Shown piece by piece: positions 1-39,528 of a DNA stretch of 39,528 bases. Location of the stretch: the NCBI GenBank assembly GCA_028820845.1, contig JAPPII010000027.1, positions 1 to 39,528 on the forward strand, read 5' to 3'. The position numbers and the translations under genes are program-made. The first letter of the stretch is position 1. Every line of letters begins with the position of its first letter. The notes under the pieces are model-generated. The model was not told where the DNA came from. It did no database searches and saw only the letters and a list, made by a program, of their open reading frames with translations. The DNA is from Candidatus Poribacteria bacterium (GTDB taxonomy: Bacteria > Poribacteria > WGA-4E > WGA-3G).

Positions 1-41
1 CGCCCCTGCCTTTTGACGAGGCAGCATAACTTTACAATACA

Positions 42-54
42 GTCCAAACTTTAG
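42..54. repeat. Short sequence matching an end of the GTPase-bearing inverted-repeat element
   Basis: GTCCAAACTTTAG is the exact reverse complement of the 13 bases that begin the left arm of the inverted-repeat element at 25029. It lies in an AT-rich stretch with no gene, near the window edge, so the rest of a possible element copy would be outside the window. A 13-base match alone could be chance. Confidence 0.35.
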
Positions 55-163
55 AAATTTTTTAGTTGTTGTCTGTTAAAAAAATGTGAATTTATGAAGT
101 TCGTTCTCTCTAATATTATAGATACAATCTAAGGGCAAAAAGGTTGCATAATTTTCAAATAAA

Positions 164-189
164 CCGGCGCGGTTTCTTAACCGCGCCGG
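164..189 (-). terminator. Rho-independent terminator of the sigma-clamp gene
   Basis: A perfect 11-bp stem (CCGGCGCGGTT / AACCGCGCCGG) with a 4-nt loop starts 45 nt after the stop codon of the sigma-clamp gene. On the minus strand it is followed by a T-rich stretch (TTTATTTG). The remainder of 1-234 holds no convincing gene. Confidence 0.75.
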
Positions 190-234
190 CTTGCCAATCC
201 ATTAAACCCTCTTGACCCAGAAAACTTCAAAAAA

Positions 235-1965
235 CTACTCCAGAAGCATCGGCATGATGAGCGCAATATCCCTGTCATTGCCCATCGGCTTAATAAGAAC
301 GGGATCCAACTCCCGTGAAAACTCTATTGCCACGAACTCGGTTTCGATGTGTGCCAATGCATCTGCCAATAAACGTGCATCAAAGCCAATTAGTATACAT
401 CCAGTCCCAGATTCCACACGCACTGTCTCGTAGGGTTCTTCTGGTTCCGATGTCTCTGTGGAGACCCGAATCTGTTCCGTATCGATTTCCAAACGGATCT
501 TATGGTCTTTCGGATTGGCTAACTGTCCGATGTGTTGTGTCACACGCAGGAGTTGCTCTCTTGAAACGCCTACTTTGTTTTTGTTCTGTGGGATGATCTT
601 GTGGTAGTTTGGATACTCTCTGTCCACAAGTTCGGTTGTCAAGGTGGCATCTCCATCGGTAAATCGGATTTGGTTTCCAGAAACAGAGACATCCACTTCA
701 ATAGATTCGGAGAAAATTTTCGGAAGCTCCTGAACCGTTTTGAGCGGAACTATAAACCCGTTGGCTTTCCCTTGTAGATCGATCGGATCAAAGCATGCCA
801 GGGCGAGACGCTTGCCGTCCGTCGCAACGATTTCTGTTCTATCTTCAAGGAAGTTGAAGTAGAGACCTTTTAGGAAACTCCGCTCGTCCTCTGTAGATGC
901 AGCATACGCCGTTTTGTGAATGACATCGCGCAATGTCTGTCCACTAAGCGAGAACGTTTCACTTTCAACTGAAAATGGTTGCGGAAAAGTTTCACCAGAT
1001 ATATCGGTGATTTTGTAAATACTATCGCCACACCTAATTTCAACGGTATCGTTGGCTGTTTTTACCAAATTTACCGGCATATCCGTTGGTAAGGTTTTAA
1101 GTGTTTCTATCAATTTCTGAGCAGGAACCGTAATCGTTCCCTCCGCTTTGACTGTCGCTTCAATCTTCGTTCTGACGCTAACTTCTAAATCAATCGCTCC
1201 GGCTTCCGTGCGGATGAGAACATTTGAGTGGATGAATTCATCACTCTGTCCAATCGTGACACCTTGCAGTCCTTGCAGGGCTTGCAAAAGGTCATCTCTT
1301 TCTAAAGTTAATTCCATTTCAAAACCCTCCTTAATTCTGTTACTTGCTGGCTTAGGTGCTTCCTGTTCAGGCACCCTTATAGTTCTTTCGCTCTTGACTT
1401 CTTCAACACCAAATTCTGTGCGTAGCAGTGTCCGAACCTCTCTAAGCCTGGTTTTGACAGTGCCGACTGCTAAGTCGAGTTCTTCTGCAATCTCTTTAAC
1501 AGTTGACATTTCTAAATAGTACAACACGGCGACAGAACGGACCTTTTCTGGGAGGTGATACACGGCTTCCCTGACAGCCCAACGGAGTTCCGTTTCTCGA
1601 AAACGGGCGAGCGCGTCCTGATCCATCGTCTCAGCGAGTTGATCAGTGCTCTGAAGAATTTCACTTCTGGTGTGAGACTTCTGGGTGTAGTATCGTCTAC
1701 AAGCCGTATATGCTATTTTTTGGAGCCACGCACCGAAACTACTAACTTTGCGTAAGCCATCTATGTTTTCCCAGACCGCTATCCAAATGTCTTGAAAAAT
1801 TTCTTCGGCATCGCGGGTCTGGCGTGAGTTTAAGACAACCAACTGCCAGATTCGGAAACTATGACGGTTTGCGAGTTGCCCGAAGGCGATCTCGTTACCG
1901 TCTTGTACGAGTTCAATGAGTTCTTCATCTGTCAGGTCGGTGTACATGGACGAATTGTATCGCAT
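235..1965 (-). CDS. ECF sigma factor fused in frame to DNA polymerase III beta sliding clamp
   Basis: This is a 576-residue chimera. Residues about 10-90 look like sigma-70 region 2 (EEIFQDIWIAVWE, then FGAWLQKIAYTACRRY). Residues about 125-185 look like region 4, with a helix-turn-helix (STVKEIAEELDLAVGTVKTR). From residue 217 the protein is a complete beta clamp of 360 residues: MELTLERDDLLQALQ start, ATDGKRLAL, and the C-terminal LIKPMGNDRDIALIMPML, where clamps usually end in MPMR-type sequence. There is no stop codon between the parts. The clamp's usual start, ATG at 1317, is preceded by a near-perfect Shine-Dalgarno AAGGAGGG (1325-1332) with 7-nt spacing, so free clamp may also be made. 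The long start is ATG at 1965. Whether this is the housekeeping dnaN or a paralogue cannot be told here. Confidence 0.9.
   Translation of the reverse strand: MRYNSSMYTDLTDEELIELVQDGNEIAFGQLANRHSFRIWQLVVLNSRQTRDAEEIFQDIWIAVWENIDGLRKVSSFGAWLQKIAYTACRRYYTQKSHTRSEILQSTDQLAETMDQDALARFRETELRWAVREAVYHLPEKVRSVAVLYYLEMSTVKEIAEELDLAVGTVKTRLREVRTLLRTEFGVEEVKSERTIRVPEQEAPKPASNRIKEGFEMELTLERDDLLQALQGLQGVTIGQSDEFIHSNVLIRTEAGAIDLEVSVRTKIEATVKAEGTITVPAQKLIETLKTLPTDMPVNLVKTANDTVEIRCGDSIYKITDISGETFPQPFSVESETFSLSGQTLRDVIHKTAYAASTEDERSFLKGLYFNFLEDRTEIVATDGKRLALACFDPIDLQGKANGFIVPLKTVQELPKIFSESIEVDVSVSGNQIRFTDGDATLTTELVDREYPNYHKIIPQNKNKVGVSREQLLRVTQHIGQLANPKDHKIRLEIDTEQIRVSTETSEPEEPYETVRVESGTGCILIGFDARLLADALAHIETEFVAIEFSRELDPVLIKPMGNDRDIALIMPMLLE
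1325..1332 (-). promoter_or_regulatory. Internal Shine-Dalgarno site for a free beta clamp
   Basis: AAGGAGGG on the minus strand lies 7 nt before an in-frame ATG (1315-1317) encoding MELTLERDD, the normal start of a beta clamp. It lies inside the sigma-clamp reading frame (residues Lys-Glu-Gly), so it would allow internal initiation from the same mRNA. Confidence 0.75.
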
Positions 1966-2037
1966 AAACAGATTCCCAATTAGATTTTGGTTGTATAGAG
2001 GGAGACTTTTGGGGAAACGGTTTAAAAAAATGAAAAA

Positions 2038-2060
2038 AGGCGCGCTCGGAAAGCGCGCCT
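2038..2060 (-). terminator. Rho-independent terminator of the ABC permease gene
   Basis: A perfect 9-bp stem (AGGCGCGCT / AGCGCGCCT) with a 5-nt loop begins 32 nt after the permease stop codon. On the minus strand it is followed by TTTTTCATTTTTTT. It separates the permease from the downstream sigma-clamp gene. Confidence 0.85.
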
Positions 2061-2092
2061 ACAAGAGCAGATATTGGCTGGAGCGTCCATTT

Positions 2093-3394
2093 TTAATCTT
2101 TGCGTAATGCCACAACCGGTGGGACAGTAGCGGCTTTTATTGCAGGGTAGATACCGAACGAAATACCAATCGCTGCCGAGAAGGATACCGAAATCAGGAC
2201 CCACTGCATAGAGATAACCGAGGGCCATTCGGGAACAATTTTGGCGATTTTGACGGCGAGCATCGCCATCCCCTCGCCAGCAAAGACACCGAGTCCAACG
2301 CCTATCGCGCCGCCTACCGCGCACATAACTATCGCTTCTATGAGGAATTGTGCAAGAATATCGAACGGTTTTGCACCGAGTGCTTTTCGTAAACCGATCT
2401 CACGGATGCGCTCATTGACAGAAACGAGCATCATGTTCATAATGCCGATACCGCCAACGAGGAGCGAAAATCCGGCGATGCTCCCCAAGGCGATTTTAAT
2501 CATTTTGCTAATCTTCTCTAATTGCGCCATGCCAGCGCGCATCTCAGAGACTCTGACGAATTCGTCTTCGTTGTTGTGTCTTTTTCTTATGACCGTTTTC
2601 ACCTCTTCGATTGCTTTCGGGATAACGTCGACACTGTTCGCGAAGACCATAATACCGTGAATCTTATCACCACCAGTGAGACGCTCTTGTACAGTTGAGA
2701 CAGGCATGAAGGCGAGGTTATCGTAACTCCACCCAAACTGGAAGCTTGTCCCTCTCGGCATGAAGGTCCCAACGACTGTGAAGCGTTCGGTCAGCCGCTC
2801 CCGCCGTCTTCTACCCCATTGATCGTAATATCGAACGTCTCTTGCGATTTTAATTTCTTGTCCTAAGGGTGATTTATTACCAAATAACTCGGTTGCGAGT
2901 TCGTCTCCGAGTACACAGATTTTTGTTGCGTTTTGGACATCTTCGTCTGTAATGAAGCGTCCCTCTTTAATGTCCCAATCCATTGCGGTTGCGTAGGTAG
3001 GACCGACTCCATTATAGCCGGCACGGGCTTCCGTGCCCCCCGGACCCTGAAATAGGACACCGCGCCAATCCGCGATTCTGGGTGTGACCGCATTCACGGA
3101 TGGGCATTCAGCCTCAATTGCCAACGCATCTTCGTATTCCATGTATTCGTTGCTGCGAATGCGGACCCACCTGTTATTTTCTCGTTTATAGGATGTTTGA
3201 TACAATGTAATTCGGGTTGCCCCGCCCATTTTTTGGGCATCTTGTATCACAATTTCTTTAGCTCCATCTCCGATAGCTATCATTGCAAGGACCGCTGCAA
3301 TACCGATGATAATTCCAAGCATCGTCAGTAACGAACGCATTTTGTTCGCACGCATTGCAGCGATCCCAATAGACAGCCCTTCGACTAAGCGCAT
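2093..3394 (-). CDS. MacB/FtsX-family ABC transporter permease
   Basis: A 433-residue inner-membrane permease of the MacB type. The N-terminal segment RANKMRSLLTMLGIIIGIAAVLAMIAIG (about residues 15-42) is the first membrane helix. It is followed by a large periplasmic MacB-core-like domain (about 45-300). Three C-terminal helices follow (about 310-425), with the FtsX-type sequence NMMLVSVNERIREIGLRKALGA between the first two. The start ATG at 3394 has a strong GGAGG at the expected distance. Such permeases work with an ATPase and usually a MacA-like adaptor to export peptides, lipids or lipoproteins, but neither partner lies downstream in this window. They may be upstream elsewhere, or this may be an orphan. 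A terminator follows, so the gene ends its own transcript. Confidence 0.9.
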   Translation of the reverse strand: MRLVEGLSIGIAAMRANKMRSLLTMLGIIIGIAAVLAMIAIGDGAKEIVIQDAQKMGGATRITLYQTSYKRENNRWVRIRSNEYMEYEDALAIEAECPSVNAVTPRIADWRGVLFQGPGGTEARAGYNGVGPTYATAMDWDIKEGRFITDEDVQNATKICVLGDELATELFGNKSPLGQEIKIARDVRYYDQWGRRRRERLTERFTVVGTFMPRGTSFQFGWSYDNLAFMPVSTVQERLTGGDKIHGIMVFANSVDVIPKAIEEVKTVIRKRHNNEDEFVRVSEMRAGMAQLEKISKMIKIALGSIAGFSLLVGGIGIMNMMLVSVNERIREIGLRKALGAKPFDILAQFLIEAIVMCAVGGAIGVGLGVFAGEGMAMLAVKIAKIVPEWPSVISMQWVLISVSFSAAIGISFGIYPAIKAATVPPVVALRKD

Positions 3395-3513
3395 GGTTTC
3401 CTCCTAAGAGTTTTACCGTGTCTATTGGTGTGTTTTTTTATTTACAGTTGAAACATTAGAGACATTTGACGCGATTAACGCAGAAAGGTTTATAAAAGTT
3501 TCATATCGGGGTG

Positions 3514-3530
3514 TCAGTTGTCGGCTGTCA
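3514..3530. repeat. Dispersed GTCGGCTGTCAG-type repeat
   Basis: CAGTTGTCGGCTGTCAG belongs to the same short repeat family as 4546-4576, 12307-12333, 21634-21658 and 21694-21723. It lies in the 244-bp gap between the permease and the amidohydrolase, where I see no gene. Confidence 0.5.
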
Positions 3531-3638
3531 GTGGGGAACTTGGGGAGAACAGCGTGTTTTCTTTTAAAGACGCTTGTTCGAGTCAGCGTCGCTCCTATAG
3601 GAAGAGGTGATATTGGAAAGAATAGGGCGTATGGTTCA

Positions 3639-4466
3639 TTATCGCAGGCGGGAGATGGTTTTCTCGTAGCGGGCTGCCATTTCAGGTCCCTGGGCTTGTA
3701 AGTATTCTTGTTCTGAGCGGCGCGCTGCCTCGGTTGAAGGCGGAACCGGGATGTCAATAGATGCAGTGCTAATCTGATCGTTTCCCCATTTGTATGCGAC
3801 AATTTCGCCTTTGTTGATGATGAGATTCATGCCGACATTTGCCTCTACAATCGGCACACCGTTTTCGCGCGCTCTTGCAAGCACAGTTTGGTTTTGCGAT
3901 TTGCCTTTTGAACCATAGGACGGGATGAGGAGGAACTGCGCACCGTCTAAAACAAGCGTGCGGGCAATTAGAGGGTTCCATCGGTCGTTGCAGATTAGGA
4001 TGCCAGCACGTCCGAAGGGTGTATCAAATGCCCGGATTGTTTCGCCGATACAATTGAAGTTCCACGACGGATGCGTGCCTTCGGCGAACTGCGTTTTGTG
4101 GTAGGTGCCGCAGAGCTCGCCTTCCTCGTCAATAAACACGGCGGAATTGTAGACAGAGGAGATGCCCCGCCGTTCTGCAAAACCGAAGCAGAGGCAAATT
4201 TTAAGTTGTTTCGCCAGACGACGGAATCGGTGGATGTAAGGACCGTCAAGCGGTTCTGCGATGTCGAGCATCGCTTCTGGGGTTGCCCTGCCTTCGATGA
4301 CATCCATGACGACGTAGCCTTCCAAAACACCCTCAGTCGCCAAAATCAACTGTGGGGAATCCTTCGCGGCTTCAACGAAGAAAGCCTCCAACTTTTCAGC
4401 GTTAGAGGCTTTGTCCCATTTGGTAGGTTTTAACGAAATAGCGGATACGCTAACTGAGCGATACAT
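3639..4466 (-). CDS. Carbon-nitrogen hydrolase (nitrilase superfamily)
   Basis: A 275-residue cytoplasmic amidase-like enzyme. The nitrilase catalytic triad is visible: Glu45 (ILATEGVLEG), Lys124 (GTYHKTQFAEG) and Cys159 (AGILICNDRWNP). Length and motif spacing are normal for the superfamily, which hydrolyses C-N bonds in amides, carbamoyl compounds or nitriles. The C-terminus (after about residue 240) is short and polar. The neighbouring genes are unrelated, so the substrate cannot be inferred. The N-terminal ATG at 4466 is followed directly by the first beta strand (VSVSAISLKP), which supports this start. Confidence 0.9.
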   Translation of the reverse strand: MYRSVSVSAISLKPTKWDKASNAEKLEAFFVEAAKDSPQLILATEGVLEGYVVMDVIEGRATPEAMLDIAEPLDGPYIHRFRRLAKQLKICLCFGFAERRGISSVYNSAVFIDEEGELCGTYHKTQFAEGTHPSWNFNCIGETIRAFDTPFGRAGILICNDRWNPLIARTLVLDGAQFLLIPSYGSKGKSQNQTVLARARENGVPIVEANVGMNLIINKGEIVAYKWGNDQISTASIDIPVPPSTEAARRSEQEYLQAQGPEMAARYEKTISRLR

Positions 4467-4545
4467 AAATCAACAACTTTTGTTATCTGCTCTGTCAGAG
4501 CCATTAAATCTCCCTGTAGGCGGTATGTCCGCATCCCGACTCTTT

Positions 4546-4576
4546 CTGACCGCCGACTGCTGATAGCTGATAGCCA
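4546..4576. repeat. Dispersed CTGATAGCTGATAGC repeat
   Basis: CTGACCGCCGACTGCTGATA followed by GCTGATAGCC is a copy of the short intergenic repeat seen at 21694-21723 (CTGACAGCCGACCGCTGATG...). It occupies most of the gap between the amidohydrolase and the squalene-oxidase-repeat gene. Confidence 0.6.
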
Positions 4577-4591
4577 TTCCCTACCTTGCAC

Positions 4592-5704
4592 CTATTTCGG
4601 GTAAGCGGTATTAAGACCAAGAATCACATAAGCCGTCACAAGCCTCGGATCTGCTTCCATCCAACGGCTTTCTTCGTTGAGCCAAAATCCATCGGGTTTC
4701 TGGAGTTCAATCATCTTTCCTGCGAATTCTCGGTACCAATCGTGTGAGACACCTTTCGCGTCCATAAAGGTCGATTCACCGTAGAGCCGCAGTGCCTTCG
4801 CCATTGTGTGATAGTTGTAGTATAAGCCTTGTGACCCCATACCGTAGTTTTCTTCAAGTGTAAAGTGTTCCTTTATCCACTTAAAGGCGGCTTGGACGCG
4901 TTCATCGTCCTTATCAACGTTGGCGTAGATGAAGCTCAATAATCCTGCATACGTCATACTGGCATAAGAACGTGGACTTCCAGCTGCATCCGTACCGGCT
5001 TTGCTTTCACCGTCAGGTGAGTAGATGAAACCGCCATCGTTGCCTGCCCACGACTGGTCGTTACTCTCGCTACGATTCTGGGTGCGTTCCAAGAATTTAA
5101 TTGCCTTGTTCCAGACCTCCTGATCATCCGATCCGCTCTCCTTGAGTGCTTGGATGGCGATGTTTAGGTTAGACAGGTCTTTTACCTCTTGGCGGCTACC
5201 GTAACCGATTCCACCGTAATAGACGCTCTCCTCGTCTGTGACCTGTAATGCCTTCAGGAAACCTTGTGCCTTTTTAATAACATCGGTGTATGCTGGATTC
5301 CCGGTCGATGAGAGTGCCATCACTGCGATGGAGGTATTGTAATTCGGTAGGGCAGGTTGCATCTCAACATTATAGATGGCACCGTTGGGTTGCTGCAGCT
5401 CGACGAGTCGCTGAATGCCTTTCTGGATGAATGGATGTTCTGCTTCGGGATATTTATTTTCTGGGTGCCGTAAAAAAGCAGTGAGGACGAGAGCCGTTAT
5501 GCCCGGATGATTGGCGAACAGCCCATCTTCGCCTTGCTGTCCTTTCAGCCATTCCAAGCCTCGGTCAATGCTCACGACGACCTGTCCGTTCAATTCCTCG
5601 TATGCTGAGGCATCTGTTCCGTGACTATCCGCTATGCCATTCTGTACAACAGCAAACATAAGGAGTAGTGCCAATATGAACCCATATTGCGTTTTCATTT
5701 TCAT
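4592..5704 (-). CDS. Secreted prenyltransferase/squalene-oxidase-repeat protein
   Basis: About 370 residues. I choose the ATG at 5704 because AGGGAG precedes it at 7 nt; the frame is open further upstream to 5743. The N-terminus is a signal peptide (KMKTQYGFILALLLMFAVV, ending near QNGIADS). The rest is built from alpha-alpha-toroid repeats of the prenyltransferase/squalene oxidase type: GLEWLKGQQGEDGLF, GIQRLVELQQPNGAI, FLKALQVTDEE, WAGNDGGFIYSPDG, MIELQKPDGFW. Catalytic residues of a true terpene cyclase (DxDD) are not seen. I call it a secreted repeat protein of unknown role, not an enzyme. Confidence 0.85.
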   Translation of the reverse strand: MKMKTQYGFILALLLMFAVVQNGIADSHGTDASAYEELNGQVVVSIDRGLEWLKGQQGEDGLFANHPGITALVLTAFLRHPENKYPEAEHPFIQKGIQRLVELQQPNGAIYNVEMQPALPNYNTSIAVMALSSTGNPAYTDVIKKAQGFLKALQVTDEESVYYGGIGYGSRQEVKDLSNLNIAIQALKESGSDDQEVWNKAIKFLERTQNRSESNDQSWAGNDGGFIYSPDGESKAGTDAAGSPRSYASMTYAGLLSFIYANVDKDDERVQAAFKWIKEHFTLEENYGMGSQGLYYNYHTMAKALRLYGESTFMDAKGVSHDWYREFAGKMIELQKPDGFWLNEESRWMEADPRLVTAYVILGLNTAYPK

Positions 5705-5854
5705 TTTTCCTCTCCCTTTAACAGATGTGTTTATGTCGTACATAGCAAATACGATGCCAATCCGAAAAGCGGGTTTTCGCGCAAATTCTTAGAATTTAGC
5801 AGATAATTGCGTCAAAAAATGAACACGACTGTTCATAATCTGAACAATTTGGCA

Positions 5855-6889
5855 CTACAACCTCACCGTCTCCCCACTGTCCGCAGACTGCATCGCTGCA
5901 TCGTAGACTCGCATCAGTTTACGCATCTCTTCAGGTTTGACGGCTAACGCCGCGCCTTTATTCAACACATCAGCGATATTCTGATAATAAGATTTCCACG
6001 TTGTCTGAACGCTTTCGATGACGAGTTCACGGTTTTCGCCGCCCGCTTCCGTCCAGACCTTCGCATAGTTTGCGGGGTCTTGTTGTGCGGCATCGATATT
6101 ACCGGCGACCATCGGTCCCTCCTGTGGGTCCAAACCATGTTTGGTCAACCCGCCGAGATCTCCGACGATATACCATCTCGGCTTCTCCGCTTTGGCGAGG
6201 TTACCGATTTCAATCTGGTATCGGACATCATTTTCAAACTTGATGATGAGGTTGGCGTAGTTACCGATGTCGATGTCCCACTTCGAGCCGTAGTGAATGT
6301 CACAGAACACGGATTCAACAGGTGCCGTTACGAGTTGGAGTGCCTGATCGACGAAGTGCGCGGGCCAATCGTAAAGGATGCCGCCGCTCTGACTCTTAAC
6401 ACCACGCCAACCGCGAGGCGGTCCATAGCGCATAATCGCCACCTGATAGAGATAAGGCGTTCCGAGCAAGCCGTCGTCAATAATTTTTTTGACGGTATTG
6501 TAGTCCCAGTCCCATCGGCGGTTGTGGAAGACGCTGAGCAGGACGTTGTTCCGCTCACTTGCTGCAATCATCGCATCGGTTTCGGCAGCGTTCATCGCCA
6601 TGATTTTATCTGTTACAACGTGCTTACCGGCATCCATCGCTTTGATGGAGAGCTCAGCGTGAGTGTCGTGTGGTGTGGCTAACACAACGAGATCGATCGC
6701 ATCGTCTGCGATAACTTCGTCAATCGTCTGATACATCTCCATATTTGGATACGCCTGACGTGCGGCTTCGCGGCGTTCAGCGTCGCGCGTCGCAATCGCG
6801 TAGAGATTCAATCCGTCTGCCAGACCAACAAGATAGGAATGAAAAGCGCGTCCGGCATATCCGTAACCAATAACGGCTGTATTTACCAT
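5855..6889 (-). CDS. Gfo/Idh/MocA family NAD(P)-dependent oxidoreductase
   Basis: A 344-residue cytoplasmic dehydrogenase. The N-terminal Rossmann fold shows VIGYGYAGRAFH (residues about 6-17), then LVVLATPHDTHAELSIKAMDAGKHVVTDK, the family's cofactor-side motif with Asp-Lys where Glu-Lys-Pro is typical. The C-terminal half is the beta-sheet substrate domain (GGILYDWPAHFVDQALQLV). Members oxidise or reduce sugars, inositols and related polyols. AAGGAG precedes the ATG at 6889. The 5' region holds a small palindrome (6928-6943). No neighbouring gene fixes the substrate. Confidence 0.92.
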   Translation of the reverse strand: MVNTAVIGYGYAGRAFHSYLVGLADGLNLYAIATRDAERREAARQAYPNMEMYQTIDEVIADDAIDLVVLATPHDTHAELSIKAMDAGKHVVTDKIMAMNAAETDAMIAASERNNVLLSVFHNRRWDWDYNTVKKIIDDGLLGTPYLYQVAIMRYGPPRGWRGVKSQSGGILYDWPAHFVDQALQLVTAPVESVFCDIHYGSKWDIDIGNYANLIIKFENDVRYQIEIGNLAKAEKPRWYIVGDLGGLTKHGLDPQEGPMVAGNIDAAQQDPANYAKVWTEAGGENRELVIESVQTTWKSYYQNIADVLNKGAALAVKPEEMRKLMRVYDAAMQSADSGETVRL

Positions 6890-6927
6890 AAAGCAGGATT
6901 CTCCTTCTAACTGTAGTATTTTATAAC

Positions 6928-6943
6928 GGGCAATAAATTGCCC
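6928..6943. repeat. Short palindrome GGGCAA-TAAA-TTGCCC
   Basis: A perfect 6-bp stem with a 4-nt loop in the 146-bp gap upstream of the oxidoreductase. There is no T-tract after it on the minus strand, so it is probably a dispersed repeat and not a terminator. Confidence 0.4.
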
Positions 6944-7035
6944 TACTACAAACTGGATTTACCTTTAATTTGAAAGTAGACAAGCAGTAGGAGGCCTTTC
7001 TGGGGAAACACCCAAGCAAAAACACCCCGATGCTT

Positions 7036-7836
7036 CTATAGCTTCTGATCATTCAATGTCCAATCATAATCCAAGTAACGAAACTGGATGTCCATTGACG
7101 ACAAATATTCTGCGTCTTCGGGGGGTAGGTAGTCGGCGAGGAAATCTGCTACGCCGTCGTAGCCCTCCTTAAAATCGTTCTCATACCACTTGAAAATTTT
7201 TGAAAGGTGGACGATGTGCTTCGCACGGTCAACCCGAACCTGCTCAGGGTTCTGAATAAAATTGAACGTTAGGGTCTCAAGCCTTTCCTCAATCGTCTCG
7301 GCAGAGAAAGCGCGGTCTCCGATAGGTGGACAGCTGAATGAAGCACATACAATTGCAAAGTGAACCCGTGGATCCGGGAATTCTCCGCGGAGAATACCGT
7401 GTTCAATTTGATTTGGTGTATAGGTTTTGCCCGCCACTTGGAACTTCAACCGATAGAAAAAACCTCTAAAAAGTTTGACCCTTCGGACACTATTGGTCGG
7501 GTAGTGGTCAATAACCCCTTTAATGACAATCGCGTTGTAGGCGTTAATCCAAAAAGCCAGTTGTTCGTTATAGGACCATGCCGTAGGTTTCGCGACAGCC
7601 AATAGGTCCAAATACGCCTCCAGTTTTTCAGAATTCGCTTTCAGCTTTGTATAGTTAACGCGTCCTTTTTCATCAACGTGTTCTTGCAAAACCTGATCGA
7701 ACAGGTCATGGGAGAAAATGGTGCCTTCTGCAGGCTGCTGGGTTCGCACATCTACTTCAACGCGGAAATGGTAAAGGAAAAGCACGCTACCTAAAGCCAA
7801 CAACAAGAGGCATAGAATGAAAACACGTTTTTTCAT
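7036..7836 (-). CDS. DUF547 domain protein with N-terminal membrane anchor
   Basis: About 266 residues. An N-terminal hydrophobic segment (KKRVFILCLLLLALGSVLFLYHF) acts as signal peptide or anchor. The DUF547 domain follows (about 45-240), with LAFWINAYNAIVIKGVIDHYP, FAIVCASFSCPPIGDRAF and the late KIFKWYENDF. The domain is widespread and its biochemical function is unknown; the Cys-rich CASFSCPP signature is typical. A GTG at 7851 overlaps the upstream stop codon (GTGA), but the ATG at 7836 has TGAGG at 9 nt, so I start there. Either start implies translational coupling with the upstream enolase-superfamily gene. Confidence 0.85.
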   Translation of the reverse strand: MKKRVFILCLLLLALGSVLFLYHFRVEVDVRTQQPAEGTIFSHDLFDQVLQEHVDEKGRVNYTKLKANSEKLEAYLDLLAVAKPTAWSYNEQLAFWINAYNAIVIKGVIDHYPTNSVRRVKLFRGFFYRLKFQVAGKTYTPNQIEHGILRGEFPDPRVHFAIVCASFSCPPIGDRAFSAETIEERLETLTFNFIQNPEQVRVDRAKHIVHLSKIFKWYENDFKEGYDGVADFLADYLPPEDAEYLSSMDIQFRYLDYDWTLNDQKL

Positions 7837-7847
7837 GGCGTAGTGCC

Positions 7848-8927
7848 TCACGCATACTGTTCCAACACGTCCCGATCAATCTCTATTCCCAAGCCTGGCA
7901 CCTGTGGAACGTCAACGTATCCGTCGACTGCATGTATCGGTTCCTGTGCCAGTGCTGTGCGGAGACGGTTCTCGGTCATGTCAAATTCCAAGAGTGACGG
8001 GATTGGATTGAGTGCCTGTGGTGCATCTGGAAGCGTGGCTTGCCAGTGGAGTGTCGCAGCGAGGCGGATACTACCGCCCCACATGTGCGGGAGGACTCGG
8101 ACGTAGTTTGCGCTTGCCATGGCAGCGATTTTTCGGCATTCTGTGAAGCCACCCGCGATGCTTATATCGGGTTGCACGATATCCAATCCGCGTTTCTGTA
8201 TGAGGTCGCGGAATGCCCAGCGTCCTTTCAGCATCTCGCCGCCAGCGATTCTCACCTTCAGTGCGTGTCGGATTTCCCGATAGCCATCAACATCGTCAGT
8301 CGTAATGGGTTCCTCATACCAGAAGAGATCGTTGTCTAAAATCTTCTGTCCGACATCAATCGCGGTTGCGACATCGTAGCCACAGTTCGCATCAACGGCA
8401 AAGAGGGTGTCCGCACCAATCGCGCGTCGGACTGCAGCGACGTTTTTCACATCGTAAGCCTCACCGAAACCGATTTTCATCTTGACAGCGGGGAATCCTG
8501 CATCGACGTATCCTTTCGCTTCGTCCATCAATGCTTGGGTTATATCGGGTTTGTCTTTCTTGAAAAGTCCACTTGCGTAGGCGGGAATCTTCAGGCGGAA
8601 CGCGCCGCCGAGGAGTTGATAGATCGGCATGTCCAGTGCCTTGCCCATAATGTCCCAGAGTGCGATGTCAACACCGCTGAACGCCCCGAGATCGCCGCGC
8701 ATTGCTTCGCCTATCCGTTCCGTTTCAAAAGGCGATTGCCCCATGAGGTGTGCTTTGATGGCTGAGGCAGATGGGGTGCTCACGCCTTCACCCCAACCGG
8801 TAATCCCTGCGTCTGTGCGAATTTCGACCACGACGGCAGTGCGCGCCTGCGACCAGCCGCGTGAGTTGGCAAAGGGTTCAACCAGTGGATAGCGTAAGTT
8901 ATAAGTTTTAACGTCAGTAATTTTCAT
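7848..8927 (-). CDS. Mandelate racemase/muconate lactonizing enzyme family protein
   Basis: A 359-residue enolase-superfamily enzyme that abstracts a proton alpha to a carboxylate using an Mg2+ site. Visible features: capping domain (1-120); VKMK lysine motif (149-151); metal ligands Asp179 (FAVDANCGY), Glu205 (WYEEP) and Glu231 (IAGGEML); QPDISIAGGFTECRKIA; and a late histidine (VLPHMWGG, His281). This fits the MLE/dipeptide-epimerase/sugar-acid-dehydratase part of the family, but the substrate is not readable. The stop codon overlaps a possible GTG start of the DUF547 gene, so the two are probably one operon. No strong Shine-Dalgarno is seen before the ATG. Confidence 0.92.
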   Translation of the reverse strand: MKITDVKTYNLRYPLVEPFANSRGWSQARTAVVVEIRTDAGITGWGEGVSTPSASAIKAHLMGQSPFETERIGEAMRGDLGAFSGVDIALWDIMGKALDMPIYQLLGGAFRLKIPAYASGLFKKDKPDITQALMDEAKGYVDAGFPAVKMKIGFGEAYDVKNVAAVRRAIGADTLFAVDANCGYDVATAIDVGQKILDNDLFWYEEPITTDDVDGYREIRHALKVRIAGGEMLKGRWAFRDLIQKRGLDIVQPDISIAGGFTECRKIAAMASANYVRVLPHMWGGSIRLAATLHWQATLPDAPQALNPIPSLLEFDMTENRLRTALAQEPIHAVDGYVDVPQVPGLGIEIDRDVLEQYA

Positions 8928-8952
8928 AATTGTGGTTTTTGTGGGTATAACT

Positions 8953-11900
8953 CTAAGGTGCGGGGACCTGCGTTAAGAGATCGGCGTTAAGAGCTTCTTC
9001 TTCCTCAAGCGGGATGTGGAACATGCCGCGGTGTTGTGTAGCGATGTACAGTCTATCGTTGTTGACAACGAGTGAGATAACTCTATCTGGCACACTCGCA
9101 GCCATCTGTTTCCACCTGCCACGGTCATCCAAGCGATAGACCCCTGTATCACCAGCACCATAAATGCTGGTATGATTGATAGCCAATCTGTCTATGACAA
9201 TAGGCTGACCGGCTCTGTCAGTTAGGACGCGCCAGTTTTCTCCGTCCTGTGAGGATAAAACACCGTTGTCTGTGGCAACGTAAACCGTTGAACCGGCAAA
9301 GACGATCTCGCTGAAATGGGTAAACAGAAGTGGGAGGCTTGACGTGATGTCTTTCCAAGTGTCTCCGGCATCGAGTGATTGAAACAGTTGTCCGGCTCGT
9401 TTTCCGACGTAGACGGTTTCTCCTGAAGCTGCCAATTTGAATCCGTGTTGCAAATCTTCATCTGGTTGTTTGCCGAGGTCTATGAGTCCGGTGTTTGTCC
9501 ATTCTGGGTCTCCAAGTTTCCATTTGAAAAGCCTGCGTTGATGCTCTACGTAGAAAGTTTCATTAGTGCTCGTAAATCCACCGGCTATTACGAAAGAGGC
9601 AACAGTTTGCAACGCTTTCATCAATTTCTCATTTTTTTCTATATCATCAGGTAAGTTAAGCCCTTCTGCTTTTGCGACAGTTGTCCACAATTCGGTAGAC
9701 AACATTTTTTCATAAAAAGAAGGTAGCCTTTGAGTAGGGATGAGTATGTTACCATCTGTCGATAAGCGGAAAATCCGCAGATTGTTTCCATCGGGGACAA
9801 TCCCATACAGCCCTTCATCTACTAATGTTAACCTGGCTTTAAAAGAAAAGTCAACATGAGAGTTTTTCTGCCGTATTGATTCAAGTTCATCCTCGTTAGC
9901 ATCAATCTTAATCCTTTTCCATGATTCGCCATCATCTATTGATTGGACAGCATGGCTCCCGGTATATGCATAGAGTTTGTTGTTTAATGCTGTCAAACTC
10001 CGTATTCTCGTTCCTACTATTCCGTCCATAAAGGGATACCACGAGTCGCCACCGTCAATTGTTTGATGCACACCCAATGCCCCGGCTATGTACAAAGTAT
10101 TTTCGTCGGCCGCTGCAGTTGTAAAGACATTCTGTTTGATTGGGTTTCCGTCGAATCCGAGTTTTGCCCATGTTTGTCCGTTATCGTTTGAACGGAAACT
10201 CAATCCACCATCTAAAACTAAGAGAGTTTTACCAACAGTTAAGATTTTGACGCTACGTGGGCCCACCATAATAGACGGTTTATTTTTAGGTGTTATCTCG
10301 GTCCAGGACAACCCTAAGTCACCTGAGTGGAAAATCTTCCATGGACGTGCAGCGTCCCCTGTTATTCTTTGCGTGGCGTACTTTCCCTCTGTTTTGGACA
10401 ATCCCAATCCAAAAGGATCGGGGCCTGTTGCAACATAAAGATTGTTTTCCATAACTGCCAAGGCGTGGACTGCGTTAGCTGAGTCCAATGACAATTGTTC
10501 CCAAATATCCGAATTAAGACGATAGACACCGTCATTTGTGCCAGCAAATACTGTGTTTTCAACTGTAGCGACTGCGTAAATGCGCTTGCCTGCCAGCCCA
10601 TTATCTAAGTGTGTCCACTGTGCGCCTGCATCCGCGGAGCGGAAAACACCTCTATTTTCAAGTGCGAGATATATTCCATGTGAACTGTTCTCGCGTGTTT
10701 CATCTATTATTACGAGTCCGATAGCATCCCCTTCTGGACGGAGCCCCAGAGCATTCCATGTCTCACCTTTATTGGTTGAATTAAACACTTCATCATCGGA
10801 AACAATATAAAGCGTATTATCGTGCTCTGCCATCGGCATCGGGAAATTCCCAGTAGGCACACTCGTATTGACGAGCGTCCACGCAGTTGCATCCGCTGTC
10901 CGATTGTAAATACCGCTTGCTGTAGCAGTATAAAGGGTTCCGTCGGATGTGACGAAGATTTCAGAAATGTGACTCCCTTGTGGTCCGCTTACCTGATTCC
11001 ATTGTGTGATAGACGGTCTGAACGGACTCTTCTGCGTATTCGGTGCTAAGACATTCTGGGAATCTTGCAGACCGACACCACTATTTTCGCTGGAAATAGC
11101 GACCCGGCCAGCCTGATTTCGCACGGCTGGTTTTGAATCAATGTCAAGTGTAATCGGGGCATCAATAATCTCAACTGTCCGCTCGGATCGTGCCTCAAAA
11201 CTATACGGTTTCTGAAAACGGGCAAGATATTGATTGGTTGCACCCAACATCAAAACAATCAGAAGGGTAGCGGTACCGAAAGCAATCCAAGGTGTTAAGG
11301 GTTTTCCGACTGAAGGTGGTATCGGTTTCATGTCGGCGACCTGCCGCATGATGTTCTCAGTCAAATTGGGAGGTAATTGGAAACTGCCGAGAATTTCACG
11401 AATCAAAAGTTCCTCGTGTTTTTCTAAACGCTTTCGCGCCCGCTGAAGTCGACTTGTGATTGTGTTTGCAGATACGCCGAGAAACTTCCCTATCTCTTTC
11501 GTCGTCATTTCACTGAGGTAGTAGAGCGTCACGACGGTTCGCTCGCTTTCGGGTAGTTTGTTGAGTAGTGCCTTGACAAGTGCTTCGCTACGTTCAGAGG
11601 TCTCTACATTGCGTTGCTCTGATAGGTAATGTTCATAAGACAATTTGGCTATTTCTTGTCCAGGTGTGCCTTCCAGCGATTGCGTTTTAGACATGTTTTT
11701 TCGGAGCCAGTTAACGCAACATCGTCTTGTAATGACATAGAGCCACCCGGCGAATTGTCTGTGGTCCTTTAAGGTTGGCAGTTTTTTGTAAGCTTCAAGG
11801 AAGGCATCTTGAACAATTTCTTCGGCATAGTGAAAGTCATTCACCTTCCGCCATGCAAGGGCATGCATACTCTTTTGGTACTTTTCAACGAGCGGACTAA

Positions 11901-11961
11901 ATGCGTCGTCATCGCCTGATAAAACTTTGCGAATTAACTGAACATCGTTTTCTTTTTCCAT
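8953..11961 (-). CDS. ECF sigma factor - transmembrane - beta-propeller fusion
   Basis: 1002 residues. Residues about 10-90 are sigma region 2 (YAEEIVQDAFLEAYKKLP; FAGWLYVITRRCCVNWLR). Residues about 125-185 are region 4 (TTKEIGKFLGVSANTITSRLQRARKRL). One membrane helix follows (about 223-243, TPWIAFGTATLLIVLMLGA). The remaining 700 or so residues are BNR/sortilin-type propeller repeats with many Asp-box-like sequences (SADAGAQWTHLD, SNDNGQTWAKLG, TIDGGDSWYPF, SLDAGDTWKDI, SQDGENWRVL). This layout predicts a sigma domain tethered to the membrane with a sensor domain outside. The sigma part could act while anchored or after proteolytic release; neither is shown by sequence. AAAGGC precedes the ATG at 11961. 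Confidence 0.9.
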   Translation of the reverse strand: MEKENDVQLIRKVLSGDDDAFSPLVEKYQKSMHALAWRKVNDFHYAEEIVQDAFLEAYKKLPTLKDHRQFAGWLYVITRRCCVNWLRKNMSKTQSLEGTPGQEIAKLSYEHYLSEQRNVETSERSEALVKALLNKLPESERTVVTLYYLSEMTTKEIGKFLGVSANTITSRLQRARKRLEKHEELLIREILGSFQLPPNLTENIMRQVADMKPIPPSVGKPLTPWIAFGTATLLIVLMLGATNQYLARFQKPYSFEARSERTVEIIDAPITLDIDSKPAVRNQAGRVAISSENSGVGLQDSQNVLAPNTQKSPFRPSITQWNQVSGPQGSHISEIFVTSDGTLYTATASGIYNRTADATAWTLVNTSVPTGNFPMPMAEHDNTLYIVSDDEVFNSTNKGETWNALGLRPEGDAIGLVIIDETRENSSHGIYLALENRGVFRSADAGAQWTHLDNGLAGKRIYAVATVENTVFAGTNDGVYRLNSDIWEQLSLDSANAVHALAVMENNLYVATGPDPFGLGLSKTEGKYATQRITGDAARPWKIFHSGDLGLSWTEITPKNKPSIMVGPRSVKILTVGKTLLVLDGGLSFRSNDNGQTWAKLGFDGNPIKQNVFTTAAADENTLYIAGALGVHQTIDGGDSWYPFMDGIVGTRIRSLTALNNKLYAYTGSHAVQSIDDGESWKRIKIDANEDELESIRQKNSHVDFSFKARLTLVDEGLYGIVPDGNNLRIFRLSTDGNILIPTQRLPSFYEKMLSTELWTTVAKAEGLNLPDDIEKNEKLMKALQTVASFVIAGGFTSTNETFYVEHQRRLFKWKLGDPEWTNTGLIDLGKQPDEDLQHGFKLAASGETVYVGKRAGQLFQSLDAGDTWKDITSSLPLLFTHFSEIVFAGSTVYVATDNGVLSSQDGENWRVLTDRAGQPIVIDRLAINHTSIYGAGDTGVYRLDDRGRWKQMAASVPDRVISLVVNNDRLYIATQHRGMFHIPLEEEEALNADLLTQVPAP

Positions 11962-12108
11962 GGGGTGCCTTTCTTTAGGTGTATTTTTTAGGATCGGTGA
12001 GGTTCTTGTTGGAACATCTGTCTTGTAAGGCGCGAACTATAGTAAACCTTAGAATTAACCAGACATTCAACGAATCAACTTCAGATGCGCGTGTGGCATT
12101 CTGCGGGT

Positions 12109-12122
12109 GCGGTTAGGAAACC
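12109..12122. repeat. Palindromic repeat around GGTTAGGAAACC
   Basis: GCGGTTAGGAAACCGT forms a 6-bp stem around AGG (one end mismatched). It is followed at 12124-12148 by a sequence (AGAAACACCCCAGCAAAAAC) closely resembling 7003-7026. It is part of the 467-bp gene-free stretch 11962-12428, which contains only such repeats. Confidence 0.4.
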
Positions 12123-12155
12123 GTGAAGAAACACCCCAGCAAAAACCCTACCGGG

Positions 12156-12188
12156 TTGTAAGGCGCAAACTAAAAGTTTGCGCTACAA
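12156..12188. repeat. Dispersed palindrome TTGTA..GCGCAAACT-AAA-AGTTTGCGC..TACAA
   Basis: A perfect 9-bp stem (12163-12171 with 12175-12183) is extended by a TTGTA/TACAA pairing. A second, shorter copy with the same arms lies at 30631-30655 after the first glycosyltransferase. No U-tract follows on the minus strand. It is a dispersed repeat, possibly a small miniature element. Confidence 0.55.
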
Positions 12189-12306
12189 AGACGGCATTCG
12201 CATTATATTATAATCATTCAGTGAATAAGTCAACAAAATTTTTGGGTATGCAAATGTTTTGGCGGGGGATTTTCAGAGCAAGGGTTGTGGGATTATGGAT
12301 GGTGGT

Positions 12307-12351
12307 TGGCAGTTGGTGATTAGCGATTAGTCGTCGGGATTTAGAAATCCC
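12307..12351. repeat. Repeat pair: GGCAGTTGGTGATTAGC and GGGATTT-AG-AAATCCC palindrome
   Basis: The first part (12307-12333) resembles the GGC.GTC.GC..TCAGC family at 21634. The second (12336-12351) is a perfect 7-bp stem with a 2-nt loop. Both lie downstream of the phosphomannomutase stop codon; neither is a clear terminator. Confidence 0.4.
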
Positions 12352-12428
12352 TCCTACAGAAGAAAAGACGGGATTGGGAGTGGTGGTTAGTATTCTAACA
12401 GCGTTGGTGTCTGTCAGAATCAGGATTT

Positions 12429-13886
12429 TCATATTTCCCAGCGGAACCTGGTTTCTCGTTTGCCGCCGAGGCTTTGAAGTTTTTCACTTATCTGGTTCGT
12501 CTTTTCGATGAGAGGACACTCAGTGCCAATAGTCTCAACGTTAAGTCTCAAAAGCGGTTCTGTATTGGATTCTCGCAGATTGAATCGCCAACTACCGTGT
12601 TCAGGAATAAATGCGCGTTGGTTGGTGAGGAATCTGACCGATAAACCGTCAATGGGTGTTTCAACGCAAGGGTAATTTCCCCAACAGTCTATCGTCTGCT
12701 GGATTGCCTCTATAGCATCTTGTATGTGCTGCTGGGTTTCAAACGAAAAATTAATTTCACCAGAGACGGGATACGCCGATCGGAACCGATTGACAGATTC
12801 AGCAAGAGATCTCCTATTCGTGCTTAAATATTCAAGAATAAGCAAGAATGGAATCATGCCGTTATCGGTGTAGAAGTTGTCTCGGAAATAGTAGTGACCG
12901 CTCGCTTCCCCAGCAAAAAGTGCACCGACTTCGCACATGCGAGTTTTAATGAACGAATGTCCACATCGGTTGAGCAATGGTGTACCGTTTGCTGTAATAA
13001 CGACATTTTCTACTGCCCATATAGCTCTTGGATCATATATAACAATATCGCCTCCATCTCGTTGTAAAAGTTTTTCGGCGAGCAATGCTGTAATGTAGCA
13101 GCCTTCAACGAATTCCCCATTTTCATCAAAGAAGAAGCACCTATCTGCATCTGCGTCCCACGCCACCGCCAAATCTGCGCGTGTCCGTTTAACCGTCTTG
13201 GTGGTTAGCTCTCGATTCTCCGGTCTCAGTGGATCGGGTCTACCTGCAGGTATTTGAGAGAACGTTCCATCGGGTTCGGTGAACAGGTGTTCACAGATTT
13301 CGATAGGTGTCTCTGCTAACAGAGGTTCGGCAATTTGTCCAGCAAGTCCGCTATTTGCGTTGATGACAATCCGCTTTCTGCTGAGCTGCTGCCAGTCTAC
13401 AAAAGAGCGTAGGTGTGCGAGGTATGCCTTCAGAAGTGATGGAGACTGTAGGGAGCCGCGACAGTGCGTTTTCTGTTTCTTAAATGGAACACTGTTCTCA
13501 GCAAAATTTCGGAGTTTGAAGAGTCCGGTTTCCGCTGAGATCGGCGTCGCTTGCGGGCCGACTAATTTCATGCCGTTGTATTCCGCCGGATTGTGAGATG
13601 CCGAGATGACAATGCCGCCGTCTGTCTGGTAATGTGCTACAGCGAAATAGAGCATATCGGTTGAAATCTGACCGAGGTTAAGGACATCAACGCCTGCGTC
13701 TGCGAGCCCTTCTGCGACCTGTTGCCACAGTTGGGGAGAACTTTCGCGAACATCGTGACCTACTGCGACAGTTTTCGGTAGAAAGTGAGCTGCAAAGGCG
13801 CGGGCGATTCGATAAAAATCGTTGGGTTCAAAGTCTACGCCAAAAATGCCTCGAATGTCATACGCTCGGAAGATGTCTCGATTCAT
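12429..13886 (-). CDS. Phosphomannomutase/phosphoglucomutase
   Basis: A 485-residue alpha-D-phosphohexomutase that interconverts hexose 6-phosphate and hexose 1-phosphate. Motifs are intact: FRAYDIRGIFG near the N-terminus; the phosphoserine loop VISASHNPAEYNG (Ser97); the Mg2+ loop AVAWDADADRCFF (Asp244, 246, 248); the sugar-binding GEASGHYYF; and the phosphate-binding RESNTEPLLRLNVE. Its start overlaps the stop of the upstream nucleotidyltransferase by ATGA (13883-13886), so the two are translationally coupled. Together they look like a route from mannose- or glucose-6-phosphate to an NDP-sugar, a plausible donor supply for the glycosyltransferases at 28893-32376. That link is inference. 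Confidence 0.93.
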   Translation of the reverse strand: MNRDIFRAYDIRGIFGVDFEPNDFYRIARAFAAHFLPKTVAVGHDVRESSPQLWQQVAEGLADAGVDVLNLGQISTDMLYFAVAHYQTDGGIVISASHNPAEYNGMKLVGPQATPISAETGLFKLRNFAENSVPFKKQKTHCRGSLQSPSLLKAYLAHLRSFVDWQQLSRKRIVINANSGLAGQIAEPLLAETPIEICEHLFTEPDGTFSQIPAGRPDPLRPENRELTTKTVKRTRADLAVAWDADADRCFFFDENGEFVEGCYITALLAEKLLQRDGGDIVIYDPRAIWAVENVVITANGTPLLNRCGHSFIKTRMCEVGALFAGEASGHYYFRDNFYTDNGMIPFLLILEYLSTNRRSLAESVNRFRSAYPVSGEINFSFETQQHIQDAIEAIQQTIDCWGNYPCVETPIDGLSVRFLTNQRAFIPEHGSWRFNLRESNTEPLLRLNVETIGTECPLIEKTNQISEKLQSLGGKRETRFRWEI

Positions 13887-14581
13887 CGGAGAACTCCGTT
13901 TTGGAAATGCTGCTGGGCATAAGCGAGTCGCTCTGGGACCCCAATATCAATCCAATCTGCATCGGTTTCCAAAGCGTAGAGATTGGGAACAGACGGAAAA
14001 ACGTCCCGTTCAATTGAGAACACCGCTTGCTTTTTGGGAAAGGCATCGGCAATTGTTTGGTTAAAAAGATACACACCTCCGTTGATGTATCCGGCGCGGT
14101 GAATAGACTGTTTCTCGCGGAAGGCTGTGATTCTCCCATTGCTATCCGACACGATCTCACCATACGGACGAATGTCGTCAACATGCACACTTAACAGGAG
14201 TCCCGTCATCTGTTCATGGAAATATCTTAACACCTCTTGAAGTGAGAAGTTGCTGAGGAGGATATCTCCATTGAGGACGAAAAAGGGAGAGGTGTGAATA
14301 TATTTCATAGCGTTGGCAATTGCACCGCCAGTGCCGAGTTTTTTATTTTCTTTGGCGTAGCGGATCTGCATGCCTTGGTGGTAAGTACCGATGTGTTCAT
14401 AGAGTGTCTCGTGCAAGTGTCCAGAAGCCAGAATAGCTTCTTTAATCCCGACTTCTTTTAGCAAGTCAAGCTGCCAATCCAAGACAGTGCGCTCGCCAAC
14501 TTCCAATAGGATTTTTGGAGTCTTTTTACTAATGCTTCCAAGTCGCGTTGCTAAACCGCCACATAAGATGATTGCTTGCAT
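13883..14581 (-). CDS. Sugar-1-phosphate nucleotidyltransferase
   Basis: 232 residues from the ATG at 14581, where the conserved start MQAIILCGGLATRLGSISKK begins; the frame is open back to 14665, but that extension is not conserved in kind. The nucleotide-binding signature GGLATRLGSISKKTPK, the metal site FFVLNGDILL and the late DWIDIGVPERLAYAQ place it with mannose-1-phosphate guanylyltransferase, heptose-1-phosphate guanylyltransferase and glucose-1-phosphate thymidylyltransferase enzymes. It lacks the extra C-terminal domains of bifunctional forms. It is coupled by a 4-nt overlap to the phosphomannomutase, which favours GDP-mannose synthesis without proving it. It lies directly downstream of a peptide gene. 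Confidence 0.85.
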   Translation of the reverse strand: MQAIILCGGLATRLGSISKKTPKILLEVGERTVLDWQLDLLKEVGIKEAILASGHLHETLYEHIGTYHQGMQIRYAKENKKLGTGGAIANAMKYIHTSPFFVLNGDILLSNFSLQEVLRYFHEQMTGLLLSVHVDDIRPYGEIVSDSNGRITAFREKQSIHRAGYINGGVYLFNQTIADAFPKKQAVFSIERDVFPSVPNLYALETDADWIDIGVPERLAYAQQHFQNGVLR

Positions 14582-14601
14582 AGTTCCTTTTGCTGTTTTT
14601 A

Positions 14602-14632
14602 GGAGCGTGTCAGCAAAAAACTGACACACTCC
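14602..14632 (-). promoter_or_regulatory. Hairpin between peptide gene 1 and the nucleotidyltransferase gene
   Basis: GGAGCGTGTCAG and CTGACACACTCC pair (one mismatch) around a CAAAAAA-type loop. It sits 97 nt after the stop of the peptide gene and 20 nt before the next start codon. There is no downstream T-run on the minus strand. It is the counterpart of the hairpins after other peptide genes (16174, 19219, 28422, 33709). Confidence 0.55.
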
Positions 14633-14729
14633 CAAATGTAGATAAAAATATGAATAGATACCCATCTTGACTAGAATACTCTTACTTCCAGTTAAGTTCG
14701 ATGAGCCATCTATCTTTTATTTTTTGTAC

Positions 14730-14963
14730 TTAGGCGCATACCACTGTACAAGAGAGTTCTTCCCCGTGTTTTTCACAAAAAGTTAAACAATCATTGCCAC
14801 CTGAATCATAACGGTCATTGGCACTAACAGGTGAAGCAAAAATCACTTGAGTTAGCAGGAAAGTGCCGCTTACTATGCCTAAAGACAAGGGTGCCTTGAC
14901 GACTACTTTTCCCTCCTCAGAAGCGAGGAATTCTCGGATTTTACCGCGGAGATTTGCTTTCAT
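14730..14963 (-). CDS. Peptide gene 1: leader plus four-cysteine tail
   Basis: 77 residues, the most divergent of the eight paralogues. The leader LRGKIREFLASEEGKVVVK is intact, followed by a hydrophobic stretch (PLSLGIVSGTFLLTQVIF) and a signal-peptidase-like ASPVSA. The tail is acidic, with cysteines spaced C-x3-C-x8-C-x3-C (DCLTFCEKHGEELSCTVVCA), unlike the C-x5-C-x5/6-C form of the other copies. AAGGAGGTG precedes the ATG, the strongest Shine-Dalgarno of the family. It lies downstream of a propeller gene (15128-16105) and upstream of the NDP-sugar pair. A secreted small disulfide peptide is likely; the function is unknown. Confidence 0.8.
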   Translation of the reverse strand: MKANLRGKIREFLASEEGKVVVKAPLSLGIVSGTFLLTQVIFASPVSANDRYDSGGNDCLTFCEKHGEELSCTVVCA

Positions 14964-14985
14964 TCAGATTCACCTCCTTTCTTCT

Positions 14986-15004
14986 ACCGGTAATCTCAAC
15001 CGGC
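14986..15004 (-). promoter_or_regulatory. Pre-Shine-Dalgarno hairpin of peptide gene 1
   Basis: On the minus strand GCCGG and CCGGT pair (one G-U wobble) around a 9-nt loop, directly before AGAAGAAAGGAGG. This is the divergent member of a hairpin found before seven of the eight peptide genes. Confidence 0.55.
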
Positions 15005-15026
15005 GGATTCACTTCCAAATGGGGAC

Positions 15027-15109
15027 TTAGCCGCAAGAGCGAAAACACCCCTTGGAAATGTTCTCTAATAATTTACCTATCGGCAAGCGTATGCCAAAGC
15101 GGTTTCAAG
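15027..15109 (-). pseudogene. Decayed glycosyltransferase 3' end upstream of peptide gene 1
   Basis: The minus-strand sequence starts CTTGAAACCGCTTTGG, as in the C-terminal codons of the glycosyltransferase at 28893-30548 (LETAL...). It continues with recognisable TTTCCAAGGGG near the other end, but is interrupted by stops. It is the weakest of the five remnants. Confidence 0.45.
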
Positions 15110-15127
15110 GAGGTTATATCTGAAGGT

Positions 15128-16105
15128 TTATTTGTTTTTCACTTTTCCCCACATTGTGGTTAGCAGCTGCGGTTGTGGTGAAACGGGCAATGCGTATGCT
15201 GGATCAAACCAATCCCCAAGATGATTCCAGCCAATATCTGTCAGTTGTTCAGACTCCCCACCCGCTAAACTAACTTTGAAAATTTGATAACTCTTGTTTC
15301 CCGCTGAGCGTTTATAGAGCAGCGCATCACCACGTGGAGACCATACTGGCGACGTTGCCCTGGGACCCGCTTCCTCAATAATCTGGGTAAGACCTGTTCC
15401 ATCGCGATTTACTGTGTAAACCGTCTCTGTTTCAACGAAATCCTTGAAAGGTACTTGATGCTGCCAAGAAAAGGCAAGCTTGTCTCCGGTTGGAGACCAC
15501 TTCACGACGCTGGACATCCACGAGGGTATCGCTTCAGGTGGAAAAAGGTTTTTCCGGTTGCCGGTACGCAGGTTGAAGAGCGTGATTTGCATCTTTGCCG
15601 CTGCCCAACCTGTGATGAAGGCAAGCTCCGTTCCGTCCGGCGACCACGACGCAGGACCCCCGATAGCGATTCGCGCCTCATCTTGTTCACCGATTGTAGC
15701 AATGTGGACGACTCGTTCATCGTTTATGATGCGCGAGTAGGCAATCTGTTTACCATCGGGAGACCACGTTGGCTCCGCTCTGAATGCCTCTTTCTCAAAA
15801 ACGCGTTGGACCTTTGTGCCATCTGGATCCATGAGATATAGGTCCCAAACGCCATCTCGGTCAGAGACGAAGAGTATCTGTTCACCTGTCGGTGCCCAGA
15901 CCGGCGTGATGTTTTGTGAGCGATGCTGGGTTATTTTCACTTGGTTTGTGCCATCTGGATTCATGAGATAGATATCGCGGGTCCCTCCACGGTCTGCCCA
16001 AAATGCGATTTTGGGGGTTGTAGGGATTTCTGCGAAAATATGGGCAGGCCAGCACAAGGATACCAAGCTGCAAATGGAAAACAAAAATAAAAAGCAGCGT
16101 GCCAT
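15128..16105 (-). CDS. Secreted TolB/PD40-type beta-propeller (copy 10)
   Basis: 325 residues from the ATG at 16105, chosen because GGAGG precedes it at 8 nt and a signal peptide follows (MARCFLFLFSICSLVSLCWP). The body is a string of PD40 blades with repeated NPDGT, WSPDGKQIAYS, WSPTGDKLAFS and WSPRGDALLY. The C-terminus carries the family tail SPQPQLLTTMWGKVKNK. It is very close to the propeller at 18169-19143 (for example WADRxGTRDIYLMNPDGTNQ), so the two are recent duplicates. It lies between peptide genes 2 (upstream) and 1 (downstream). TolB-like propellers usually mediate protein or peptidoglycan contacts outside the cytoplasm. The partner here is unknown. Confidence 0.9.
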   Translation of the reverse strand: MARCFLFLFSICSLVSLCWPAHIFAEIPTTPKIAFWADRGGTRDIYLMNPDGTNQVKITQHRSQNITPVWAPTGEQILFVSDRDGVWDLYLMDPDGTKVQRVFEKEAFRAEPTWSPDGKQIAYSRIINDERVVHIATIGEQDEARIAIGGPASWSPDGTELAFITGWAAAKMQITLFNLRTGNRKNLFPPEAIPSWMSSVVKWSPTGDKLAFSWQHQVPFKDFVETETVYTVNRDGTGLTQIIEEAGPRATSPVWSPRGDALLYKRSAGNKSYQIFKVSLAGGESEQLTDIGWNHLGDWFDPAYALPVSPQPQLLTTMWGKVKNK

Positions 16106-16173
16106 AAAAATTTCCTCCGAAGTTAGAAACAGATATCGAAAGAATAGCAGATCGTGCTTATGACTTCTGAGAT

Positions 16174-16197
16174 ACGTGGCGGCAAAGACCGCCACGT
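16174..16197 (-). promoter_or_regulatory. Hairpin between peptide gene 2 and propeller copy 10
   Basis: A perfect 9-bp stem ACGTGGCGG / CCGCCACGT with a 6-nt loop in the 205-bp gap. The same position in other cassettes carries stems of different sequence (19219-19238; 33709-33735), so pairing is kept while sequence changes. No T-tract follows on the minus strand. Confidence 0.6.
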
Positions 16198-16310
16198 TCT
16201 CAAGTACCCAGAAAGTCCATTAGTTTAAGCGAAGACTTCCTAAGACAAGGGTTTAGTTAAACCCTACTTGGTTCCAGACATCCGTATGAAATCAATCAGG
16301 GTTGTCCTGG

Positions 16311-16529
16311 TTATGCATCTCGGCAGGTCCCCAGATCGCAAACCTGACCTTCGGGACAAGGAATACCACCATTACACTGACAAGCATCTGCTTGGGGTGT
16401 TCCGATGATTGCCTGCGCGAGCAAGACACCACCGGTTGCCATACCAAGTGTCAAAGGCCCTTTGACACCCACACGCCCTTCTTCAGATGCAATGAACTCA
16501 CGGATTTTACCGCGAAGGTTGTTTTTCAT
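16311..16529 (-). CDS. Peptide gene 2: leader plus cysteine-rich tail
   Basis: 72 residues. Leader LRGKIREFIASEEGRVGVK, hydrophobic PLTLGMATGGVLLAQAIIG, then TPQADA and a tail with five cysteines (ACQC, then IPCPEGQVCDLGTCRDA). The last three cysteines match peptides 3 and 4 (C-x5-C-x4-C). AAAGGAG precedes the ATG at 10 nt and a small hairpin sits just upstream. If signal peptidase I cut after ADA, the product would be about 23 residues starting with Cys. An alternative, prepilin-type cut after SEEG is also possible. Unknown function. Confidence 0.85.
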   Translation of the reverse strand: MKNNLRGKIREFIASEEGRVGVKGPLTLGMATGGVLLAQAIIGTPQADACQCNGGIPCPEGQVCDLGTCRDA

Positions 16530-16548
16530 TTCGGGTTATCTCCTTTCT

Positions 16549-16567
16549 GCTGGTGCTCTGGTCCAGC
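16549..16567 (-). promoter_or_regulatory. Pre-Shine-Dalgarno hairpin of peptide gene 2
   Basis: GCTGG and CCAGC pair around a 9-nt loop ending AGAGCA, immediately before AGAAAGGAG. Compared with GCCGG/CCGGC in cassettes 5-7, one base pair has changed on both sides (C-G to U-A), a compensatory change. Confidence 0.7.
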
Positions 16568-16615
16568 GGAATTGATTCCTCACTCGTTGTTGAGGAAACC
16601 ATCTCCAAGGCGAAT

Positions 16616-16724
16616 GACTTCGTTATGGGAGTAGAGCCCTCCCTTTGGAAATGCTTGAAAACAAGTACAACTTCAGCAGATATGAGATTTTGAATAGTAT
16701 TTCTGTCAAAGTGTTCTCAAGGTG
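16616..16724 (-). pseudogene. Frameshifted glycosyltransferase 3' end upstream of peptide gene 2
   Basis: The minus strand reads HLENTLTEIL, then loses the frame by one base. The bases of the conserved tail (GAAGTTG, TTTTCAAGCATTTCCAAAGG) still align with the end of the gene at 28893-30548. The junction with the propeller stop codon is the same as at 27351, so both arose from one duplicated unit. Confidence 0.6.
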
Positions 16725-16739
16725 GTTAGACTTAAAACG

Positions 16740-17762
16740 CTATTTCTCTTTCATTTTTCCCCATAGCGTGGTTAGTAACTGTGATTGCGGCGAAACGGGG
16801 AGCGCGAACGCTGGATCAAACCAATCGCCTAAACTATACCACCCGAGAGGTCCCACTTTGATCGATTCCCCACCTATCGCAGCAACTTTGAAGATTTGCC
16901 ACCTTTCTTTTTCCAGTGCCTCATCCATTATCAGTTGTTGGTAGAGTAGCATACTCCCGTCTGGAGACCATACAGGACCTACTGCACGCAGCCCTCTTTC
17001 AGGCACAATCTGCTTGAGACCCGTCCCGTCGCGATTTATAGTATAGATTGTTTCGGTCTCAAGGAAGTCCTTTAACGGGACACGGTGCAGCCATGAAAAG
17101 GCGAGTCTATCTCCACTCGGAGACCACGCCATTTCCTCCATCCATGAAGGCTGAGCCTCTGGTGGAAAAAGAAACTTTTGACGACCTGTTTCGACATTCA
17201 AGACACTAATTCGCATACGTTCAGGCCACCCGACCGTAAAGGCAATCTCTGTTCCATCTGGGGACCAAATCGGTCCGCCTCCGAATGCCACGCGTTCCTC
17301 TTTCTTGTCATCTACGGTTCCTATGTAGATAATCCACTGTCCTTGCTCAAGAGAATTGTACGCAATCTGTTTTCCATCCGGGGACCATGACGGTGCTCTT
17401 CTATCCTTTGACTTGCCGAATACTTGACGGATATTGGAACCGTCTGGATTCATCAAATAAAGGTCTGTACTTCCCTGAAACCGGTCTCGGCTTGAGCAAA
17501 AAAGGATGTGTTCCCCCGTTGGAGACCAAACAGGCGAATGGTCTACAGCGGGATGATTCGTAAGGTTTACTTGCTGAGTTCCGTCTGGATTCATTAACAA
17601 AACATCCCAGTTCCCATTTGGAGCCGCTGCAAACGCAATTTTAGGTATTGTTGGTGCTTGTGCGGGAACAAGACATATATTTGCGGACAACAACATTAAG
17701 CTAAAAAGATAAAAAATCAGAGGAAATTTCTTGAAAAAATTTCTGGTATAAGTCTTAATCAT
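16740..17762 (-). CDS. Secreted TolB/PD40-type beta-propeller (copy 9)
   Basis: 340 residues from the ATG at 17762, which has GAGGAG at 8 nt; the frame extends to 17792 without a ribosome site. Signal sequence FPLIFYLFSLMLLSANICLV, then PD40 blades (NPDGTQQVNLT, WSPTGEHILF, WSPDGKQIAY, WSPSGDRLAFS). Tail SPQSQLLTTLWGKMKEK. It is nearly a twin of the propeller at 38478-39467 (shared AQPSWME.MAWSPSGDRLAF and HRVPLKDFLET), although the two lie 22 kb apart at opposite ends of the array. Upstream is truncated peptide gene 3; downstream is peptide gene 2. Confidence 0.9.
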   Translation of the reverse strand: MIKTYTRNFFKKFPLIFYLFSLMLLSANICLVPAQAPTIPKIAFAAAPNGNWDVLLMNPDGTQQVNLTNHPAVDHSPVWSPTGEHILFCSSRDRFQGSTDLYLMNPDGSNIRQVFGKSKDRRAPSWSPDGKQIAYNSLEQGQWIIYIGTVDDKKEERVAFGGGPIWSPDGTEIAFTVGWPERMRISVLNVETGRQKFLFPPEAQPSWMEEMAWSPSGDRLAFSWLHRVPLKDFLETETIYTINRDGTGLKQIVPERGLRAVGPVWSPDGSMLLYQQLIMDEALEKERWQIFKVAAIGGESIKVGPLGWYSLGDWFDPAFALPVSPQSQLLTTLWGKMKEK

Positions 17763-17806
17763 TTTAGAAGCTCCTCGTATTCTTATTTGCATGGAAAATA
17801 AGATGG

Positions 17807-17831
17807 GCGTGGCAGCAAAAAGCCATCACGC
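17807..17831 (-). promoter_or_regulatory. Imperfect hairpin between peptide gene 3 and propeller copy 9
   Basis: GCG-TGGC and GCCA-(TCA)-CGC pair around an A-rich loop. It is weaker than the others but lies at the same place in the cassette, with the same GCGTGG...CACGC flavour. Confidence 0.4.
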
Positions 17832-17945
17832 GTTTAAGTATCTATGTTATTTCCTCGCGATTCAAGGGAATAACATAGATACTACTAATATTACCACTTA
17901 CTTGGTTTCATACTGATGTCTGAGGCCAAGTAACGATTGTGTTGT

Positions 17946-18128
17946 CTATCCATCTCGGCAAGTGCCCAGATCACATACTTGTCCAGCACCGCAATTCTCG
18001 TTAAACTGGCACATCCACGCCTCGGCTTTTGGCGTTCCGACAATAGACTGTGCGAGCAGGATGCTACCAGTCGCGACACCAAGTGTCAAAGGACCTTTGA
18101 CACCCACCTTGCCTTCCTCGGATTGCAT
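17946..18128 (-). CDS. Peptide gene 3: leader truncated, joined to the propeller stop codon
   Basis: 60 residues from the only usable ATG, which is the Met inside the leader (REF-M-QSEEG). The codons for LRGKIREF are still present upstream in frame, but MK-N and the whole 200-bp upstream region of the other copies are missing. The leader codons run straight into the end of the upstream propeller gene (stop at 18169), one frame out. No ATG, GTG or TTG exists in this frame between the preceding stop and 18128. The tail WMCQFNENCGAGQVCDLGTCRDG keeps four cysteines. It may be a dying copy, or it may be made with a shortened leader from the propeller mRNA. Confidence 0.65.
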   Translation of the reverse strand: MQSEEGKVGVKGPLTLGVATGSILLAQSIVGTPKAEAWMCQFNENCGAGQVCDLGTCRDG

Positions 18129-18168
18129 GAATTCTCGGATTTTACCGCGAAGATCGTATCTTAAGCTG

Positions 18169-19143
18169 CTATTCCTTTTTGATCTTTCCCCATGTTGTTG
18201 TTAGCAACTCAGGCTGCGGTGAAACGGGCAATGCGTATGCTGGATCAAACCAATCTCCAAGATGATTCCAGCCGATATGTGTCAGTTGTTCGATCTCCCT
18301 ATTCTCTAAACTCACTTTGAAGATGTGGAAACTCTTACGATCCACATATCGCTCATAGAGCAGCGCATCACCCCGCGGAGACCAGACTGGTAAAATTGCT
18401 CTTGGACCCGCTTCAGCAATAATCTGCGTAAGCCCTGTCCCATCGCGATTCACTATGTAAATTGTTTCTGTTTCAAGAAAATCCTGAAAGGGCACCCGAT
18501 GGAGCCAAGAAAATGCGAGTTTCTCTCCTGTTGGAGACCACTTTGCCCCATCGGACATCCACGAGGGTATCGCCTGACGAGGGAAAAGGATCTTCTGGTT
18601 GCCCGTCCGTAGGTTGAAGAGCGTTATTTTCATCTTTTTTGCTGCCCAGCCAGAAATAAATGCCAGTTCACTTCCGTCTGGCGACCACGAAACATAACCG
18701 CCAGCAACGATTCGCTCCTCATTTTCTTCACCGAGTGTTGCGATGTGGATGATTTGTTCATCCCGTATGACACGCGAGTAGGCAATTTGTTTGCCATCCG
18801 GCGACCACGCGGGGAGCACTCTGAGAGCCTCCTTCTGAAAGACGCGTTGGACATTTGTTCCATCTGGATCCATGAGGTGTAGGTCAAAAATGCCATCGCG
18901 GTTAGAGACGAAGAGGATCCGTTCACCTGTTGGCGACCAGACGGGCGTGAAATCTTGGGCGCGGTGATGTGTTATTTTCACTTGGTTTGTGCCATCTGGG
19001 TTCATGAGATAGATATCGCGAGTCCCTTCACGGTCTGCCCAAAACGCGATTTTAGCGGTTTTCGGGGCCTCTGCTAAAATGGGAGAAAGCCAGTACAACA
19101 ATGCCAAGCTGCAAGTGGAAAGCGAAAAAAGTCGGCGTGCCAT
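18169..19143 (-). CDS. Secreted TolB/PD40-type beta-propeller (copy 8)
   Basis: 324 residues; AGGAGG precedes the ATG at 19143. Signal peptide MARRLFSLSTCSLALLYWLS. PD40 blades include NPDGTNQVKITHH, WSPTGERILFVS, WSPDGKQIAYS, WSPDGSELAFIS and WSPTGEKLAFS. Tail SPQPELLTTTWGKIKKE. It is the closest paralogue of copy 10 (15128-16105); a whole peptide-propeller unit seems to have been copied. Its stop codon abuts the leader remnant of peptide gene 3 with no intergenic region, unlike all other cassettes, which shows a deletion. Confidence 0.9.
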   Translation of the reverse strand: MARRLFSLSTCSLALLYWLSPILAEAPKTAKIAFWADREGTRDIYLMNPDGTNQVKITHHRAQDFTPVWSPTGERILFVSNRDGIFDLHLMDPDGTNVQRVFQKEALRVLPAWSPDGKQIAYSRVIRDEQIIHIATLGEENEERIVAGGYVSWSPDGSELAFISGWAAKKMKITLFNLRTGNQKILFPRQAIPSWMSDGAKWSPTGEKLAFSWLHRVPFQDFLETETIYIVNRDGTGLTQIIAEAGPRAILPVWSPRGDALLYERYVDRKSFHIFKVSLENREIEQLTHIGWNHLGDWFDPAYALPVSPQPELLTTTWGKIKKE

Positions 19144-19218
19144 GAAAATTTCCTCCTAAATTAGGACCGGAGCGTTAAAAAGTAAGTTATAGAATTAGGT
19201 CCACGATTACAGGCGGAC

Positions 19219-19238
19219 GTGGCGGCTTTCGCCGCCAC
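19219..19238 (-). promoter_or_regulatory. Hairpin between peptide gene 4 and propeller copy 8
   Basis: A perfect 8-bp stem GTGGCGGC / GCCGCCAC. On the minus strand the loop is GAAA, a GNRA-type tetraloop. It lies in the 157-bp gap; no T-run follows on the minus strand. It is homologous in position to 16174-16197. Confidence 0.6.
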
Positions 19239-19300
19239 ATTCGCAAGTGCCTAGAAAGCCCATTAATTTGCGTAGGGCTTCCCAGACAATGGTTTAGTTA

Positions 19301-19516
19301 TTAACTATCCACGCATGTGCCTTCAGAACACACCTGACCCGCAGGGCAAGGAATTCCCGCCGCACCGCATGCGTCAGCATTTGGTGTTCCGACAATAGCA
19401 GTTGCGAGCAGGACGCTACCTGTTGCAACACCGAGCGTCAAGGGTGCTTTGGCACTTACACGCCCTTCCTCAGATGCGAGGAAGGTTTGAATTCTGTCTC
19501 GAACATTCTTTTTCAT
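19301..19516 (-). CDS. Peptide gene 4: leader plus four-cysteine tail
   Basis: 71 residues. The leader has drifted (VRDRIQTFLASEEGRVSAK instead of LRGKIREF) but keeps SEEG, the Lys five residues later, PLTLGVATG and GTPNADA. The tail ACGAAGIPCPAGQVCSEGTC has spacing C-x6-C-x5-C-x4-C, like peptides 2 and 3. A Shine-Dalgarno AAAGGAG and the upstream hairpin are present. It follows the chimeric cytochrome gene (19722-21575) and precedes propeller copy 8. Confidence 0.85.
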   Translation of the reverse strand: MKKNVRDRIQTFLASEEGRVSAKAPLTLGVATGSVLLATAIVGTPNADACGAAGIPCPAGQVCSEGTCVDS

Positions 19517-19535
19517 CTTGGCTTTTCTCCTTTCT

Positions 19536-19555
19536 GCTGGTGCTTCTCTTCCAGC
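19536..19555 (-). promoter_or_regulatory. Pre-Shine-Dalgarno hairpin of peptide gene 4
   Basis: GCTGG and CCAGC pair around a 10-nt loop, just before AGAAAGGAG. It shares with peptide gene 2 the U-A pair that replaces C-G in cassettes 5-7. Confidence 0.65.
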
Positions 19556-19603
19556 GGGATAAGTTTCTCAACTAGAGTTGGGAAACTCATTTCCAAGGCA
19601 AAT

Positions 19604-19645
19604 TGCTTCGCTACGGGAGTGGAGCCCTCCCCCTGGAAACGCTCT
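19604..19645 (-). pseudogene. Trace of glycosyltransferase 3' end upstream of peptide gene 4
   Basis: Minus-strand bases CGTTTCCAGGGGGAGGGCTC and CGTAGCGAAGC align with the last codons of the glycosyltransferase tail (HFQGKGS, VAK). The rest is not recognisable. It sits between the chimeric cytochrome gene and peptide gene 4. Confidence 0.45.
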
Positions 19646-19721
19646 CTAAATTCTTTTCAAAATACTTACGATTCTTGTTGACTGATTTCATGAACCGTGT
19701 TCGCTTCGTTCCTCTTTGAGA

Positions 19722-21575
19722 TCACTGACAAGGTGTTCCACTCGCCCGTAATAACTGCGTTGCCCGGAATTGGTGGTTATCGACTAAAATCGTCGGTGAG
19801 GCTTTAATACCCAATTCCTCGGCGCGCTTGATGTTTTCCCGGAACATCTGTTCGGAAACCTCCGGTGAATCAAACAGACGTTGAATCTTTGCGACATCAA
19901 TGCCGAGTTTCTCAGCGCAACTCTCCCAACTCTTGTCCAATTTCTTACCCCGACATAAGATGTAGTCGAGATACTTATCAGGATATTCTCGCGCTATCAG
20001 GAGTTGTCGGATATTTTCTGCCACTTCAGGATAACCGTGTAGACTCGTGAACGGTGTTATATCGTTCAGAGAAACCGTCTCCTTCTCGTCTGCGATGAAT
20101 TGGAGTTTGAAGTCGATTTTGTCACCAAATTCCTTGACGATTGGGATAATCTTCTCTTCCGCCTGAACACCGAAGGGACAGTAACTCATGACGAACAGTT
20201 CCAATGTCGGTTTGCCCATCCGTGCTATACGGGATGCTAAGAGTTCCTCCAGGTTCATTGGTTCTCGACTGTGATCAATGTCCTTGGTGTGGAGTGCTAC
20301 GACTTCTGAGAAGCCCGGAGAATGTTTTGTATCATGGCATTCCAGACAGAGCCTTGTATCAGCACCGTTGCGAATGTTGGTTTTCTTAGGATTGCCGACG
20401 TGCTGTTTGCCAGGACCGTGACAGGTTTCGCATTGTACGCCTTTGAGGGTTGAGTCCTGATCGCCTATCTGAAATCCTGTTGGATAGCCGAGTCCGGTGG
20501 TATGGCAGGAGACGCAACCCGCATCGAAGTAGCGTTCTTTTTTCAGAAGCGTTTCAAAGGCGAACGCGTGCCGCGTCGCTGACCACTGGAGATATTCTTG
20601 TTGATGACACTCTTGACAGGCTGTCGCTGAGGCGTATCCGTTTTGCGGATCCTGTTCCAGGTGTTGTCCAGCGAAGAGCGGTGTAAGGTCAGACGATTGC
20701 CCAACCTCTCGATAAAAGTCGGTCAGCAGTTGGCGCACCGATTGGGATTCCGCTACGTCGCCAGTCAACGCTAATTGTGTGGCGTAATGACGTGCGAGTT
20801 CCCTGTTTGAGTTTATCCAGAGTGCTAAGAGTCCCAATGTTTTGCCTTCGGGTTTAGAGCCGACATAAAGCGTTCCATCTTCAGATTTCGTTGTCTCCAT
20901 TTCGTCGGGTTGAATTACAACGTCAACGTGTTTCGAGGTTTCATAAGTCCCCAGAGCTACAACAAGATCGACTTGCGGTACTGTATCTTCTGAAAGTTCA
21001 CCTGTGACAAAGGCGATCGTATGCTGCCCAACTTGTCTGGTGACAAAGGGATGTGTAAAATCGTTTTGTGTTGGAGTTAAAAACGGAAACGTCGCAACGG
21101 CACGTTGTTGGCTTAAATACGCGTCCCCATAGGAAAGGTCTGTTTGACTCAGGGCAACGGCATCATATTCCATCGCCGACATCGCCTTGAGATTGACTTC
21201 ACACCGTTTCGCGTCAATTTCCGCTTTTCCATCAAAGATATTGCCTGCATCAACCAAGAGAGTTGGAAACCCTTGCTGTCGAATCTGGTCTACAATGTAA
21301 GCACGTCTCGGCAGTCCCCCCGACTGCTCTTGATAACACCCGCACGGTTCCAGATGGCTTTTGGTGCCACCGGTGTATAAAATAATCACAGAAGGCGGAT
21401 CGTCGTTTTTGAGTTCGGACAAAACTGTTTCTAATGGCTCACCGAAAACAGGTCGCGCTTTTTGCTTCACTTCCTGGATCTGGTTGAGTCTTTGAGATTC
21501 TGCCCACTGTAGGTAAATCGGTGGTAGCGTTACCACTACCGTTAAAAAGGTTAGAACAAGAATCGCACGTTTCAT
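19722..21575 (-). CDS. Secreted metallophosphatase-like / tetraheme c-type cytochrome / thioredoxin-like chimera
   Basis: 617 residues from the ATG at 21575 (the frame opens 6 codons earlier with TTG). N-terminal signal anchor (AILVLTFLTVVVTLPPIYL). Residues about 60-270 resemble the 5'-nucleotidase/metallophosphatase fold (VIILYTGGTKSHLEPCGCY, TLLVDAGNIFDG), but the full metal-binding set is not evident. The middle has four CXXCH heme sites at about residues 320 (CQECH), 354 (CVSCH), 382 (CETCH) and 410 (CLECH), like a cytochrome c554 domain. The last 160 residues are thioredoxin-like (ELFVMSYCPFGVQ, then ASPTILVDN with its cis-Pro). The CPFG motif has a single Cys, but a partner Cys follows (ILCRGKKL). 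This predicts an exported redox protein. It might handle disulfides of the Cys-rich peptides, which is speculation. Confidence 0.85.
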   Translation of the reverse strand: MKRAILVLTFLTVVVTLPPIYLQWAESQRLNQIQEVKQKARPVFGEPLETVLSELKNDDPPSVIILYTGGTKSHLEPCGCYQEQSGGLPRRAYIVDQIRQQGFPTLLVDAGNIFDGKAEIDAKRCEVNLKAMSAMEYDAVALSQTDLSYGDAYLSQQRAVATFPFLTPTQNDFTHPFVTRQVGQHTIAFVTGELSEDTVPQVDLVVALGTYETSKHVDVVIQPDEMETTKSEDGTLYVGSKPEGKTLGLLALWINSNRELARHYATQLALTGDVAESQSVRQLLTDFYREVGQSSDLTPLFAGQHLEQDPQNGYASATACQECHQQEYLQWSATRHAFAFETLLKKERYFDAGCVSCHTTGLGYPTGFQIGDQDSTLKGVQCETCHGPGKQHVGNPKKTNIRNGADTRLCLECHDTKHSPGFSEVVALHTKDIDHSREPMNLEELLASRIARMGKPTLELFVMSYCPFGVQAEEKIIPIVKEFGDKIDFKLQFIADEKETVSLNDITPFTSLHGYPEVAENIRQLLIAREYPDKYLDYILCRGKKLDKSWESCAEKLGIDVAKIQRLFDSPEVSEQMFRENIKRAEELGIKASPTILVDNHQFRATQLLRASGTPCQ

Positions 21576-21633
21576 AGAGATAAAATAAATCAATTAAGGG
21601 TTATTGATTTGTGTTCCTTTCGTGTGTAGAGAA

Positions 21634-21723
21634 TGGCTATCGGCTTTCAGCAATCGGCAAAGAAGCGTTTAATTTAAGCAGAACCTCTTTTACTGACAGC
21701 CGACCGCTGATGGCTGACTGCCA
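21634..21723. repeat. Inverted pair of dispersed GGC..TCAGC..TCGGC repeats
   Basis: Two copies face each other in the 150-bp gap before the chimeric cytochrome gene. The first, at 21634-21658, reads GGCTATCGGCTTTCAGCAAT. The second, at 21694-21723, reads as the complement (CTGACAGCCGACCGCTGATG...). They match the copy at 4546-4576. No terminator or promoter is evident otherwise. Confidence 0.55.
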
Positions 21724-21725
21724 AA

Positions 21726-22862
21726 TTAAAATAGCTGCATCAGTTTGAGATAAAAGGGACCTTCGCAAAGAACCGTCAGCAGTGCTCCGATGGAGATAAC
21801 CGGCGCAAAACGAATTGAGGGTTGGACGTTTATCTGATTGCCAAATTCGGCAAAAGCACCCGCTGCAGCAAGGTGTTGCAATTCGGCGATCTCTGCCGTC
21901 GTCAGACCTGTCGGATCGGGTGAGATGACAATGTTATCGTCCTGACCGCTTGAAAACTCGACCTGTTGCTTTTCGTAGCGGACGGTGCCGTCTGGTTGCG
22001 CTACCCGAACAATCTGTTCCGCAGGAATCATACCGACTTGGAGACCGTTGACATCAACGGCATTGTCCAAGGTTACACTCGCTAAACTGAGAATCAACTG
22101 TTTGGCGATAACGAAAACCACGAGATACAACCCTAAAAAGAAGGCGAAACCGGTGAGAAACACCGAAATAGATGGCGTTGCTTGCACGGCTAACCAGACA
22201 CAGACAAAACCAGTAACAGCGTAATAGACCGGCGTTTTCGGCAGTGGCGATAACATCTTTTGAATCACAGTAAATGCGACCAAAACTAAAATGAGGCGCA
22301 GAAATCGATCGGGTTCCCATCCAAAAAATTGCAACACGTAGGTTAATCCAGACCCGATACCGATAAACAGAAGCAGGTTGAAGAGTTTTTCGAGGAGCGG
22401 CTCCTTTTGAAAGTAGGACTTGAAGAAATACCGAAGCAGGTCGAGTTTATTTCGCATCAGTGCAAACTTGAAGAGCAAATATCCGAGTATCCCTATAGAG
22501 TACGGGACAATAATATTGAGTGCGAGTATCAAGGGTGGAAAACTCATCGCACCGCTGAGATTTCTGAAAAGCGACAGCGGAAAAATCAGGCAGAGTCCCC
22601 AAAAGAGTTTGGAATCTCCGGGCGAGAAGATACCGAACCAGTAGAAGGCAAACGCAATCAGTCCACTTCCGAAGAAGAGTCCTAAAATATAGAGGGGCGT
22701 TGTTGTGCAGAGATACCACGCCATCAGTTGGCTAAGTGTTCCTACATACAGGAGTCCGAGGGAGCAGAAGTTGCGAATCTTCTGCGTCTTCAGGTCGGTA
22801 TAACTCGCGTATCCGCAGAAAGCGAGTGCCAAGAAAATCAGAAAGTATTCATAGTACGACAT
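21726..22862 (-). CDS. A24-family prepilin peptidase
   Basis: A 378-residue polytopic inner-membrane aspartyl protease of the type IV prepilin peptidase family. The two catalytic aspartates are visible: Asp23 in SYTDLKTQKIRN (motif D-x6-I-x-N) and Asp83 in FSPGDSKLFWGL (the GxGD-like motif, here SPGD). At least seven hydrophobic segments are present. A cytoplasm-type soluble insertion of about 95 residues (DVNGLQVGMIPAEQ to TTAEIAELQHLAAAG) interrupts the membrane part before the last helix (FAPVISIGALLTVL). It lies 20 nt downstream of the methyltransferase, so it is in its operon. No pilus assembly gene is nearby. The peptide leaders of this locus resemble Flp prepilins and are candidate substrates. 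Confidence 0.88.
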   Translation of the reverse strand: MSYYEYFLIFLALAFCGYASYTDLKTQKIRNFCSLGLLYVGTLSQLMAWYLCTTTPLYILGLFFGSGLIAFAFYWFGIFSPGDSKLFWGLCLIFPLSLFRNLSGAMSFPPLILALNIIVPYSIGILGYLLFKFALMRNKLDLLRYFFKSYFQKEPLLEKLFNLLLFIGIGSGLTYVLQFFGWEPDRFLRLILVLVAFTVIQKMLSPLPKTPVYYAVTGFVCVWLAVQATPSISVFLTGFAFFLGLYLVVFVIAKQLILSLASVTLDNAVDVNGLQVGMIPAEQIVRVAQPDGTVRYEKQQVEFSSGQDDNIVISPDPTGLTTAEIAELQHLAAAGAFAEFGNQINVQPSIRFAPVISIGALLTVLCEGPFYLKLMQLF

Positions 22863-22882
22863 AATACAAAGCGTGCCTTTCT

Positions 22883-23779
22883 TTACGGTTTCGTGCTGAG
22901 TGCAAATGTATCAACGAAGGGACCCGCTTGCCGTTGGAACTCCTTCGTCTCGAAGTCAATAACTTTAAGTCCAACCTTTTTGTAGAGTGATAGGACTTCA
23001 TCGGGAGAATCAAAATCGTAGAGGTGCATGAGAAGCGGTAGCTGCACCGGCAGTGCCGTTATTGCGTATCCACCCGGCTTCAGGACTCGCATTGCTTCTA
23101 ACAACCCAGTTTCTGGATCTGGGATATGCTCAAGCACCTCAACAGCGATAACTATATCAAAAGTATCATCTGGATAGGGTAGCGCGCGAACATCTCCAAC
23201 TGATAGTTCACTCCTTCCAAGTACATCTTTTTTCGATAAGAGTCTCTGGGCATGATGAAGGCAGTGCTGGCTTATATCAACACCGTCAACTTGCCATGAG
23301 GGGTCTTGTTGTAGAATGAATGTAGTCAACACACCGGGACCGAAGCCGAGATCACAGAAACGCGATTTTTCTTTCAAACGGTTAAGGTGTTTGCCGATGA
23401 ATGCTTTCCTTTCCAAAGCAGGCGGAAAAGCGATGTAGTTCAGGTGTTCACTGATAGGGTAATATTTCGTTTCATAGAGTTTCGTTTTTACTGCTTCAAA
23501 ATCCCTATCTGCTGTGAGTTGGTTGGGAATTTCAAGGGCAAAGAGTTGTTCAACAGTTATATCGCCACAGTAGAGGATGTCGCTGACGATTTCCTCAGTG
23601 TGTGCCCAGTTTGTCTCCGGCTGCTGGATTAAAGTTTCTGTCTGCGCTAAGATAGAGGAGAATAGGTGCTGAATTGTCTGATCAAAACGGGCGCGATGGT
23701 ATGCCACTGCGTGTGGATATAAGTCTGTGTGTGTTTGGAGTTGTGCATCAAACGCTGATTCAAATTCAGGGTAGTGCAT
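22883..23779 (-). CDS. Class I SAM-dependent methyltransferase
   Basis: 298 residues. The C-terminal 180 residues are a Rossmann methyltransferase: motif I FCDLGFGPGVLTTFIL (about residues 141-156), acidic VDGVDIS, and DVRALPYPDDTFDIVIAVEVLEHIPDPE (motifs II-III). The N-terminal 115 residues are helical and not recognised. AAAGGT precedes the ATG. It is the first gene of a likely operon with the A24 peptidase. A target cannot be read: a small molecule, a sugar or a peptide are all possible. Its position inside the peptide array makes peptide or glycan methylation worth testing. Confidence 0.88.
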   Translation of the reverse strand: MHYPEFESAFDAQLQTHTDLYPHAVAYHRARFDQTIQHLFSSILAQTETLIQQPETNWAHTEEIVSDILYCGDITVEQLFALEIPNQLTADRDFEAVKTKLYETKYYPISEHLNYIAFPPALERKAFIGKHLNRLKEKSRFCDLGFGPGVLTTFILQQDPSWQVDGVDISQHCLHHAQRLLSKKDVLGRSELSVGDVRALPYPDDTFDIVIAVEVLEHIPDPETGLLEAMRVLKPGGYAITALPVQLPLLMHLYDFDSPDEVLSLYKKVGLKVIDFETKEFQRQAGPFVDTFALSTKP

Positions 23780-23901
23780 TTATCATTACCTTTCTCAAAA
23801 TCGGATTTTTTCGATAACTGGAAATGGATTAAAAACATGTTCGGGACGAATGATTCACATGAGAAAGAGAGCCCTACGTTATTTTCGCTACGGATCATCT
23901 C

Positions 23902-24927
23902 CTATTTCATTTTTCCCCATGTCGTGGTTAGCAATTGCGGTTGCGGTGATACTGGCAACGCGTATACCGGGTCAAACCAATCGCCACCAGCATTCGCTTG
24001 AGAAAGAGATAATCCAACAATATGTGTCAACTGTGTTTGAACACTACTGTTTATATCAAGTTTGAATATTTGTAGGCGCCCTTTAATTCTCTGCGTATAG
24101 AGAACTGCGTCTCCACTTGGGGATAACACTGGAGTCACTGCCTTGGGACCGGCTTCATCAACAAGTTGTTTGAGACCGGTGCCATCACGGTTGACAATGT
24201 AGACTGTGCGTTTATCAGTCCATCCCTCTGGTAGTTTATCTCCTTGCTTGAAATCTGGCGGCAAATCGTTGTTATTCCAAGAAAAGGCAAGTTTGTCCGC
24301 CATGGCAGACCAAGATGGCCTGGTTTGACCTCCCAATTCTTTTCTGGGTAGGATCCGTTTTTGCCAACCTGTGTGAACGTTGATGAGTGTCATTCGGCCA
24401 CCTTCAAGGATTGTACAGGCTATTTCCGCACCGTCGGGCGACCACGCTGGGTGCAAACCATTCACGAAGAAATTTTCTTCTTGTTCTCCTAAGTTCGTAA
24501 TGTGGATGGCGTATATATCTTTGTCCCAGTTGATGTGCATGTAAGCGAACTGTTTACCATCTGGCGACCACGCCGGATAATCCCGAAAAGTAAAGTTTCT
24601 CTTCGGTTCTTTCTTGAAATAGCGTTGGATATTGGATCCATCAGGATTCATCAGATATAAGTCTCGCTTACCACTACGATCAGAGACAAAAAGAATCTGC
24701 TCACCTGTTGGGGACCAAACAGCGTGCAGATCATTTGCGAGATGATGTGTAAGTCTTACCTGTTCAGAGCCATCCGGGTTCATGATATAGACTTCACGAT
24801 TACCATCGCGTGCGGAGGTAAACAGGATCTTAGAAGTCATCGGTGCTTTCGCGAAAACCTGACAAACACTTATATTCATGACCCAAGCGATAAATAAGAA
24901 AAAGACTAACAATCTCATCATTTTCAT
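23902..24927 (-). CDS. Secreted TolB/PD40-type beta-propeller (copy 7)
   Basis: 341 residues from the ATG at 24927; the frame is open to a TTG at 24966 but neither has a good ribosome site. Signal peptide MMRLLVFFLFIAWVMNISVC. Blades include FTSARDGNREVYIMNPDGSE, WSPTGEQILFVS, WSPDGKQFAYM and WSPDGAEIACT. Tail SPQPQLLTTTWGKMK, slightly shorter than in its relatives. It belongs to a subgroup with copies 6 and 5. In the parent cassette it would directly follow peptide gene 5, but a GTPase-bearing element (25029-26770) now separates them, which may also have removed its promoter or ribosome site. Confidence 0.88.
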   Translation of the reverse strand: MKMMRLLVFFLFIAWVMNISVCQVFAKAPMTSKILFTSARDGNREVYIMNPDGSEQVRLTHHLANDLHAVWSPTGEQILFVSDRSGKRDLYLMNPDGSNIQRYFKKEPKRNFTFRDYPAWSPDGKQFAYMHINWDKDIYAIHITNLGEQEENFFVNGLHPAWSPDGAEIACTILEGGRMTLINVHTGWQKRILPRKELGGQTRPSWSAMADKLAFSWNNNDLPPDFKQGDKLPEGWTDKRTVYIVNRDGTGLKQLVDEAGPKAVTPVLSPSGDAVLYTQRIKGRLQIFKLDINSSVQTQLTHIVGLSLSQANAGGDWFDPVYALPVSPQPQLLTTTWGKMK

Positions 24928-25028
24928 AGCAGATTCTGCTTCTTCAGGCTTCCTAACCTTTTCCAATATGAACTGGCTCCATCCGTTTATACCCAGTTAA
25001 CCTTATTTTTTCTACTTCTACTTAAAGA

Positions 25029-25165
25029 CTAAAGTTTGGACAATTTCCGTCAGGTTCATGCCTTGTTTGCAAAGTATTTCTGATTTTTTTTATGTTCCTC
25101 ACACAAACGTAACTTGGAGAAAAATAAACTCGGACACCCCAAAGTGCAGCCCCAGCGGGGCGAAA
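25029..25165. repeat. Left terminal inverted repeat of the GTPase-bearing element
   Basis: The 137-bp arm begins CTAAAGTTTGGACAATTTC and ends AGCCCCAGCGGGGCGAAA. It matches the reverse complement of 26633-26770 along its length by eye, with conserved blocks TTTGGACAATTTC, TTTCTGATTTTT, GAGAAAAATAAAC-like and the final 18 bases (exact). The end block is itself palindromic (CCCC..GGGG). Confidence 0.75.
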
Positions 25166-25176
25166 TGTTTATAGAA

Positions 25177-26538
25177 TTAAAGCGGGAGAAGAGATTTTAG
25201 CAAATCGTTAATTCGAGATGCCAATTTTTCTATATCCTCAGCCCGCAACGAAGGCTCTAAATTCTTTCTTTCTGACAGAACTCTTTGACTGATACGTTCG
25301 GGGGGTAACGCTGAGGTTTCAAAGTTTTCAAATTCATATATGAGTTCATAGAAAATTGGTAGCAACTCTGAAAGCCCTTCCACACCAAGTGTCCGATATT
25401 CTTTTCTTCGAGTGTAAAAAGTTGCCCCAAACCACGACTTAATTTTTTCCCATAAACCTATTGGTTCACGCTCTGTAGTAACTTGTTCGGTTCCAGAAGT
25501 TTCTTGGATATAGCGAGCAATTTCCAAACCATCCCCATGCAAATCCAGCCAAGTCTCTTCATTAACAGAATAATGATAACAAAGCGTTGAAATGAGAATT
25601 ATTACATAAATCTCAATTCCCTCCTGATCCTCCCCGCTCATTAACATCATAATTGCTAGAGGACGACTCACCTCGGCAACAACAAAGGAAAGCCTGTCAA
25701 TCTTTGCAATTTTTTCTAATGATTCTTGCAATTTTGATAAAGAAACATTTCCCGGCATCCTCTTAAAAAGTTCCGTTGCCAAATCTACCAATCCATCTCC
25801 TGTCACTGAAGAAACCGGAACAATCTGGTTGTTGGAGATTTCATTCCAAACACGTAATTGCCCCTCTTTTTCCTCATCAGACACTTCATTAAGTCTATCA
25901 AGGTGAGTGCCGGCAACGACAAGGCGATCCCCAAACTTCTTCTCAAGTTCGGAGAAAAATGAATGTAACACTTTTCGCATTATGCGGCTAAGTGGACGTG
26001 ACACATTTATAGTCCAGAGAACAACATCAATGGGGGCATGTTTCCCAATATCCCTCCCCGAAAGTTGGATTATCTCTTCAGATTCAGGGTCGGGATGAAA
26101 AGGAACATACTTAACTTGATCTGCTTTATCGTGGTCCTGTCTTAAACCGATAAATAACCGGGTTAAATTCTCAAGACGTTCCTTACCGAAGATTCCAGGT
26201 GTGTCATAAATTACAAGACCGCTTTCAAACTCCACACGAAGAATTGACTTTGTTGTATCAGCTACAAGACTTACTTTTGTAAGCGGAGCACCAAAAAGGG
26301 CATTAACTAATGCTGATTTCCCAGTTGATGTTTCACCGACTACAGCAATTCGCGGTGCCTTCTTCTGTCTCAGTCTATGTAGAGCTGTTGAAACTACCGC
26401 AGTCTGATTTTGATTTATGCTCCCCAACAGGTCACCCCTATCTTTTGTAAGCTCCCTCATTTTTCGTGCTAGATCTATCGTTCCCTTCGTCGTGTCAAAT
26501 ATTATCTTAACGATGCTGTAGAGTTCCATAATATTCAT
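25177..26538 (-). CDS. Era/dynamin-like GTPase
   Basis: A 453-residue P-loop GTPase. G1 is GETSTGKSALVN (residues 69-79); a threonine-rich switch I follows (VADTTKS); G3 is YDTPGIFG (111-118); G4 is GTHLDRL (210-216), a THxD variant of NKxD; SSVTGDG is a plausible G5. Residues 1-60 form a basic helical N-terminus; residues 270-453 are helical with a hydrophobic patch (IEIYVIILISTLCYHYSV) that could touch membrane. AAGGAG precedes the ATG at 8 nt. It looks AT-richer than its neighbours and lies inside an inverted-repeat element, which suggests acquisition. Role unknown; it is not obviously part of the peptide system. Confidence 0.85.
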   Translation of the reverse strand: MNIMELYSIVKIIFDTTKGTIDLARKMRELTKDRGDLLGSINQNQTAVVSTALHRLRQKKAPRIAVVGETSTGKSALVNALFGAPLTKVSLVADTTKSILRVEFESGLVIYDTPGIFGKERLENLTRLFIGLRQDHDKADQVKYVPFHPDPESEEIIQLSGRDIGKHAPIDVVLWTINVSRPLSRIMRKVLHSFFSELEKKFGDRLVVAGTHLDRLNEVSDEEKEGQLRVWNEISNNQIVPVSSVTGDGLVDLATELFKRMPGNVSLSKLQESLEKIAKIDRLSFVVAEVSRPLAIMMLMSGEDQEGIEIYVIILISTLCYHYSVNEETWLDLHGDGLEIARYIQETSGTEQVTTEREPIGLWEKIKSWFGATFYTRRKEYRTLGVEGLSELLPIFYELIYEFENFETSALPPERISQRVLSERKNLEPSLRAEDIEKLASRINDLLKSLLPL

Positions 26539-26582
26539 AATTATTTCTCCTTAATAAAATACTAAACTTTGGGCAATTCACC

Positions 26583-26600
26583 TTTCGCCCCGCTGGGGCT
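26583..26600. repeat. Extra internal copy of the 18-bp palindromic end block
   Basis: TTTCGCCCCGCTGGGGCT is identical to 26633-26650 and to the complement of 25148-25165. It follows CTAAACTTTGGGCAATTC (26562-26579), a direct-orientation copy of the element's outer end. It lies just upstream of the GTPase start codon. Confidence 0.6.
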
Positions 26601-26632
26601 TGTCTTTTGGCGGTGTAGTCCTTCTATAGACC

Positions 26633-26770
26633 TTTCGCCCCGCTGGGGCTTGCGCCTTCTTGCATTTGCGTTTATTTTTCTACGAGTTGGGTTTTTGTAT
26701 GGCACTTGAAGAAAAATCAGAAACCCTTTGAAAGTGAACATTAGCCTCACAGAAATTGTCCAAACTATAG
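26633..26770. repeat. Right terminal inverted repeat of the GTPase-bearing element
   Basis: A 138-bp arm complementary to 25029-25165. The outer end, read on the minus strand, is CTATAGTTTGGACAATTTC; the inner end is the 18-base block shared exactly with the left arm. It accounts for most of the 371-bp gene-free stretch 26539-26909. Confidence 0.75.
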
Positions 26771-26858
26771 TTAAAGACAAGAATGGATCCTATCTTTATA
26801 AAATCAATCTAATTCTATATTGAATACCTACTACCAAGCAGATCCCTAACTTGAGAGT

Positions 26859-26896
26859 CGATGAGATTTCCTCTTCAAACTGAAGAAATCTCATCG
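26859..26896 (-). promoter_or_regulatory. Long hairpin just after peptide gene 5
   Basis: CGATGAGATT / AATCTCATCG (10 bp) encloses TCTTCA / TGAAGA (6 bp), with a 3-nt bulge and a 3-nt loop, starting 13 nt past the stop codon. An almost identical hairpin follows peptide gene 6 (28516-28552). No U-tract follows, so it may be a 3'-end stabiliser or an unusual terminator. Confidence 0.6.
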
Positions 26897-26909
26897 GAGT
26901 GTTATGCTA

Positions 26910-27152
26910 TTAGTAGCAAGTGCCTTTTATATCGTTATCGGGATCGGCGTTATGACAATCATGATCCTCTCTGACACAGTCGTCATCATCCCAGCAAGTT
27001 TCGTGTGCATCAGCCTGTGGAGTTCCCATGATGACTTGTGCCAACAAGATTCCACCGGTTGCTACACCGAGGGTCAGTGGGGACTTTACTCCCACCTTAC
27101 CCTCTTCGGACTGCATGAATTCGCGGATTTTACCGCGAAGATTTGTTTTCAT
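26910..27152 (-). CDS. Peptide gene 5: leader plus four-cysteine tail
   Basis: 80 residues. Leader LRGKIREFMQSEEGKVGVK, PLTLGVATGGILLAQVIMG, TPQADA. The tail is very acidic with C-x5-C-x6-C-x12-C (TCWDDDDCVREDHDC, then GTCY). It closely resembles peptide 6 (shared DH.CHNA and GTC). The start ATG at 27152 is preceded by AGAAAGG and the family hairpin. Upstream is a short, still-open remnant of a glycosyltransferase 3' end; downstream the partner propeller has been displaced by the GTPase element. Likely exported; function unknown. Confidence 0.87.
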   Translation of the reverse strand: MKTNLRGKIREFMQSEEGKVGVKSPLTLGVATGGILLAQVIMGTPQADAHETCWDDDDCVREDHDCHNADPDNDIKGTCY

Positions 27153-27169
27153 CTCGGTTTTTTCCTTTC

Positions 27170-27188
27170 TGCCGGTGCTCTGTTCCGG
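27170..27188 (-). promoter_or_regulatory. Pre-Shine-Dalgarno hairpin of peptide gene 5
   Basis: GCCGG and CCGGC pair around the 9-nt loop AACAGAGCA, ending directly before AGAAAGG. This is the consensus form of the element. Confidence 0.7.
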
Positions 27189-27240
27189 CGGGATTGAGTT
27201 CCCAACCCAAGTGCGTTAGGAAAACCATTTCCAAGGCGAA

Positions 27241-27351
27241 TTACTTCGCTACGGGAGTCGAGCCTTTCCCTTGGAAATGCTTGAAAACATATTCAACTTC
27301 GGTAGGGGTATGGTATTTGGACAATATTTCTACCAAAGTGTTCTCAAGATG
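27241..27351 (-). pseudogene. Open 37-codon remnant of a glycosyltransferase 3' end
   Basis: It encodes HLENTLVEILSKYHTPTEVE then YVFKHFQGKGSTPVAK and a stop, with very few differences from the C-terminus of the intact enzyme at 28893-30548. No start codon or upstream part is present; it begins 15 nt after the stop codon of propeller copy 6. The 89-nt spacer to the peptide gene is also conserved. Confidence 0.75.
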
Positions 27352-27366
27352 TTTAGACTTAAGACG

Positions 27367-28374
27367 CTATTTCTTTTTGACTTTTGCCCATGTTGTGGTT
27401 AGGAGTTGCGGTTGCGGTGAAACTGACAACGCATACGAAGGATCAAACCAGTCCCCGCCGGAATTCCATGAAATATGCGTTAATTGTGTCCAAACCCCAC
27501 TGCTCACATCAACTTTGAAGATCTGATCCCGTTCCTTAACTTCCTGTGTATAAAGGACTTGTTTGCCATTCGGTGATAATTCGGGATACTGTGCCATGGG
27601 ACCCGCCTCATCAACAAGTTGTTGAAGACCGGTACCGTCGCGATTGATGATGTAGATTGTTCGTTTATCAGCCCATCCTGCTGGCAGCTTATCTCCCGGC
27701 TTGAAATCTGGAGGTAATGGGTTGTTATTCCAAGCAAATGTAAGTTTGTCACCGGACGCCGACCAAGATGGCATCAGTTGACCCCCTAATTCTTTTCTCG
27801 GTAGAATCCGTTTTTGCGAACCTGTGCGAACGTTGATGAAGGTCATTCGGCCATCTTCAAGGGGAGCATAAGCTATTTCCGCACCGTCGGGCGACCACGC
27901 TGGATCCAAACCGTTTGCTAAGAAATCCTCTTCTTGTTCTCCTAAGTTCGCAATGCGGATGACATCTATCTTCTTATCCCAGTTGGTGTACATGTAAGCG
28001 ATCTGTTCACCATCCGGCGACCATGTCGGACCATCCCGACGAGTGTTGGGGCGCTTCAGTTCTTTCTTAAAGACGCGTCGTATATTGGTTCCATCAGGGT
28101 TCATCAGATACAGGTCTCGATTACCGTCGCGATCGGAGGTGAAGAGAATCTGCTCACCTGTTGGAGACCAAACGGCGTTCAGATCGTTTGCGGGATGGTG
28201 TGTAAGTCTTACTTGTTCAGAGCCATCTGGGTTCATGATATAGACTTCACGATTACCATCACGAGCGGAGGTGAATAGGATTTTAGCGGTCGTCGGTGTT
28301 TTGGCGAAAACTGGAGAAACGTTCACACACAGCAACACTAACGCGAGCATGCGAAAACTGGATATAAGCCTCAT
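27367..28374 (-). CDS. Secreted TolB/PD40-type beta-propeller (copy 6)
   Basis: 335 residues from the ATG at 28374, with GGAGG at 8 nt (the frame is open 5 codons further). Signal peptide MRLISSFRMLALVLLCVNVS. Blades FTSARDGNREVYIMNPDGSE, WSPTGEQILFTS, WSPDGEQIAYM, WSPDGAEIAYA. Tail SPQPQLLTTTWAKVKKK. Extremely close to copy 7 over the first 150 residues, and close to copy 5. It is bracketed by peptide genes 6 (upstream) and 5 (downstream). Confidence 0.9.
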   Translation of the reverse strand: MRLISSFRMLALVLLCVNVSPVFAKTPTTAKILFTSARDGNREVYIMNPDGSEQVRLTHHPANDLNAVWSPTGEQILFTSDRDGNRDLYLMNPDGTNIRRVFKKELKRPNTRRDGPTWSPDGEQIAYMYTNWDKKIDVIRIANLGEQEEDFLANGLDPAWSPDGAEIAYAPLEDGRMTFINVRTGSQKRILPRKELGGQLMPSWSASGDKLTFAWNNNPLPPDFKPGDKLPAGWADKRTIYIINRDGTGLQQLVDEAGPMAQYPELSPNGKQVLYTQEVKERDQIFKVDVSSGVWTQLTHISWNSGGDWFDPSYALSVSPQPQLLTTTWAKVKKK

Positions 28375-28421
28375 AGGATATTCCTCCAATTACTCAAAGG
28401 GCATAATACACAGCATGCGAT

Positions 28422-28450
28422 AGCGTGTGGTAGTAAAACAAGCACACGCT
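28422..28450 (-). promoter_or_regulatory. Hairpin between peptide gene 6 and propeller copy 6
   Basis: AGCGTGTG and CACACGCT pair (8 bp). The surrounding 80 bases are clearly homologous to 33709-33785 in the equivalent cassette, with the stem retained. Confidence 0.55.
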
Positions 28451-28515
28451 GGATCGTCACAAGATTGGGACGTTTTATCCACAATCTACATTGACATTAG
28501 TCATGACTTGAGAAC

Positions 28516-28552
28516 CGATGAGATTTCCTCTTCAAACTGAAGAAATCTCATC
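28516..28552 (-). promoter_or_regulatory. Long hairpin just after peptide gene 6
   Basis: Nearly the same sequence and fold as 26859-26896 (GATGAGATT / AATCTCATC enclosing TCTTCA / TGAAGA), 14 nt after the stop codon. No T-tract follows. Confidence 0.6.
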
Positions 28553-28566
28553 TGAGCATTAGGCTA

Positions 28567-28803
28567 TTAGCGGCAAGTACCTTGCCACCAAGGTGGATTA
28601 GCATTATGACACTCATGATCAGCTCTAGGACAGTCGGCTTTAGTCCAGCAAGAATCTGCTGCAGCATGTGGAGTTCCGACAATAGCTTGTGCCAACAAGA
28701 TTCCACCGGTTGCCACACCGAGGGTTAGTGGGGACTTTATCCCGACCTTACCTTCTTCAGACTTGACAAATTCGCGGATTTTCCCGCGAAGGTTCTTTTT
28801 CAT
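28567..28803 (-). CDS. Peptide gene 6: leader plus four-cysteine tail, next to the glycosyltransferases
   Basis: 78 residues from the ATG at 28803, which has AAAGGAG at 9 nt; the open frame reaches 28857, but that part covers the regulatory hairpin. Leader LRGKIREFVKSEEGKVGIK, PLTLGVATGGILLAQAIVG, TPHAAA. Tail DSCWTKADCPRADHECHNAN, then PPWWQGTCR, with C-x5-C-x6-C-x11-C. It is the only peptide gene directly behind an intact glycosyltransferase (89 nt after its stop) and so probably represents the ancestral arrangement. The tail has one Ser, two Thr and several Asn that could be glycan acceptors; which, if any, is used is unknown. Confidence 0.88.
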   Translation of the reverse strand: MKKNLRGKIREFVKSEEGKVGIKSPLTLGVATGGILLAQAIVGTPHAAADSCWTKADCPRADHECHNANPPWWQGTCR

Positions 28804-28822
28804 CTCGGTTTTTCTCCTTTCT

Positions 28823-28841
28823 GCCGGTGCTCTATTCCGGC
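28823..28841 (-). promoter_or_regulatory. Pre-Shine-Dalgarno hairpin of peptide gene 6
   Basis: GCCGG and CCGGC pair around the loop AATAGAGCA, directly before AGAAAGGAG. It lies in the 89-nt gap between the glycosyltransferase and the peptide gene. Confidence 0.7.
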
Positions 28842-28892
28842 GAGATTGAGTTCCCAACCCAAGTGCGTTAGGAAAACCATTTCCAAGGCGAA

Positions 28893-30548
28893 TTACTTCG
28901 CCACGGGAGTCGAGCCTTTCCCTTGGAAATGCTTGAAAACGAATTCAACTTCGGTAGGGGTATGCTGTTCGGACAACATTTCTACTAAAGCCGTTTCAAG
29001 GTGTTCATATCCATTGGTTCCCAGTCGATACACACCAGACGCGGTGGTTCCAGTCCCCGGATCATACCGCCGGCAGAAGACTGATGGAAGCAAAGTTTCT
29101 TCTTGTCTGGGAACAATCATTTTTTGCTGATAACTCTCTTCAAATAACTGGACGATTTCTTGTGCCGATTTTTCCCAAGTGAACTTTTGAGCCAAATTCT
29201 TTGCCACATTCTCACATTCGGCGCGCATAGCAGAAGGCTTCAGCCACTGATTTACTACGTTCGACAACTCAGACATCCGGACATGGAGATTACTAAAACC
29301 ACGCTCCCCAAATTTCACAGTCTCACCGGTGCCCTCGACCTCCGGCGGCAATCTATATTTCGTCATAGCCACACACGGGGTACCGTACGCCATCGCCTCT
29401 AAAACCAATGACAGTGGTGTTCCCGGAATCGCTGGAAAACAGACGAGATCGAGTGCTTGAAAGAAGATGGGTAAAATGGAATGCATCTCGTCATCGTCTA
29501 CACTGAAGATGACTACATTGTCTGGTGGATGTGTCCAATGTGCTGCCAAGAACGGGTCGTAGATAAAAACCGCAAGATGCGGATTAGCATGAGCAAACGC
29601 AGAAATTAGCTTCGCCCCATAGTTGGGTTCAAATCCTGAAATCAGCCCTACGACGGGGTGTTGTGCGAATATTGGTTTTTCAAAGAGTGCAGCGGTGTGT
29701 TGTTTTGCTAACCCCTTACCTACCGGTTCACCAACGTTGACACCATTCGGGATAACGCGAACGCTTTTTTCAGCAACACCTTGTTCCTGGAGCCATTCCT
29801 TTACCCACGAGGCTTTGACGACTAATGTATCCTCTGGGTTTTGGAAAGCGCAAATGTTTAGGAGTGTTTCAAGTGTTGAATCTTGCGATTTCTGGACATC
29901 ATCTATGCAGTGTACAATCGGCACATCGGGAATCCTATAGTACAATAGATCATCTGTCAAGAATTGGGAGAGGAGTAAAATGCCATCGTATCCGTCCATG
30001 GCATACCACGGTGGACCGAAGGCACTGCTTTCGTCGACTTCTATATTCCGAACGTTGATGTCTCCAAAACCTTGAAATTCCTCCGGTTTTAGGTCTGTCT
30101 TTCCTGCTTCAGAAAAGGTAAGCGTTTCTAAGTCAGCAAACTGGGTTAAATGCGTCAAAAGTTGATAGCGATTTAGATTTGTTGTGTAGTCCAGCGATGT
30201 TTTCTCTTTTGTGAAGTGAAAGGGGACCAATAACTTTGGTTTTCTATTTTTCTGTTTCCAACTGTTGACAGTTTGTCTCACCGCGCCATCTATTGAGCTT
30301 AGGAGGGAGCCTTGCTGCCCAAGTTGTTCCAAACGCTCAATTGCTTGAAAAATAGAGGCAACTTTATATTTTTCCTTGAGCTCTTCAACAATTTGGTATT
30401 GCGTCTGAGTCGCATAGCGATCCAAAACGTCCCATTCCACATCATTCACCTGAATGATGTCGTTAGTTTCAAGGTCTGCGACGTATTTGTGACCGCCTTG
30501 TTCAAATTTGTGGTGCTGTTTTAGGTGATAAAGGGTGTTAGCTGTCAT
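28893..30548 (-). CDS. GT4-type glycosyltransferase with N-terminal RRE/PqqD-like domain (second)
   Basis: 551 residues; AGAGGAAAC precedes the ATG. Residues about 8-85 (HKFEQGGHKYVADLETNDII, VEWDVLDRY, IVEELKEKYKVASIFQAIERLEQL) match in pattern the N-terminal PqqD/RRE-like region of SCIFF-type radical SAM maturases: a three-strand sheet, then helices. The rest is a GT-B fold: VVGLISGFEPNYGAKLISAF, IPNGVNV, and PLSLVLEAMAYGTPCVAM, where the usual E-x7-E has lost its first Glu (Gly in its place). The C-terminal codons are the sequence repeated as remnants before other peptide genes. Together with its upstream paralogue it may glycosylate peptides bound by their leader. Substrate and donor are not shown by sequence. 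Confidence 0.85.
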   Translation of the reverse strand: MTANTLYHLKQHHKFEQGGHKYVADLETNDIIQVNDVEWDVLDRYATQTQYQIVEELKEKYKVASIFQAIERLEQLGQQGSLLSSIDGAVRQTVNSWKQKNRKPKLLVPFHFTKEKTSLDYTTNLNRYQLLTHLTQFADLETLTFSEAGKTDLKPEEFQGFGDINVRNIEVDESSAFGPPWYAMDGYDGILLLSQFLTDDLLYYRIPDVPIVHCIDDVQKSQDSTLETLLNICAFQNPEDTLVVKASWVKEWLQEQGVAEKSVRVIPNGVNVGEPVGKGLAKQHTAALFEKPIFAQHPVVGLISGFEPNYGAKLISAFAHANPHLAVFIYDPFLAAHWTHPPDNVVIFSVDDDEMHSILPIFFQALDLVCFPAIPGTPLSLVLEAMAYGTPCVAMTKYRLPPEVEGTGETVKFGERGFSNLHVRMSELSNVVNQWLKPSAMRAECENVAKNLAQKFTWEKSAQEIVQLFEESYQQKMIVPRQEETLLPSVFCRRYDPGTGTTASGVYRLGTNGYEHLETALVEMLSEQHTPTEVEFVFKHFQGKGSTPVAK

Positions 30549-30630
30549 GGTTTTGTTTCCTCTTTTTTCTCAGTTTGGTGTATCCTTGGATAAAACGAGA
30601 AACAGATTGATTTTCGCTATCTGGATACCT

Positions 30631-30655
30631 GCAAACTGACAGTTTGCGCTACAAA
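30631..30655. repeat. Dispersed palindrome GCAAACT-GAC-AGTTTGC..TACAA
   Basis: A 7-bp perfect stem with a 3-nt loop in the 112-bp gap between the two glycosyltransferases, sharing arms and the CGCTACAA flank with 12156-12188. On the minus strand no T-run follows it. Confidence 0.5.
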
Positions 30656-30660
30656 AATTT

Positions 30661-32376
30661 TTAGGCAGTTGCGTGAATTAAGCCCTGAATTCTTTTCAGG
30701 ATCGCCTTCGCTTCCGCCTCATCTTCGATGAATCCGGTGAGGAGTGCCTCTGCTTCTCTGACAGTGTGGTTTTTCAAAAAAGTTATCAAAAGTCCTTCTT
30801 CAACACGCTGAGAATAGAGAGGGTCGCCCATCAGAGAGCGTTCATAACGTTTGTTCATTCCCAATAGAATCGATTTGTATCTAAGGTGCTGTTGTTCTGA
30901 ATTCGATGTTTCGGTTTGAGCGGAAAAAACACTCAGGAGTCCGTTTGGACTGGCAAGCTGCCTTTTTTGACGGAGTTCTTCAAAGAATTGGACAATCCGC
31001 TGTGCGGTTTTATCCCATGTGAAGGAGAGTGCCCGTTCTCTCGCTTTTTGGGAAAGGTTTTCACGCATTTGACCGTCGTTCAATAATAGGTTAATTTTCT
31101 CCGAAAAATCTATCGGGCATGGATAACTCACCAGTGTTCCTATATCTTGATCAAAATTCTCAGCATCCGCAATTAAGCCTGCATCCCCAACGACCGAAGG
31201 CACGCCATCAAAATTGGGAACGATCGGTGGAACACCGCACGCCATCGCTTCAAGGACTGTCAAACCAAACGTCTCCTCACCTGACATTGAAAGAAAGCAG
31301 TAGACATCAAAGGCGTTGTAGACCATTGGTAACTTCTCGCGTGGATGGAAGCCTGCATAGACGAGATTGTTAGGCAACTCTCTTAAACCATACCTACCAA
31401 GGCTGGGTCCAGCAATTAAAAACAACAGATGTGGATTCAATTCAGCGAGTTTCAAATAGACAGAGGCACCTTTTTCAGACTGTACCCGTGAGAGATAACC
31501 GACCGTCGGTGTCGTCATAATTCGGTCATCTCCGACATATTCCGCGAGTTCTTTTTTCGCTTCTTGCTTATCCATTGGACAGAACAACGCCGAATCTACG
31601 CCGTTGGGTAGGGTTTTGAAGAAACTGGTATCCCAGACGTAATCTGAATAGAACTCTCGGACATAATCAGACGGGGCGGTGAAAGCGTCAAAATCTCGCA
31701 TTGCAGCGTAATGCCGCAGCATTGAGTTGATAGCGTTTCCACCGTGTCCGCGCGGCGCGTGGCACTGCACCAGCATCGGTGGGAGTTCTTTATGCTGGTA
31801 AAGCGGCAGCAGCCACGTCTCGTGGTCGCGATGTAGGGTCAGAATGCCGAAATAGGTTTCGTTGATTCTTCGGCTGAGCCTGCCGAAGTCATCTATGCTG
31901 ATATCAACTTCATAGACGTTATCGGCTAATTTTCGGTTTTGGTTGCCGGCAAAGTGGAGGTCTACATATTTCGTGAGATGTTGAAACATGTAGGAGAGTG
32001 CCATGTTGGTCCCGGCATATAATGTTTCAATATCAAAAAACGAGTCAATACTGATGTAGGGTATCGCAACAAGTAACTTTCGTCTTTCGCTTTCTAATGC
32101 GAGGGTTTCTGTGAGATTTTCACCCCGATTGAATAGCAGCCCTTCCTTTTCGAGTGCCTCGAACCTCTCGAATGCCTCAAGAATGTTGTCCTCTGTGTAA
32201 GAGGTTTTTAGCACTTGGGCAATTTCGTCGTTGGTTTGTGTTTCTGCGAGTTTTAGAATATCCGCCATCGCGGGAGAAAGTTCAACGACGCGTGCTTTCT
32301 CGGTATCTGCGGCATAAAGCATCCCCTCCTCTTGAAAAAGATGGAGTGGGTGTAAAGTTTTTGGGAAATTAAGCAA
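30661..32376 (-). CDS. GT4-type glycosyltransferase with N-terminal RRE/PqqD-like domain (first)
   Basis: 571 residues from a TTG at 32376; an in-frame stop lies just upstream, AAAGGT is about 11 nt before it, and the first ATG would cut into the N-terminal domain. Residues about 10-85 (HLFQEEGMLYAADTEKARVV, EIAQVLKTSYTEDNILEAFE, RFEALEKEGLLF) have the same RRE/PqqD-like pattern as the second enzyme. The catalytic part shows TVGYLSRVQSEKGASVYL, LPNGVDSALF and the intact E-x7-E (Glu368, Glu376) in GEETFGLTVLEAMACGVPPI. A retaining GT-B enzyme is expected. It lies between propeller copy 5 and the second glycosyltransferase. A gutted copy of the gene survives at 35786-36010. Confidence 0.87.
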   Translation of the reverse strand: MLNFPKTLHPLHLFQEEGMLYAADTEKARVVELSPAMADILKLAETQTNDEIAQVLKTSYTEDNILEAFERFEALEKEGLLFNRGENLTETLALESERRKLLVAIPYISIDSFFDIETLYAGTNMALSYMFQHLTKYVDLHFAGNQNRKLADNVYEVDISIDDFGRLSRRINETYFGILTLHRDHETWLLPLYQHKELPPMLVQCHAPRGHGGNAINSMLRHYAAMRDFDAFTAPSDYVREFYSDYVWDTSFFKTLPNGVDSALFCPMDKQEAKKELAEYVGDDRIMTTPTVGYLSRVQSEKGASVYLKLAELNPHLLFLIAGPSLGRYGLRELPNNLVYAGFHPREKLPMVYNAFDVYCFLSMSGEETFGLTVLEAMACGVPPIVPNFDGVPSVVGDAGLIADAENFDQDIGTLVSYPCPIDFSEKINLLLNDGQMRENLSQKARERALSFTWDKTAQRIVQFFEELRQKRQLASPNGLLSVFSAQTETSNSEQQHLRYKSILLGMNKRYERSLMGDPLYSQRVEEGLLITFLKNHTVREAEALLTGFIEDEAEAKAILKRIQGLIHATA

Positions 32377-32650
32377 TGTTTATCTTTTACCTTTCTGTGG
32401 AATTAAAATGTGTGATAAAAAATTCAATTATATAGTCGTAATTTTGAGGTCGAAAACGTGCATAAAATGCAAAATAATTTGAAAAATTTGGTTTTTTCAC
32501 TTAAAAATTGGCGAAAATTATTTGTAATTGTGAAAAAAATAAGATTATAGAGGAATTTTGGAACAAATCTATGGAAGTAGCGTTCAGGTCAGAAACATGC
32601 ATAACGCCGGGAAGGCGATTTCGAGACGGTTATATTCAAAGATGTCTAAA
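32377..32650. repeat. Duplicated upstream region of the first glycosyltransferase (copy A)
   Basis: The 277-bp gap holds no gene. From the glycosyltransferase start to the end of propeller copy 5 it aligns closely with 36011-36274. Shared blocks include AATTATATAGTCGTAATTTT, TTTGAAAAATTTGGTTTTTT and GCCGGGAAGGCGATTTC. Confidence 0.75.
32427..32453 (-). promoter_or_regulatory. Candidate promoter of the glycosyltransferase - peptide 6 transcript
   Basis: On the minus strand TCGACC, a 15-bp spacer, then TATAAT, with the -10 box 50 nt before the TTG start. The -10 box is kept exactly in the duplicated region at 36059-36064; the -35 box is CCGACC there. The short spacer makes this tentative. Confidence 0.4.
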
Positions 32651-32653
32651 ACA

Positions 32654-33643
32654 CTATCTCTTTTTGACTTCTGCCCATGTCGTGGTTAGTGGGTGTGGTT
32701 GTAGTGAAACGGATAACGCATACTCAGGATCGAACCAGTCCCCTCCAAAACTCCGTACATTATCCGTCAACTGCGTCCGAATGCCACTGTTCATGTTGAC
32801 TTTAAAGACTTGGAATTGCCCGTTAATTTCCTGTGTATAAAGAACTTCATCGCCACTTGGCGACAATGCTGGGTACTGTGCATAAGGTCCTCCTTGATCA
32901 ACAAGCTGCTGGAGATCGGTGCCATCGTAATTCGCAATGTAAATGGTTTGCTGGTCCACCCATTCCCCAGGTACCGGTTGGCCCGGCTCGAGGTCTGGCG
33001 GTAACGGATTGCTATTCCAAGCAAAAGCGATTTTATTCCCTGTCCCTGACCACGACGGATGAAATTGCCAATGCGTTGCTTTCCGGGGTAAGAGTCGTTT
33101 TTGCAATCGTGTGCGGATGTTAATAAACGCAATTCTACCTCCTACAGAGCAGGCTATTTGCGAGCCGTCCGGTGACCACGCGGGTTGGGACGGACCCACA
33201 GCAAATTCTTCTGGTTCTTGTTCCCCAAGGGTGGCAATGTGGATAATGAAGTTGAGAAGATTCCAGTTTATGTGTACATAAGCGATCTGTTTGCCATTGG
33301 GTGCCCATGTCGGATTTTCTCTATAGACTTCTTTTTCAAAAACGCGTTCAACGTCGGAACCATCCGGATCCATTAAGTAGAGGTCTCGAACACCATTACG
33401 ATCGGAGGCGAAAAGAATCTGCTCGCCGTTTGGAGACCAGACAGCTTGAAGATCATTTGCGGGGTGTTGTGTTAAGTTTATCTGTTCACTACCATCGGGA
33501 TTCATGATGTAGACCTCGTAATTGCCATCTCGCGCGGAAGTAAACACGATCTTGGGAGTCAGCGGTGCCTCTGCGCCAGCTGGGTCCATCCTTGCACATA
33601 ATAGCATCAGGCTGGTTAGAAAAAAAATGAGTAGGCATTTCAT
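32654..33643 (-). CDS. Secreted TolB/PD40-type beta-propeller (copy 5)
   Basis: 329 residues from the ATG at 33643, where the signal peptide begins (MKCLLIFFLTSLMLLCARM); the frame opens 30 codons upstream across a hairpin. Blades FTSARDGNYEVYIMNPDGSE, WSPNGEQILFAS, WAPNGKQIAYV, WSPDGSQIACS. Tail SLQPHPLTTTWAEVKKR, a variant of the family tail. It is the gene immediately upstream of the two glycosyltransferases and downstream of peptide gene 7. Confidence 0.88.
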   Translation of the reverse strand: MKCLLIFFLTSLMLLCARMDPAGAEAPLTPKIVFTSARDGNYEVYIMNPDGSEQINLTQHPANDLQAVWSPNGEQILFASDRNGVRDLYLMDPDGSDVERVFEKEVYRENPTWAPNGKQIAYVHINWNLLNFIIHIATLGEQEPEEFAVGPSQPAWSPDGSQIACSVGGRIAFINIRTRLQKRLLPRKATHWQFHPSWSGTGNKIAFAWNSNPLPPDLEPGQPVPGEWVDQQTIYIANYDGTDLQQLVDQGGPYAQYPALSPSGDEVLYTQEINGQFQVFKVNMNSGIRTQLTDNVRSFGGDWFDPEYALSVSLQPHPLTTTWAEVKKR

Positions 33644-33708
33644 AGGTGTATTTCCGATAATGAAAAAACGTAGATAATGAAAAAACGTAACAGACCCAGT
33701 ATGTAGGG

Positions 33709-33735
33709 GCGTGTGGTAGTAAAACCACCACACGC
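33709..33735 (-). promoter_or_regulatory. Hairpin between peptide gene 7 and propeller copy 5
   Basis: A perfect 9-bp stem GCGTGTGGT / ACCACACGC with a 9-nt loop. It corresponds to 28422-28450, where two inner pairs are lost, and to the GTGGCGG stems in other cassettes. Confidence 0.6.
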
Positions 33736-33787
33736 TGGAAAGCCAACAAGACTATGACGATCTAAGCCACAGTCTATATTGACATTG

Positions 33788-34027
33788 TTAATAACATGTA
33801 CCGACCCATCGGTTGTCGATAAAAACTTTGTCATTGCAGGTCTCAGGATCCACGCAGTGATCGTCGTTTTCGCATAACCCTCCTGCTTCGGCTGGCGTTC
33901 CGATGATTGCTTGCGCGAGTAGGATTCCACCGGTTGCAATACCGAGGGTCAACGGGGATTTTATTCCGGCTTTGCCTTCTTCGGACTGCATGAATTCGTG
34001 GATTTTACCGCGGAGATTTGTTTTCAT
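33788..34027 (-). CDS. Peptide gene 7: leader plus four-cysteine tail
   Basis: 79 residues. Leader LRGKIHEFMQSEEGKAGIK, PLTLGIATGGILLAQAIIG, TPAEA. Tail GLCENDDHCVDPETCNDKVF, then IDNRWVGTCY, with C-x5-C-x5-C-x13-C. The tail differs from peptides 5 and 6 almost everywhere except at the cysteines and the final GTC, while the leader is nearly unchanged. AAGGAGAG lies before the ATG and the hairpin is present. Upstream is an open glycosyltransferase remnant; downstream is propeller copy 5. Confidence 0.86.
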   Translation of the reverse strand: MKTNLRGKIHEFMQSEEGKAGIKSPLTLGIATGGILLAQAIIGTPAEAGGLCENDDHCVDPETCNDKVFIDNRWVGTCY

Positions 34028-34046
34028 TCAGGTTTCTCTCCTTTCT

Positions 34047-34065
34047 GCCGGTGCTCTACTCCGGC
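34047..34065 (-). promoter_or_regulatory. Pre-Shine-Dalgarno hairpin of peptide gene 7
   Basis: GCCGG and CCGGC pair around the loop AGTAGAGCA, directly before AGAAAGGAG. Confidence 0.7.
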
Positions 34066-34116
34066 GGGATTGAGTTCCCAACCCAAGTGCGTTAGGAAAA
34101 CCATTTCCAAGGCGAA

Positions 34117-34224
34117 TTATTTCGCTGCGAGAATTGAGCCTTTCCCTCGGAAATGCTTGAAAACACATTCAACTTCGGTAGGCGTATGCTGTTTGGACAA
34201 CATTTCTACCAAAGTGGTTTCAAG
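34117..34224 (-). pseudogene. Open 36-codon remnant of a glycosyltransferase 3' end
   Basis: It encodes LETTLVEMLSKQHTPTEVEC then VFKHFRGKGSILAAK and a stop. The match to the intact C-terminus at 28893 is close, with the ILAAK ending shared with the remnant at 35786. It begins 11 nt after the stop codon of propeller copy 4 and has no start. Confidence 0.75.
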
Positions 34225-34234
34225 GCTTTTATGT

Positions 34235-35245
34235 TTAAAACTTCTGTTGTTTCACTTGGCTCCACAGTATTGTTAGCAGCCGGGGTTGTGGAGAAACCGG
34301 CAACGCATATGCCGGGTCAAACCAGTTTCCAAGATGATGTCCAAAGCCAACATGTGTGAGTTGTATAGGCGGACCACCATTCAGTGCGATTTTGAATACT
34401 TGCCGACGAATGGGGAACACGGCATCAACGTCGTCTGCTTGAATATAAAGTAGTTCTTTTCCACTGGGTGACCATACTGGATCAACAGCTGCGGGACCCG
34501 CTTCATCAACAATTTGTTGTAAACTTGTGCCATTGTGGTTTACAACATAGATTGTCTCTTTTTGAAAATCCTCACGTCGAAGTTCAACTCGATTTACCCA
34601 CGAAAATGCTATCTTTTCGCCGCTTGGCGACCATGAAGGAGTGCGAACCCACGTTGGAGTTTTAGGAAAAGAGAGAAACGTCTGCTTTTTCGTTTGCACC
34701 CTTAATAAACTGATGCGTCTGGGTTTATCAAGTGCTCCGCTAAGAAACGCTATTTCTGTGCCATCTGGAGACCATGTAGATGAACGACCAATAGCCACCT
34801 GCTCTTCCTTTTTTCCGTCTATAGCTGCGATGTATAGGAACCGCTCACCATGATCAACTCGAGTGTAGGCGATCTGTTTTCCAGATGGAGACCAAGTTGG
34901 GTGCCTTCTATCCGCTGATTTTTCAAACACCTGTCGAACGTTTCCGCCATCAGTATCCATCAAATACAGATCCCAACTGTCCGAAAGTTGGTCGCGGTCC
35001 GACGCGAAAAGAATCTGTTCCCCAGTGGGAGAGAAAACTGGCGAAATATCGTCGGCTTTGTGCCGCGTGAGGTTTATCTGTTCGGTTCCATCCGGGTTCA
35101 TAATGTAGATGTCTCGATTGCCCTCCCGATTTGCCGCAAACACGATTTTAGCAGCTGTTGGGGCTTGGGCAGATACTAAACAAGTATTTATATTCAGCAA
35201 TGCGAGATGAAGAAAAAAAGATGGAAAACAAAACCAGTATTTCAT
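34235..35245 (-). CDS. Secreted TolB/PD40-type beta-propeller (copy 4)
   Basis: 336 residues; AAAGGGG precedes the ATG at 35245. Signal peptide MKYWFCFPSFFLHLALLNIN. Blades FAANREGNRDIYIMNPDGTE, FSPTGEQILFAS, WSPSGKQIAYT, WSPDGTEIAFLS, WSPSGEKIAFS. Tail SPQPRLLTILWSQVKQQKF, three residues longer than usual. It is intermediate between the copy 1/9 pair and the others. Peptide gene 8 lies 226 bp upstream; peptide gene 7 follows. Confidence 0.9.
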   Translation of the reverse strand: MKYWFCFPSFFLHLALLNINTCLVSAQAPTAAKIVFAANREGNRDIYIMNPDGTEQINLTRHKADDISPVFSPTGEQILFASDRDQLSDSWDLYLMDTDGGNVRQVFEKSADRRHPTWSPSGKQIAYTRVDHGERFLYIAAIDGKKEEQVAIGRSSTWSPDGTEIAFLSGALDKPRRISLLRVQTKKQTFLSFPKTPTWVRTPSWSPSGEKIAFSWVNRVELRREDFQKETIYVVNHNGTSLQQIVDEAGPAAVDPVWSPSGKELLYIQADDVDAVFPIRRQVFKIALNGGPPIQLTHVGFGHHLGNWFDPAYALPVSPQPRLLTILWSQVKQQKF

Positions 35246-35471
35246 GAGAAACCCCTTTAAAAGTAAAAACGGTTCAACTCCAAACTCGCTCTACTTTAAC
35301 TGTATCGACGACCTTGTTCAAACAATATGTTATTTTTTTCTTAAAATTTAGTAGATTACCTATGTTTCAGCAGATGTCTTTAAATCTTTTTGAAGCAAAA
35401 AGATTGGAGTCTGGAATGCTGGAGGCGCGAAAAAGTGAAGACTACCACGCCCCAGCAAGTACTATAGTTTC

Positions 35472-35696
35472 TTAGCCGCTTACGCAAGTTCCATCTGGAT
35501 GGCAAAGATTAGGCCAATTTTTGCAATCTTCGTCATCGTCACATGGTTGTGCTGCAGCGTCCTGAATTCCAAAAATTGCCTGTGCGAGGAGGATACTGCC
35601 AGTCGCCATACCAAGCGTCAAAGGACCTTTGACCCCCACGCGACCTTCCTCGGATGCCATAAAGTCGCGGATTTTACCACGAAGGTTTGTTTTCAT
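35472..35696 (-). CDS. Peptide gene 8: leader plus four-cysteine tail
   Basis: 74 residues from the ATG at 35696 (Shine-Dalgarno AAAGGAG; the longer open frame to 35750 covers the hairpin). Leader LRGKIRDFMASEEGRVGVK, PLTLGMATGSILLAQAIFG, then IQDAAA instead of GTP.A.A. Tail QPCDDDEDCKNWPNLCHPDG then TC: C-x5-C-x6-C-x5-C. It follows a gutted glycosyltransferase and precedes propeller copy 4. Confidence 0.87.
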   Translation of the reverse strand: MKTNLRGKIRDFMASEEGRVGVKGPLTLGMATGSILLAQAIFGIQDAAAQPCDDDEDCKNWPNLCHPDGTCVSG

Positions 35697-35715
35697 CTCA
35701 GTTTTTCTCCTTTCT

Positions 35716-35734
35716 GCCGGTGCTCTGTTCCGAC
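35716..35734 (-). promoter_or_regulatory. Pre-Shine-Dalgarno hairpin of peptide gene 8
   Basis: GUCGG and CCGGC pair with one G-U wobble around AACAGAGCA, directly before AGAAAGGAG. Confidence 0.65.
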
Positions 35735-35785
35735 GGGATTGAGTTCCCAACCCAAGTGCGTTAGGAAAACCATTTCCAAGGCGAA

Positions 35786-36010
35786 TTACTTCGCTGCGAG
35801 AATTGAGCCTTTCCCTTGGAAATGCTTGAAAACGTATTCAACTTCGGTAGGCGTATGATATTCTACCAACATCTCTGCCGAAGTGGTTTCAAGGGGGTTA
35901 TGTCTGAAACACCATTTCTTTTTTGACGCTTGTTTTCTCAATATCTGGGGCATAAGACACCCGTTTCTCAAAGAGATAGAGGCGTATAAAGTTTTTGGAA
36001 AATCAAGCGA
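35786..36010 (-). pseudogene. Gutted glycosyltransferase: start region joined to C-terminus
   Basis: The 5' part (36010 down to about 35930) matches the first 25 or so codons of the gene at 30661-32376 with its TTG start changed to TCG. The 3' part (about 35900-35786) matches the last 35 codons of the gene at 28893-30548 (ETTSAEMLVEYHTPTEVEYV...). About 1.6 kb or more between them is gone. It lies exactly where the two intact glycosyltransferases lie in the neighbouring unit: propeller - glycosyltransferase - peptide. Confidence 0.75.
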
Positions 36011-36274
36011 TGTTTGCCTATTCTTTTTTTTGAATTAAAGTGTATGATAGAAAGTCCAATTATATAGTCGTAATTTTGAGGTCGGAAACGTGCATAAAAT
36101 GAAAAATAATTTGAAAAATTTGGTTTTTTCACTCAAAAATTGACAAAATTGTTTGTAATTGTGGAAAAATAAGATTATAGGGGAATTTTAAAGAATCTAT
36201 GGAAGGAAGTAGAGTTTAGGTCAGAAAGCAGGCATAACGCCGGGAAGGCGATTTCAGGACGGCTATATTCAAAA
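36011..36274. repeat. Duplicated upstream region of the first glycosyltransferase (copy B)
   Basis: It aligns with 32377-32650 along its whole length, including the candidate -10 box (36059-36064) and the GCCGGGAAGGCGATTTC block next to the propeller stop codon. Together with 35786-36010 it fills the 580-bp stretch without an intact gene. Confidence 0.75.
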
Positions 36275-36276
36275 TG

Positions 36277-37257
36277 TTATTTCTTTTTTAATTCACCCCA
36301 CAGCATTGTTAACATTGTCATGTTTGGCTGAACGGGTAGTGCCTCTGGGTCAAACCAATCCGCTTGGATATTATGTCCATGTTGTGTGAGTTGTTTCGGT
36401 TTTCCGCCGTGCAAAGCTGTTGTGAAAAGTTGAAATCGACCTCCTTCTACCTGTTTCCCAATAACTTTCGCGCCGACTCTTTGCTCATAAAGGAGTGCAT
36501 CTCCCTGCGGAGACCAAACAGGACCCAGAAACTCTAGCTTCGTTCTCTTAACGATTTGCCGGACATCTGTGCCATCCCGATTGACGATGTAGAGAACCGC
36601 CGTTTTGAATTCACCAAAATCTATATCCCACTCACGACCGGAGAAGACAAGCATCTTTCCCGATGGCGACCAGTCCGGATGCTTCATAAACATTCGGTCA
36701 CCTTGGATGGGTTTCCTCGGAGGCGGAGCCTGTGGTGTGAGAATAGCAATTCGATTATCTCCAGTCCCAATAAAGGCAAGTTCGTTTCTACGAGGTGCCC
36801 ATGCTGGATCTATCCCCCCTGCGACGCGCACCTCCGTTTTTGTATCCATTGTCGCGATATAGATAGCCAATCCGTCACGCTCCCACCGTTCATAAGCGAT
36901 CTGTTTTCCATCGGCAGACCATGTCGGATCCTCTCTGCGAGCACTTTTTGAGAACACGCGTCTTTCACTTTTCCCATCTGCCTCCATAAGATAAAGGTCG
37001 GGAATCCCATGACGATTAGAAACAAAAAGTATCTGTTCTCCTGTTGGGGACCAAGCAGGATAGAGATCGTCCGCAGGATTGTGGGTCAACCTCACCTGTT
37101 GGCTTCCGTCCAGACTCATGGTATAAATCTCTTTGTTGCCATCCCTGGTGGACGTAAACACGATTTTGGCGGTTTTCGGGGCTTTTGCGAAAACTGGAAA
37201 AATCCCTGTATTTAGCACCAAGAGAATTACAAAAACTAACAACTGTATCGTTTTCAT
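36277..37257 (-). CDS. Secreted TolB/PD40-type beta-propeller (copy 3)
   Basis: 326 residues from the ATG at 37257; the ribosome site is weak. Signal peptide MKTIQLLVFVILLVLNTGIF. Blades FTSTRDGNKEIYTMSLDGSQ, WSPTGEQILFVS, WSADGKQIAYE, WAPRRNELAFI, WSPSGKMLVFS. Tail PNMTMLTMLWGELKKK, with the SPQP element changed to VQPN. It precedes the gutted glycosyltransferase and so mirrors propeller copy 5 in the intact unit. Confidence 0.88.
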   Translation of the reverse strand: MKTIQLLVFVILLVLNTGIFPVFAKAPKTAKIVFTSTRDGNKEIYTMSLDGSQQVRLTHNPADDLYPAWSPTGEQILFVSNRHGIPDLYLMEADGKSERRVFSKSARREDPTWSADGKQIAYERWERDGLAIYIATMDTKTEVRVAGGIDPAWAPRRNELAFIGTGDNRIAILTPQAPPPRKPIQGDRMFMKHPDWSPSGKMLVFSGREWDIDFGEFKTAVLYIVNRDGTDVRQIVKRTKLEFLGPVWSPQGDALLYEQRVGAKVIGKQVEGGRFQLFTTALHGGKPKQLTQHGHNIQADWFDPEALPVQPNMTMLTMLWGELKKK

Positions 37258-37307
37258 ATTGCATACTTTTAGATGACTGTGTAAGTTACACCGTAGTTTC
37301 TGAGTCC

Positions 37308-38282
37308 TTATTCCTGCTTAATTTTTCCCCACAGGGTTGTCATTTTCTCCGCACTCGGTGAAACAGCGAAGAATAGTTCAGGGACCCACGTTGGATTTCT
37401 ACCGCCTGACGGATGCGTCGTTAGTTGACGCGGTTCTCCACCTGTCGCATCTATCAGATAAATATCCCTTTTAGCAGCCCCTTTTACAGGCGCGCCTGAA
37501 GTGTAGACGATCCATCGTCCGTTCGGAGACCAAGCAGGATCTCCATGCCAATTGACACCACGCGTTAATTGACGAATATCATCTCCATCCCCACGCATAA
37601 CATAAATGTGGCTGGTCCACGCACCGCTTGAGGCAGGAAATGCAATCTTGTCTCCTGTGGGAGACCATGTTGGACCTGACCGAAGGGCTTTTGGGAGTTG
37701 ACGCATTTGTCTCCCAGCGGCAGCGACGACATAGATACGAGGGTCCGGGTTGCCCTCTTGCTGGCTAACCGAAAAGAAAGCGATCCATTGACCGTCGGGT
37801 GACCATGCGGGTGCGAAACTGTCTCTATCGCGTAGGGGAGTCAGGAGTTGCGGGTTGCCGCCTTTAGCATTAATTTTGTAAATCTCATAACTGGTACGTC
37901 GGTTGGAAATAAAGGCAATCCATTTCCCATCAGGTGACCAGGCAGGAGATGTGTCTTCGCTAAGGTTGTGGGTCAGTCGTCTGCGTGCATGTGTTTCCAA
38001 ATCCAACACATAGATATCTGAATTTCTCTTATGATAGGCAGCGTAAGCCATAAAACGGCCATCAGGGGAAAAGGTGGGATTGAACTCACCTATGTCAGGA
38101 GTGTTCGTCAAGTTCTGGAGATTCTGCCCATTGATATCTATCATATAGATATCACGGTTTTCTCCTCTATAGGACGAAAATGCGATATATCCAACGTCCG
38201 CGGCGACTATGCTTAGGGACAGGAACATCATATTGAGAAACCATATCGTGCCTAATAGAGTATATTTGAACAGGCGTTTCAT
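37308..38282 (-). CDS. Secreted TolB/PD40-type beta-propeller (copy 2, divergent)
   Basis: 324 residues from the ATG at 38282 with GGGAG at about 7 nt (a TTG lies one codon before). Signal peptide LGTIWFLNMMFLSLSIVAA. Regular PD40 blades (FSPDGRFMAYAA, WSPDGKWIAFIS, WSPDGQWIAFFS, WSPTGDKIAFP, WSPNGRWIVYTS). It is the most regular and most TolB-like copy, and lacks the DWFDPAYALPV stretch of the others, but still ends SPSAEKMTTLWGKIKQE. No peptide gene is adjacent; it lies 50 bp upstream of copy 3 and may be co-transcribed. Confidence 0.9.
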   Translation of the reverse strand: MKRLFKYTLLGTIWFLNMMFLSLSIVAADVGYIAFSSYRGENRDIYMIDINGQNLQNLTNTPDIGEFNPTFSPDGRFMAYAAYHKRNSDIYVLDLETHARRRLTHNLSEDTSPAWSPDGKWIAFISNRRTSYEIYKINAKGGNPQLLTPLRDRDSFAPAWSPDGQWIAFFSVSQQEGNPDPRIYVVAAAGRQMRQLPKALRSGPTWSPTGDKIAFPASSGAWTSHIYVMRGDGDDIRQLTRGVNWHGDPAWSPNGRWIVYTSGAPVKGAAKRDIYLIDATGGEPRQLTTHPSGGRNPTWVPELFFAVSPSAEKMTTLWGKIKQE

Positions 38283-38477
38283 CAAAATTCTCCCAGATAC
38301 ACAAAAGGATTGCCAGATTTAGTGCTTTGTCGGTTTTGAATTTTAGATTGCGTCGGTAGTCGTGCGATTTATCAGACTTGGGAAATGGCTTGCTTTACCA
38401 AGACACAGTCCCGTTAATTGTTAAAGACACAATTTTATTGAAAAAGTGTGCATGATTTTTTTAATTAGACTAAAACC

Positions 38478-39467
38478 CTATTTCTGCTTTGTTTCTGCCC
38501 ATGTTGTGGTTAGTAGGTGTGGTTGTGGAGAAACAGGCAACGCATACGCTGGATCAAACCAATCTCCTAAGCTATACCACCCTGGGGGTCCCACTTCAAC
38601 CGGTTCCCCACCCATCGCGGCAACTTTGAAGATTTGCCACCGTTTTTTCCCCAATGCTTTATCCATAATCAACTGTTGGTAAAACAGGACACTTCCATCT
38701 GGGGACCACATCGGATTCACTGCTCGTAAACCCGCCTCAGGCACAATTTGCTTAAGGTCGCCACCGTCGCGGTTCACGGTATAAATCGTTTGTGTCTCAA
38801 GGAAGTCTTTTAACGGCACACGGTGCAGCCATGAAAACGCGAGTCTGTCTCCACTCGGGGACCACGCCATTTTTTCCATCCATGAGGGCTGTGCTTTTGG
38901 CGGAAAGAAAAATTTATAACGACGTGTTTCGACATTGAGTATACTGATTCGCATATTCTCAGGCCACCCGGAGGTAAAGGCTATCTCCCTACCGTCTGGA
39001 GACCACACCGGTCCACATCCGAATGCGATACGTTCCTCTTTTTTCCCGTCTATCGTTCCTATATAGAGTACAGACTGCCCCTGTTCACGGGAACAGTAAG
39101 CAATCAGCTTTCCATCCGGTGACCATGCGGGTGCGCCTCTATGCTTTGATTTTCCGAAGACTCGACGCACATTCGAGCCGTCTGGATCCATCAGGTAGAG
39201 ATCTAAACTCCCTGGAAATATATCGCGGTCTGAGGAGAAGAGAATCTGTTCACCCGTTGGAGACCACGCGGGATAATAATCGAGTGCTGCATCGTTCGTA
39301 AGATTTATCTGCTCGGATCCGTCTGGATTCATCAATAGGATGTCCCAATCTCCGTTTGGTGTTGCTGAAAGTGCTATTTTGGGTGTCGTCGGTGCTTTGG
39401 CGAAAAGTGGACAAATGCTTACATTCAGCACCAATAAATTAACTATGGCAAAAACGAGCTGTTTCAT
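38478..39467 (-). CDS. Secreted TolB/PD40-type beta-propeller (copy 1)
   Basis: 329 residues from the ATG at 39467; the frame opens at a TTG at 39491 and the ribosome site is poor for both. Signal peptide MKQLVFAIVNLLVLNVSICP. Blades NPDGSEQINLT, WSPTGEQILFSS, WSPDGKLIAYC, WSPDGREIAFTS, WSPSGDRLAFS. Tail SPQPHLLTTTWAETKQK. It is the near twin of copy 9 (16740-17762). It is the first gene of the array in the window; the cassette may continue beyond the right edge. Confidence 0.88.
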   Translation of the reverse strand: MKQLVFAIVNLLVLNVSICPLFAKAPTTPKIALSATPNGDWDILLMNPDGSEQINLTNDAALDYYPAWSPTGEQILFSSDRDIFPGSLDLYLMDPDGSNVRRVFGKSKHRGAPAWSPDGKLIAYCSREQGQSVLYIGTIDGKKEERIAFGCGPVWSPDGREIAFTSGWPENMRISILNVETRRYKFFFPPKAQPSWMEKMAWSPSGDRLAFSWLHRVPLKDFLETQTIYTVNRDGGDLKQIVPEAGLRAVNPMWSPDGSVLFYQQLIMDKALGKKRWQIFKVAAMGGEPVEVGPPGWYSLGDWFDPAYALPVSPQPHLLTTTWAETKQK

Positions 39468-39528
39468 TGTTTTTATACTGATATTTCTCAAAAGAGTGTT
39501 TGATTCAATAGTTATGGGTGTTCCTATG

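Follow-up and report, generated by a model that had tools for sequence, protein, structure and literature searches.

An ECF sigma factor of Candidatus Poribacteria fused to a DnaN-derived domain, and related fusions to essential proteins

The sigma-DnaN locus

The window analysed here is a stretch of 39,528 nucleotides from Candidatus Poribacteria (contig JAPPII010000027.1, assembly GCA_028820845.1), and close to its first letter lies a minus strand gene (235..1965) whose single uninterrupted ORF, with an ATG start and no internal stop, encodes a protein of 576 amino acids. As the preliminary description had claimed, sigma regions 2 and 4 (residues 1-190) are joined in frame to a clamp that begins at Met217, and Pfam and TIGR matches bear out both parts. 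Within the sigma module (1396..1965, minus strand) Pfam places Sigma70_r2 at residues 47-97 and Sigma70_r4_2 at residues 130-178, and the Pfam and NCBIfam scores lie over the family cut-offs (PF04542, 33.8 bits; PF08281, 38.2 bits; TIGR02937, 71.8 vs 42.9). Having Sigma70 regions 2 and 4 only, the module is an ECF (group IV) sigma. A linker (residues 191-216; 1318..1395, minus strand) leads into the DnaN-derived domain (residues 217-576; 238..1317, minus strand), where Pfam finds three DnaN domains (residues 217-328, 340-453 and 456-573) and the TIGR00663 dnaN profile scores 206.6 bits against a cut-off of 137.65. The three domains are all there but around five residues near E. coli position 45 are missing, and so the earlier wording of a "full-length beta clamp" is approximately right. 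The nearest solved relatives in the PDB are bacterial beta clamps and, for the sigma, ECF factors of the SigW and RpoE type. An AlphaFold prediction from eight sequences reached a pLDDT of 59.7, too poor for a fold search or for contacts between the sigma and clamp domains.

The fusion is its own transcription unit, bounded by the terminator of the upstream gene, a predicted promoter and a 3' hairpin, all on the minus strand. The predicted self-promoter, TTTTAAACC-N18-CTCTATA (1994..2027), lies 62 nt before the start codon and is a form of a bipartite element common to the family; the intrinsic terminator of the upstream gene (2038..2060) stands directly before it. Past the stop codon by 46 nt, a hairpin followed by a T-rich stretch (164..189; RNA fold −26.3 kcal/mol, z −5.1) is a probable terminator. 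The neighbouring gene (2093..3394, minus strand) encodes a MacB/FtsX-type efflux permease of 433 amino acids.

A second sigma fusion occurs in the window (8953-11961, minus strand), its 1002 amino acids comprising an ECF sigma and a BNR/YCF48/sortilin-like beta-propeller. In the source genome (G000; 5.69 Mb, 96% complete) some 39 ECF sigma matches were counted, and many of them sit in ORFs of 400-1000 amino acids with propeller, Kelch or M61-peptidase-like tails; ten of the ECF genes were scanned for domains. A search for another dnaN, as had been suggested, found two further stand-alone copies in this genome (contigs C119 and C101; loci L112 and L113), which makes it improbable that the fused copy is the housekeeping clamp. 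Having at least two stand-alone dnaN genes is usual in the genus, where a tandem second dnaN pair is frequent (pairs in L079, L080, L081 and L082).

Distribution and conservation

Poribacteria are sponge-dwelling bacteria, and within the genus of the source genome a full-length sigma-DnaN fusion occurs in 31 of 36 genomes, in two forms. Type A, that of the window, is found in six, with orthologues 65-77% identical; type B, in the other 25, has an ECF sigma only 25-30% identical to that of type A. None of the 36 genomes has full-length copies of both. A truncated type A copy is found in one further genome, and extra truncated type B copies in four. Homologues had been proposed as a check on the joined frame, and the same frame is present in all 31 species-level genomes, five of which are assembled in one to three contigs, as well as in a same-species MAG obtained independently (SB0670_bin_34, locus L183) with an identical clamp part and the same 576 amino acid ORF. 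An assembly error, or the very recent stop codon loss joining adjacent genes that was earlier offered as one explanation, has in its favour that the gene sits 235 nt from a contig end, but has next to no chance of being correct and was rejected, because the fusion recurs in the same-species MAG and is conserved genus-wide, single-contig genomes included.

Outside the genus, no sigma-DnaN fusion was found among the matches listed for 24 genomes drawn from the other families in the class, and all 78 loci with the sigma module in a GTDB scan are in MAGs labelled Poribacteria. Phage and plasmid collections held no place covering 80% of the fusion, and a literature search for a sigma fused to DnaN or FtsZ found no report.

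The internal ribosome site

A Shine-Dalgarno sequence 7 nt before Met217, spotted in the preliminary description, proves strong and conserved. It reads AAGGAGGG at 1332-1325 (minus strand) ahead of the ATG at 1317-1315, and the overlapping 8-mer TAAGGAGG (1326..1333, minus strand; 8 nt before Met217) is present together with the ATG, at the same spacing, in six of six type A orthologues. The linkers have otherwise diverged (dN/dS 0.15-1.2), with 29% of their nucleotides invariant among type A genes and no invariant 8-mer other than TAAGGAGG; across the whole gene fewer than 1% of 8-nt windows are invariant. Since the site is unchanged in all six within linkers that otherwise diverge, it is more than a chance resemblance. 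In type B a GGAG(G)- or GAGG-type site with an ATG occupies the corresponding place in 26 of 26 fusions examined. The linker looks like the leader found before stand-alone dnaN genes, ribosome site included, which suggests that an old dnaN and its own ribosome site were taken over as one. A free clamp-like product of around 40 kDa is likely to be made from the internal start, because Met and Shine-Dalgarno are conserved in every full-length fusion examined, and the second product proposed at the outset is to this extent plausible.

State of the clamp half

Scoring was by residues conserved in the stand-alone alpha clamps, with interface and pocket lists drawn from knowledge of the E. coli protein. 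At the dimer interface the window protein keeps 11 of 20 conserved residues, the type A consensus 13 and the type B consensus 12, against 20 of 20 in the stand-alone beta paralogue, despite its divergence elsewhere. The fused clamps thus lack the interface conservation of a functional beta clamp, with R96, I78 and R269 changed in type A, and L82 to W, Y106 to R and a changed L273 in type B. Nor are the DNA-facing residues conserved as in a functional clamp, 7 of 12 being kept, with R24 replaced by Q in six of six type A proteins and Y153 lost. The peptide-binding pocket is conserved in type A (18 of 20). In type B it stands at 15 of 20, with R176Q in 25 of 26, and is no better kept than the rest of the clamp. 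Contrasts between site classes within one group fall short of significance. In beta-type stand-alone copies it is the pocket that has changed (R176 to W, for example), with the dimer interface intact.

Purifying selection is acting on both halves of the fusion, at dN/dS 0.11-0.18 in the sigma part and 0.20-0.28 in the fused clamp, the latter relaxed in comparison with the stand-alone alpha clamp (0.03-0.05). Taken together, eroded interface and DNA-facing residues beside a kept pocket and continuing purifying selection argue against a tether that encircles DNA and for a retained binding function.

One sigma module and its partners

The sigma module of the window (55-79% identity) is also found fused to FtsZ, to FtsZ and DnaE, to the GTPase half of FtsZ, to PurC and to WD40, and a sigma-FtsZ-half gene is present on another contig of the source genome itself (L110). 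Depending on the genome, the locus behind a ribose-type permease gene holds sigma-FtsZ-DnaE, sigma-FtsZ, sigma-PurC with sigma-FtsZ, or sigma-DnaN. Triple sigma-FtsZ-DnaE fusions of 1350-1440 amino acids (L098, L099, L100 and L101; GTDB loci L196, L197, L199, L247 and L256) keep the catalytic aspartates of the polymerase and lack the DnaE C-terminus, and a vestige of the DnaE start is left at the end of several shorter sigma-FtsZ genes. The unrelated type B sigma, besides its fusion to DnaN, has PurC attached in two genomes, and PurC thus stands behind two unrelated ECF sigmas (L266 and L268 in G027 and G021; L103/L181 in G023). The window fusion is one of a broader family of sigma factors, apparently undescribed, that carry copies of essential proteins.

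For PurC the sequences indicate that capture of the host's own essential gene is recent and recurrent, because the fused copy in G027 is 98.3% identical to PurC of the same genome and that in G023 falls among the PurC sequences of closely related genomes; independent origins seem the more likely for these fusions, and dN/dS of the attached PurC is 0.05. Capture of FtsZ and DnaE was apparently single and older. Two independent captures of DnaN, for types A and B, are suggested by the best tree and are not claimed here, a single origin with later exchange of the sigma not being rejected (AU test p = 0.45).

Predicted family promoter, regulon and neighbours

Nearly every gene with a type A sigma has TTTTAAACC-N18-CTCTTTA upstream, the spacer being exactly 18 and the distance to the start codon 58-75 nt in most. 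A specific bipartite promoter, usually before the own gene, is characteristic of ECF factors, and by sequence such an element, TTTTAAACC-N18-CTCTWTA, stands before this gene and its paralogues. The source genome has only two sites at 0-1 mismatch, one before sigma-DnaN and one before sigma-FtsZ. Beyond these two self sites, counts at up to three mismatches in that genome were not above a reversed-pattern control, and a large regulon was rejected since the looser matches were no commoner than in that control. The loose scan also brought up an interspersed repeat, with about ten near-identical copies of TATTATACCAATTCTAATTGATAATTCCTCTTAA spread over many contigs of the source genome (C33:57740, C35:85034, C37:46638 and C47:17560 among them). 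Nine other genomes hold two to five promoter sites each, mostly before sigma fusions and a few before MacB permeases. In three genomes (L173, L175 and L177; G027, G018 and G005) one-mismatch copies precede, by some 330-460 nt, MacB permease genes that have long leaders; such permease genes are possible extra members of the regulon, which may thus be less than strictly "self". Type B genes have a different conserved upstream block.

From the distribution of these sites the sigma would appear to act on its own gene family alone, and positive self-regulation is the simplest inference from the family promoter, with the proviso that promoter likeness between paralogues may partly reflect descent from one ancestral gene.

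Annotated loci show no anti-sigma gene next to the fusions, their annotated neighbours being transporters and enzymes. MacB paralogues adjoin both fusion types in several genomes, and at three type B loci (L119, L121 and L122) a conserved cluster of ABC exporters, MacB and two ABC-2 permeases lies around and between the sigma-DnaN and sigma-FtsZ-half genes. Efflux-type neighbours of both fusion types hint at xenobiotics, short of proof.

Comparison with known systems

ECF factors with regulatory C-terminal extensions are the closest parallel: sigma regions 2 and 4 are followed by a conserved C-terminal domain, a self-promoter is predicted, and the extension has been kept with its sigma over evolutionary time (31 of 36 genus genomes) in loci where no adjacent anti-sigma gene is seen. 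WD40 extensions, known among ECF factors, are carried by some paralogues of the window sigma module. The difference is that here the extension is copied from a protein essential to replication or division, is swapped from one lineage to another and has been taken up anew from the host genome, and no such extension was found in a review of ECF factors (PMC8999054).

The late transcription system of phage T4 (sigma gp55, clamp gp45, coactivator gp33) likewise associates a sigma-family protein with a sliding clamp. Its parts are separate and joined by a clamp-binding motif, and its clamp encircles DNA, whereas here the link is covalent and the residues for ring and DNA are, by sequence, eroded. 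With stand-alone bacterial DnaN the fused clamp shares the fold, the TIGR00663 family and (type A) the peptide pocket, but it evolves faster, has lost dimer-interface and DNA-facing residues and has gained an N-terminal sigma. Producers of griselimycin carry an extra DnaN, as duplicated-target resistance or as a decoy. The fusions resemble such cases in being an extra copy of an antibiotic target, and differ in that the copy is attached to a self-controlled sigma.

A captured copy as a proposed regulatory tail

The explanation that seems best, and that in our judgement falls just on the probable side, is of a family of self-regulating ECF sigma factors whose tail, at the C-terminus, derives from an essential housekeeping protein (DnaN in the present case), captured as a copy and acting as sensor or bait. 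ECF factors with C-terminal extensions use these as on-board regulators, WD40 included (PMC8999054), and the DnaN copy is read as such a regulatory tail because of this behaviour and because some close paralogues here carry WD40. In the mechanism proposed a ligand would bind the tail, for type A probably in the peptide pocket that has been kept, and so free the sigma part, which would direct RNA polymerase to its own promoter. More sigma-DnaN would then be made, along with a free clamp-like protein translated from the internal start, so closing a positive feedback loop. The captured protein would serve for what it binds and not for replication. Candidate ligands that would fit the type A pocket are peptides from proteins that bind the clamp, an antibiotic, or a toxin or phage protein directed at the clamp. 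The main difficulty is the eroded type B pocket, which, being no better kept than the rest of its clamp, leaves the pocket-ligand model not covering both types.

A more specific form of the regulatory tail reading, speculative and somewhat unlikely, makes these proteins integrated-bait sigma factors. Fused DnaN, FtsZ, DnaE and PurC would be decoys for phage inhibitors, toxins or antibiotics, and binding by the attacker would free the sigma and multiply the bait, fused and free, so that the cell both senses the attack and soaks up the attacker.

Alternative explanations

It is unlikely that the loop works as a self-amplifying brake, flooding the cell with monomeric clamp (or, in sister genes, with the FtsZ GTPase domain) that competes with the real proteins and brings replication and division to a stop, in the manner of dormancy or abortive infection. 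In its favour, a clamp that is monomeric but has a working cleft seems to be dominant negative in E. coli (PMC3022782), the type A clamp has lost interface residues and kept its pocket, some sister fusions retain only the GTPase half of FtsZ, and a strong internal ribosome site would yield just such a free product. Against this, the attached DnaE and PurC still have catalytic residues or are nearly identical to the enzyme of the host, and in type B pocket residues too are lost.

Quite unlikely is a passenger origin, by which a self-transcribing sigma gene occasionally lands before housekeeping genes and reads through, leaving attached parts with little function of their own. Recent captures such as sigma-PurC, the existence of truncated derivatives, linkers that look like the leader of the captured gene and a five-fold relaxation of selection on the fused clamp are what this would predict. 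Against it, dN/dS is well below 1 in the attached clamp and lower still in the attached PurC, the frame, Met and ribosome site are kept in all full-length fusions examined, and the same partners (DnaN and PurC) occur with two unrelated sigmas.

The clamp-tethered sigma put forward in the preliminary description, a covalent analogue of T4 gp45-gp55 in which the fused clamp, loaded at the fork, carries sigma and RNA polymerase and so couples transcription to replication, is very unlikely. An intact three-domain clamp fold by profile and the kept type A pocket would suit it, and T4 sets a precedent for a clamp tethering RNAP to DNA (PMC7892883). But dimer and DNA-face residues are lost in the fused clamps though stand-alone paralogues keep them, the sigma is fused also to FtsZ, DnaE, PurC and WD40, of which FtsZ, PurC and WD40 are not DNA tethers, and the promoter, with its −35-like and −10-like elements, is near-exclusive to the gene itself.

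Implications

If the regulatory tail reading holds, there would be a modular route by which any protein, core replication and division machinery included, is made to serve as the input domain of a transcription switch under its own control, and bacteria would reload the input domains of such switches from their own genome. One could then test whether sigma-borne copies let cells follow the state of the replisome or the Z-ring, or attacks on either, and a regulon of two promoters makes the system unusually simple to reconstitute. Were the bait form of the reading true, integrated-bait sigma factors would be to bacteria what the integrated decoys of immune receptors are to plants.
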